Below, piece by piece: positions 1 through 64,000 of a stretch of 64,000 nucleotides of DNA (position 1 is the first letter of the stretch; each line of letters opens with the position of its first letter). The stretch is taken from contig JAJQJQ010000003.1 of NCBI GenBank assembly GCA_028622995.1, positions 3,410,001-3,474,000 of the forward strand. The letters run 5' to 3'. The position numbers and the translations under genes were made by a program. The DNA comes from Panagrolaimus kolymaensis. Its lineage: Eukaryota > Nematoda > Chromadorea > Rhabditida > Panagrolaimidae. The notes under the pieces were generated by a model. It was not told the origin of the DNA, made no database searches, and saw only the letters and a program-made list of their open reading frames with translations.

Positions 1-1026
1 TAAATAAACATACCAGGAATTCCAGGATTTCCTCGTCTTCCATTATCTCCTTCAAGACCAGGTTCGCCAGGAGTTCCTGGAGGACCGATTGGCCCTGCTT
101 GTCCTTCCTTTCCAGGAGTTCCAGATTTTCCTAATTTGCCAGCTTTACCAGGTGCACCAATAGCACCAGGACGTCCAGGTGGACCAGGTTTGCCTTTTCG
201 AGGACTAGAGTCTGCAGCGAGAGCATGACCTGGTGCAGGTAAGCCGGGCCTGCCTAATAATGTTATTATATAAATATTTTTATCACTCAAATAATAATTT
301 ATTACCTGGTATGCCTGGATCACCAACAGGCCCTGGAGGTCCAGGTAAACCTCTTCCATTGATCAATTTTCCTGGAAGACCAGGAGCTCCATCAGGACCA
401 GGAGGACCTGGTGACCCATCAGGTCCAGGTTTGCCAGGAGTTGCAGGGTATTTAACACATTCGCTTGGAATATCACATAATTTAGAACCACTGCTGCTTG
501 AAGTCGATGGACGACCTGGTGGACCAGGATAACCATGTTCTAAAAATAGTCGTGGTTTTTGGAAACTTTGAGGATAAAACAAAAAGCAATTACCTCCGTT
601 TTCACCTGCCGATCCTGGAGGTCCAGGTGGACCAGGAGGACAAGTTGGAACGATTCCGCAATTGCACCATTCAGGTAAATTATTATTTTGGCGCCGTTTT
701 CTTTGTGACATAACAAATTTATCAAATGGCAACAAGTTGCTTTTGGTTGAAGGTGTAAATGCTTGTTGAACTATCATTAAATCTTCCCACGCTGCATCAG
801 TTTCGGTCTAAATAAAAAATCACCATTTTCAAGAAACTATATTAAAACAAACTCGAAATTCTTGGATTGAAACAAAAACGAAATCATGGATTTCATTAAT
901 TTCAGAGTGTAATTTTGGAATTACATAGCATGCAGTAAGTAAAACAACAAAACATGCAGAAGTTGCAATGAGTACAATAATACGATCAGCATTCATGCTT
1001 GCCATCATTTCATGTATTCTGAACAT
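1..1026 (-). CDS. Cuticle collagen, 3' end beyond the window
   Basis: Secreted structural protein of the nematode cuticle. Exons on the minus strand are about 1026-853, 807-594, 539-306 and 253-1 (open at the window edge), with introns of about 45-55 nt. The N-terminus has a hydrophobic signal-anchor segment (about residues 15-35). A basic RKRRQ site follows at about residue 90, matching the subtilisin-like processing site of nematode collagens. The cysteine block [10 protein letters not shown] precedes the first Gly-X-Y run (PPGPPGPPG). A second break carries KLCDIPSEC before a long Gly-X-Y domain. The start [11 protein letters not shown] is the first in-frame ATG; a later Met in the same run is possible. 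Which of the many collagen paralogues it is cannot be told. Confidence 0.9.
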
Positions 1027-2059
1027 ATTGCATTACATTGTGATGGCTTTTAAGGCGCAGACGATGACAATTTGATTTTTTTTTCTTGCTCTGCAGGTGC
1101 CCTCGTTTTCTCTCTTTTTTTACACGGGCTGTTAAACTTTTTGATTGCATTGTATCGTATTTTTGTGTTTGCATCCATCTTTTTTTCCTTGTCGATGTTT
1201 AATTGAAAAAATGAGGAATGAAATTGAAAAAATGAAACAAATCGGTGTTTAGACACAATTTGTCAAGCATAACAAAAACAGATTTTTCTTTTTTTCGATT
1301 TTTGAAAGTAAGAAATGTTTTCATTAAAAAAAATAACTTTCAAAGAAAATATAGTAATCGCTTGAATCAAAAAACAATTTGGCAAATAAGCTGATTCAAA
1401 AGGGAAAAGGAAATTGCGTTTGACTATTTTTTTGTTCTTTCTGAATGAGCCATTGTTCGGTTGAATATAAAAATCTGGTTTTGTTACGGATCATTTTGTG
1501 GTTGAGGTCAAATCTAATTGGAACCTGATTTTTTTCTCCTTTGTTTTTACGTCATAAAAATTTCTACAAAAAACTAAAAAAAAACATTAACATTGCAAAC
1601 GCATTTCGTTAAACTCTATCACGGAAATCATTTGTTTTTTGTTGATTTGAAATCATCAACCTTGAAAAGCAGCCATTAACCCACAAGAAAATAGATATAA
1701 AACAAAAAAATCAAAACAAAAGCTGAAATTAAACTCGTTTCACTTTGATTACTCATCGTTTTGTTGTACGCCTTCTAAATTGTCATCTCCATTTGTTCCG
1801 CTAGACTTTTTTCTTATTTGACACCTATTATTAAGCAAGTTTAAGAAAAAATAAAAACTGCCTAGTACTTAGAAGTGTTCTAAGAAAGAACTAACTATAA
1901 ATAAACATGAAACGTCTCACATCACGTTCATTGTTTGTGATTCAAACAACTTTTTTATTGAAGAATCTACTTCAAAAAATAGATAAGTGGAAACGCGACA
2001 AATCCGCAATCTTCTGTGAGGCTCAGCTTTTTTATTATATTATTCATAGTTCTACAATC
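1027..2059. other. Intergenic, between divergent collagen and secreted-protein genes
   Basis: A/T-rich sequence with no credible coding exon. It should hold the promoters of both flanking genes. A TATAAATA-like run near 1896-1903 lies upstream of the plus-strand gene. Confidence 0.5.
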
Positions 2060-2693
2060 ATGAAATCTTCAAATCGAAGTAAGTTGAATATCTATTTTTG
2101 AAGCTTCCACAAAATTTGTTTTTAGGTTATTTCATTGCTGCAGCAATTCTTATTAGTGCTGTTATTACTATTGAGGCAGCTGGTGGTTTAGCTGAATTGA
2201 ATCAGCTTACCGGCGATGCACCTTATATAGGTTGGGGAAATCAAGAGCAAGCACCAGAATATTTTGCTTCATCGTTAATGAAAAGATATGGAGCTAATGT
2301 TTTTAATAATCCATTAAATGATTATGCAATGAGATATGGTGGAGGTAGATATGGTGGCTATTCAGGATATTATCCTCAATATAGATACAACGCTCCTTAC
2401 AATAGTGGCTATGGAGGTCCACGTAAGTGCTATTTTAATATTTCAAGAAAAATCAAATTTTTGCTTTAGGTTATTCTCCCCAAAATTATAATCAAGGTGG
2501 TTTTGCTTCTGGTGTCGCTCTTCAAGATGGCGACCAAGAAGTTCCATTGTCTCATCCTGTAATAGCAGCACCTATGACTCCATCCGACATTCCAGCTCCT
2601 GCTGGACCATCTGGTGTGAATAGCAATTTGAATGATGCCTTTGGAGGAACATATCAAGGAAGGGGAAATGATTGGGTTAAAACCAAAGCATAA
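2060..2693 (+). CDS. Secreted Gly/Tyr-rich protein, unknown family
   Basis: Three exons: 2060-2078, 2126-2422 and 2470-2693, joined by 47-nt introns with GTAAG donors. The spliced start reads [19 protein letters not shown], a clean signal peptide ending near IEAAGG. The mature part has an acidic/hydrophobic stretch ([17 protein letters not shown]), then a Gly/Tyr/Arg-rich central part ([19 protein letters not shown]) and a Pro/Ala-rich end ([12 protein letters not shown]). No domain is recognised. The composition suggests a matrix or cuticle-associated protein, but that is inference. An in-frame upstream ATG at 1907 was not used because it destroys the signal peptide and lies right at the TATA-like run. 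AATAAA occurs just after the stop, near 2703. Confidence 0.75.
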
Positions 2694-2782
2694 AAATTGT
2701 AAATAAAAAATATAAATATCACGAACGAAAAGCTTTATTGTTATTATGCTAAAAAAATAAAAATAAAAAAATAAAAATATTA

Positions 2783-3447
2783 TTAAAAACATCCATTTTT
2801 GGTAAATGCGTTTTCAAAAAGTTGCCATTTTGTTCGAAAAGTGGAATGATCAGAAGTTTGCGAATGTTCAAAGAAAGGGTTTCGGGTTTGTTGCAATAAT
2901 GGTAAAGGAATATAATTATTATTGCTGTTTGAAGGTGGCTGTGATTTCTTTGTTAAATCAACACATTGATCTTTTTGTTTTTGTTCCATGTTGTCTCTGA
3001 AAGTAAACGTTAAAATCAAAAACAAGATTTGTAATAAAAACTTACAGTATTTGTTCTTCAAAAGTTAAGGGCCGTTTGTATTTCGTTCTTCGATTTTGGA
3101 ACCATACCTAGAATTTGGAATAGAAAAAATATCGACGAAATATTAAGATACTTTCACTTGGGTTTCAGTCAAATCAAGCCTTTTGGCTAATTCCTTTCGC
3201 TCTTTTCCAATTAAATAAGGATTTCTATCAAATTCCTGTTTTAAAATGACTAATTGTTCTTCAGAAAAAGTGGTTCTAGGCCGTTTTGGGCGATTCAAAT
3301 CCAAAGCTTTTGGAAAAATAAGCTTTTTTATTGTTCCATCAGCAGCTAAAAAGTTTTATTTGAAAAATTTATTAAAAAAATACAGATTTTTTTACCGGCA
3401 ACTTCTAAAACTTGACAGTAATCAGGAACATCAGCCATTCTATCCAT
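2783..3447 (-). CDS. ceh-5: Vax-class homeobox transcription factor (ceh-5-like)
   Basis: Four exons: 3447-3396, 3345-3152, 3108-3046 and 2996-2783. The protein is only about 170 residues. Residues 1-15 are followed at once by the Vax-specific pre-homeodomain block (ADGTIKKLIFPKALDLNRPK, like the vertebrate pattern ending in LPKGLDLDRPKRTRTSF) and then the homeodomain (RPRTTFSEEQLVILKQEF...). Helix 3 reads ETQVKVWFQNRRTKYKR and is split by an intron after QVK. Known role of the class: sequence-specific regulator in anterior and neural patterning. The Ser/Asn/Gln-rich tail (KKSQPPSNSNNNY) has no recognised motif. Emx and Not classes were considered; the conserved block upstream of the homeodomain favours Vax. 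Confidence 0.88.
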
Positions 3448-4060
3448 AAACTTAAAGAATAAAATGCCTTATTTTTTTCTGGTCGTCGTCGTCTGGTTTG
3501 CACTTTTGACCGTTCATCTATGGCATTGCCAAAGTAAATGCGAAAATTTTACTAACAAAAGGCTGCTGCGCACTCTTCTTCTTTCCCCTTTCAAGTGCCA
3601 TTATTTTTTTCAATCTGTTTTCATTTTCATCTCTTCATTATTATTGTTTTAAAAAGTTTTACTCTTCTCTACTTTTTATTATTATTCATTTAAAAATGGA
3701 CATCTTTTTTAAGGTTAATGGAAGGAGTTTTTGAAGTGTTTAATTGCTTGCTATCTTTCTTACCAAAAACAATGAAATAAACTTACTTTTGTTTTGTTTT
3801 TTTATAAAAGGTCATAATGGTAGTGTAGATGCGCATTTTATTGAGAGAAAAAAAACTTGGAAGAAATTTGGAAAATATAAAAGAACGCAATATTAGATAA
3901 TATTTTGGATAAGAAAAAAAAGAGTTTGTTTTAGATAAATTAATGGAACCAAAAAAAAGAAGCAAAAGAGAAAAAAAACAGGATTAGATTGAAGCGATAT
4001 TGAAGATCCACCAAAAGCATTATATTTGCACACTTTTTGAAGCCTTTGACGTAAAAAAGA

Positions 4061-4579
4061 ATGTTGCTATTTTGCTTTATTTCTTTAATTTATTTTTATT
4101 CTTCTGTGATTGCCCAAAATCATGTAAATTATTCAAACACTTTGATTAAATGGGGTTGGAATTTATTTTAATGTTTCGTTTCCATTTTTTGTTTGTTTTA
4201 GAAAGACGTGAACTAAGTTGTGAAGCAAGCAATGATGGAAAGACTCCCGGTTCTTGCCGCCTTTTTTACAAAAATGACTCAATTGGTATTCCAGCAAAAT
4301 GTGAATTAATCACAAGTAAAAGAAAAAAAAACAGTCATGGCTTTTTTGTTGTAATGCATTATTATTTTTTTAGACTCTCGACAAACGTGTGATATTGATT
4401 GCAAAGGAGCTGATAGAGATTCAGTGATTTCAAAAATACCAAACAATAATCATAAATGTGTTAGATTTTATTCATATAATAGTGAAATTCAAGAAAAAAC
4501 CGGTAAATGGAATATGTGGCGTTCAGATGCATGCATGCTTGAAAAAATTTCTCTTGAAGTACATTGCGGATTTCCTTAG
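4061..4579 (+). CDS. Small secreted Cys-rich protein, orphan
   Basis: Three exons: about 4061-4153, 4201-4314 and 4374-4579, giving about 137 residues. A hydrophobic leader (MLLFCFISLIYFYSSVIAQ) is followed by a mature part with eight cysteines (for example CDIDC and HCGFP at the C-terminus), a pattern typical of disulfide-bonded extracellular proteins. No family is recognised. It ends only about 30 nt from the stop of the oppositely oriented transporter gene, so the 3' UTRs must overlap or be very short. Confidence 0.72.
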
Positions 4580-4611
4580 AAGCAAAATAAAGATTTTATG
4601 CATTTGTTTTT

Positions 4612-6413
4612 TTAAACTGAATTTGCCCTTGATGAGTTTGATGTTGTCGTTGTTTGTCTATCAAATGTACCATAAATTGGAGGATCATCTTCAGAATATT
4701 CATTAAAATTACAAGTTAGAACTAATTGTTCCTCTTCGTTCGGACTTTCGTTATTTCCAATATTTTCGGGAAGCTCATAATACAAAATAATCAGTGCAAT
4801 CGTGCTAAAATAAAAAAATTGTTTTCAAAAAGTTTTTCAAAATTAATAAACTAACGTAGGAATTGCAAATAACAAATAACTCCATCCACCAACAAACTGT
4901 ATCAACGGATAATATAAAAGATTGGTAATCATTGTGGCTAACCAATTTACAGCAACGCCACAACCAAGTGCCACACCGCTTGCATTTGGTGGAGCAAGTT
5001 CACCTGGAATAAAATAAGCCACAGGTCCAGCTCCGACATTGTATCCAATTCCAAAAAGTAAAAAGGTGAATGCAAAGCAGAGAGAAGCCCAACTTCCAAC
5101 ATTCACCATTTCAGAAACAAGGGAGAAAAATGTCATTAAATAATTAGAAGCAGCACAAACTACTAAAGTATTAATCAACAGTTTTTTTCTACCACAAGTT
5201 TCAACCAGACTTAAAGCTGGCAAAGTTAAAATTATGCTAAATAATGCACCTAAAGATGGAATGTATGGAATAAGAAATTTTGTAAACGATGCAGCTGTAA
5301 ACATTCTATAAAAAGCTGATTTATTTAAATATTTAAAGTCATAAACTTACGATGTTGAATAGGAAACAACTGCCATGCTTCCACTGAAAACTTGAGTTCC
5401 GCTAACAAGCATTCCAAGAATTACACCTTTTCGAACTTTGGAATCAGTAATCGCTTCATAAAATGAAATTTGTGTTGGAATCTTTGTTACAATTTGTTTG
5501 TATTCTGCAACAACCATATCATCATCATAATTTTCTACAGCATAATAAAACCTATTAATTATCAAAGTTAAATATAAATTTTTATGCTTGTAAAGCTGCT
5601 TACTTTATGGAATTTGCAGCTTCAGCTTTATTTCCATTTATCAAACAATAATTGGGTGAATTTGGGGTATAATAATTCAATGCAATTTGAGTTAAACCAA
5701 AAATTACTGGAACACAGAGTAACAAATGCCATGTTTGACTATCACCTAATATATTTTCTATCGAAAGAAATGCTCCAAGAGCTGAACCAGCACAAACACC
5801 AATATGGACAAAGCAACCTAAAGCACCCTAAAAGAATCCTACTTTATTTTAATTTTTTGTTATTTCTAATCTCACTTTGAGATGCTTTGGTGCCAATTCT
5901 TGAATAAAAATTGGAACCAAAGCACAGCTTATTCCAGTGTAAACACCAACAAGTAAGCGACCAATAATCAAAAATAATAAAGTGTTGAAATAAAATGATA
6001 CAAAAAACAAAAAGCTTGCAATCAATAAAATAATATTATTATATAACATTAAAGCTCGTTTAGTGCCAAAAGATTTTTCCATTTTATGCAAAAATATACA
6101 TCCAATAAACGCTCCTATAGCTTGAGTTGCAACAATGAAAGCCCTAAAATTTAAATATTAGTGACTTTAGAAGCTTACAAAAAACTTACCAAATAATATC
6201 CAAAAATCCTTTAGATAATAATATTTTCTGTTCCTTATATAAATTTTCTACTAACGCATTTTGAATTGTAATTGCTGGAACATTTAAAGCGATAATATGA
6301 TATCCAACGGGTAAAATACTCAAAGTGGATATTACAGAAATAAGTGACACTATCCTTTTTTGATTTCTAATAATTTTATTTAAATTTTCTATTTCATTTT
6401 TAATATTTTCCAT
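4612..6413 (-). CDS. Sugar-transporter-family MFS protein (SLC2/GLUT-like)
   Basis: A membrane protein of about 490 residues in six exons, with many hydrophobic segments. Family marks seen in order: loop 2-3 basic motif (HKMEKSFGTKRA), end of TM5/loop (FIQELAPKHLKGALG, matching the E-x-APxxxRGALG pattern), mid-loop TPNSPNYCL (usual PESPRYL), loop 8-9 VETCGRKKLL, and PGELAPPNASGVALG in the place of the PAELFP motif. The C-terminal tail is acidic and Ser/Thr-rich. The family moves hexoses or related solutes by facilitated diffusion at the plasma membrane. The substrate cannot be assigned because the PESPR and PAEL motifs are divergent. Confidence 0.87.
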
Positions 6414-6638
6414 TACAGAAAAAACAAAAAAACAAGTTTTACCAACAAAAAAAGGAAGAAGATACTTGAAAATAATTTAGACAGGTGCTTGCTTATATCT
6501 TTCCCTTATCAGAGCAACAAGCACTACACAAAATGTACTTTTTTTCATTTCTGCCAGTCAAAAGTTTTTGATTTCTTTGTGATTCCTTACTTTTTTTGGT
6601 CATTTGTTTTCCCGTAAAAAAACAAACATTAAATTTTA

Positions 6639-7353
6639 TTATTCAAAAACAAAATAAATGATAGTTAAAAGTAAAAATGAAGAAAGATTATAATAAAAAT
6701 TAGAAGCGCTGTTATAATATCGAGTTCCTGGACTGTAAACTTCGCGGCCTCCAGGATAATAATCACCATTAGGAAAGTCCACTCGTTCTTGAAAATTATC
6801 TCGAGGTTCTACAAAAAATTCTACCATTTCATCATTGACTTTATTGCATTCATTTCCGATGCAACAACAAAATTTTTCAATTCCATGAAGTTTAAGAACT
6901 TGACCAATAAATTGTTCTTGCATTTTTATGCCATTTGCTAAATCATATTCGAGTAACGCAGTGGATGAAGTATCGTAACATGTGGCTCGATTGTGGGAAT
7001 GTGGACAATTTACAACAATGAAAAATGCTAAAATTGAATCTTTTAAAAATTAAAAAATTGCTTTGAAACCTACGATGAAGTGGCTGCAAATTATCCAAAC
7101 ACATATAATGCGCCATTGGATTAAAGCCTCGGGTTTGAAATCTTTGCAAATCAACAGCATATTGTACCATGGCACAACCTTTATGGGGTTGAGAACATTG
7201 ACGACCAAAACCTAAATATTTCGGATTATTTTTCTTCGCTCCAATATCTTTGAATTTACCAAGACTTCGTGGACCTGCTGTATGACATCTTTCGCATGTT
7301 ACAATTTCAAAAAATAATACAATAAAAAGAAGCACACAATAAAAATAAAGCAT
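6639..7353 (-). CDS. Ly6/three-finger-like GPI-anchored protein
   Basis: Two exons joined by a short intron (about 7028-7073). A signal peptide (MLYFYCVLLFIVLFFEIVTC) is followed by ERCHTAGP, several spaced cysteines and the diagnostic end CCCIGNECN, matching the CCxxxxCN motif of Ly6/uPAR three-finger domains. A Tyr/Gly/Pro-rich linker leads to a hydrophobic C-terminus (SSFLLLTIIYFVFE) that looks like a GPI-attachment signal. Nematode relatives of this type include the ODR-2/HOT proteins, but no orthology is claimed. AATAAA follows the stop within a few bases. Confidence 0.75.
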
Positions 7354-7551
7354 TTTTTCTTTCAGAAAAACGAAATAAAAGAAAGAATCATTTGGTAAAT
7401 GACTCTTTTAAATGTTGCTTCAAAAAACTGGCATTTCATTTTTTTGAGAAAGAAAAAATCAACTTTAAAAACATTAAAAATTATGAATCACAGAACTTTT
7501 AGTAAAGAAATATTAATTTTGCCTTTTAATCATTTTTTCGAGAAGATCTTG

Positions 7552-7560
7552 TATAAAAAG
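7552..7560 (+). promoter_or_regulatory. TATA box of the proline-repeat gene
   Basis: TATAAAAAG stands 70 nt before the ATG at 7622. The same spacing recurs upstream of other small secreted-protein genes in this window (8735, 13306 and 25118). Confidence 0.6.
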
Positions 7561-7621
7561 GAAGTCAAAAGCTAATTGCAAATTATATTGACATCATTTA
7601 TTTTTTGTTGTCGTTGTCAAA

Positions 7622-8221
7622 ATGAAGTGTCTCGTTATTCTTGCAGTTTTTTTCTTTGTTGGAGCTTTATGTACTATAGAAAAGAAGGGTCGCGATCGTA
7701 AACGCCCATCAAGAGCTGCTTTCCATGATGATCCATTTCGACCTGTTTTCCCTGAAGAAGTTCAACATCAACATCATGGAGGATGGCCTAAACCTTGGCC
7801 ATCTCAAGATAAACCATGGAACTCTCCACCATCCGGAGATTGGCCACATCATGATCGTCCTGATTGGCATCATTCCCATTCTCATTCACATTCTCATTCC
7901 AACTCTAATGAAGGTTATAAACCGCCTAGACCTGATTACAATCCACCACGTGATGGTTATCAACCTCCACGACCTGACTATAACCCTCCACGTGATGGAT
8001 ATCAACCACCTCGCCCCGATTACAATCCTCCTCGTGAAAATTACCAGCCACCTCGACCAGATTATAATCCTCCCCGACCTGTTTACCAACCACCTCAACC
8101 AAATTATAATCCACCTAAGCCAAATTATTATGAACCACCACGTCAACCTGAATATCCTCCTCCTCAACATGATAATGGCTATGGCAACAATCAACAACCA
8201 CCAAACCGTGGAGGTTATTAA
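7622..8221 (+). CDS. Secreted proline-rich tandem-repeat protein
   Basis: A single-exon gene of 199 residues. A signal peptide (MKCLVILAVFFFVGALC) leads into a basic part (KKGRDRKRPSR), a Trp/Pro/His part and a His-Ser run (HHSHSHSHSHS) at about residues 83-94. Then comes a tandem 14-residue repeat, YQPPRPDYNPPRDG and variants, about four good copies decaying into YNPPKPNYYEPP. No enzyme domain. The composition suits an extracellular, possibly cross-linked structural or mucin-like protein; the His-Ser run could bind metal. Function is inferred from composition only. AATAAA lies near 8295. Confidence 0.82.
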   Translation: MKCLVILAVFFFVGALCTIEKKGRDRKRPSRAAFHDDPFRPVFPEEVQHQHHGGWPKPWPSQDKPWNSPPSGDWPHHDRPDWHHSHSHSHSHSNSNEGYKPPRPDYNPPRDGYQPPRPDYNPPRDGYQPPRPDYNPPRENYQPPRPDYNPPRPVYQPPQPNYNPPKPNYYEPPRQPEYPPPQHDNGYGNNQQPPNRGGY

Positions 8222-8734
8222 TTTGAATAAAATGGCTCCAATATTTTAAAATTTCTTTTGTAATTTTTTATTTTACGGTGTTTCCAAATATTTAATAAAA
8301 CTTTTTTTTCATGCCTGCGTTTATTAAAAAAACATAAAATTGGCCAATAAAAGTGATAACTTTGAAAACCAATATCGGCTATGTTTACTTCCTTATTTGC
8401 TGATTAAAAAAAAGAAAGTCCACCGCGATATCAGGTTTTTACGCAATCGTATGGCGCAATATCTTTTCAATTGCCCTTAGGCTCAGCAACACAATTCAAT
8501 TCAAAACCCGTCAACAATGAAAAATAAAAAAAAATAAAAGTAACCACAGAAGTACAAACGTTTGTGTCTATAAAGGTAAAACAAAAAGCTTGCAATCATT
8601 AAATCATAATGAGATAATATGAAACTGGTCATTAGTAAACATATAAAAAAATAAGCGCAGGCGTTTCTTAAACTTTTTTTTCTTCGATTTATGATTATGA
8701 CAAAATTCGAAGAAGCTAACTTTTATCTGTCATG
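8222..8734. other. Intergenic, upstream of collagen
   Basis: No exon is seen. It holds the 3' end of the proline-repeat gene and upstream DNA of the collagen gene. Confidence 0.5.
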
Positions 8735-8742
8735 TATAAATA
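8735..8742 (+). promoter_or_regulatory. TATA box of the collagen gene at 8812
   Basis: TATAAATA lies 77 nt before the start codon. The acceptor at 8800 is only about 60 nt downstream, so there is almost no room for a 5' exon plus intron. Confidence 0.5.
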
Positions 8743-8790
8743 ACTTTATCACTAATATCTGATTTCTTTCGTTCTCTTAAATTTTGGTTT

Positions 8791-8800
8791 AATCTTTTAG
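8791..8800 (+). promoter_or_regulatory. Probable trans-splice (spliced-leader) acceptor
   Basis: AATCTTTTAG ends 11 nt before the collagen ATG. A 3' splice site this close to the start, with the TATA box just upstream, is what an outron followed by spliced-leader addition looks like in nematodes. Confidence 0.5.
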
Positions 8801-8811
8801 AAGGCATTGCC

Positions 8812-10064
8812 ATGGGAACAGAGGATTTGGAAGCAAGACGGCGATATGCCGATCAACTTCGAAGGATTACTTTCTTTGGTGTTAGTTTAAGTACAGTTGC
8901 CACCATTGCAAGTGTAATTATTGTTCCTCTAGTTTATGGATATATTCAAAGGATTCAATCATCTTTGGTTACTGAACTAGAAATTTGTAGAATTGAATCA
9001 TCAAGAATGTGGAATGAATATTCCATAACTACTCAAGTAAATTATTTATTTATTCATTCACAAAATTTTATTTATATTTTATTTAAATTTAGCATATGGG
9101 AGTTAGGAAACAACCTCGTCGCCTTCGACGTCATTATCTTCCAAGTCGATATGAAACAGCTCCAGCATATGGAGGTGATAATTCTGGATATGGATCAGTT
9201 TCTACTCCTTCAGCCTCACCATATGAAGGAGATGGCGAATCAGCTCCAGTTGAAACCCCAAGGAGACCTAGCAGTGTTGATAAATTCCAACCACGTGATT
9301 ATTCTGGCATAGAACAAAGTAAATGTTGTGCTTGTGGCATGGGAGAACCTGGTGATGCTGGACCTCAAGGTCCTCCTGGAGAAAATGGTCGTGATGGTCA
9401 ACATGGTGATGATGGATCACCAGGCCCTGATGCAAGACCAGGAGATAAACCCAATGATAGCTCATGGTAAAATACAGCTAAAAAATTATTTGACTAAAAG
9501 TTGTTGATATTTTAGGTGTTTCGATTGTGCGCAAGCTCCAGCTGGTCCACCTGGTCAGCCTGGAGTTAAAGGAGAAAGAGGGCTTCCTGGTACTCCAGGT
9601 GATCATGGTTTAGATGGTCGTCATGGTGGACCTGGTTCCGCTGGACAACCAGGCCGTCCTGGTTTATTAGGTCCTCCCGGTCAAAAAGGTGCTCCAGGTG
9701 AGCATGGTAAATTGAACACTCTTCCTGGGCCACCAGGTCGTGCAGGACCTGTTGGACCTCCTGGTGCTCGAGGAGATAAAGGACCTTCCGGTAAAGATGG
9801 AAATGACGGTCGCATTGGACACGATGGACATCCTGGTGAACCTGGTAGACCTGGTCTTCCTGGAAAAGATGGCCCAGTCGGACCTCAAGGATCTGCTGGC
9901 GAACCTGTAAGTTTATTAATTTCCAATTTTATACAAAGTATTTATTTTTCAGGGCGGTGGAAATGCATGCAGTCATTGTCCACGTAAGTTTATTCACGAT
10001 TTTTATTGGTCAAGCAATAATTTAATTTAATTTAGAGCCTCGTTTGGAAAGCGGCTACAATTAA
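8812..10064 (+). CDS. Cuticle collagen
   Basis: Five exons: 8812-9036, 9093-9466, 9516-9906, 9953-9983 and 10036-10064. The N-terminus has a short cytoplasmic part (MGTEDLEARRRYADQLRR), a hydrophobic signal-anchor (about residues 20-45) and a basic processing region (RKQPRRLRRHYLPSR). Cysteine blocks flank the triple-helix segments: CCACGMGEPGDAGPQG before the short Gly-X-Y run, CFDCAQAPAGPPGQPG before the long one, and ACSHCPQP near the end. This matches the group of C. elegans collagens ending in C-x-x-CP. It is head-to-tail with the collagen at 11503. Expression is probably moult-linked, which is known for the family and not visible here. Confidence 0.93.
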
Positions 10065-11490
10065 TAATAGATTACAAAATTTTGATAAAAAATAACAAAG
10101 TGATTTAGAAATTATTCTCAACTGTTTGTACATAGTTCGTTTTTCAAAATGTTGCAATTATTTTCTTTCTTCCTCATGCAAATTAAACATTTGTGACCGC
10201 GTTAGATTTTAATAAAATATAAATTTTTATTAACCAATGAAAAGTTACTCATAAAATCTCTTAAAATAATAAACTTTTATAAAACCAGAATTAATCGAAA
10301 TAAACCCTTTTATAAACAATAAAATCTAACATAAAAAAACATTTGTCAAACATTTAAAACTTGTTTTTTGTCTGCAAACAAATAAAGATATTTTTTTATT
10401 AACTTTTACGAACGGCTCTCCGTATCGGAGTTAATCTTCTTCAACAAAAGAGATGGGTTTTAATCCATTTTACTGACATCCGTGTAAAAAAAACATTTCT
10501 TGCGAACATGTGCAATTTTGTTTCATCGTTTATTTTAACACAATAGTTTGATATTAAAAAAGCAAAAAATATCAAAAGGTTCAAACTTTATTTTCAATTT
10601 ATTTAATTTTCTTTTCTCCAAGCATTAATGAATTGCAAATATTTAACATATACTTTAATATTCAAAACCACAGGAAATTATAGCGATCAAAGTTTTATAT
10701 TTTTAGCAACGTTTTCATAAGCTCGCATTCTCTGTGTAAAATGAAAAATTTTATTTTAATTCTTATGATATTACGATTTCATTATCCAAAGATTAACTTT
10801 TTTTAGGTTATAACACTTTACTTTTTGCAAAGTTTTAAAAATGTTGTTTATTTTCAGATCTTCGTTACGTTTCATTGCATGTTTCACTTTTTAGTAGTTG
10901 TAAATTAATTTTTGGTTTCTACAACCTTTTGAGCCAAAAAAATGCAACATCAAAACAAGCTTTAAATTTTTACGTTTTTGACCTTTTACGATTGCTAAAA
11001 TTGCAAAATACGTTACATTGTAAAACGCTTTTTTCTAGTTTTTTTTTCGTGGTATAAATTTTTGGCCACCATCTTACAAAATCATTAAGTCATAAAAAAA
11101 CTTGTTTAATCTGACATAGTTAACCATTGATAAGCATAGTAATTTTCCGGTTTAAATGTCGCATCATCTCTCGATTTTCTCATTAAATCCAAAAAGGAGT
11201 GACACGATTGCTCCCAAACACACGGCAGCAAATCAAGCCATGCATGCGCGTTAAAACGAAAGGAAAACAACAACGGATATATAGCAGCTATCAATAAAAT
11301 AAAAATCGTCCTTGTGTCTTGTCTTGCATTGATAAACAGGTCTTTTTAAACAACAAGTTACATATATCATCAAACATAGAAATGAAGAACAAAGATGGAG
11401 TTATATATATTGCTGTTTATCTTGGAGACGATATCGCCAGTTGCAAACATTTTTTTATTTTGAGTAGTGATTTTTATCTTTTCATTTTTT
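10065..11490. other. Intergenic between two collagen genes
   Basis: A/T-rich, with no coding exon supported. A TATATA-like run near 11276-11282 may serve the next collagen, whose 5' leader probably lies in 11300-11500. Confidence 0.45.
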
Positions 11491-11499
11491 TATTTTTAG
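11487..11499 (+). promoter_or_regulatory. Splice acceptor just before the collagen ATG
   Basis: A T-rich tract ending TTTTTAG stops 3 nt before ATG 11503. It could be a spliced-leader acceptor or the end of a 5' UTR intron. Confidence 0.45.
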
Positions 11500-11502
11500 A
11501 GC

Positions 11503-12644
11503 ATGGAGGACAAAATGGGGCTTATTGAAGAACGCACAAGAGAAGCAGAAAATCTTAGAAAGTATGCTTTCATTGGCATTTCTCTCAGTACCATCATGAC
11601 ATTGGTTGGAATTATTGCCATTCCTGGATGTTACACTTACATTCAATACGTCCAAATGCAACTTGAAGATGAAGTCAATTATTGCCGTGTTCAATCACGA
11701 CTTTTGGGTGATCAACTTCAACAAACCTTTAATAGAAATCCTATCCTCCGTAAGTCGCGTGATACCGTGGCTGCTCAACCACACCAAATTAAACAAGCCA
11801 TTTATGTAGGTCAAGCAAACACTCGTCATGCTCGCCAAGCATACGGTGGTGCCACTGCTGGAGCTGAAGAATATAAAGCACCCGGATATGCTCCAAAAGA
11901 TGCTGCTTCTCATGGAAGCCAAGTTGAAGTTGCTCCTGCTGCCATGACTGCCATGGTTTCCGGCGGTGGAGCTTCAGGCGGAGGAGCTTCCGCTAGTGGA
12001 AGTTGCTGCAGTTGTGGACGTGGAGAAGCTGGCCCAGCTGGACCACCCGGTAGTGATGGAAATGATGGTAAAGATGGTGATGCTGGAAATGATGGTACAC
12101 CTGGTCCCGATGCACCTGCACCGCCACCAGTTACTGAAGATTCATTCTGCTTCAAATGTGAAGAATCCCCAGCTGGTTTGTTTTTCATTTAATTTAGTTC
12201 TTTTTGTTAATTCTTGGCAATTAAGGTCCTGCTGGCAATGCTGGTCCTAAAGGTGCTCCAGGTAATGCTGGCGCTCCTGGTCAAGCTGGTGGACAAGGCA
12301 ATGCTGGAACCCCAGGCGCTCAAGGCCCACCTGGCCCAGCTGGAAATGATGGACAACCCGGCGCTCCCGGTGAAGCTGGTGCAGCTGGTCAACTTAATGA
12401 TGTTCCTGGCACTCCTGGTCCCGCTGGTCCAGCTGGACCCGCTGGAGCTTCTGGTCCAAATGGTGGACCTGGACAAGATGGATCACAAGGTTTAGAAGGA
12501 CCTCAAGGTCCTCCCGGTGATGCTGGTGCTCCTGGCGGTCCTGGTCAAGATGGACAACTTGGCTCTCCTGGAGAACTTGGTGCCCAAGGAGATGGAGGCT
12601 CATGCACGCATTGCCCTCCTCCTCGTACCGCTCCTGGATATTAA
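11503..12644 (+). CDS. Cuticle collagen, Ala/Gly-rich
   Basis: Two exons: 11503-12175 and 12226-12644. [20 protein letters not shown] precedes a hydrophobic segment (about residues 24-50). Basic sites (ILRKSRD, RHARQ) precede an Ala/Gly/Ser spacer ([14 protein letters not shown]). Cysteine blocks are [24 protein letters not shown] and CTHCPPPR, with the protein ending TAPGY, a typical nematode collagen terminus. The main Gly-X-Y domain ([16 protein letters not shown]...) is interrupted once by QLNDVPG. Cys spacing and architecture match the collagen at 8812, but sequence and intron number differ, so this is an old tandem pair. Confidence 0.93.
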
Positions 12645-13305
12645 ATACCTCAAAAAATGATTTAATTTGTTTTCCTTTCTATCATTGTTGCTAAATGTTT
12701 GTACATATTGGAGAGCAAATTTATATAAATTTAGACTTTTCGAATCTTTTAAAGTTTTTAAATCAAAATCAATTTTTAACACAAAACAACCGGAAGTGTT
12801 GATATAAAATATTTTAAAAAATTTGTGAATTTTTAAAAAAAAAACAAAAATTGCTGAATCACAAAGTTAATTTCGTCAAAAAGAAAAAATTTTAATGTAT
12901 TAATAATGTGTATGAAATCATGATGAATCACATTCATTCTTTGGAGCGTTTGGTTTTTATTTTTGGCTTAAAAAACAACAGAGGCATGGCATTTGTTAGC
13001 AATTGTTGAAAATAATAAAATTTTAAAAAGACGAAACATAAACAAAAAAAGTAAAGAAAGCTCAAATGAAAGCGATTGAAAGGAGGAAAAAAACAGACTA
13101 ACACAAAAGCAGGTGACGCGAGTTTTTTTATTTATTTCCCGTTAGAGAAAAAGGCGGAACACCACAAAAAAAACTTGAGCTGAGCTGACGACGACAAACA
13201 CGTATAAACTTTTGTTGATGACAGCAAACAAAAATATTTAAAAAGACAATTGTGTGAGAAATCAAAATAAAAAGTGAAATCATTGCGGGATCAATTATAA
13301 AATCG
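12645..13305. other. Intergenic
   Basis: No gene is seen. Purine-rich and A-rich runs lie upstream of the next TATA box. Confidence 0.45.
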
Positions 13306-13315
13306 TATAAAAATA
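13306..13315 (+). promoter_or_regulatory. TATA box of the three-module secreted gene
   Basis: TATAAAAATA stands 69 nt before ATG 13375. A TTTTTCAG acceptor ends at 13365, about 50 nt after the TATA box, again too close for a normal 5' exon. Confidence 0.5.
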
Positions 13316-13374
13316 TCTAACCATTTTTAAAATAACTGTTAATTACGTATCTGTATATTTTTCAGGTAAAAATC

Positions 13375-14179
13375 ATGTTTAAACCAACTCTTTTGGTACT
13401 TTGCCTTGCTTTAAGTTCTTTTGCCCTTGTAAGTATTAATTCCTTTTTTTTAAATTTCTTGTTTGATTTGAAATGAAATTACGCAATTTCAGGTTCTTCA
13501 AAAACGCGATACTGCTGCATTAATTAAGGGAAAGTTTGAAGATTTTAAAGATGATTGTTTTCCCCGCGGCTCTTTAAATGGCTGCACTTGCACCTTTAAA
13601 ACTGCTGATGGTACCGAATCAACCAAATCTTTTGATACCGATATTGAATGCAAAAAGCCAATTCAAGGTTATTTAAAATTTCTTTATTTTTTACGTAAAA
13701 AAAATTGAATTTTAGTCCAAACCATGGAAAACAAGGAAGCATTAAACATTGAATTCAAAGAAAAATTTGGTAAACTTCGTGAAGAATGCTTCCCTCGACC
13801 AGGCAGCGGCTGTCGATGCAATGAAAAGGATTCCAATGGAAATGAAGTTGTTGTTCTTTATAACACTACCAATGAATGCAATGGACCCGTAAGTCGTGTA
13901 AAGCGAGGACAAACCATGAGCTCTCAAAATGACCGGCCAAGTCAAAATGTTCGTGATCCCATTCGTGAAAAGGCTCAAGCCAATTATGCCGCAGTTGTCA
14001 ATGAATTAAATGAAAAATTCAAAGGCCTTCGAGAAGGGTGTTATCCTCGACCCAAAGGTTGTCTTTGTGTAACTGGTAAAGATATTAATGGCCGAGAACT
14101 TACTCAACGATACATGAAAGATAGCGATTGCAAATGCAAAGCTGGAAGTCTTGGATGTCCTGCTGCCGCTGGTGCATAA
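13375..14179 (+). CDS. Secreted protein of three tandem four-Cys modules
   Basis: Three exons: 13375-13428, 13493-13667 and 13716-14179, giving about 230 residues. The signal peptide is MFKPTLLVLCLALSSFALV. Three related modules of about 60 residues follow. Their cores are KFEDFKDDCFPRG...GCTC, KFGKLREECFPRP...GCRC and KFKGLREGCYPRP...GCLC, each followed by a G-x-E stretch and a closing Cys (IEC, NEC, SDC). A dibasic site (SRVKR) separates modules 2 and 3, so the chain may be cut after secretion. A C-terminal extra pair of Cys (KCKAGSLGC) is present. No named family is recognised. A nematode secreted family is likely, with role unknown. AATAAA lies near 14207. Confidence 0.83.
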
Positions 14180-14672
14180 AATATTTTTTCCTAAAATAAT
14201 TGCATTTAAATAAAACCTTTAAATTGTATTTTTCGTGCCATAAATAATGCCAAAAAATAAGTATTGAGCGCTAATTTTCTTTATTTTGAATGAGTAAATA
14301 ATAATATTATAAAGAAAAAATAAAACAAAAAAACTGTTAAACTAATTTAAAAAAAGTGAAAACATTTTTTTCTTCACAATGTACATACAAGTAAAAAAGC
14401 ATTTTGCATTCATTTTGCTGCAGAAACACTGGGAAAGTTGAAAATAAAAAAAATAAAATCGAGAACCAAAAATGATTTACGATTAATGAATAAAAAAAAG
14501 AGAGAGAACCGGAGAGTACTGAGAATTGCGAAGAGTCATGCTGCCAAATACTCAATAATAAAAAGTAAGTTTACGCGTGTCTTCGCAAAATGGCATATTT
14601 TAGAAATGTATTTTTAGATCATCTTTTTCTTATGGTAATAACAGCAAACCATGCATGGCTAAAATTAAAACA
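14180..14672. other. Convergent intergenic region
   Basis: No gene is seen. A last exon of the next minus-strand gene could extend to about 14595 (see that entry). Confidence 0.4.
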
Positions 14673-17600
14673 TTAATTATTTATTTGTGATTTTGTGAAA
14701 CTAAAATTTACCCGATTTTGTCCATTTTGTTGTGGTTGTTGTCCAACTTGGCATACTGATTGACCGGGGCATTGATAATTAGCATTGCATGAACCGATTT
14801 GAACTCCACCTGTGCATGAACATTGGCTGTCACGTTGAGGTTGAGTGGCAACATATGGAGCTGGAGTGGGCAAGTTTCCGGGTTGAGCTTGACTAGCTAA
14901 AACATATTGGCTATAAATTTTCATTTTTTTCTTCTTTTTTTGCTTACATGAATCCCAAACGCAAACTTGAGAACTGGCATCAAAAACAGTAGCAGGTGCA
15001 CAAGGCATACGTTGCCAACGTCCACAGAAAAGATTATTTGGTGCAGGTTGGCATTGAAGGAAATGACTTTTTGATTCTGGATCAGTAGCAAGTGGATCAA
15101 CCATCCATGAACAAATTCCTTGATAACGAGCATTTTGAGTTCCTCCTTGAACTAAAGGACAAGCTTGAGGTTGAACGACAGCAGGTTGTTGATTGCTTGG
15201 TTGAGGGCAATATTGTTGTTGAGTGGTGGTGGTTTGACAATTGTTCTAAATATAAAAAATAAATAATAATACGTAAATTTAAAAAAGCTAAATGTTAGAG
15301 TGCCAAAGCTTGAATTGGTTAAAAAAACTATAAGGAATTGTTGCAATTTTTGGTTTTTAAATATACCGGTTGTTGTTGGGGTTGTTGAGGTGGCATTTGT
15401 TGGGGCATTGGTTGTTGTTGAGGTTGTGGTTGCTGTTGATTATCGCAAACGCATTGAGGATTTTGCATGGTCTGTGGCATAGGTTGTTGTCCTGTAGGGC
15501 AGACACAACCTGATGATTGAATTGGACCATTTTGTTGGGGTTGCATTTGCTGTGGCTGCATTTGTTGCGGTTGTTGCTGTTGTTGGGGTTGAGGAGGAGG
15601 AAGTTGACCAGGTTGTTGTTGTTGCATTGGGGGTTGTTGTTGTTGTGGTTGTTGCTGAACGGAAGGTGGTTGTGATTCAGGTTGCTGTGAATGATTAGTA
15701 ATGTGTGTATGTGAATTAAATTAAGAAAAAGTCAAACGTGCAAGTGTAATGTGCAAAAGTTAATTATAAAAACAACACAAACATTAAATACTTACGTTTT
15801 GTGGTGGATTATAATATTGTTGGCTTTGTTGATCATTACATTGGCATGGTGGTTGTTGTTGCTGTTGGCAGCATTGATCGCGATAAACGGTAGGAGTAGA
15901 AGTTTGAGCCTAAATCATAACCAATTTTTGGTTATTTTGTTCTAAGCTGAAATATTGGATTGTGACAGTAAAAGGGGTGCGGAGCATATTGAAGAGGGTA
16001 TTTTGAAACCAGGGAATAATGGTAAATTTTAAATTTAAAAAAAAAACTCAGGTAAAAAGGAGATAACAAAAAAAGGAGGAAGAAAAAAAGGAATTTTGGG
16101 TAGAATTTAATAGTAAATTTGAAGCAACAAAAAAAGCATGGTTCATTATCAAAAAAGCATCATCGCTACGCACCCCATTGAAGTCAATGCTCACATTCAA
16201 GCAAACACAATTGGTTTGTTGACCGGGGCATGGGCAATTGGGCATATTTTGGGATGATTGCATTTGGGGTGATCGTCGGACAAGTTTACTGTTACGTGAA
16301 ACTGTAATGGGCTCGAGTATTTCGGGTGTGGGACAAACGCAATTATTTTCTCCATTGGGACAGCTGCATTGGCGTGGTGCTTGTCGAATTTCTTGAATGG
16401 TAAACTAAAATAATAGAGGAAGTTTTAATAAAGTTTTATTAATGGTGAATGTCACCTCAACATCTTTTTCAGTTGGACAGAATTGATAGCTTGAGGATTT
16501 TGGACCATCACAAAGTTGCTGTTGGCGGCGAATGGATCGTGTAGTTTTGCAACGACGAGCGGAAGCAACGAATTCATATCCTGGTAGGCATTCACGCAAC
16601 AACCAGATGCCAAGATCTTTGCTACAAAATATTTTTTCTTTATTATTTATTTTTTGCAAAAGCTGTTTCTTTTTTTTCTTCTTCTTTGCTCTTAACTTTT
16701 ACAATCGGAAACGAATGCTTCAATTCCTTACATTTACTTTTTCTCTGATTTGAAATCAAGCATTATTTCAATTTTCTTGAAAAAAGTAACTAGTTGAAAA
16801 AAGTATTGCGCATGAAAGTTTTTGCTTACTTTGCAGCAGGCGCGTCAAGTGCTGCTAATAAATACCAAGTGGTCAGTAGCAGCAAGTAAGAAGCGAGCCA
16901 CTGATGAAAAAAGCGCGCTATTTGCTTCTTCATCTTTCATCATTGCTTAAATATTTTATTTCTCATTGTTTCCAAAAAATATAGAAAAGAAAGAGATATT
17001 TTTTAAGCACTTGGGTTTGTTTCTTGAAGAGCATGAATGCATAGCCATCAACTGAATAAGAAGAAGCATTGATCACAAAATTATTCATTGCAACAGAAAA
17101 AGACAGTCTTTTTAAACCAAATGATAATAATAAAAAGGAACGCATTTTTGTTTTTTGATGAAAGAAAAAAGTTTAATAACAAAGGCGATTTTAAATTCAA
17201 GAAAAAAGGATGTTTTGTTTATTTTTTTGAAAAGACTTCAGTTATTTTTTATCGAGTTACAAAAATGTTCGTTGATGAAGAAAAATGAAAACATGTTTCT
17301 GCATTGTTTTTTTTATCTTGTAGAATTTTAAAAAATAAAGATGCTCAAATTTCTTTTTTATTTTTTGCTTTAAAATCAAACCACAATGAACGATGATGTC
17401 CCTCATCGAGAAATCACACATTTCCGGTCAAAGAAATTTTTCGTTTCCTGCTTTTTCTTAAAAAATGAAAAATGCTAATGGAATGTTTGTTTTGGAAAGA
17501 GAAAAAATGCTTCTTACGCGCAACAGTTTCTAGTTTAAATTTTAAAACAAACTAACTAAACTTTAGAAAGCTTAGAAAAAGTTGCTAAATTAAAGGTTAA

Positions 17601-18081
17601 AAAATGTAAAAAGTGTGAAAAGGGTGCTTGAAAGTGCTTTTTCGTTTTGATAAAAATGTTAAGTAAAAAGTAAACAACTTTTTGTTTTAATAAAATTTAT
17701 GGAAACTTTTTGGCAAAATAAAAACTGAAATAAAACATACCGGTCTCCAGTGTCAAGGTTTTGTTTAACACATTCGACATAACGAAGTGGATCACCAGTG
17801 GCACGAGGAAATCCAGGAAGTTGACAAATATCACCTAAGATAGCTTGCCAATATTGTGGTTCATCTGTGGTGGAAGGTTTTTCTTCGCCAGTTAATTCTT
17901 TTTCATTTATGGCAAAAGCTAAAATTGAATGGAAGTTAATAAAGCTTTTCTTTAAAATGAAATTTTTGTCCAACAAAAATTGAAGGATCAAAAGCTATGA
18001 ATATAATAAATAAGAGATAAACACAGTACCGAAGGCAATAATACAGCCAAATGCAACCGCAAGTCGAAGAGTGCACCGCAT
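14673..18081 (-). CDS. Secreted chitin-binding (peritrophin-like) Gln/Cys-rich protein
   Basis: Eight or nine exons. The start MRCTLRLAVAFGCIIAF at 18081 is a signal peptide. An N-terminal Cys domain follows (ICQLPGFPRATGDPLRYVEC, then WLLRECLPGYEFV), split by an intron of about 1.1 kb (17741-16625). Next come Cys-x-Cys blocks (QCSCPNGENNCVC, CPCPGQQTNCVC), a long Gln/Pro-rich part (15690-15370) and a peritrophin-A/CBM14-type domain (GICSWMVDPLATDPESKSHF, LQCQPAP, MPCAPATVFD, VCVWDS). A final Cys-rich part contains CSCTGG. The fold binds chitin, for example in cuticle, pharynx or eggshell. The 3' end is uncertain: the frame stops at 14673, but a donor at about 14711 and acceptor at about 14658 would give a different short tail. 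Confidence 0.78.
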
Positions 18082-20655
18082 AATTTTAAAAATAATTCCT
18101 AAAAATTGGCAAAAAATAAAGAAGAAAAAAAATTAAAAATACAAAATAGAAACTGTATGAGACAGATTAAAAGCACGCAACCGCAATTTTATTTCAAGAA
18201 AAGTTGTATTGGAATTGCTTTATTGAATTTTCTCTCCCCCTTCTTGGAATAGGCATATATCAGCTTATTTGAAGGCAAGGACAACCTTTGCTTATGCTGA
18301 ATGAAAGAATGCAATGGTTGATAGAAGACTCCTGGAGTCTCCCTATATGAGGACTGACTTGAAAGGGCGGCCTCATCCATCTTTTTTCTTTTTCTCCGAC
18401 CGGATAGCATTGGTTTTTTGCACCTTCATTTGAGACTATGCTTCTTGAGCGGACTGTCCGCGAGTTAAGTTGAACGGTTGTGTGTTCGTTTGATAATCGT
18501 AAGAAGAAGAGCAATCTCGCGCACTTTCTTGCTTGCTTATTACCTTGTTGTGAAAGCTCAGGATGCACAGGAGGAAGAAACCCGCCCGAAGGAGTTAAGC
18601 AAATCCTTCTGGCGTTTTTTTTCTTCTTCCATGAACGCTCAGACGATGGTTTAAGATATGATTGTGTATAAAAAACCGTTTACTCTTTCTCTGGCACTCA
18701 AACTGTTAGAGTTTCATATTTTTTTTGTTTGGTTTAAGTGCGCTCGTAACTGAAGCGTACTAATAGTTTTTCTGATACAAAAGCATAAAAAACTTCTGAA
18801 ACAAACAAAAAAATATAAAAGAATGTGCATGGAAAAAAAGAGTTAAAGTTTAAGTGCAAATTGTGTGAATGCTTGTTTTGGTCGTGACTTGGTCTTCAAT
18901 AATTATCTATGAAAAAACTATGAATACAACATTTGCAACTTTTTAATCAAATTTTTTATTTGAATATATTGACAAAAAATAACTGGAAAAATCAGATAGA
19001 TATAATTATCGCTTATCATTTTTTATACTTTTCCAGACTTAATAATCAATTTTCTAAAAACTAGAAAGTTAATCATTCAAAAGTTTAACTTAGGTCGGGT
19101 TTATTTACCTGGACTCAATTAAAAGAAAGAAAGGAAAAAAGAATAGGAAAATCGATGCTTTATGAATTGAAACCGGTGGATTCAATCGAGAATCGAACGG
19201 GCGACAATCGCTTCCGCAAATAATGACCGGTTTAATGAAGGAAAAAAAGATACTTTTTAAAAAATGAAAGTGAAATAATGGTTTATTTATTTTCTTTTTT
19301 CCTTTTTTCGCATCATCTTACAAAACAACGGAAGCGATCGAACTTAATTTATTTATCGTTTTTGTGTGGTCGAATTGTTGCATGGTCAAATAAAACCAAA
19401 AAACAAATATTATATGGAAAGAGAGAAAAGAATTTTAGAGAAGAAAAAGATTAAGCATAGAAATATAAAAAAATAATCAGCTTTAATCGGGTGATTTTGG
19501 AGGTTTGAAAAATAGACAATAGATAATTTAAAAAAGAGCTCTATTGCAATATCCGGGCGTCATTATCAGGAAACAAGTTAGTTACCGAAGAATTTTAAGA
19601 ACGAAAGTAAAATCTATATTTGCCTATTTTTTATGTTGCTACAATTGCGCATAGTTTACATAATAAAAGTTTCTAGTTTCTCTATGGATAAAGAAAGTAA
19701 GTACAAAAAAGTGTCCATATTTTATTTGTTTTATCATTCAAATGTTTGTGTTTCTTTATTTCCATTTTTTCATATTTTTTCATTTCACTTTTTCTTAAAC
19801 AATATTTATTTTGCTATTATATCTAAAAAATAATATCTTAATTTTTTTACCCATTCTTTTCAGGAATGATTAAGCAAAAGTTTTTTTTTCAAGGTGAAAA
19901 AATTGATGAGCTTTACTCCTTTGAAGGACTTAGTCATCGTTTGGTTGCATGCAATAGAATCAGAAGAGAAATAGCCATTTTTGAACAAGCAGCAATAACT
20001 TTTTTTTGTTACTCTTTTTCTTTTTCTTTTTTTGAGTAAAGAGGTCTTAAACGCGGAGAACTTGATATTGTTTTTACTCGTTTTTGTTAGTGTCTGAGCT
20101 TTTTTTCCTTCGTTAAAAACTAAACGGAAAACTTAACTTAGTTAAAAAAGAAAAAGGAAGGGTCCATGGTACTTGAAAAAACAATATATCGTTCGAGCAT
20201 CCAATTCTTTTTAACAAAAGGCATTTTTATTTTTGTATGTCACTTATCAGATTTGCAATTTTTTTGTTGTTGTTGAATTTCTTTATTTTTTCGCTGTTCC
20301 AAGCTTCTTTTTAAGAACATTGTTTTACACATGTCAAGTAACTCTTAAGATACTACTACTTTAACTTCATTGCCTAAAGATTATGTATTCGATGTATGTA
20401 AGCAGGAAAAAGGAATAATGAAAGCTGAAGCATATCTTTCGCAATGCTCAACTTTCCATGAATGTTATTGTTGTGTAATTTGATAGTTTCAAAATTCTTC
20501 TTTGTCTTGTAAAAAAAATTGCTTAAGGCTACTACTAAACCAGATTTTATGAATACAATCTCCACAACTCAGAAAGTTAAAAAGTTGATATTGCGAAAAA
20601 AAGTAACAAGGAAAGAAAAAAATAAAATTGCTACAAATTAACCATTTTACATTTT
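18082..20655. other. Gene-poor stretch
   Basis: About 2.6 kb with no well-supported gene. 18.4-18.7 kb is less A/T-rich than its surroundings. 19.17-19.23 kb holds an 8-bp inverted repeat, AAACCGGT/ACCGGTTT. A weak two-exon reading (19685-20039) was rejected. Confidence 0.45.
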
Positions 20656-22061
20656 TCACAGCACTTTTTTGCCACTATATTGTTTTGAAACGTTATATTT
20701 CATTACACCGGTACCGCGACCAAGTAAATATTCTAATTTTAAATTTAGTCTCAAAAATTCAAATACATGATCATAAGCACTTCGGCGTTTATAAGCATTT
20801 TTATATGGGGCCATAACCTTTCTAATTGCCTGAGTTGCATCGAGAAGATTGTAATGTGGGATACGAGTGAAGAAAAAGTGATGAGCAACGTGGCCTAAAA
20901 ATTTATGATAAAAACAAAATAAAAAAATATGAGGAAAAATTTACCATCGGTAATATGATGTAAAGCAGAATCCATACCAAAACCATAATAACGATCAATG
21001 GTTTGAACTTGGCCTTTAACATAATTCCATGTTCCTTCTTCATATATTTCAATTTCTTCATCTTGATGTTGAAGATATGTGATCATGACCAACCAAAAAC
21101 CTTGGAAGAGTAATGGAACATAATAATATTTAATAAAGTTACAAATACTGTAGTTGCTAATATGGAAAGCCACGCATGCGCAAATTAAACAAAGTACACC
21201 ACTGACGACACATTGAAGACGTTCGCGGTTATTATTAAAGAGCTTCGACCAAGGCCAAAAATGAGAGCCATCGGGAAGACCAGCGACAGTATAAATTGGG
21301 CTCCATCTAAAACACAATTTTGAACTTTTTTGTTCGTTGAACTCATAAAAGAAAAAAATCACACCATTTTGGAGTCTATGATAAAAAAAGGCTACACAAA
21401 TCAGCGACGCAACAAAAAAAAATTGATAAGATTTGTCGCGCCACAGACTGAATTCATTTTTTTTTTGCAAAAAAAGGGGACATACCTAATGAAACCACTG
21501 AGAGGGAATTTTGAGAAGTTTTTAGAAAACCAATCACGATTGATATGATCTTCTTCCGTAACCCAAGGATGGCCTTTATCTTTATCAATATGTGAAGTAT
21601 ATTGATGATGTTGTCTATGAGATTTTTGCCAGGGCCAATATGGAGAAAGAATAGGAGCATGAGCAATATGTCCACATAAATCATTTAACCAAGTATAATT
21701 AGAAAAAGTTCCATGACCACAATCATGCCCAACACAAAATAATGAACTGGCGAACATACCCGTAAACCAATACCTAAAAAATTTAAATACTTATTTATTT
21801 TGAAATCAATGCTATAAATGCTTACCAAATAAGGAGACCGGTCCAGCCGGCATAACTTTCCACTGAAGGTAGAATATAATAAAGGGCACCTAAGATAACA
21901 AAATCTTGAATAAGAAAATAAAAAGATTTTAATGCATTTTTTTCAAAACAATGCGCAGGAATAGCCTTTTTTATTTCTTCTAAAGTTGGCAAAGCTTTAA
22001 CAGGTTGGATTATTTCTTCTTCAGATACTAAAATCGTTTGAGTAACCGAAGGTGGCGCCAT
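20656..22061 (-). CDS. fat-2: Microsomal delta-12 (FAT-2-like) fatty-acid desaturase
   Basis: A membrane-bound di-iron enzyme of the endoplasmic reticulum. FAT-2 in C. elegans makes linoleate from oleate, the gateway to polyunsaturated fatty acids. Four or five exons start MAPPSVTQTILVSEEE at 22061. All three His boxes are present: HDCGH (about residue 100), HRQHH (about 140) and HVAHH (about 310). Other family blocks are AIPAHCFEKNALKS, WLNDLCGHIAHAPILSPYWP, GLPDGSHFWPWSKLF, TIDRYYGFGMDSALHHITDG and HFFTRIPHY. The HDCGHG box and the HPWVTEEDH block fit FAT-2 better than the omega-3 enzyme FAT-1. The C-terminus ends KYNVSKQYSGKKVL, where a lysine-rich tail could act in ER retention. Confidence 0.92.
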
Positions 22062-24287
22062 TTTAGAAAAAAACCTTTCTTGATTCTCTTATGATATTTG
22101 ATCAACGAAAAAAATCTTTTTTTGCCCCAAGCTTTTAGGTATTATGTATGAATTTTTGGCTTTTTGGCGGTCCGCCTTTAAAAAAAACTACGCTATATTA
22201 AATAAGGAAGATTTTTTAAGTACATTTCTATGTCTAGCGTGAAACCGTCCGAAAGGTAGAGGAAGAGGAATTTAAAATATGGCGTGATCTCTTCCTTCCT
22301 TTCCCTTTTCTTGTTCTCGCTCGTTGCAAAGAACCATTGTCTCTAATTTTATGGAAATCAAAGGGCTAAGCCGGGGCAGCTCCATTTTAAACGATGCATG
22401 TGCGTTTCACTTTAAAAAACGCACACAAGTCATTTTCGCTTCTTCGTTTTGACTTTAAAATTTTTTGAGCGCACTTTGTTCGATTGTCCTTCGACCCATC
22501 GGTCATTCTACGTGGAAAAAAAAAGATGTAAGGAAACAAAAAAAGAATAAGGCGAGCATTTTTTGATAACGCTATTTTTTATGGCTTGTGCGCGTTCAAA
22601 GTTTCAAAAGTGTTAATTATTTTGCACATTTTTTTTTTTGAAATAATAAACACGCTGTTATTATTTTCTTTCCTTATGTTTCAGCATAAATAGGATGACG
22701 ACGCTCAAAGAAATATACTGCCAAATTTCTGAAAAATTACAAGGAAATATAATTTATTAAAACAAAATCAGCAGTTTATTTATTTCATATATAAAAAAAG
22801 AAAAACTACATTGTTTTAACATTGAAATGAGTCATAAAATGAAATAGTAAAAATATTACCACACTCAGTGATGTTACGGTACTATTTTTTTGGTTTTTTT
22901 TTAATGAAAAAAGAAGAAAAATAAACGTGTAAAGAATTTGGTAACTTTTTGTGACCAAAACAAAAAAGCAACTTTTTTAAAAGTCAATGAAATTTTTTTT
23001 TAGAAAATTAAAAAACAAACACAAAAAATTAAACCATTCATTTCATTAAAATTGAGCAAATAAATTAAATCAATATAGCCGCTTTTTGCACAAAAAAGCA
23101 ATGGAAAATTTAAAAAAATATGGATGGAATGAAGCAATAACAAAAAGGAGAATTCTTGTGTAAAATCAAAACGTTTACATATTTGTAACTTTATTCCATT
23201 TGCAAATAAAAATTCATAATATTCTTTTTTATTTAAACTGTAATTAACGAATAAAAAAATGTGCCATTCTTTTTTTGTTTATTTTTTTGAACTTAAAATT
23301 TTTTCGCGTTTTTTTTTCAACGTGAACGTGAAAGAAAAAAATGGCTGATGATGTGAGAAAAGCAGCATTTAACAACAAAGTAAATGAAGGCGTTGTGAAA
23401 ATGGCATTTCACTCATTATACATACATACATTTTTTATGAAATAAACCTTTAAGCTTTTATAGCATTTTTTTATTTATTAAGCTTTTACTTTCATTGATT
23501 GCATTCATAAAAATTTTTTTACCTCTTTTTTCAAATTTTTTTGATAATAAAAATACAAAAAGTATTTTTTTAAACAAAAGCAGTTTCTTTACTCCCATTT
23601 TCTGGAATTTGAAAATAAAAAGAAAATACAATCTGTAGTTTTACTTTGTATTAAGATGCTTAACAAAAATTCCTTTTTTGTATGAAAAATTAATTATTAC
23701 TGTGCTTTGCGTGTTCACTTTCGCATTTCCTTTTTTTTTCAAATTTTATAGACTATTTTTTCACCTCCTTTGCGTCTTTTTTTTCTATTAACACAGACTT
23801 TTCCCAGTTTTTTCCTTTCTCTTGCATTTTTGACCAGCACCACATAATTGGCTTCTGGATAAATTGAAGGCTAAAAAAGTGTCAATTTTCGTTATAATCA
23901 AAATTTTTATTTAAAAAAAGAAGCTTCATCTTTCTGAAATGTGACGCATATGAAAAAAAAGATAAATATTTTAAATTTTACAGATGTTTTTGCTTTATTT
24001 ATTTATTTTACAAAGTTGTTTTTGTTGATAAAATTCATTGAGTTTAAAAACCATTGAAAATATTTGTCTGCTAAAAGTGTATTTTTAGTTTTTTTTAATT
24101 TTATAAATATGTTATAAATATTCGTTAATCAAGTGTTATGTTTATTAAACACTTTTTTATATTGGTTAAAATCTTTGCTTTCCATAATTTTTTAAAAGTT
24201 TTATCTTCCGTTTTATTCCTTTCATAAACATTTATTTTTTAACATAGTAAATATTTGACAAATTAAATTTATTATAGAAAGCCGCAT
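22062..24287. other. Gene-free intergenic region
   Basis: About 2.2 kb of A/T-rich sequence with long A and T runs. No exon or RNA gene is supported. It separates the divergent fat-2 and 24288 genes, so it should contain both promoters. Confidence 0.5.
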
Positions 24288-24845
24288 ATGGAAGAAAAAG
24301 ATTGCGAGTCAGCGCCAATAACAAGTAGAAGCTCATGCATTTTGATGCCAAAAAATGCCAAAAATTCATATAAGTTGGTTAAAAAAATCTCATTGCCCCA
24401 TTATTCTTCTTCAACGCTGTCAGTTAATATGCCGCTGTCAAGATCTTCGAGCTGTAAGAATTATCAAAAAGTGACATGGCAAAAAAGTTTTAGCTCAGAA
24501 TCAATAAACGGACAAATGAATCCATATCAATATTCAATAAGCGGCGTAAGTGTGAGAAAAATGTCTTTTTTATAACCTCGCTCAAAGTGTCTTATTTTTT
24601 AGAATTCAATTCCATATGAACCACAAATTGATTCAGCTAGCACTTTATGCTGTCAATTACTCAAACTTATTACATTTATATTTGCGTTTACTGTATTCAT
24701 ATTTTTTGCTCAAGGATTCATATATTTTCTGTATACAATGGCATGCAATAATGTCGCAACATCAAAAAATGTGACAACAACCAGTTCAATTACAGCTCGT
24801 CAAAGTATGCGAAATTTATTTGGACCTTCTGATGAACGACAATAA
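24288..24845 (+). CDS. Small single-pass membrane protein, orphan
   Basis: Two exons, 24288-24549 and 24602-24845, giving about 168 residues. A TTATTATAG acceptor ends 10 nt before the ATG, suggesting trans-splicing. The N-terminal 100 residues are Ser/Lys-rich and hydrophilic. One strong membrane segment follows (LITFIFAFTVFIFFAQGFIY), preceded by a CC pair (TLCCQLL). The short tail is Thr/Ser-rich (NVTTTSSITARQS). No homology is recognised. The long hydrophilic N-terminus without a signal peptide suggests type II topology. Confidence 0.68.
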
Positions 24846-25117
24846 AATACTTTAAGCAATTATATATATTTTTTTCCACGGGTAAGCAAATGCAGAAAAA
24901 CAAAACTCGTGAAACTTTTATTTTAGTTTACTTAAAGGTTACTTTTATTTTAAGGTCAATAATCATCAATTTTTGCCTTTCCATTGACGCTTTTTCATCA
25001 AGAAAATCCAGCAATTGTTCATTGAGTAAATAATCTAATGCAAGGTATTATGTGCAAGAATGAAATCAAAATAGGTCCAAATGACAACCGTTAATGTTCT
25101 AAAGTAAACATACTTTT

Positions 25118-25128
25118 TATATATAAAG
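25118..25128 (+). promoter_or_regulatory. TATA box of the Tyr/Gly repeat gene
   Basis: TATATATAAAG lies about 75-85 nt before ATG 25203. Confidence 0.55.
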
Positions 25129-25202
25129 TGAATATAAGAAATTGGTAACTTTTATATAAAAAAGTTTTATTTTATTGGAAAAGTTTCTACGCTTCGCTAA
25201 CT

Positions 25203-25738
25203 ATGAAGTATCTCATTTTATTAACCCTTTTTGTGGTTGCTGCATTTGGTTATAATCCTGCTATGATGACATCGAACACCTATCCTGGATCCAATGGTTA
25301 TCAAAACCAATATGCCTCCAATTCATATCCTGGATCTAATGGTTATCAAAACCAATATGACTCAAATTCTTATCCTGGATCCAATAGTGGCTACCAAACT
25401 CAATACCAAAATCCAAGTCAACCTATGCAATACCAAGATCAACAAGGCGGATATCAAACTCAAAGCAACCAAGGCTATCGCCGTCCCAATTATCAAAGTT
25501 TGTTTATTCCTTAAATTGCTTTTCTATTTAAGTGTTTTTAGATGGAATGATGTCTCCAGTTAATTATACTCCTTATCTTCAAACTCGCGGCGCCCCTATG
25601 TTTCCTCGAAGCCTTAATCCTCAAGAACAAGAAATGTCCATTCTTCCTTATCCTTCTCAATATACAAACCGCAACGATAATCAAGGTTTCAATAATGGCC
25701 AAAATCAAGGTCGCGCTCAACAACCAAATACCCTTTAA
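25203..25738 (+). CDS. Secreted Tyr/Gly/Asn/Gln repeat protein
   Basis: Two exons (25203-25498, 25542-25738) with a 43-nt intron; about 163 residues. The signal peptide is MKYLILLTLFVVAAFGYNPA. Three copies of a 14-residue repeat follow (SNTYPGSNGYQNQY, SNSYPGSNGYQNQY, SNSYPGSNSGYQTQ), then a Gln/Tyr-rich low-complexity part, and an exon 2 tail with PYLQTRGAPMFPRSLNPQ. No globular domain. Composition resembles Tyr-rich extracellular matrix or glue proteins; function is inferred only. Confidence 0.8.
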
Positions 25739-25855
25739 GTAATAATAATATTTTATTATATTTGTTATGCATACAATAATAAAAAAATGTAGCAAATGCA
25801 AATTTTTTACACGTTTACTCATTTTAAAACTGAAAAATACGTTGTATGCGCCAGC

Positions 25856-28800
25856 TTAAAGGCGAGGAATAGTATTTTTTGAATCGACTGCTTCAATTTG
25901 AATTAAAACTCTATTATATTCTAAAAAAAACCAAAAATATTAATTAAATTTAAATATCCTTTCAAACCTATTAGAGGTTGATAGTTTTCGTTTTCAAAAG
26001 TAAGGTTAACGAATAAATTTGTTATGTCAAAGCTTTGACCAACAGCAGTAAAACTAAAATTAATCATATGTTAAAAGGTTATATTAAATAATCAATTAAT
26101 TTTTACTTTACTAGAACATCACTCGAATTAACTTCACGCAATTTAACTGACGTATCTGAAGTAACATTAAAATCTAAGACCGTAAACTTTACATTCACTG
26201 AATTTGTAATATTGTAATAATCTTGGGTATAAGATTTGTAAATAGTTTCAATATCGTAAGAGGGTGAAATCCATAAAATTTTATCCGGAATTGAACTTAT
26301 CTCCCAAGTATTTCCCACGCTTTTCCATTTTAAAGTAACACCAGAATTTGGCGGAATATCAAATGTATAAAAAAGCGAAGTTATATATATTCTATTCCAA
26401 GTATTAAAACTGCTAAAAAATATAAGAAGAAAAACAAAAGGTTTGCAAATTTCATAAAAGGCAACCGGCCATTTACTTAATTAACTTACTTGAAATCACA
26501 TAAAAATCGCCCGGTACCACTATAAATTTTGGAAGATAAATTTTTTGAACTCGACCATATTTCAGATATAATTACCTGCTCGCCATTATAACCATTAAAG
26601 TCTAAAAGAAAAATGATTTTTTAAAAATTACTTTGTACTTCTTTACCAAAGTTAAATAACACGACAAATGGGCAATAACCTTTTTCATTCGCAACCATAG
26701 AAATACTCGGTTTATTTGAAGTCCAATAAACAACATTTTTCTTGAGATAACAATTTTTATTATGCTCTAAAACAAATTATTAGCTGAAATCCTTTCACTC
26801 ATTTCGGCATTTTTACCTTTAGTTACTCGAAAATACAGAGTAGAATTATGATGATCTCTCACAGAGTTATCTCCAATAACAGTTACTGATTTGTTAAATA
26901 TGAAACTCAATTCATCAGAAACCCTTAAATTTTAAGTAATTAGCACTTGTTATAATTTAAGTTTCCTTCGTAAAAAACAACATACGATGGTAATCCATTT
27001 CCATCTACCAAAAGATGGGTTAAATTTTCGTCGCTATAAAATATTAAATTTTTAAAACTTTGACAAAATACTTCTATGGAACTATTTTCTTCTACCTAAA
27101 AAATAATAACCAATGTAAAACCCCGGAAACAATAACAAAAAGAATGTCTCACAAATATTTCATCCAGCTTCACATTTATTAAGGAAAAAGCTATGATGTC
27201 CTTTAAGGCTAACTCGAAAGTGGGTTTTGCTTTTGTCAAAGTAATTTTTATAGGATTTGAAGAAGCTTAAAAATATAAATGATGAAAAAAAATAGTTGTT
27301 CAAAATACAATTTATTACTTTGTGCTTGTAAATCAAAGTTAAATTGTTTTTCCCCAAAAGTTAAAGGAGGATAAGAAATAAATTGTAAAACAAATGAACG
27401 TGAGCTTGAAACCATAATTACATTATAACTATACGTAAGCAAATTATTCACGAATACTATATCGTTTGAATACAATCTGGCTATATCATTTTCATAATAT
27501 CCTCCAGATTCTGGGGCATTGAAGGATAAACGAATATATTGTTGATTACAAGAAGAATCCAATTTTATCTATAGCGATAGAAAGCAAAATTTTGAAGATT
27601 TGATTGGTCATTAAAAAAATCTTACAGAAAAATTACAGCGAAGGTTACCGCAATAACGGTCAAAATTATCACCCATGACATCGAAGCTAATATAGTCATC
27701 GCATGGTACAGTTATATTCAATGGAATGCAATGACAAGCTGAAATAACATGCCTTCCGGATTGTTAAAAAAAAACAAAGAATTACGTTTTTCCCGAAAAT
27801 TAATTCTAAATCCATATTTTTGTACACTTCCGTCACTAATGAATTCCCATAATATGTTATCATTATATCCATTTTCATGAGCTTGTAAGTATAATATTCC
27901 CGTACTATATAAAAAATTTATTCAAATAGAGGAATAAAATATGAATTTTAATTTACTTACTCACTTTTCACTTCAATCCATTTATCACTCATATAAAAAC
28001 GTAATAAATCAACATTTTCTTCAATGTCATAAGTAACTGTCGATGCAAGAATTTGATTCTCCCATGGAATGGAAATATTAAATGCGCATTGGGCATTATT
28101 CATATATGAACCTCGATCTTGATCCATTCCATTACTGCACCAATACGTAGTTCCATCTTCATCATATACAATTGAACAATTCCCATCGACTAAATCTGAA
28201 ACTTTTTTAACAATAGTAAGATAACCTTGAAAATAATCTAATTCCCAAGTTGTTTTAAATTTGAATGTAATATATCTTTCATCAAAATAATATGGTATGG
28301 ATACATCTCTAAAACAAATATGTTTTTAAAGTTATGAGACAAATTAAAAATTGTTTTACATACGTGATGTTAACTGTTTGACCGTTAATATTAATTGCCG
28401 CTAAGATTGCAAATTTTTTGAAATATTTGGTTAAAACAAATTTAAATTTATATCCATATGGAGCAGCGAAACGCCAGCTACAATGTAAAAATGAAGTTAC
28501 ATTATATGTATTGCCATTATCTATAAATTCATCATAGTATGTGGAACTGAGATAAATTATTTCCGTTTCATCATTAAAAACATATGGATTTATATTGGCA
28601 ACCGATTCCAAGGGACATCCTTGACGCCAAGTATCAACTATAATCATGCCTTGAAATGCAAAACGACTATCCCATGTAAATTCAGTGTAATTTGTTATAC
28701 TTAAAAAACTTGGAAAACAAAAGGAACATCGTTGATGAAGAGGGCTTGAAAGAAATCTTTTTTGAAAATGTTAGATAACTTTGGAAGAAAACTTACTATG

Positions 28801-29327
28801 TAGCGTTAACAAATGTAAGAGTTCTAAAATATAGTTAATAATTCATTTAATTAAAAATTGGTAAAATTAAAAAAATACCCATCGAAATTGTTACCATTAT
28901 TAGTAATAACAAAGATTAAATGTAGATTCTAAAAATTATTCTATTGATTATTCAAAGTAACAGTGTTGAAAAAGTTTAAAAAATTTTTTTGGTAAGCTAG
29001 ATTTTATGTCGTTAGCCTACAACTTTTTTATGAATTTCAAGTGACTTTAGCTTTATGAAAGAAAATTAACTAATTATTTTAGACATTTGAAGATTTTGTC
29101 GTAAATGGAAAATTTGTTAATCTTCGTACCTCAAGATTTTGAACTTCGTTTACGGTGAAATTCATTGAACAAGAGCTAGAAGGAGGTTCCGGATAATTTA
29201 GAGATTCAATAAAAAATATTTCATCTGAAGGTAAATAAAATGGTTGGCTTGAATTACAAAACAATTTTTTTGCATCGTCTATAGCAATTAAGAAACAAGT
29301 AAAAATCATAAAACTATAATACTTCAT
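25856..29327 (-). CDS. Large secreted multi-CUB-like-domain protein
   Basis: At least 15 small exons with introns of about 45-70 nt. The start MKYYSFMIFTCFLIAID at 29327 is a signal peptide; the end is ...DSKNTIPRL, stop at 25856. Frame checks across most junctions are consistent. Repeated beta-rich, Cys-paired and heavily N-glycosylated modules are seen, such as FCNSSQPFYLPSDEI, WRQGCPLESVANINPYVF, IVYDEDGTTYWCSNGMD, CHCIPLNITVPCDDYISFDV and FDRYCGNLRCNFS. The pattern matches the CUB/CUB-like extracellular family, which is common in nematodes and often induced in the gut by infection. The exact number of domains and possible merging of two genes are uncertain. Confidence 0.7.
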
Positions 29328-30086
29328 TTTTCACCTGATGTTAGAAAGTGTAATGAAGAAAGAAGAATCGTTTTAACCTCCTTAAAAAAGGTTTTTTCAC
29401 CATATTTTAAGCTTCTTAAAACACAAATTTGAAATAAAGATGTTTGCACTGTGGGATTAAAAGGCTTATCTCTTTTATTGAAAATAATGTAGGCGATATT
29501 ACCGCCTTATCAACTCAACACCTTACGCGTTCTGAGCTTCATTAAGTCCGTTCAAAAAAAATTTACACCAAGCTCATTTTTACCTAAGAAGCTTTAGCTT
29601 ATATTGTCAATAGTTAATCTTTTTTGCCAACTTAATTGAAAAACTAAAACAAAAAAATCAGCTTGCGATGAATATATGTTTTGGAAGAAATTAATGCAGA
29701 GTTTTTATGGATGACACCTCCATTGTTTTTGAAGATGTATGGTACGATGCGGCAATAAATTTGTCGAAGAATTTCTTTGTCATTAATGGAATGATTGTTG
29801 TTTATGTTTGACTATAAACTAATTTGGCTTGATTTCATGTTTTTTCAACTTTATAGAATTATAATTTTTTTATTCACATATTTTACATTCATCGTTTTTT
29901 ATTTCTGCTCTATTTAGCACGTATTGACAAATCTTGTTTTTATTATTTTATGATTGCAATAACTGTGCAAGCTGTCACGGCGGTCACTACCCTGGTTATG
30001 ATGTAAAAGTTGTGAAAGGTATAATTGCTTTTGCAAAGTTTGAATAAAAACTGTAGTAATGTTCGATTTTTTATTCATTCATCAAT
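29328..30086. other. Intergenic
   Basis: No gene is seen. It separates divergent genes and includes their promoters. Confidence 0.45.
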
Positions 30087-30431
30087 ATGAGGATGCTTGA
30101 TTCTTTTTTGTTTGCAGTACTTTGTATCGCAACTTTGGCCTCAGCGCTTCCAGCAACTAAAGAAGCACCTAACCATGCTGCTGAACATCATAAACTTAAT
30201 GCCGTCATGACTCCTCCTGCTGGAATAGCAAATCAACCAATTATCCCCAAAGTGGTTTACCACAATCAAGCATTGGTATGTAAATCCTAAATTCTTTTTA
30301 TTTTTTAGATAAAGTTTTTTTAGAATGGTTTTCCTCGTGTTAAGCGTTCCATTATTAAACTCGATCACCGCAAAAATCATGAAAATGTTTATTCAATTGG
30401 CAGCGGCGAGCGTGGAATACGATATATCTAA
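30087..30431 (+). CDS. Putative small secreted or neuropeptide-like precursor
   Basis: Two exons (30087-30276, about 30325-30431), about 98 residues. A signal peptide (MRMLDSFLFAVLCIATLASA) is followed by a spacer (LPATKEAPNHAAEHHKLNAV) and, in exon 2, NGFPRVKR, a dibasic processing site. The released piece would start SIIKLDHRKNHENVYSIG and end GIRYI. No cysteines and no repeats. The layout fits a peptide precursor, but no known peptide family is recognised and there is no C-terminal amidation glycine, so this is tentative. Confidence 0.6.
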
Positions 30432-33400
30432 ATGGAATAGATTAAAATTTTCATTGAATTGATTTTCAAGCTTTGTGAATTATTTTTCAAATCATGCATA
30501 TTCTTTTCTTCTTTTGCAAAAATAAACCTGATTTTTATGAACTAAAACCGCTTAACACGCAATTTATTCGTTTATTTTTTTTAAATTTTCACATTTTTAT
30601 CTCTGCAGGAGGTTCTTTCTTGAAAGTTACATCTGTTTTATTGACAACCGGCTATGAAATCTGCTTCCCCATGAAAGAAGGTTCATTGACTTTACTCAAG
30701 GGCATTAAAAGCTTGATGATGACAGTTGCATATTTAATTTTCTCTTTGCCTTAATGAAATAATGCGTTTTCAAGGTTTATTTCAGCGATTTAGAACAATG
30801 TTTTTAAAGATTTTTCACATTAGAAAACAAAACACCTGTACAAATTTATTTTTTTGATCAAAGTGTTTTCATTTTTAAATTTTTTTAAAAACCTTTGTAA
30901 TGCGCATTTATTTTTTTTTTGATCTAAAGAAAATAAAATTTTATCTAATTTTTAGCGGTTCAATGCTTTCTTTTCCTCTTTATTCTTTTGTTAAATTTTT
31001 TTATTAAAACTAAAGCAAAGCTTTTACTTGCTTTTTTGAAAAATGACCTCTTTTAAAAACAAGTCTTTTTATTTTAGGCGATCAAACAAAGGCAAGCAAA
31101 AATAAAAAGCGATTAAGGCATGAGTCGCTTTGCCTTTTATGGCAGCAAATTTGCCGACTATCCATTTCAAAAAAAAAGAAGAAAAATTGACAGTATTTAC
31201 ATTTATTTTATTTCTTTGATTGTTGCAAATTTATTTAAACGATTCAATGAAGAATAAGAAATTGGCTTCTTTCTTTTTATCCTTTTCTCACGAACAATTG
31301 AATGCGGATATTCTAGTTTTATAGTATTTTTTAAATTCTTTATTATTCATGTCTATACTCTTAAATTCTCACCCACTTTACTTTCTTACGCAATACAATC
31401 AGGAAAGAAGAAAGCTTTGGAAACAATAAAATTAAAAAAATAACTCTCGTATTGGGATTGTGTCTTCTTTTCAATTTCTATTGAATGTATTTATTTTCTT
31501 TCTTTTTTTGTTGCGAGATTTGATGAGTGAGTGCCTTTTTAAGAGCGCGAAAATCGAGTGATGATGATGATGGTAGTGGTCAGCCTGCGCAACACCACTC
31601 TCCTCAATAATCAACAAGTCGTCACCCACCAACATCTTGTGATGAATTAAAAAATCCTGTTAATTGCGTGATTTTTTTTCAAAATCCTTTTTATATTTTT
31701 TCTTTAAAAATAAAAACGATTTTCATTTAAAACATTTATTTATATTTAAAAAGTGCCGAATAAAAAAGTCCTTGAAAAGAAAAAAATCATCGAAGTCATT
31801 AAACATGGAAACAGCAATACGATTTTGTGTCATTTCCGGCTAAAATTCAAGGACGCTATTTATTTATTTTTTATATTTCTTCTGAAGAATATTAGTTTTG
31901 ATTTAAAATCTCATTCATTGTCCATATGTTGTTATATTTATGTTATCTTTCCTTTTTATGCTTCATTAAAAATTTACCTTTCAACCTTGTGTTCTTAAAG
32001 AAAAAACAGCGCGTGCCATGTTTTTTTCTTCTTCTTGTACTCACAAAAGACCTTCTTTTTTTCTTGTGTTTTTTGACATTACAGCGGCGGCTCATCCCTT
32101 TAATGATTAGGCATTGGACCATAACGACCCATAAAGCAGCATGTAAGAACATGTAATTCCCGATGTTATGCTTGCTTTATTCATGAGACTTGTTGATTTT
32201 CATTGATTATTATTTTCTTATTTTTTTCTTTCATTTTTGATGTTAGTTTAGATAATAATTATTTAATCATAAAAAAAATTTAAGTTAAGTTTTTTTATTG
32301 GAAAAATTTAGGATGATTCAACTTTCCTGTTACGTTTATCGTTTTAGAAAAAAAGAACGGATGAGAAAATGACTTACTGACTGGAAGCAACTGATTAAAA
32401 CCAGCCATTTTCGTTTCCTTTAGTTCCTTTAGGGTTTTTTCTCGCATCAGAAACATAAGAAGAACGCGTCCAAAATTAATCCGCAAACAGCTGATTTGAT
32501 CGTTAAGCGTTTTTTTATAGAAAAAAATCTTTTATGCTGCTGCTTTTTTTTTTTGCAATTCTCTGGAACATAATGAGAAATACAAAGTTGTTTTTTTTAT
32601 TATCAAAAAATTAATTAGGAAAAAATCATGTAAAACACAAATGTCTTTTTTCTTTTCTTATCGCGTTTTTCCATCACCAGCTTAAGATATCAAATATGCC
32701 TTCGGGTAACAAAAATAAACTAATATTTCGATGCATGTTTTCAATAAGGACTTGATCTCATTTTTTTATTCTCGCAAGCCTTATCTTAATATCTTTTTAT
32801 GTATTTTTGGACCCAAAAATAAATGGTTAGAGAAGAAATTTTCAAGCTAAAGATTCGCAGCTCAAAAACTTTTTTATGATGATCAACTTTTACTTTTTCT
32901 GTTGTTACTCGTTTATTTTGTATCAAATTTCAATTTCCAATAAAGCAGTTAGCTTTGAGAAAAAAAATAATGGTTAATCTTTTATTGCTTCTTCCTGAAT
33001 CGTTCTTTTTTAATCTTTATTTCTTTTTCTTTTTATTTTCAAATTCAACTAGTAGGATATATATATATATATTTATATTTATATCGGCTGGTTCATTTCC
33101 ACTACCGGTGTGGCGATGAGAAAAAGGCTAATCTAATCGCTCGTTTTGACCCATGAAAAAAGAAGGAAGCCCATTGACACTTATCTACTTAATAAAAGCG
33201 ATGTGCGAGTTTCGCTTCCATGGATTATCTTTTTTTGGAAATGTGCACACTTTTAGTATTATTTTTAAAGGTTGTTTTCCTTTCCTTCTTATTTTTGCAA
33301 GCATTTTTTTTCATCCTTCCTTGATCTTTATTTTTTTTTCAAGTATAGAGCCAAAGTCAAGGACATTTAAAAGAGGTGGTTTAGCTTATTTGTTGATGGT

Positions 33401-36400
33401 CAAATAGAAGCTTAGAAGGAGAGAGATTAGAAGAAAAATGCAAATGCCGACACTGTGGGTGTCTAAATAAACTTTGAATAATTCTTTCTTTTTTTTGATT
33501 TTGTCTTTTTCCCAAAATAAAAAATTGGGGCGCAGCGAATGATGATGTTAAAAAGGTGGATTTCAATTTGTTTTTATGGTTCAAAAAATTATGATCGATC
33601 TCCTTTTTTATTTTTTATTTTATTTTATTTTAATGATGCACTTTTTCTTACAGACATTTTTCTTCGTTGTCGTATCAAATTTTATATATTCAACATGTTG
33701 ATGTAGATTTTTTTCTGGGAGAGGAAAAAATTTTGTTCCGGTATTTGATCCCATTTAGTAATAAAAAAAACGCTTTCTTAAGATACAAAAATAAAACGAA
33801 GAAGCGATTAATGCGGAAAGAAAAGACAAAGCTCTTGATCGCATTGTTTCTATTCTCTCTGTCTTTTCCACTTAATTATTCATCGAGGTTATTCATTTCT
33901 TAAATTGCATAATTTCGCTATTGTTTTGAGTCACTTGGAATTTTAGATTATTTTTAAATGGAAACATGAGGACAAATTTTTATATATTTGAATATTTTGA
34001 CATGATCTTGAAGCCCAGCCTCTAAGTCATTTTTCTCAAGATAGTGGGAAAATGGACTCGATATCATTCATTTTTTGAATATAGTTAGTTTCATGTTTTG
34101 ACACATTCCTGCCAAAAAATAAAAATAGGGAAGAAAAAAATTGAGATGGGGTTGTTTACATCATCATTGGATTTGGAAACTTTTTTCTTCCTTTTGCGGC
34201 ATAAAATTTTTCTTTTTTGCTTCCATTCCTTAATCCGGATAATAAACTTTGTTGGCATGCGCGCAAATATTTTTTCATGTTTTGTTTTTGGCAACGGTTT
34301 ATTTTCAAATTTTTCATGGCGCCATCATGAAGTTTTTTTGCTTACATATTTTTATCGCCATTCGAATAAGCATTAAAAAAAATTCAAAAAAAAGTTTCTC
34401 CCATTTTTTGCCGTTGCTTTTCGTATTTGCTTGTAATCAAATAAGTTCCCTAACTTTTTTGTTTCAATAAAAAAATCAACCCATGCCGCGAATGCTTCAC
34501 TCTTTTGTGCCATAACATTGTGAGACACATGTTTTAAGGAGTGTTAACTATACATGTCAATCACTTATATAACCTGAGAGTTTTTTCTTCTCTTTTTTTC
34601 CAACTCTTTAGTTTCTATCGGCGGCTAACATCCGCAAGCAAAAAGCTAATTATTGTGCGCATTGTCGAACATTTATTGCCTCTCCTTTTCTTTTACCCTT
34701 AAGTGTTGCATCCTCAATTGTGAAAACATAAGAAAAAACGAGTTAACTGCAGCGGCGATCTCAAAAGAAGACTTGCTGTTTCTTTTGTGTGAATCTCTCT
34801 TTTGTGTATTTGTTTGAAATAACGGCCTTTGAGGACTTTGGTTGAAACACCATTGGATTGAGTTAGTCAAAGAAAAAAAAACTAATATTACTTCAAAAAA
34901 TAAAAACTAAAAGTGATAATGTACAATACTTTTTCGTATCTTTTCAACAATCATTTTTTTGTGTTTTATTAGTCCAAAAAATGATAGTTTTATTGTCCTT
35001 TCAAAAACATATCCGAAAATCCTATTTACCCTCAGATCCTATAGCTGCTAATCTTTCGTGATCGACCGATATAATCGCAAGCGTCAAAGACCTTGTTCGA
35101 TCTTTTTTTGCCGCAAATTTTTTTTACATCTAATGATCGTTATTTCTTTGATCATCAAATTTTAGAAAAAAAGGGGCAGTTTTTTAGAAATGGAATTTTT
35201 TATTCAACTTAAAAAAATAGTTTGATTTTTTTTATCTTCTTCTTTCATGAATACCTTTCTCACTTTAAAGTTTAAACAATGGATTTAAAAAAAAGAAGGT
35301 TAAAATGATGACGATTTAAAGTGCGCAAAAATTTAGCAGAAAAAAAAAAGTTTTTTCAATTGCGGCAGATTCAATTCCGATAACATTTCTTATTTCAAGG
35401 CCATTGTTTTTTTTTTATAAAAACAATAAATAAATTTTTTTTAAAGTGAAAATTATGCCGCATGAGAAACTTTTTTTTCTGTAATGCTTTCATAGTCCTT
35501 GAGCTGAATGAATGTGTATTGTTTTTCTAGTTCATGCCACTATACCACTTCCCATTGCTCTTTTTTTACAATCGCATCATCGACCATAATTTTATGGAGC
35601 ATAGTGTAATAATCTGTCAATTATGTGCGAAAATATCTTTAAGGGAAATTGGCGTGATAGTTTGGAATATTTATGATCATAAATATTCTTTTCTTAAAAG
35701 CTGATTTAAAAAACTGATTTTATCTAAACTTTAAATTTAATCAACTTTACACTTGAATGCGGTATAATTTATTGTTTCGGAGTCCCTCCTTTTTTTCATT
35801 AAAAAAACTTTTCGTATGTTATTGTTTTGGCATTAATTTTCTTTTTATGCAATAAAAGGAGAAGATCACTAGCTTTTTAGCTTCTCATTAAAGGATCGTT
35901 TACTTTTTTATTTATGGTTTTTTTATTTCGCGATTCTACTGTTTCTTCCTTTTATTTCTTTCTTTATTTATCTGCCATTATAACTTTTTTCTTTAATTCT
36001 TCGGTAACGGTGATTCTTTGAGTTGATGATTGCGCCACCGGAATGAGCCATTGTTACGAAATGCCTCTCCTTCTATAAAAAATGTCACCTGAATGAATCC
36101 TTCCTGCTTTTTATTTTATTCCTTTTCAATCGGGCTAGTTTTTTGTTTTATTTAAAACCCTCTACTTTTTTGCGCCATTGTTTGATTTTTTTCTTTTGAC
36201 TTTGAATTAAAGTGAATATGCATGTAATGAAACCCAAAGTTTAATGTAACTTTTTTTCTGAGTCCTGAGAAAAGCAAATGTTGCAACACAAAGTCTACAG
36301 GGGGTCTGGTAGAAATGACCAAAACTTTGATCATCACCGCTTCTTTTCTTTAGTTTTCTGAGGATGTCATTGTCTTTCTTCTTTGCATAACACCTTACAT

Positions 36401-36708
36401 TAAACAATCACTTTTTTGTTTCTTGACCTTGTATAGAGCGGAAAGTAAAGAGCATATTTTAAATAGATTTTTTCCTTTTTTCCTTTATAAATAAAACCGA
36501 ACATCTATTTTTTTATGGCAAAATAAAATAAATTTAAAAAAGAAGAAGAAATTATCTCTATGGGTTATAAATTTTTATGACTTTGAACTTTCTCAAACAG
36601 CTAAAAATAACGTTTTTTTTTTAAAAACATTCGTGACCATTTGTTTTTGCAAAATAAAAAAGCAATAAAGCAAAAGTTCAAAAATTTTTAGAAAATAAAA
36701 CAACGATA
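30432..36708. other. 6.3-kb gene-free region
   Basis: The longest stretch without a supported gene. Sequence is A/T-rich with long homopolymers and a short (AT)n run near 33057-33075. All open frames are short, low-complexity and lack exon partners. It may hold regulatory DNA for the RING gene or unrecognised non-coding RNAs; I see no tRNA or snRNA hallmark. Confidence 0.5.
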
Positions 36709-38883
36709 ATGGCGTCTTCTCCTGGTGGTTCCACAGCAATTTCTCAACGCTTGGTCAGTTTTCTCATTGACGCAGATGATGTTTTGCAATGTGAAATTTG
36801 TATGGAAGCTTTTGATTCAGAGAAGAAGCCGCCAAAATTATTACCTTGCGGTCACAATTTTTGCGAAGCTTGTTTGTTTTCTCTTTGTTTACATCAAGAG
36901 GTTTGCATATTTTTACGCTAAAGCAAGTTCGTGGGAAAATTGTATGTACTTTTTTAGTTTAACTTTCTTGATTCAATAAGTTGTCCAACATGTAGAAACC
37001 AATTTGAAACTTCAGCAGCAATTAATGCTCCAACTAATTATGATCTATGTAGTATGTTTTTTGACAAAGTCTTTGTAGTTTCAATTTAAAAACTCCTTTT
37101 TTTAGAAATGTTAGAAAGTGTAAAACGCGGCCAAGATTTAAATGTTACTGTAATACATGTAGCGGATAAAAGTTTCACAAGTTCTGCATCAAAAGCAAAC
37201 TTTGCTGTGGATTCCAGCACTCCACATGGAAAACGTCGAACCCGCTCTTTGAAGAAGTCTAAAAAGCCAAATCCATCATTGGCATATAAAGCCTTGGACC
37301 TTGATGCGGTTTACGAAAAGCCATATGACATTGATAATCGAAAGCTAATGGATCCAAATCGATGCACAGATTGTAAACGAAAAATAAGCCCTTCAAATCG
37401 GTGCAAAATGAGCAGATTTTGTTTACGGTGTTTTGGAAGTGACAAAGTTTTGGTAAGTTTAGCTTCTTTTTGAAGGAATAAAAAACACAATAACTTTTAT
37501 TATAGCATCTTTCCTGTTTGGAATGCTGCGTAAATAAACATAATGGACATCAATTGAAATCAATCGATGATTTAGAATATGAACATCAAAAGTTGTTGAA
37601 TGAACTTCGAGAGCTTGGTCCTCGACGAAAGGATATTAGTGCACGCTTTGATGAAGGATTAAAGCTTCTTGAAGAGGAAAGCAATATCAATCTTGATTTT
37701 TGTTCTTTAGGAAGAGCTAAGCAGGTTTGTATGAAGAAAAAACAGCTGCGAAATTTATTACTAATCCCACTTTTTAGACTCTGATTAAAGAGTCCGATAG
37801 ATGCTATTCTAAATCAATTTTAATGCTGGAAGATCCATATTTTACGCCATTACCACCAGCAGTAATATCAAAAATTCGTCATCGTCAACTTCATAATTTT
37901 ACGCGTTTACAAAAAATGTTTAGTTTGTTAGAAGTACGCGATTATCCTTCTTTTTTTGTTGTTGTAAAAACTTAATTTTTTACATTTTCAGAAGTGCCAT
38001 CAAAATGTTCAAACAAGATTAGATCGCCATTTAAATATGCTCACAAAATCATTGCCAAAATCAGTTTCATCCAGTTCATCAAGATCCATGTCAACGGTAA
38101 AAGTTGATGAAAGTGTCACATATAGCAGTTTAAGCACGATATTAGCATTAGCAAAAGAAGTGATTCCCGAATATTCAATAATAAAGAAAAATTTGCCACT
38201 TATTGTTGATGAAAATTTGACTGAACAGCCTAAAATTAATGCAATTAAACAATGCGTTGTTATTATGAATAAAGTTATTAATGAGTGAGTTAACAAAAAA
38301 TTAAAGCTTTTAAAATTGTTAAAGTGAAAATTTAGAAATTCGCCACCTGAAATATTGATGCTTTTCCAAGATGCTTATTTGAATTGCTTCCATTCATTGC
38401 ATTTCTTTTCTAAAAAATTGGGAGATATCCAAGAAAGAAAAGAAATTTGGTCGCTAGTACAAATTTCCATGACAGAATTGCTTCGAATTGCCAGCACCGT
38501 GAGTTTACACTCTAACGCTTTAAATTTTATTATTACTTTTTTAGCGCTTTCCAAGTTACAACGCTGATAGAGTTGATATGGTTGGAGACATTGCTTTTCT
38601 CTGTAACTTATATTCAGATGTTTGTGATAGTGCAACCATGACTTTATGCATGATTGAAGCTGCTCGATCACGGGTTACTCAAGAGCAAGCTGAAAGCAAA
38701 GCGGAAAAAGATCGAATGGAAATTCAACTTAAACTTATTGATGAACATCTTCTCGAGTGTAGAAGAGTGCAAAAGCTGCGAGAATTACGTAGCAATACAA
38801 AAACTAAAAATCTTGGTCGATGCAGTAGACTAAAACGCTGGTTTAAATCAACCATGTCTTCACGAAGTGTTTCTGCAAAATGA
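36709..38883 (+). CDS. RING-finger, B-box-like protein (TRIM-type E3 ligase candidate)
   Basis: Eight exons. A TTTTTAG acceptor ends 18 nt upstream of the ATG. The C3HC4 RING is at residues about 28-80: CEIC, then CGHNFCEAC, then (after the first intron) CPTC. A Lys/Arg/Ser linker follows (GKRRTRSLKKSKK), then a Cys/His-rich B-box-like zinc region (CTDCKRKISPSNRC, FCLRCFG, LSCLECCVNKHNGH). The rest is alpha-helical and coiled-coil-like (EYEHQKLLNELRELG; VTQEQAESKAEKDRMEIQ). The C-terminus is basic (RLKRWFKSTMSSRSVSAK). The family usually transfers ubiquitin. No SPRY, NHL or other C-terminal domain was recognised. Confidence 0.83.
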
Positions 38884-39016
38884 ATCCATTCATTCATTCA
38901 CGATCAGCAATTTTTTGGATTAAAATAATCTGCTTTATTTTTGAAAAAATAAATAAATGTTTATAATTTAACAATAAAAAAATAATATATCTTATTTTCT
39001 TCTTTATCTTATTTTA

Positions 39017-42000
39017 TTATGAAGAGCAACAAATATTTCCTGGACGACATGTGTATCCAGTAGCGCATTGACCATTGTAGCATGAACCAAAGGGTGCTTG
39101 ATTATTAGGGCATTGAGGGCAGCAATAATTGTTGCTGCTGCAAGTAAAGCCATTTCCACATCCCTAAAAAATATTAGTGAGTTAATGATAATTTTGCTTA
39201 TTCGGGTTTACTTGTCCACAAAGTCCGCTTGTTTGACCATATTGACATTCGCAACAATAATTTGAAGTTGTGCAAACCATTGATTGTCCACATGTTCCAC
39301 CGCTATAACAACTTGAAACAGCTGTAATCCCAGCGCAAGCAACTAAAAAAATAAATTTAATAAATGATTATTCTTAAATAAATATTCCTTACATTGCCAT
39401 TCTTGTCCAGTTCGAGTACAACAAAGTCCATTAATACAAGTTTCACTGGAACTACATTGAGAGCTGGTGGAACATCTTACTTGGGATTGTTGGCCATTGT
39501 AGCAAACTCCAAAAGTGCCATTGGGATTAGTATTGGAACCTGAGCAACACATGCCATTTTGACAACTACTGCTAGCGCCATAAAATTGTTGGCAATTAGC
39601 TGAATTTTGACAATACATTCCCAAAAATTGGCCACCATTTACGCATTGATTAGGTGCAGCGGTGGTTGGTTGAACCGAATATGAAGAACAACACATTCCA
39701 TTCAAGCATGTGGTCATCGTTCCAAAATAAGTTTGACATGCTGATGCTGTTTGACAATACATATTTAAAAATTGTCCTCCATTTGAACAATAGCTTATAG
39801 GTTTTACTGTTGAACTTGGAGCTGTATTTGTGGTGCAACATTGTCCTTAAAAGTAATTATGTTAAATGTTTGAGACTTAAATGATTCAAACCATTTATGC
39901 AAGCTGAACTTGAACCATAAACGTTTTGACATTGAGTGAATGAAGAGCATGTGGAACCAAGAGAAGTGCCACCGTTACTACATTGAGCATTGTTTGATCC
40001 AGAGCAACAGAAACCTAATTAAAAATTTTATTTTGCGTTTCAAAATAATAAAAAATTTACCAGTAATGCACGAAGAGTTAAAGCCATATTGGTTTTGGCA
40101 TGTTTGGGTTGAAGTGCAAGTATTTCCTAAATACACTCGACCAACTGGACATTGATTGCTATTTGTGCTTGTAGAGCAACAAATTCCTGTAAATTTAACC
40201 ATTGTCAATTTTTTTAAAGATAGTTTTTACCGCTAATGCATGCTGAATTTAATCCATAAATTTGTTGACAATTTTGAACTGTTCCACATGTTGACCCAAG
40301 ATAGTTACCACCATTAGTACATTGATTGTTATTGGTAGTGGTAGAACAACAAAAACCTAAATTTTAATTTTAAAAAAAATGCAAATCGTATAGAATTTTG
40401 AATACCATTAAGACAATTTGATTGGAATCCGTATTGATTTTGACATTGGGTTAATGTGTTGCAAGTTGAACCGAGATAAGTTCCACCATTGCTACATTGT
40501 CCATTATTATTTGAGGAACCCGAGCAACAATAACCTTTAAAAAATTGTTACTTTTTTGTAAAACATTCTAATTTTTACCATTAATACATGTGGTATTGAA
40601 TCCAAATGAGTTTTGACAATTTTGTGTGGTACCACAAGTTTGTCCTAAATAAAATCCACCATTTGAACATTGGCCACTGCTAGATGCGCCAGAGCAGCAA
40701 TTTCCTAAAACAAAATTTGTTTCTTTCAATTCGTTTTTTTCCTACCGTTTATGCAAGTGGAGTTAAATCCAAATGTATTTTGGCAATTTTGAGTTGTTCC
40801 ACATGTTTGTCCCAAATTAACGCCGCCATTGGAACATTGATTTGTGTTAGTATTTGTTGAACAACAAAATCCTAAAATAATAAAATGAAGATTTTTTAAA
40901 ATTATTGTTATACCATTAATACAAGCAGATTGGAAACCGAAAAATGCTTGGCACTGAGTGTACGAACTGCATGTGGATCCAAGATAATTACCGCCATTAA
41001 TGCACTGGCCGCTATTAAAAGAGCCAGAGCAACAATAACCTTTAAATAATATTTTTTGTTGCTTTTTGAGCTAACTTTATAGTTAACAAACCATTAGTGC
41101 ACACAGAATTTGTGCCAAACGAATTTTGACAATTTTGGGTTGTGCCACATGTTTGTCCTAAATAAGTGCCGCCATTTGTACATTGGTTGTTGTTATTGTT
41201 TGTTGAACAACAAAGTCCTAAATTTTAAAAGTTATAACAACGTATGTTCTTGTAAGTAAATGCTGTCATACCATTCATACAAGTGGCAGAAGTCCCAAAA
41301 GAATTTTGACATGTTTGGGTTGTTTGACAAGTCAAACCAAGATAATTACCACCATTATTACATTGATTGTTATTAGTACTTGTGGAACAACAGAATCCTA
41401 TAAAATTATTTTTACTCAATTATTAGAAGCTTTCTTTGTTTACCATTAAGACAATTTGATTGTGTACCATAACGATTTTGACAATCGATTAATGTGGTAC
41501 AAGTTGAGCCAAGATAACTCCCACCATTGCTGCATTGAGTATTGCTGGATGAGCCGGAACAACAATAACCTTCAAACAACATATGTGTAAATATTATGAA
41601 AGATTAAAAAGTGTGTTTACCATTAATGCATGTGGAATTAAATCCAAAAGAATTTTGACAATTTTGCGTAATTGTGCACGTCGTTCCTAGATAAAATCCA
41701 CCATTGCTGCATTGAGTGTTAGTGCTACTGGAGCAACAGAATCCTAAAAAAATTTAAATCTTGATGAAACAGTCTTTGTTTATTTTATACCATTGGCGCA
41801 AGTTGCTTGGCCTCCAAATTGATTTTGGCATTGTTGAGTTGTACTACAAGTTGTGCCTAAATAGTTTCCACCATTGTTGCATTGGGTATTGGTTGAACTA
41901 CCGGAGCAACAGAAACCTTGAATATAATTTTTAGTTAATTTTGATGCTTTTATATCTCCTACCATTTATGCAAGTGGTGTTAAAACCGAATGAATTTTGA

Positions 42001-44255
42001 CAATTTTGTGTTGTTCCACAAGTTTGTCCCAAATAAAATCCACCATTCGAACATTGATTATTGTTGTTGCTTGTTGAGCAGCAATTACCTAAATTCGTTC
42101 TAGTATTATTTTTAAGTTTTATTTTTGCAATTTATACCATTTACACAAGTTGCTTGGTTGCCATATTGTGTTTGACATTGCTGAGTTGTACCACAAGTCG
42201 AACCCAAATAATTTCCACCATTCGTACATTGATTATTATTAGAACTTGTTGAACAACAAAAACCTTAAACATAAATCTTAGTATTAATGGCTGCGTCTCT
42301 TCTTAACCTTACCATTAAGACAAACGGAATTTGTCCCAAATGAATTTTGACAATTTTGTGTAGTACTGCAACTAATTCCCTGGTATGATCCACCATTTGT
42401 ACATTGGTTATTATTATTACTTGTAGAACAACAAAATCCTTAAATTTGAATTTCATTATTGTAATTATATATTTTTAAACATAAGTCTTTCACGCTTACT
42501 TACCACTTAGGCAAACGGAGTTAGTGCCAAATGAATTTTGACAAGTTTGCGTTGTGCTACAACTGATTCCCTGATATGATCCTCCATTAGAACATTGATT
42601 GTTGGTATTGGTCGAACAACAAAATCCTATAAAAAAAATCGATCGAAAATGCCAAAGCCATTAATTAGTACCGTTAATGCACGTGGCAGAGTTTCCGAAA
42701 GAATTTTGACATGTTTGGGTTGTTTGACAAGTCAGACCAAGATAATTTCCGCCATTATTACATTGATTGTTATTAGTACCAGTGGAACAACAAAAGCCTT
42801 AAAAATTTGCTTTTGTTTTTTTTATGAATTATTATTATTTTTACCATTGGAACAAATAGCGCTATTTCCAAAGAAATTTTGACAAACTTGATTGGTTGTG
42901 CATGTATTGCCTAAATAAGTTCCACCATTGGGACATTGATTGCTGGTTCCTGTAGAGCAGCAAAAACCTTTAAAAAAATTAAATTCATTTTTGTTTAAGA
43001 GAAAATTATAAAATCACCATTTGTGCATGTGGCTTGATTCCCATACTGAGTTTGACACTGTTGTGTTGTACTACAGCTGGAACCCAAATAATTACCGCCA
43101 TTGGGACACTGATTATTCGTGCCAGAGGAGCAACAAAATCCTAAAATTCGCCTTTTTTTAAATCTTTTTTAATCTCTTTTACCATTAATACAAGTTGCAG
43201 AATTTCCAAAAGAATTTTGACATGTTTGAGCTGTTTGACACATCAAACCAAGATAGTTTCCGCCGTTTGTGCATTGATTATTGGTGCCGGTGGAGCAACA
43301 AAATCCTAAAATCTTTTTTGTTTATTATTTAAAAGAAAATTATAAAATCACCATTGGTACACGTGGCTTGATTTCCATATTGAGTTTGGCATTGTTGGGT
43401 GGTTCCACAAGTAGAGCCCAAGTAGTTTCCGCCGTTAGTACATTGATTATTATTTGCACTTGTTGAACAGCAAAAGCCTTAAAAATAAGCTTTAAAGTAC
43501 AATGTTTTTATTTTCCAACTTACCATTTAGGCAAACGGAGTTAGTTCCAAATGAATTTTGACATGTTTGAGTTGTGCTGCAACTGATTCCTTGATATGAT
43601 CCTCCATTTGAACATTGATTATTATTAGTATTAGTTGAACAACAAAGTCCTAAATTTAACCTTTTTTAAAAGCCTTATTTTACTTATTAGTACCGTTGGT
43701 ACAAGTAGCAGAAGTCCCAAAAGAATTTTGACATGTTTGGGTTGTTTGACAAGTCAAACCAAGATAATTACCACCATTATTACATTGATTGTTATTAGTA
43801 CCAGTGGAACAACAAAAGCCTTAAAAAAGTAACCAATAGATACACTGCTTTTATTTTCCAAACTTACCATTAAAGCAAACGGAATTAGTGCCAAATGAAT
43901 TTTGACAAGTTTGAGTTGTCTGACACGTCAACCCAAGATAGTTTCCGCCGTTTGTGCATTGATTGTTGTTAGTAGAAGTTGAACAACAGAATCCTATAAA
44001 GTTTCAGTTTTTCCAAGTTTAGGATTGATTTGTCATACCATTGGTGCATGAAGCAGCGTTACCAAAAAACTGTTGGCAAACACTTGTTGTTGAACATTGC
44101 ATTCCCAAATATGAGCCACCATTGTTGCATTGGGATTGACGTTTAACACGTTTAATCGTCTCATTTAAACTTCGAGGTTTCAAATCTTTGGTGGTATTTT
44201 CTGTATGAATGGGAGAAAATAAAGCTAAAAGTATAATAAAGCTAATCCACAACAT
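39017..44255 (-). CDS. Secreted protein of about 28 tandem six-Cys modules
   Basis: The start MLWISFIILLALFSPIHTEN is a signal peptide; the propeptide ends in a furin-like RVKRQ. Modules then follow with consensus QCNNGGxYLGxxCxTTQxCQ, a variable NxFG part, CxNG and CCS, that is C-x10-C-x5-C-x8/9-C-x3-CC. Exon 1 holds one module. About 24 exons between 44.0 and 39.9 kb hold one module each (42 codons, intron phase 1 on both sides, breaking after CxNG). A larger exon (about 39846-39394) holds three more divergent modules. Two last exons hold shorter Cys motifs ending GNICCSS. Estimated length is about 1300 residues. The modules recall nematode CC/EB-type disulfide repeats, but I do not assign a family. 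The role is probably extracellular, matrix or mucus. Confidence 0.85.
39895..44036 (-). repeat. Tandem array of about 24 single-module exons
   Basis: Units of about 172 bp (126-nt exon plus about 45-nt intron) repeat through 4.1 kb. One exon measured exactly, 41272-41397, is 126 nt. Subtypes recur in the same order, and some introns are near copies (for example the intron ends before 43017 and 43353), so blocks of several exons with their introns were duplicated. Confidence 0.85.
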
Positions 44256-44861
44256 CCTATCACAGGCAAAAATGATTTGAAATGAAAAAACGTAAATGTA
44301 CACATTAAGCTTTTTTTTTTAATTCTTTTTTAATTATTCTTTATGAAAGCAAGAAGCACGCGGGAAGTAGAAGTAGAATCTAAGTTTAAACACCTGCAGT
44401 TAAAAAATAGAATTATAAAATAATTTTTTTTATTGTCATAGTTTTCCGGAAGAAGAAAAAAACATTTTAAAAAACGTGGAGGTTTATTTACATGGAAGGA
44501 TAACAAAATCGGCACGCATTTGAACGAATAACCATAAAATGACAATATAATTATTGACATTAAGCATTTCGAAACATCTGAAAAAATATTGCCTCGTCAT
44601 TTTGTTTTTTTTTTATTTCAGGTTCGAATGATCTAAAGTGGTTTCATGATGTCAAGTATTGTTAAAAGTGCTGGATTTATAATGAGATTTAATATATTAA
44701 AAAAAAAACATATGTAACGAAAATTAGATAGTATAAAAACAGAATATTTTTCTATTTATTATTTTTTACTTATTACTGTGTTACAAATAATTTTTTTCAT
44801 AGCATAATTCATTTAAATTTGAGGTATATGTAAAGAAAGAGCTTTAAAAAATATGCAAAGC

Positions 44862-46422
44862 TTAACAAAAAGTTCCCATCAATAAAATACTTTTTAAGTT
44901 TTGAGGTTTTTCATCTTCAAGTAATGTAACAAAATAAATAAAAGGATGATCAGCTATGAATGTTTCCATTTCGAAAGCTGCTTCTGGAATACCACTCATT
45001 GCAGACGCTGCATATCCAAAAGTTCCATTTTGATCCACCTATAATTTTCTTAAATTGTTTATTTCATTAAACTTATTTTATTACTTTTATTCCTGCTTTA
45101 TGAATTGCTTTATCTATAAAATGTTGTCGACAAAATATTTTAGTTATTCCATGGCCTTGAAATAAATTAGTTAATCCCATTGCTTTCATTTTTTCCTCCA
45201 AATTTACATCATCTTCAATTTTAAAAGCTGGAATCGTGGCTTCGATATAATCAGCAACGTTGCTATAAATAAAAATTATTCGTTTAATTTTTAAATATTT
45301 TAGTTAATTTGAATGGAATAACCGGAGTTTTGGAGAAATAGAGTTTAAATCTGTGACACCAAAGTTTAATCTTTAGAATCATAAAGCCGAGTTCAAAAGA
45401 AAAAATTATAAAACATACTTTTCAACACATTTTTTAATAAATGTGTAATCCAATCTTTTTAATAATTCTGGTAATCCATCATCTTTATCTGGCAATAAAA
45501 TGTGTAGCCATCCATGACTTTCGTGTTTTATATGGTATTCCAAGGCATTTCCAATTATCACCTTTAGTCAAATTCCAATGTTGAAATATTGCGGTCTTTT
45601 CCATCATTTCAATTTCTCGAACACTTGTGAAGGAATAAAATTTTCCAGTTTTATTGAATTTTTCTTCCCATTCTGCTTTAAAACATAAAGCATTTACAAT
45701 AAATATATTAGCCTCTTCATTTACATCCTTCTCTAATACAATATTTTCTATCAATCCTTCTGTTTTTTCATTTACAAATTTATTAATTTTCTGAAATTAT
45801 TCAATTTTTAGTAAAAGACAAAATATAGAGTGTCAAAAGTTTTTCAACACCATCACTATTTAGATATTAAAAAAACAAAACAAAAAACTTTTAAAAACTT
45901 ACGTCAGAAACTTCTTTTTTATTAAAAAAATTAACTTGTTCAAAATCATTATCAAACAAATCAACCATCATTTTTTCAAAGCTAGGAAGTAAAGGCTCAT
46001 TTGAAAGGAATAAACGATTCGAGAATAATAATTTATAATTTAAATTATTATTTGTTGTTTTACAATATTTTCCAAAGTTGGAATAATATTTTATTATTTC
46101 TGCAGCATGGATGTTTTCTAAAAACATAATAAATGTAAATATTATGATCTTGTTAAGCTTGGTGAAGTTTAAATTAATACAACCTCGCCGTGGCTACCAT
46201 TAGAAATACCCAATGAAAATATGCTTTTGTGTAAAGCAAATTTTAATATTACATACCTCCAAAAATTTTACCAAGTTGATCTGCTGTTTGTCCATCAGTA
46301 CCAGAATAAACAATAGCAAGCGCGTTTAGAATAGATGCAGGCGAAAAACATGTAGATTTAGAACTTGGATCTAACATATTTAAAAATTTAACAGAAAAAT
46401 CAATTTCAGATTTTATACTCAT
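44862..46422 (-). CDS. Serpin-family protein with an apparent one-base frameshift
   Basis: About six exons encode a full serpin-length chain starting MSIKSEIDFSVKFLNML. Serpin marks: CFSPASILNALAIVYSGTDG (helix B region), FIVNALCFKAEWEEKF, CLGIPYK, then HESHGWLHILLPDKDDGL, IPAFKIEDDVNLEEKMKAMG, AIHKAGIKVDQNGTFGYAAS (hinge) and FIADHPFIYFV. No signal peptide is seen, so it may be cytosolic. Between CLGIPYK and HESHG the frame shifts by one base in a run of four A (near 45530); in the given sequence a stop follows soon after. All other exons and splice sites are intact, so this is a recent pseudogene or a homopolymer sequencing error. Confidence 0.8.
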
Positions 46423-46929
46423 TTTTAAAGTTAAAATATATATGAATAATTAAAAAGTAACGATTAATAAATGTCTTACAAAAAAATTATCAATCAAATC
46501 GATATTTTTTTTAATGGAAAAGTTTTTGTTTTGCGCAAATCGGCAGTGCGTGTCAAAGAGAAATATGTGCAATTTGACAGAAAGAGCAAAATTTATGACG
46601 GTTAACCACATCAAAAATTAGAAAAGTAAATACCTTTCACGAGAAAAAAGAAATAAAAAAATAGAAAAAAGAAAAATTTTGGAATACAAAGAAAACAGAA
46701 ATGTTAAATCAAAAGATGTCACACACTAATTTATGAGTTTCTTAACAAACAAATTGGCTATAATCCAAAATTCTCAATCATAAGGTGCTTGATATATTAT
46801 TATGACTTTGTATACTCATTTTTCCTTATAATTTATTATAAATATGTTTGAGAAAATCAACAATTTTAAACATCAAAGTAAACATTTTATAAATTAATTT
46901 TTACCGTAAATGTTTTGAATAAATGGATC

Positions 46930-47276
46930 TTATTGAAGTGTATCATCCATAATGAAAGTCACTTGTAGTTGATCTGAAGATACGAAGAATTCCTAAAAAC
47001 TATTTTGTTTACCTTTTTTTAAACTTTTATACCACAGATGATTGCTTAGAAAATGAACTTGGAGCTTCAAAAAATAATATCCTTTAGTAAAAATTAAGTG
47101 TTTTTTTACTTCGTGAAAATAAACTTACTAGGGCCTTGCATTATCTGTGTGTTATTAATTTGCAAATTTCGTTTTTCATGATAAAGCAAAGGTTTTAAAT
47201 AAGCATAACAAAATAAATAACAAAAGAGAAAAAATAAAATTAGAAAAAATAAGAAGGGTCGTAGTCTTTCAGCCAT
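46930..47276 (-). CDS. Small type II membrane protein, orphan
   Basis: Three exons, about 86 residues. MAERLRPFLFFLILFFLFCY begins a strong N-terminal membrane anchor. A short lumenal or extracellular part follows (KRNLQINNTQIMQGP; FFEAPSSFSKQSSVEFFVSS) with one N-glycosylation site (NNT). The anchor is like those of Golgi type II enzymes, but there is no catalytic part and no family match. It is upstream of, and on the same strand as, the serpin gene. Confidence 0.5.
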
Positions 47277-48840
47277 TTCAATAAATTTTAAATATTTATT
47301 TAAAAAAATGTTATTACTACATTGATAACTTTTTTGCTTGTAAATTGTTTTGGAAGATTATGTCTGACTATCTGACTACAAGTTCAAGAATGCAAAAAAA
47401 CATCTTTCCTAGACTGTTTCCAATGGAATTTGTGGATCTTTTCAAAAGAAAACAAGGAAAATTTTTTTATTGCTTCTTCTCTTCTTTTAGATAATATCAT
47501 TCTTTGTATGTATTTATTATAATATTCGTCATTTGCAAAAAAAAGGTTAAAAACCAAATTAAAGTTTTAGTGGCCCAATTTTATTGTAAACTTGTTGTCG
47601 TATTTCAGTCATTTAACCTTCATTATCACAATACGGTATGCTTCATATGAATAATAACACTCTCTTATACCTAATAAAGAGTAAAAAGTTATAATTAAAA
47701 AACATGGAAACAATATTTCCGTGAAAGATACCTACAAAAGAGTTTGCAATGTCATTTAAATATTTAGGAGTAATATTTTCATAAATCCTTATGTTTATAT
47801 ATTTATAAAAGGTGCTAGTTAAACATTGCGCAATTTCCAATATGCACAACGATAGTCTTTTTTTCTTCATGGCATTAGCAACGAAGACGCTGGCAGGAGA
47901 AAGATAGCGGTTAGCTGCACCAGCTTTGCGCGTTGAAAAAAAAACACAGCTTTCTCGCTGCATTGAAGAAAAAAAGAAGAGAAGAATAAGAATTTATGAC
48001 AATTTTTGCTATGGCCCAATCGATTTTTTTAATGTTTAAAGTAGCTTATTTTGAAATTTCGTTTTGACGAAATTTTTTTATTTTGTTTTTATCAAATTTT
48101 TTCTTTCTTATTTTTCATGGGCTGCTTTACTACAATTTTTCAATTTCCTGTAGCTTATTTATGGAATAATTTTACATTTATGTGCTCACTTTCTATTTGT
48201 GCTCATAGTCAAATATATCAAGTGAGAAGTGAAAATAAGTTTAAATATCTTAAGTCGCAAAACTAAAGGTATTAAAAAAAGTAAGGGGAAGAAGAATTAC
48301 GTGTTCTCTTCTTTCTTTTTTTGTCACAGTTGCTTGCTTGCTGCTTTTGAAACAAGGAGGAATTTCCTGAAGTTAAAAAAAAGCACTGAAGAAGACGACA
48401 TCGACAAATTACGTAATCGTTCGTGATTTTTTTTGCTTTTTGCCTCGTGGTTTTTTAGTTAGCATTGACTTGGCAGAATTTTTTTTTGAAAAGCGTTTAT
48501 TAAAGCTTTGGATGTGGAAATATTTTTTCAGTTCAAAGCGTGCTCACTCTTTTTCTTCCCTCTTCAACTCTTCTTTTTTTTATTAACCCAAAGACATCAT
48601 TTTTTTGAAATTGTCAAAAAGCATTTTTTGCTAATAATAAAAACTGCTGGTGGATGGTTATTTGACGCTACAATGCTTTCTCTCCAAAAAAAGCCTTTCT
48701 TTTAAAAAGTTTTTTTCTTACTTTTTTTCGTGACGCGTCTCTCTCGCCTCTTCGAAACATTCTTTTCTTCTTTTTTTGCCGTAAATGATGGCATTAAAAA
48801 AACGAAAAAAATTTTTTCCAGCTTAAATTCCATAATAATA
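47277..48840. other. Intergenic
   Basis: No exon is supported. Pyrimidine-rich tracts are common near the glutaminase start. Confidence 0.45.
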
Positions 48841-51800
48841 ATGGATGACCTCAAAAATGGTCACGAGAAAGAAATAAAAGAAAATAATGTTCAACAACTA
48901 AAGCACGATGATAATAAAACTTCGGCGGATGAAGGAACAAAAGAGAAAACATTTTTTGATAATCATAGCGGATTTTGGGATAATATTAGTAATGGAACTC
49001 GTGAGTTTTACAACCAAAATACAAGTGGGTTTAACAACTTTTATAACATATTTGTCGTTTGGGAATTTTTAAAACCGAATAATATTTTTTTATGATAAAA
49101 AAACATACTAAACTCTATCCAAAAAATGTTCGTTTCAATGTCAAAAAAGACTTTTAAGTAAAAAAAAGGATTAGTTTGAGGAGACAGTTTTTTTTTTGCA
49201 CTCAAGCATTCATTCAATGTCTGGCTTGAGCTCCGCCTTTTACTTTTGAAATAAATAAAAAATGCCGCAGCTTTTTTCTAAAATAAGCATCGCCTGAATA
49301 CCCAAATAAGAGAGGTGCTTCCAATTTTTGTTTTGTCTCTACTTTCGTGTTTTTTTAAATGTTTGCTGCTTCTTTTAACAATAAAAAAAACGAAAAAAGG
49401 AAAGTCGCTACTTTGTAACAAAAATTATTTTTTATTGTATGTTTTGTTTTCCTTGTTTAATGTGTTTCTTAAATTTACAATTAAAAATTGTGTTCGTCAT
49501 TGAAGCCTAAAAAATAAAAAAATTTAGCTAATTTTTTGCGTGAAAAAATGTGTCGTTGTTTTTTTATTTATAGCATTTTACTGTACATTATTTTTCGAAT
49601 TTTATGCCATTTACTAACTATAAAAATTTAAACGGATTACCTGAACTTCGATTATTAAAGAAAAGTATTTCATTTTCAGTAAACACCTTGGCTAATATTT
49701 TGAAATCATCAAAACCCGTCGGCGATATTATGTCCAAAACTGCCGAAGGCTTGAGCAAAGCTTATGAATACAAAACTACAGCTCCAGAAGATCTAGTTTT
49801 TGATTTATTTAAAGTTCATGGGTCAACGGATGAAGCATCCATTGGAAAACTTATTTCTGTTAGTTTGAATTTATTCAAAACTAAAAAAATAATAAACATT
49901 GTCTTTAGGTTCTTCGATCATTTGGGCTTCGTGATGATGATCCACGATTGCGACAAACTATGGATAAAATTAGGGAATATGATCAAATGAATGAAGAAGA
50001 CAACGATGTTAGACATTATCGGCTTAATCGAAGTCAATTCAAAGAGTAAGCTTAAAGTTTCTGGAAAGTTTTGACTAAACTTGTTAAATTTTAGTTGCGT
50101 GCATCCATGCATTGCCCTTATTTCCCAAGCTTTACGAAATCAGCTTATAATCCCAAATTGGCCAGAATTTACAAATAAAATTAAAGAACTTTTTGAACTT
50201 GTTAGCTTAAAATATTTTTAAAAAGTGACTGATTATTTATTGCTATAATTTTTAGTGCAGAGAAGAAAAAGGCGGAAACGTTGCAACTTACATCCCCCAA
50301 CTTGCTCGACAAGATCCAAACCGTTGGGGCCTTTCACTTTGCACCATTGATGGTCAAAGATATTCTCTTGGAGATTCGAAAATCCCATTTTGTGTTCAAA
50401 GTGTATCCAAAGCTTTTAATTATGCCATAGTTGCATCCGATCTGGGTGCAGATATTGTTCATTCTTTTGTTGGGCATGAACCTTCTGGACGCCTTTACAA
50501 TGAAATTTGTTTAAATGCAAATGGTAAACCTCATAATCCCATGATTAATGCCGGCGCTATTATTGTTACTTCTTTACTTAAAAAAGGCTTAAAAATGGCT
50601 GATCGATATGATTTTGCTCATAATGAATACAAAAAGCTTGCTGGTGGAGGCTATGTTGGTTTCAATAATGCCACATTTTTATCAGAACGTGAAACAGCAG
50701 ATCGAAATTATGCCCTTTCATATTATATGAAAGAAAATAAATGCTTTCCAGAAGATATGCAAAGTCTTCGAGAAGAATTGGATTTTTATTTTCAATTGTG
50801 CTCTCTTGAAACAACATGCGAAAGTGCCGCAGTTATGGCTGCCACTCTTGCCAATGGCGGTGTTTGCCCTTTAACAAATGAAAGATGCATTCAAGCTCGG
50901 CCATGTAGGGATGTGCTTTCATTAATGTATGCATGTGGAGTATGTTTTTTTAAATCCTACTTAATTTGCATTTTATATACTAAAAGCTTTTTTAGATGTA
51001 TGATTATTCAGGCCAATTTGCATTTCATGTTGGTCTCCCTGCTAAATCAGGTTTGTTATAGAAAAACATAATTGCATACAAAAATAATGGTTTAAGGTGT
51101 TAGCGGCGCATTAATAATCGTTATTCCTAATTTAATGGGCATATGTGTGTGGAGTCCTCCACTTGACAAAATGGGTAACACAACCCGCGGTGTATTATTT
51201 TGTCAAAAGCTTATTGAAACTTATAACTTACATAATTATGATAGTCTCTTACACGCAGATTCAAAGAAAATTGATCCACGTCGCAAACTTGGAAACAAAG
51301 AAACAGATCTCGTTGTTTCATTACTTTTTGCCGCTAAAAATGCAGATTTGGAAACTATTCGAAGACTTTATCTACAAGGGGCAAATTTAAATATGGTTGA
51401 TTATGATGGTCGAACTGCATTGCATCTTGCTGCAGCTGAGGGTCATGTTATGATAGTTAAATTTTTACTTCAAGTCGTCAAAGTTGATTGTCAAATTAAA
51501 GATAGATGGGGTAGACTTGCTTTGGATGATGCAAAGATTTTCCATCATGCGGCTTGTGTGGCATTGTTACAACGTTCGGCTCATCGAATTGCACGAGAAC
51601 ATCGTAGAATGGCCAGTGTTACAGAGGGAATAGAAAGTGATAGTAATAATACTGAAAAAGAAAATGGAAAGGAGTGAGTTTTGAGCAAAATAAAAGTTTA
51701 TCAATATTAATAGTGTTTAGTGGTTTTTTAACTGTAAACCAAGATGGCAATGATGATTCGTCAAATGTTTCAAGCGAAGATGAAGAAAATTGTGGAATTA

Positions 51801-52021
51801 TGATGATGGGTTCAACTCCACAAGAAGAGAAAGAAGCGAAAAGAATTTGTTAGTTTCCAACATATTTTTTTTATTAATCAATAATAAAACTTTTTTTAGT
51901 ATCCATGAATTCCCTTGACCGTGTTTCATTATGCAATGATCAACTTGATGACATCCAAATAGTAAATAATGATTCTTCCGAGAATCATGTAAATCATTCA
52001 TCGATTCCAACATTTCATTAG
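48841..52021 (+). CDS. glna: Glutaminase with ankyrin repeats
   Basis: Converts glutamine to glutamate and ammonia, usually in mitochondria. The first exon (MDDLKNGHEKEIKENN...) probably joins 49000 to 49680; an alternative start at 49604 would bypass it. Hallmarks in order: EDLVFDLFK, GGNVATYIPQLA (catalytic Tyr), CVQSVSKAFNYAI with the Ser-x-x-Lys nucleophile pair, PHNPMINAGAI, SERETADRNYALSYY, LDFYFQLCSLE and MYDYSGQFAFHVGLPAKSG. Ankyrin repeats follow (DYDGRTALHLAAAEGHVMIV; DRWGRLALDDAK), as in kidney-type glutaminase. The C-terminal tail is Ser/Asp/Glu-rich. The core is complete and looks active. Confidence 0.93.
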
Positions 52022-52303
52022 CGCGCCTTCCACTTCTTTTTTTCAAAACTGGTTTAATTTTTTTCACTCATTTTTTATTAATTTGAAAGATTATTTAAAG
52101 AAGCAATAAAAAAATAAGAATGTTATTACATCGAATTTTGCGTGCAAAGCGAGAGTGATGATGATGAGACGGGATAAAATAAAAATAAATCAAGAATAGA
52201 AATCTGAGGATTAACCCACTTCATTTGTCAAGAAAAAAAATAATAGGAAGAAGAGTGAAAGTTTTTTCTCGCGTATTTTAACACCTCTCCCTTTGGGCTT
52301 TTC

Positions 52304-53856
52304 ATGTTTTTTCATTTTTTAAAGAAAAATTGTGCTTATTGTTTTATACTGATACTCTTTGTTGGCTCAATATACAAAAATTTTATAAATACTAATTTAA
52401 CTCGAAGGAAAAATTTACATATTTTTGTTAATGATGCATTTTATTATTCCACTTCCAAATCTTTGGGAAATAATACTATAGCAATATTATTTTCTGGCCA
52501 TAAATTTATTAATGAAATACCTTTTTTGTGTTATTCGACCAATAATGCATCCAACGCACTTACAACAAAACCAAAATGGTATCGTGCATTGGAAGCTCCT
52601 CCACAATGTAAATGGACGGTCTATGTAGTGCTATGTCCAGTGATAAAAGAAGTTAAAAAATTTTATATTACTTCAGAACAAAAAGTTTCAGAAAAGGTAA
52701 TAATTTCTGCATTTTTTTCTTAAAATTATTTTCATCATTTTTTAGGTTTCATTTGAACTTGCAGATACCACACCACGGAATCTCGTAGTTTGTATGAGTC
52801 GAATGTTTAGCTTTGAAAATTGGCAACTTTTTATTGCCGCTATTGAAATTTATAAACATTATGGAACTAATTTAATTGTAACATATTTAATAAGTTTACA
52901 TCCAGCTTTGTATAAAATAATGCAATATTATGAAAAGGAAGGTATTTTAAAGATGAAACCTGGCCATCGATATTTCCAACCAAAAGATATGAAATACGAT
53001 CCAAACACCGAAGGTGAATGGAGCAACCAAGATGCAAGTTACAATAGTTGCTTGTATGAATTTAAAGAATCTGCTGAATTTATGTTATTCGTAGATTGGG
53101 ATGATATTTTAATTCCAGCTTATCATGATACATATGGAAAAGAATTAAAATGGCTTCAACAATTATTCCCTCAGGCATCATCATTTATATTTCCTCGTTA
53201 CACTGTACAACTTTTGGCGTCAAGTCAAAATAGCTCTATGTTTGATTTATCAAACCTGCTTCAAACTCTGACGTTGGATGGAAGTATGGAAACAGGAAAG
53301 CATATTTCTTCTCCATCTAAAATAGACGGAACTTGGATACATGCTCCAACAAGAGTTAATAAAGCGTATAAAATAATAAATCTTAGTCGAAATCAAGCTA
53401 AAGTACTTCACTTCAGACAATGGGTTTATTCAGAAGGAGAAAAAAATGTAAATTTTAATCAACAATTTTTTATTTTAAATACCACAGGAATAAAAGAATC
53501 ATTTGAACTTTTTATAAATAGAAATAAATTGAATGAGGTAAAAAAAATACATTTTTCATTCATTGTGTCGCCTAATTAATTATTGATTGTTTTTTTAGTT
53601 ATTTTTAAAAATGCCTTCAAAACTAGTTTATTACCCGCTTCTCGTGGAATGTTATGATAAAATCAAAAAGCAATTGAGTGCATACAGCTATCATAAATGT
53701 CCAAGTATGCCAAAATGTACCTTCAATGAAAAAATCAAGGTTCCTTGCCTCAATTTAAATTCAACTTTTCGATCGATTATGCTTCTTAAAAAATTTTATG
53801 TTCATCAAAGAGTGAATTTTGTTTATAATGAAAGTAATAACGGGTGCATGATGTAG
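52304..53856 (+). CDS. GT92-family glycosyltransferase
   Basis: Three exons: 52304-52696, 52746-53537 and 53599-53856; 480 residues. An N-terminal signal-anchor (FLKKNCAYCFILILFVGSIY) gives Golgi type II topology. Family marks: NLVVCMSRMFSFENWQLFIA, EIYKHYGTNLIVTYL, YEKEGILKMKPG, the metal- and nucleotide-sugar-binding FVDWDDILIP (DxDD), and HFRQWVY. The GT92 (former DUF23) group includes the C. elegans galactosyltransferase GALT-1, which modifies core fucose of N-glycans; the acceptor here is not known. It starts 283 nt after the glutaminase stop. Confidence 0.88.
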
Positions 53857-54128
53857 TAAATTTTGTGGGTAGTAGTAGTAAATGCGAGTAAAATATGTAA
53901 TAAAAATAAAAGACATAAAAAATTTGAAGGAGCTAAAAACCATAAAAAAATTTGATTGTTATCAAAAACATCCGTGTCTTCTTGTTAAAAAAGGCGTCAT
54001 TAAAAGGCGCAAAGTTTAACAAGAAAGGTGCGAGAGAGGGAGAAGAGATATCACAAGGTAAAGAAGCAAAGCAAATTACAACAACAAGACATTATTGTCT
54101 AAAACAAATATTTTTTTTCCACAGAAGC

Positions 54129-54586
54129 ATGAATATTCAAGCTATTATTTTTACTTTTGTTTTTGTTATAGGTTTATTATTATTGTTAATTTCTACACAA
54201 GAAGGGTAACTAACTATCATTGATTATTTTAGTCCTAAATTTTACTGTATTTTTTAGCTCCGTTGCTAGTGAACATAAACTTAGTGATAAAACAATCGCT
54301 GGTCTCAAATGGTCTGGTATAGCAATATTGGTGATAGGATTTTTTGGATTAGTATGGACTTTTGGAGAAATTGTAAAAACTAGTTTTTTTCTAATTCTTT
54401 TTTATGATTTTAATCATAATGAGTTTGATTTAGGTTTATCGCCAACGTCAAAAGCAACTCCATGGTCATAAACGTAAATGGGAAAAACAGATAATTGAGA
54501 GGCATGAAAGATCCAGAGCGCAAACGGTTGCAACAGCATCTAAATCACGAGCACAAACTGCTGCATCTCATCTACGTCCAGTATAA
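54129..54586 (+). CDS. Small two-pass membrane protein, orphan
   Basis: Three exons, about 114 residues. A TTTTTCCACAG acceptor ends 4 nt before the ATG. The first segment MNIQAIIFTFVFVIGLLLLL and second WSGIAILVIGFFGLVWTFG are membrane-spanning. The C-terminal third is basic and helical (RQKQLHGHKRKWEKQIIERH, then Ala/Thr/Ser/Arg-rich). No family is recognised. It lies 272 nt after the GT92 stop on the same strand. Confidence 0.68.
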
Positions 54587-55191
54587 GAAAAATAAAATAT
54601 TTTAAAAATACTTTAGTGAATGTCTGTACAATTAAAATTCCGATTAGTTCGTCTTTACAAATTTAAATCTTTTTGAAAATTATAAAAGAGATGAATCTTT
54701 CTGAATAAAATTTTGAAGATCATGAACCTGTAATTTTATTAATAAATAAAAAATTTGTCTTAAAATTTTTTTTGATTCATAGTGATTTTATTTGTTTAGT
54801 TCAATGTGACTTAAAAATGAATGATGACATTCTTCTTTAAAATATTAAGCAATATTAAATAAAACCAAAGTAACGCTATGGTTACTAAATAAATTCAGGA
54901 AGCTTTTTCCATGATAGGGTTTTTTTATGTCATTTTTATTATTTTTGATTCAAACATTTTTACAAAAAAAAAACCTTTTTCATGGAATATAAAAAGCTCG
55001 TAATCAAACAAAAAAACTATATTTAAACTCTAATTTTTTTTAGCCGCATATTTAATGTATTTTTTTTTGTTCTAAAAAGCTTCAAACCATTCATTTTCTT
55101 TTATCAAATCCTGTTACTTTTCATGGAATTAAAAGAAAAATGTTATTTTGTTTTTATTTTAAAAAAATAAAGTACCATTACACACATTCAC
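54587..55191. other. Convergent intergenic region
   Basis: No gene is seen; A/T runs only. Confidence 0.45.
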
Positions 55192-55793
55192 TTAAAATAA
55201 AACCATGGCTTTATGTTTAGGCGAAGGTGAGCAAAAGCATGCACGCATTGTGGGGCCTTCGACTGTTCCGCGACAATAACATGCTATCATTTTACGATTA
55301 CCATCTTTTAAACATGCTTCTTTACAGGTGTTTTCAATGCATTTATCAAAGGCGCCGAAAGAACTAAAAAAATATATGTTTTTTATGGATATTCTTAACA
55401 TTTAAAAAAAAGAAAGAAAAAAATGAAAGTTAAGGCTTCAAAAAATAAGAGAAAAATAAAGAATTACTTCAGTCTTTTTTAAAGAAAGCAACTCTGAAGA
55501 TAATATCTTTACTAAGTAGTAATTACTATCGGTTTACTGAGTAAGTAAAAACCCATTCTCTCCCCAAAAAAAAGATTTACTTACCATGGGAGTGTAAAAT
55601 GTGGGCTGCATTTAGCTTGACACCTTGAAGCCTCTGTTTTTGTTATAAGAAAATAGAAACAAAAAATAATAATAACTAGAGTAAATTTGGTAGTTAAACT
55701 GCCACTCTTCAAAAATCCACTGCCACCATATTTTAGCTGTTGTCGTTGTTGTTGTTGGGTGTAGTTGTTGTTAATCCGGCAGAGATTTGCCAT
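55192..55793 (-). CDS. Cys-rich membrane-anchored or secreted orphan
   Basis: Two exons, about 55793-55586 and 55373-55192, about 126 residues. A Gln/Arg N-terminus (NYTQQQQRQQLKYGG) precedes a hydrophobic segment (FTLVIIIFCFYFLITKTEAS) that acts as signal-anchor or internal signal. The exported part has many cysteines (RCQAKCSPHF, KCIENTCKEAC, ACYC, ACFC). No family is recognised; the spacing suggests a compact disulfide fold. Confidence 0.65.
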
Positions 55794-56840
55794 TGAAGTT
55801 AAAAGTCAAAAGAAGCTTCTTTCAACAAAAAAATAAAAATAAAATATAGTTGTTGTTTTAGTTTTTTTTTCTTATTCGCCGGAAGTCGTAGAACAAGAAC
55901 AGACTGTTCAGAATAATTAAAAGAATATTTTTTGTTTGAAAATTTTAAATGAACATGAAGACAACCAAAAAATAAAGAAACAAAAAAACTATAATTTCAA
56001 ACGAATCTTTCACTTTTTATCCAAACCAAAAAAACTATTTATTTTTTGGAATCAGTTAAATAATCAGTAGTTCAAAACCTGCTTCAAAATTGTTTCCTCC
56101 ATTACATCAACGGAAGAAGAATTGTCCTCAAAAAGACGTTTTTTTTCAATCATCAAAGTGTCAATTTTGTTGAGATTTTATCGCGCAGGAGTCCCATTTC
56201 AGCTGTGTCTAATGTCCAATGAAAAAAGAAAAAAGAAAGATAAACTGTTTCTTTGTTTGAAAGCAAATTGTTTTTCTTTTTTTACAAAGAAAAATGTGTT
56301 TAATCAATTTTTTTGTAATAATAAACATCTCAGACTTACTTAACACATATTATCAATATTTAGGTCTTCGTATTTGGGGCGTGGCAAAGAAATGAATCTT
56401 AAAAGTCGTTGATTTGCGGTGGCATTCTTTTTTATTTATTTACAGGCGTGGCTTTTATTGGTAGTGGCTAGAGCTATCTAGCTTTTTTGCCAAAAAATGT
56501 AAGCTAAACATTCAAACAAGAAGAAAAAAAGATGAGAGAGAAAAAAGTGAAAAGCAAAATGAGAAAGCATGAAGACGACTACGACGCTTCTTAGTTAGCC
56601 GCATCATTCTTCTTCTTTTTTTCTTCTGTGTCTTTTTTTTAGTGAAATGCTAGTGTGAAAAAAGTGAAAGAAAAAGGTCGACGACGGCACTAGGCTTAAA
56701 TTATTATTATTATATTTTGTCACCGTGTTACCTCTTCTTCTTTAAAAAAATTTTTATTTTCCAACATCAAATAAATTTCCTGTTTTCCATTTTTTTGAAC
56801 TTTTATTGTTAGCAATTATCTTTTTATTTTTCTCCTAAAA
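55794..56840. other. Intergenic, divergent promoters
   Basis: Contains only low-complexity frames. Pyrimidine-rich tract TTTTTCTCC directly precedes the diacylglycerol kinase start. Confidence 0.45.
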
Positions 56841-59800
56841 ATGCTTTTATCACCTGAGCAATTTGCTCGTTTAACTGAATATGCATCGTGTAAGTTTTTT
56901 TAAATATTAAAAACTGTTTTTTAATCAACGGAAAATAAAAAGTCGAAAACTTCCGAAATGTAAAAAAAATGAAGCCCTTCATCTCATTTATTTATGTGAC
57001 TTCAGTTTTTCAAGGCTCTTTTTTTACAAAAACCATTAAGATTATTTTGTTAAAAAAAAGTTTTTGTAATGCTTTTGTTATATTTATTTTTTTTTAAATT
57101 AGGTTTTCAAACATTTAAGAGCAATTGAGAAGACAAAACGACAACGAAGACGACGCCCGCTTATCAAATAAATATAACAACCAAAAATAATAAATGAAAA
57201 ATAAAAAAAAGCCAAAAGTAGCAAGCGCATGCTAGTTTGCTTGCCGCGCAATTGAAAGAGAAAAAATCGCCGCAGACGTCAAAAGCTTTATAATAAAAAG
57301 ACGTCATTTTATTTAATTTCATATCATTTATTATTTTCAAAAAAAGGAAAATGAAGAAGTGGCTAACTACATTTGAAATGAAAAATTAAACTAGTGTTTT
57401 TTATTTTTATTTATTTATTTTTTGCAGATTCAAGTCATAAGTTGCTTGATATGTTAGCAGAATTTCAACCTGAAGGAATGTTTTTTAAATATATCAGTGA
57501 CGATGAGCAGGTTAATACTTGCAAGCATTTTAAAATTTTTTAAGCAATTAAAAATTTAGGGGTTTCAAACTATTAATTTTATTGGTTTTACCCATTTTAT
57601 AAATTGTTATTTTGGAGCTGAACTTCCCGTGGATCTTATTCAACAATTATTCCTTTCGTTTGCTCAAGTCCCTCAACAACAACAGCAACTGTCACAAAGT
57701 ATAACAGCGAATTTGCATAATACTAATGCCGTATCCACATCGGCGGCTGTGCCATCCTCATTTGGAGGGACTCATACCTCGCTTGATGGAACATCCATTT
57801 CAAGCTCATATATTTCTTCATCATCTTCCCAGACATCGGCTCCACCAACAATTCAACCACAAAAAACCGGTAATTTGCATATTAATAATAATAATAGTTT
57901 TGCAACCTACGCATAAATAAATTTAAACGAATTTTGCTACAAAAAAATGATATTTTAAATTGCAGAAAGACGACCATCAGTTTTTGAAGAGGCATTGGTA
58001 GTGGTGAAAAATGCATTTCAAGGTTCATCAAATAAAGAAGCAACACATGAATTTGTAAGTCATTAAAAATAATAAATATTTACAAATAAAAAAAGAGGGG
58101 GAATAAAAAAATAAATACAAATAAATACATTTATAGCCTTTAATTGCTGATGAAAATCGTCGAATTCCGCTTAAGCCACTTGTTTGTTACCTGTCATTAC
58201 TTGAAGGGGCGCCACCAGATGATAAATTAGAATGTAATAACACTTTTCCTTTTTTTATTTTTTATTCTTTAAAGAAAACCCCCACACTTTTAGTCGTTTT
58301 TCATGTATATGATTCAGATGATAATGGGTTTTTGGATAACAAAGAAATTGAAAGTATTATTGAACAGATGATGAATGTAGCTCGATATCAGCAATGGGAT
58401 ACTATCGAACTTGAACCCGTAAATATTTTATCTTTAAAAAGGTTTCATAGTTTTTGTGTTTTAGATTTTGAGACAAATGATGACTGAAATTGATTATGAT
58501 AATGATGGAATAGTGTCATTGGAGGAATGGAAGCGTGGTGGTTTAACGACTATTCCATTATTAGTTTTATTAGGTTTTGATAATGTTAGTTGTTTTTATT
58601 TTATATTTAATTGATTCTTTTTTTAAATTATTTTTATTTTAAACAGGAAATGAAAGAAGATGGTTGCCATATTTGGAGATTGCGACATTTTAGTAAACCA
58701 ACATACTGCAATGTTTGTTGCAATTTACTCGTGGGTTGGGGAGGAAAACAAGGGCTTGCATGTTCACGTAAGTTGAGACAATGTTTTTCCATTTAAAGAT
58801 AGAATTTTTTTAGTTTGTAAATATACGGTTCATGAGAGATGTGTAAGAAATGCTCAAAATACTTGTATTCATACATATAATACAAATCCATCAAAGGATT
58901 CAGTAATGAACCATCATTGGTTGGATTCAAATGCGGCAGGAAAATGTGCTAAATGTAAATCTACGGTTCCAATATTTCAAGGAAAGCGATGCAGGTGGTG
59001 TCACAATTTGGTAAACAAAAGCATACATTTTTTTTCTTAAACCAAAAGTTAAAATTTTAGCTTCATACTAAATGCATCGAATTATGGCCAAAAGAATGTG
59101 ATATGGGTCCAATGGCATATCATACCTTACCTCCAGTAAATATTATTCCTTCATTTCTTGATAGATCTCAATCACAAAATAGTAATTTTGTTCAAGGAAA
59201 TCCAACTCGATTTAGTGTAACTAATTTACCGCCAAATCGTCGGCCACTTTTAGTACTTATTAATCCTAAAAGTGGTGGCAGACAGGGAGAAAGAATATAC
59301 CGCAAATTTCAATATTTATTAAATCCTCGACAAGTTTATGACCTTATTAAAGATGGACCAGATATTGGGTATATTTTATATTTATTTATTTTTAGTGGCA
59401 TCAAAAAACATATTTTTTGTTTTGTTTTGTTTTTAGTCTCCATCTTTTTAAGTCAATCAAAAATGCCAACATTCTTGTTTGCGGCGGCGACGGCACTGTT
59501 GGATGGGTTTTGGATGCAATGGGTAAAACAAAAACAAAGCTAGCTTGCAAGCTTTATGTGATATATAAATAGTAACATTTTTATAAAAAAACTCTGCTAT
59601 TTTCAGATAAGATGGATTATGGCGAAAATAGGCCTCCCGTTGCTGTGCTCCCTTTGGGCACTGGTAACGATTTAGCAAGATGCTTAAAATGGGGAGGTGG
59701 ATATGAAAGTGAACCCCTTCAAAAAATTTTACATAACATTGAAAAAGCAAGTCAGGTAAGTCACAAAAATATAAACAAAAAAAGGATTATAAAAAAAATA

Positions 59801-60717
59801 ATTTTAAATTAAAGGTATATATGGATCGATGGCAAATAACTATTGAACAAACAAAGAAAAGTGATAAAGGCGATCCACAACCAAATCATATAATAAATAA
59901 TTATTTTTCTATTGGTGTTGATGCAAGTATTGCTCATAGATTTCATGTAATGAGAGAGAAATATCCAGAAAAATTTAATAGCCGTATGAGAAATAAATTA
60001 TGGTATTTTGAATTGGGAACAAGTGAAACTTTATCGAGTACTTGTAAAAATTTGCATGAACAAATCGATATTCTTGTAAGTCGTTTTCAAAGAGAAGCAC
60101 AGTTTTAAAATTTTCTTTTAAATTTTTTAAAATTTTTTTAGTGTGATGGAGAAACCATCGATCTTGGAAATGGCCCAACTCTTGAAGGCATTGCACTTTT
60201 AAATATTGCATCCATTTATGGTGGAAGTAATTTATGGGGTAATTCTCGAAAAAGTGCTTCAGGCTTTCATATACCTATTTTATTTCCACAAATTACTACC
60301 AACGCTGTTTATGGTTTACAAAATAGAGTTCAAGATATTGGTGATCGCTTAATTGAGGTTGTTGGACTTGAAAGCGCAATACAAATGGGTCAAATAAAAG
60401 CAGGCGTGAGAGCTGCAGCTAGGAGGCTTTCACAATGTTCCACGGTTGTAATTCAGTAAGTAGTATTTATTATTTAAAATATTTTTTAATTATGAGGCAA
60501 AAAATTTAAGAACTCATAAACCATTTCCTATGCAAATTGATGGTGAACCTTGGATGCAACCACCATGTATAATTCAAATAATTCATAAAAATCAAGTTCC
60601 TATGCTTATTGGTAAGCTACGATATCATTTGCTTCATAAAAACTTTATTAATTTTTAGGTAATCGAAAACGAAGTACTTGGAATCTATTACGTCGGCAAA
60701 CAACAGACGATAGTTAG
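56841..60717 (+). CDS. dgk-3: Type I (calcium-regulated) diacylglycerol kinase
   Basis: Phosphorylates diacylglycerol to phosphatidic acid, damping DAG signalling at membranes. Domains in order: N-terminal RVH-like region ([16 protein letters not shown]...), a Ser/Gln-rich linker inside it, two EF-hands ([27 protein letters not shown]), two C1 zinc domains ([17 protein letters not shown]...; [15 protein letters not shown]...), then the kinase: [20 protein letters not shown], the GGDGT nucleotide motif ([12 protein letters not shown]), [20 protein letters not shown] and the accessory part ([28 protein letters not shown]). About 16 exons. EF-hands plus two C1 domains mark the alpha/beta/gamma class, for which C. 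elegans has dgk-3. Confidence 0.92.
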
Positions 60718-61022
60718 CTAATGAAGGGTCGTTTTTTGCGGTTGATAGTATTTTTTATTTGTTGCCACTTTTTTCTTTCTTTTTTTGTTGTATAGTTGAG
60801 ATTTTTTGTTTAAAAATAATAATAATAAAAACAACTTTATTGTACGAATGTTTTTGCTGTACAAAATAATATGAATAACATTTATTTCGCTTTCTTAAAA
60901 TTCAGAAGAAGAAAAAAAACGTAACTGAATCAGTCATCACTCATTTTTTCTTTGCCATCTGTTTAGATATAAATAGAGTGCCCAAAAAACAATAACAACA
61001 AAATAAACGAAAAAAGAAAGGA

Positions 61023-62054
61023 ATGAAAATAATTATTGTTCGCCTCCTCCTTTTAATTTCTTTGATTTCCTGTGTTTTTGTCGTTGTTGTCGATGCTGCT
61101 GCCAGAAAGGCACGATTGTATAAAGTTCTATCAGATGATTTTGGAATTCGTTTAAATTTTTACCCTTGCACGGGCCAAACGTTAGTTACTTTTTTTCTTT
61201 AATTAAACAACCAACAACTTCTTAGAAAAAAATATAAACATATATTTTAGCGCATGTCTTTGCTATAAAACCACTGAAAATAAAGTAAAGACTTATTATA
61301 ATCAGACAGCTCTCGACCTTACTTTATTATGTGATAATCCTCAAGATGCCTTCATATGTGCAAGACAAAAAATATTGACGACTTCAATATCCTCAAATGA
61401 AACCGAGAAAAGCAATATAATAATTTTTACTAGCGCTCTTAAAGACCAAATTAAAACAGAAGTCCATTTTGAAAATGTTAATACATTATCTTTTTACGTC
61501 AATATAAATGTAAGTCGTCTTATAAAAGGGATTATAAAAAATTATATTAAAAAAAGAAATATATTTTTTAGCAAAAAAGTGTTAAAATTGGAGAAGGTTC
61601 TCAAGCTTATTTAATATCGGATTTTTGGCAATTGCATTATAAAAGTTTGGATCAAAGAGTTGTAAAACTTTTAGCAAGCTCATGTGAAGATAATATTCAA
61701 ATTACAACGGTGAGATCAATATTTTTAAAATAACAAATAACAGCAAAAAGTTTTCAGAACAATTTGGAAGAATTTGTTTTGGATGACAAAGATGAAGATG
61801 CATCTCTTTGGGATACAGTAACATCATATCTTTACAATACCGGCAATAAAGCACTCGATGTTGCAACCACGGCACTTCGAATTCTTGCTGGTGTTTTAGA
61901 AGTTGATATTTGGGGTCCAACTGGTGCTACTCCTTTACCTCCCATCGAAAATGTTACCATTGATTGTGATGCTGATTCAAGCACAATTACACCAACATCA
62001 ACAACTTCAACATCTACAACTACGAAAACCCCGACAACAACAACCCATAATTAA
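61023..62054 (+). CDS. Secreted Thr-rich-tailed orphan protein
   Basis: Four exons, about 270 residues. The signal peptide (MKIIIVRLLLLISLISCVFV) is followed by a Cys pair region (YPCTGQTACLCYK), a middle part with three further Cys and NxS/T sites, and a charged segment (VLDDKDEDASLWDTVTSYLY). The C-terminus is a Ser/Thr run (STITPTSTTSTSTTTKTPTT) suited to O-glycosylation. No family is recognised. It starts 306 nt after the diacylglycerol kinase stop on the same strand. Confidence 0.7.
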
Positions 62055-62183
62055 TTGATAATTTTTAAATAAAGTTTTAAACAAAATTCTTTATTCTATC
62101 ATACTAAAACTAATAAATGTATCATAACAATATGCAAAAAAACATTTAAAGATAAATAAAACATCTAAGTAACAACAATAAAT

Positions 62184-63108
62184 CTATGCGGTTGCAGCGA
62201 CTTTTTGAGCTTCGGCAGAATCAATATTATCGGAAATATTTTTAACTTCTTCAATTGCTTGTAATTCAATATAAAATTGTTCGACGATAGCTGCTTCGGA
62301 ATCAGAAATAGAAATAGGATGTATTGCAATCATTTGAGATTCAGATGATTCGACTTTGTAGCCCTTTTGGGAAAGTTCATTTTCAACTTTATTAAGATTT
62401 CCTACTTCCGTAGTAAATTCTAATTTTGCACCATCCTCATCATCAACTTTAATAACTTCTTCGCAATCAAGTTCAATCGCAAGTTCTTCAACGTCTTCCA
62501 CATTAATATCTTTTCCATCGGGAGATTTAGCAACAATTCGAATAATACCCTTTTCTTCGAAACGATTCCGAAGGTTGTCAGTTGCATAGCGGAAACCTCC
62601 AATCTTAAAAAAAATAATGAACATAAAATTATTTAGTAGAAATAAACAAACTTTTTTCAAAACTTTATTGATACTTGCTTGAATACGATTTTTGTGTTCA
62701 CCTTCTGTTTCGATGATGAAAAACGAACCTGAGGGGCCTATCAAATCAAAGTAAAATGTTAAATCAGTTTTATTCTAAAAATTTGGCATTTAAAGGGTAA
62801 ATAAAATGGTGCCTTACTTTAAGTCTATTTAAACAATTATTAAAAGTATCAAGAGTTAGACCAGCATTTTTAAATTCTTGTTGCAAATCAGCGAGTTTTC
62901 TATTCAATTTTATATCAAATCCATCTCTAGCAGTAGCAGCTTTAACTCGCTTGAGAAGTTCATTAGTTTTCTGAGATTTTGCCGCGTCATTTTTACCTTT
63001 TACTCCTTTAATATTATCCCATTTTGAATGCCCCTTCAAAATTTGGGGAGTGAAAGAGAATTGGCGACGAATAGCAATACCAGCAGCTAATCGGCCCAAA
63101 AAAACCAT
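62184..63108 (-). CDS. taco1: TACO1/YebC-family mitochondrial translation activator
   Basis: Three exons. The N-terminus MVFLGRLAAGIAIRRQFSFT is Arg-rich and lacks acids, as in mitochondrial targeting peptides. The family signature GHSKWDNIKGVKGKNDAAKS follows. The middle has GLTLDTFNNCLNRLK, then GPSGSFFIIETEGEHKNRI, IGGFRYATDNLRNRFEEKG, and an acidic C-terminal domain (INVEDVEELAIELDCEEV). Human TACO1 supports translation of cytochrome oxidase subunit I; bacterial YebC acts at the ribosome. A hAT-like miniature transposon lies about 95 bp upstream of the start. Confidence 0.9.
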
Positions 63109-63202
63109 GTCCTTAAAAATATAAAAGTTAAAATTAAATAAATTTCATGCAAAAGAGGTTTAAAAAAGCGGAAGTTCGTTGGAAATTGGAGTAACAGAAG
63201 AT

Positions 63203-63399
63203 CAGTGTGACGGATTTTTTTTTTTATCGCCTCGCCTCTCGCCTCCGCCTCTGAGGCGTGAGGCGATAGAGGCGCCTCAGAGGCGCCTCTGAGGCGAAGG
63301 AGGCGATAAAAATACGTTAGTTTTTCGATACATCGCCTCCGCCTCAGCCTCCGCCTCAGAGGCGAGAGGCGCCTCATGAGGCTGAGGCGTGTCACACTG
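63203..63399. mobile_element. Non-autonomous hAT-like element (MITE), 197 bp
   Basis: The ends are inverted repeats: CAGTGTGAC at the left and GTCACACTG at the right. The element is flanked by identical 8-bp direct repeats CAGAAGAT at 63195-63202 and 63400-63407. CAG...CTG ends with an 8-bp duplication are the mark of hAT transposons. It has no transposase. The inside is made of GAGGCG/CGCCTC units forming nested palindromes (for example GAGGCGCCTC) and a hairpin (GGAGGCGAT ... ATCGCCTCC), strikingly G+C-rich in this A/T-rich window. Confidence 0.88.
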
Positions 63400-63407
63400 C
63401 AGAAGAT

Positions 63408-64000
63408 ACAGAATTAATGACACGAAGTTATCCATATTTAATTTTTAACTTAAGGTATATTAAATTCGTTAACCAAAGTTCGAATCTTGGTTTGGGTATA
63501 AACGTTAGCTTTAAAGAAACCTAAATTTACTTTATCTAATGGTCTAACAGCTAAGACTAACAAATTATTATAATAATGTATCGACGGAAGATTAAAACAA
63601 ATAGTAGCAAATAAATTTGAGAGCCATCAGTAAGAGTTCCTAATTCACTTGATAAAAATTTTTGGAAAAGCAAAATAGAAGAAAAAGTTTTCGCATCAAG
63701 ATATTTTTTTATTGGCCCTATATTGATCAGCTTCTCACATACTTTTTCTTACAAGTTGGTCAAAGAGAAGAATGAAAATAACAAAATAAAGTATTAGTAA
63801 AAAGCACTTACGATCAACAGTAACTTCAAATAAAATTATTAACGTATTAAATCTTCAAAACATATAAATCTTCTGTTGTGGAATAGCGAGACAATTTAGT
63901 GAGAAAGCAATAAAACTCTTTATTTAAATCCATATACACCAATATATAATAAACATATATCTAATCGTAAAAATACATTCGAATCCATCATATTCTTAAA
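63408..64000. other. Window edge, no gene seen
   Basis: A/T-rich with no supported exon. A short palindrome AACCAA...TTGGTT near 63470-63490 resembles a tRNA T-arm by chance only. Confidence 0.4.

Follow-up and report, generated by a model that had tools for sequence, protein, structure and literature searches.

The locus between positions 39,017 and 44,255 of a 64,000-nucleotide stretch of Panagrolaimus kolymaensis DNA, referred to here as the window, raises the question of how one gene could come to carry some two dozen small Cys-rich exons in tandem, and what kind of protein such an array would encode.

Gene model and repeated module

The gene lies on the minus strand. Its 28 predicted exons run from 44255 to 39017 and form a single intact frame of 1318 amino acids followed by a stop codon, as expected from the preliminary description of one gene with about 24 tandem exons. 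Exons 2-25 are the 24 predicted array exons, each of which is preceded by AG, followed by GT and in phase 1 at both ends. The claims that phase-1 introns flank every unit, and that protein length can shift by whole exons with the frame kept, both hold, all array exons being symmetric. The unit length of 126 nt (42 codons) is correct for 17 of the array exons, but six are 123 nt and one is 129 nt. The introns are 41-65 nt long, intron 1 being 45 nt. The Aphelenchoides protein P0001, with EWKFACAGI in place of the EWQFACAGI of the model, supports the predicted junction leading into exon 27. The features are listed below in window coordinates, with C17 and C9 denoting the other homeologous copies.

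44039..44255, minus strand: exon 1, signal peptide, propeptide ending in RVKR, module 1 up to its fourth Cys
43868..43993, minus strand: array exon 1, 126 nt
43694..43819, minus strand: array exon 2, 126 nt
43524..43649, minus strand: array exon 3, 126 nt; a hybrid between exons 3 and 4 of the C17 type
43352..43477, minus strand: array exon 4, 126 nt; without a one-to-one partner in C17
43183..43305, minus strand: array exon 5, 123 nt
43018..43140, minus strand: array exon 6, 123 nt
42845..42967, minus strand: array exon 7, 123 nt
42672..42797, minus strand: array exon 8, 126 nt
42504..42626, minus strand: array exon 9, 123 nt; additional in the window copy, without a reciprocal partner in C17 or C9
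42313..42438, minus strand: array exon 10, 126 nt; signal of a hybrid
42138..42263, minus strand: array exon 11, 126 nt
41963..42088, minus strand: array exon 12, 126 nt
41791..41916, minus strand: array exon 13, 126 nt
41621..41743, minus strand: array exon 14, 123 nt
41444..41569, minus strand: array exon 15, 126 nt; charged residues of the mature protein begin here
41272..41397, minus strand: array exon 16, 126 nt
41092..41217, minus strand: array exon 17, 126 nt; array exons 17-24 pair one-to-one-to-one across the three copies
40914..41039, minus strand: array exon 18, 126 nt
40746..40871, minus strand: array exon 19, 126 nt
40579..40704, minus strand: array exon 20, 126 nt
40406..40534, minus strand: array exon 21, 129 nt
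40231..40356, minus strand: array exon 22, 126 nt
40061..40186, minus strand: array exon 23, 126 nt
39892..40014, minus strand: array exon 24, 123 nt
39393..39845, minus strand: exon 26, two further intronless modules, followed by the family tail's DUF7107-like module
39212..39342, minus strand: exon 27, family tail (conserved), part one
39017..39163, minus strand: exon 28, family tail (conserved), part two, and stop codon

In the protein, the Cys residues of the module follow the order C-x10-C-x5-C-x9-C-x4-CC, and an intron interrupts the module two residues ahead of the final CC. Because the intron precedes this CC, each exon is a permuted module, and its opening CC completes the module before it. 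The notion of one six-Cys module per exon is thus correct in number, with exactly six Cys in all 24 array exons, but not in its boundaries, since module and exon are not coterminous. By pattern count, the mature protein has 27 modules: the first starts in exon 1, the array supplies 24 and exon 26 the last two. A putative signal peptide can be read directly from the sequence, and the furin-like RVKR site described as following it is present in exon 1. A signal and an RxKRQ propeptide site form the consensus of 41 relatives, and the description of the product as secreted is supported.

The window protein contains a run of 644 residues without Lys, Arg, Asp, Glu or His, and the arrays of the homeologs have uncharged runs of 610-630 residues, whereas the longest such run is at most 75 in the 15 relatives tested. 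The predicted fold of the module is strand-helix-hairpin, with block means of 91-93 over residues 61-90 of the relative P0008. In CS-alpha-beta cystine-dense peptides, a C-x3-C in the helix is paired with a C-x-C in the last strand. The module does not have this signature, given its Cys spacing and the single Cys in its predicted helix. Foldseek found no significant solved structure, none having E<=0.001 (the VIA list spans approximately residues 59-93 of P0008), and a sequence search of solved structures gave no match.

Homeologous copies and exon number

In the genome searched (P. kolymaensis, triploid, 265.8 Mb, 807 contigs), the gene has three homeologs with 24, 26 and 26 array exons; variation in exon copy number, suggested in the preliminary description for individuals, is thus real among the copies within one genome. 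All 76 exons lack stops, have lengths divisible by three, are bounded by AG and GT and encode six Cys; the many non-functional exons that would have spoken against the preliminary description did not appear (0/76 broken). The dN/dS values for the three pairs are 0.07, 0.07 and 0.08 over 776, 857 and 897 codons, with the split Gly codons left out, as were 3, 2 and 2 exon pairs whose members differ in length, and dS is 0.14-0.22. Since the homeologs add 52 exons that obey the same rules and are under purifying selection, the array is not a product of chance; a chance or pseudogene array is ruled out by the intact exons and by dN/dS. A DNA search and a search with exon 26 (E<=10, 61 matches) gave, among the best candidates, the three loci and a short paralog, and no further arrays. 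The Meloidogyne incognita protein P0059 has no match closer than 51% in this genome.

Reciprocal best hits pair 22/24, 23/24 and 25/26 exons between homeologs, and the misses, together with an out-of-order pair, lie in the 5′ part or in C17 exons 16-17. Best hits of half-exons flag 25 of the 76 exons as possible hybrids. Five of these were tested in seven comparisons picked after inspection, of which six gave p<0.001, with p values that are therefore post hoc, against none of seven collinear controls. The remaining comparison, C2_03 against C9 exons 4 and 5, supported no split (p 0.37). The control C2_22 has a brief stretch of the other type close to its intron end, yet no split. In the exon tree, 32 of the 71 inner branches have starred support, and two groups on long branches, C2_18 and C2_24, may have been placed together wrongly.

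Judged from these sequence comparisons, the module is constrained in sequence while exon number shifts, and the hybrid exons suggest that, in the 5′ half of the array, exons recombine in register. Three homeologous copies of a repeat gene in one genome, with the same exon rules, strong constraint, unlike exon counts and hybrid exons, constitute a natural experiment. They allow direct study of how an exon array grows and shrinks, and of whether length matters when the module is constrained.

Family and domain relationships

The genome also has a one-module paralog, itself in three copies, about 172 kb away. The A1 profile search found 70 proteins at E<=0.001, and all 65 whose organism name could be read come from nematodes. 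The window tail, aligned with the paralog and four relatives, has 57 listed invariant columns, including W159, C163, CCEC and GNICC. On this evidence, the window gene belongs to a secreted family found across nematodes, of which it is a long and derived representative. The short members of this family share with it a second module resembling DUF7107 and the tail motifs EWxxACxG, SNYCCEC and GNICC. The C. elegans member P0034 (235 aa), for which no gene name was found, belongs to this unnamed family and shares the signal, RxKRQ and a C-xNGG-...-C-x5-C-...-CC module. Usual members have 190-260 residues, often about 235, one module and about 5% charged residues, whereas the window protein has 27 modules and 0.8% charged residues. 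UniRef names in the family include 'CC domain-containing' and 'EGF-like domain-containing'.

Long members also occur in Aphelenchoides (P0001, 758 aa; P0003, 712 aa) and Bursaphelenchus (P0004, 561 aa; P0005, 562 aa). Like the window gene, they have an array of Cys modules before the same tail, but their module spacing is irregular, they have fewer modules, and 9-11% of their residues are charged. Among proteins of 725-2306 aa, a search found a single relative, in Aphelenchoides besseyi, and none from Panagrolaimus that would be a full-length ortholog; the array was consequently not found entire outside this genome. A layout common to all nematodes, which would have weakened the preliminary description, was not found: the fully known relatives have no 24-module array, and exon layout itself was compared with that of the short paralog in the same genome. 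No publication on this gene appeared among the entries listed by a literature search.

The Pfam families DUF7107, CC, EB and Dickkopf_N have a Cys/NG/CC pattern that resembles the window module, but the pieces scanned score under the curated cut-offs of DUF7107 and EB. The scan covered the first 406 and last 283 of the 1318 residues. EB (PF01683) scored 9.6 bits against a cut-off of 24.3 in the first piece, and DUF7107 (PF23416) scored 15.5 bits against 24.6 in the second. CC (PF04942) had no match in the window tail; the tail exon of the short paralog scored 17.1 bits with CC, under the cut-off of 20.6. Among the 41 relatives, 36 match DUF7107 and 12 match CC (E<=0.1). Matches to Acetyltransf_15 (E 0.0048, 16.8 against 35 bits), YL1_C and Lum_binding are interpreted as composition artefacts. 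The statement that the module cannot be assigned to a named family is therefore upheld by the sub-threshold scores of the scanned parts, but needs to be amended in that the C-terminal domain places the gene in a nematode-wide family.

Possible roles of the array

The best explanation, which we consider probable by a narrow measure, is that a short secreted protein found throughout nematodes gave rise, through exon multiplication, to a constitutively spliced extracellular structural protein. The sequence shows that the six-Cys module came to be bounded by phase-1 introns at N-G/x-CC (the slash marking the intron) and that the exon multiplied. Copies in the 5′ half are still gained and lost through in-register exchange among similar neighbouring exons, so that every product remains in frame with six Cys per module. 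With all exons spliced constitutively, the product would be a single secreted chain, trimmed by furin and made up of 27 small domains locked by disulfides. This nearly charge-free chain may be a long, rigid, protease-resistant structural protein of the cuticle, pharynx lining, eggshell or surface coat, probably tolerant of changes in length and intolerant of changes in module sequence. Only its composition and architecture lead us to propose this role. In the SCREPs, or secreted cysteine-rich repeat proteins (PMC6262176), disulfide-rich domains are likewise repeated in tandem; these proteins form a descriptive data-mining class whose account, in the sections concerned, is silent on exon arrays and on the family of the window gene.

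A protein of many lengths, produced by regulated or stochastic skipping of array exons, appears unlikely. All 76 exons are symmetric, and dropping any one would leave an intact hybrid module at the joint. However, this symmetry by itself is no evidence for skipping, because duplication of phase-1 exons leaves the same symmetry. Donor quality does vary, with GTAAGT in three of the 24 window donors and GTACTA, GTGATT and GTTTGT among the others, but the short introns suggest intron definition, under which skipping is less expected than retention. Failure of intron definition usually results in intron retention rather than exon skipping. Mismatch in the introns of the 3′ half is 0.07-0.12 against a dS of 0.14-0.19, by our estimate no lower than expected from the splice sites, and indicates no obvious further constraint. 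Intron retention is rejected as a source of isoforms, since it would introduce a frame break or stop in 22 of the 23 array introns of the window copy; the sole stop-free intron with a length that is a multiple of three (42 nt) lies between array exons 18 and 19, and its counterparts in the other two copies also lack stops. Tandemly duplicated similar exons are also present in the mutually exclusive arrays of the Dscam type (PMC1397879), but the window-gene exons can all be included together, and there is no evidence of exclusive choice.

Less likely again is a multivalent binding protein of the lectin, opsonin or inhibitor-like kind, in which repeat number would raise avidity for carbohydrates or microbes. 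The agglutinin match is not significant (rmsd 13.4 over 163 columns), and purifying selection is found throughout, with no diversification seen.

It is very improbable that the rigid, charge-free Thr/Asn/Ser/Gln/Gly-rich array interacts with ice or water as an ice-active or desiccation-protective extracellular protein. The 644-residue uncharged stretch, which is unusual among relatives, speaks for such a role and singles the gene out for testing, the more so as cryptobiosis is known in this nematode. To our knowledge, a 42-residue period matches none of the known repeat-type antifreeze proteins, and the lack of a sequence match among solved structures also speaks against this role. Also in its favour, extracts of Panagrolaimus inhibit ice recrystallisation, through an agent left unnamed in the relevant parts of the two reports (PMC4352009, PMC7250440), and the UniRef family member P0009 is named 'Antifreeze protein'. 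This automatic name carries little weight, because P0009 consists, in its N-terminal part, of the array translated out of frame; since a public gene model reads the array in this way, such genes can escape automatic annotation. Moreover, P0009, which shares the tail and carries some or all of the array, comes from strain JU765, reported as freezing-sensitive, with an extract that did not shape ice (PMC4352009). Just as doubtful is the fuller proposal of a length-tunable, charge-free protein for ice or bound water that would aid survival of freezing or drying in Panagrolaimus, with exon number setting its strength and its charge-depleted form in the freeze-tolerant clade being, or being included in, the ice-active agent of the genus.

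Cleavage of a polyprotein into many single-module peptides is the least probable reading: there is one furin-type site after the propeptide, but the 1187-residue array part of the mature chain has only five Lys or Arg, none of them adjacent, and no basic cleavage sites between units, and this absence of basic pairs argues for one long chain rather than released peptides.

Organization of the array gene

The array gene of the free-living nematode Panagrolaimus kolymaensis is encoded on the minus strand, and its predicted exons join into a coding sequence of 3957 nt, corresponding to 1318 amino acids and a stop codon. The preliminary description was correct in recognizing a real tandem array within one gene, though the gene is richer than described there.

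Predicted exons of the array gene (window positions, all on the minus strand)
44255-44039: exon 1; signal sequence, propeptide with RVKR end, first four cysteines of module 1
43993-39892: array exons 1-24, directly after exon 1
39845-39393: exon 26; two modules and one further cysteine module, intron-free
39342-39212: exon 27; conserved tail
39163-39017: exon 28; conserved tail

The RVKR that closes the exon-1 propeptide is the furin-like site noted earlier after the signal. The 126-nt unit holds for 17 of the 24 array exons of this copy, but six are 123 nt long and one is 129 nt. Exon and domain do not coincide: introns interrupt the module at N-G|x-CC in every case, so that an array exon contributes the CC that ends one six-cysteine module together with cysteines one to four of the next. 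Loss or gain of one array exon would leave all modules complete. Skipping of array exons is possible, even though exon symmetry by itself is no argument for it. The 42-nt intron at window 40872-40913, which separates array exons 18 and 19, contains no in-frame stop, so that its retention would insert 14 residues in frame; its counterparts in the other two copies of the gene are likewise 42 nt long and free of stops.

Variation in exon number among the homeologous copies

The main interest of the gene lies in the differences in exon number between homeologs. The genome is described in PMC10374039 as a triploid assembly of 266 Mb in 856 contigs, with 49 mitochondrial contigs identified; the assembly searched has 265,843,910 bases in 807 contigs, and the window corresponds to C2:3410001-3474000 in it. 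A DNA search with a 1261-base query located two further copies, on contigs C17 and C9 (86% and 82% identity). The window copy (C2) has 24 array exons and the others 26 each. With exons paired by reciprocal best hits on exon plus intron and numbered as in C9, exons 3, 4 and 8 are missing from the C2 copy, which carries one additional exon (C2 exon 9). The C17 copy is without exons 3 and 6 and has two additional exons (C17 exons 16 and 17) between the partners of C9 exons 17 and 18. C17 exon 17 is 91% identical to C9 exon 3. Window-copy array exons 17-24 have one-to-one partners in both other copies. In a tree, the 76 array units cluster by position, not by copy, which places most exon duplications before the copies diverged and a small number after that.

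Within the 5' half of the array, several exons are hybrid in sequence. C17 exon 5 matches C2 exon 4 to about column 40 and C2 exon 5 thereafter, a single switch fitting 46 of 47 informative sites; C2 exon 3 behaves likewise with C17 exons 3 and 4 (44 of 45). Half-exon matches flagged 25 of the 76 exons, five of which were tested, having been picked after inspection of the matches; six of the seven hybrid tests gave p<0.001 by permutation and one did not, while none of seven collinear control comparisons had a switch. The switch points in the six significant tests lie in columns 24-46, the linker and first-cysteine stretch. Exchange or conversion between in-register neighbouring exons is the simplest account.

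Each of the 76 array exons has six cysteines and AG/GT borders, stays open in frame and is a multiple of three in length; the AG/GT borders and cysteine pattern were required by the exon finder itself. The introns it left (41-65 nt) are too small to conceal an overlooked exon. The dN/dS ratios are 0.07 (C2-C17), 0.07 (C2-C9) and 0.08 (C17-C9), at dS values of 0.141, 0.200 and 0.215, respectively. As judged from these comparisons, the amino acid sequence is tightly kept and exon number is not.

Relatives and predicted role

A Pfam scan of pieces of the gene gave only sub-threshold matches, in line with the earlier remark that the module could not be assigned to a named family. The whole-protein search returned one relative, P0001 of Aphelenchoides besseyi; its tail in turn retrieved three other long proteins, from Aphelenchoides and Bursaphelenchus. 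A profile built on six tail sequences matched 70 proteins, including C. elegans P0034; all 65 with a legible organism name are from nematodes. The usual plan of these relatives is signal, RxKRQ, one window-type module, a DUF7107-like module and the tail, whereas the window gene has an array of 24 module exons. A short paralog carries the same tail:

C2:3625972-3626829 (L031:3473-4330): one-module paralog, 251 residues, about 172 kb from the window gene

Matching short genes are present on C17 (L032) and C9 (L033). The paralog shares the intron at EWQ|FAC with the window gene. No intron precedes the CC in the paralog's module, which marks the array intron as a trait of the long gene. Close Panagrolaimus relatives of the paralog are P0048 of strain PS1159 (90% identity over 49% of the query) and P0014 of P. 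davidi (72%); a M. incognita relative reaches at most 51% identity in the searched genome.

The product is predicted to be a long, rigid, uncharged, disulfide-rich secreted chain with no inner cleavage sites, strict module sequence and loose length, which would best fit an extracellular structural protein. An ice-active role came into question because Panagrolaimus extracts contain an ice-active agent as yet unnamed (PMC7250440, PMC4352009), and because the UniRef family entry P0009 is named 'Antifreeze protein'. However, P0009 comes from JU765, a freezing-sensitive strain whose extract lacks ice shaping (since renamed Propanagrolaimus, PMC6889759), and its N-terminal part of about 132 residues matches the window array read in a wrong frame (36% over 133 residues, E 3.7e-15), which makes the name doubtful. 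Such a role is highly improbable, and the structural reading is preferred.

Neighbouring features

A RING finger gene (window 36709-36921, plus strand, extending towards 38883; zf-RING_UBOX, E 4.1e-9) lies tail to tail with the array gene. Pieces of a serpin gene (45485-46127, minus strand; PF00079, E 7.8e-11 and 0.0018) form the array gene's upstream neighbour on the same strand. Two other tandem repeats occur in the window, one of 45 nt at 25281-25385 (2.3 copies, 91% matches) and one of 42 nt at 7909-8112 (4.9 copies), which looks coding.
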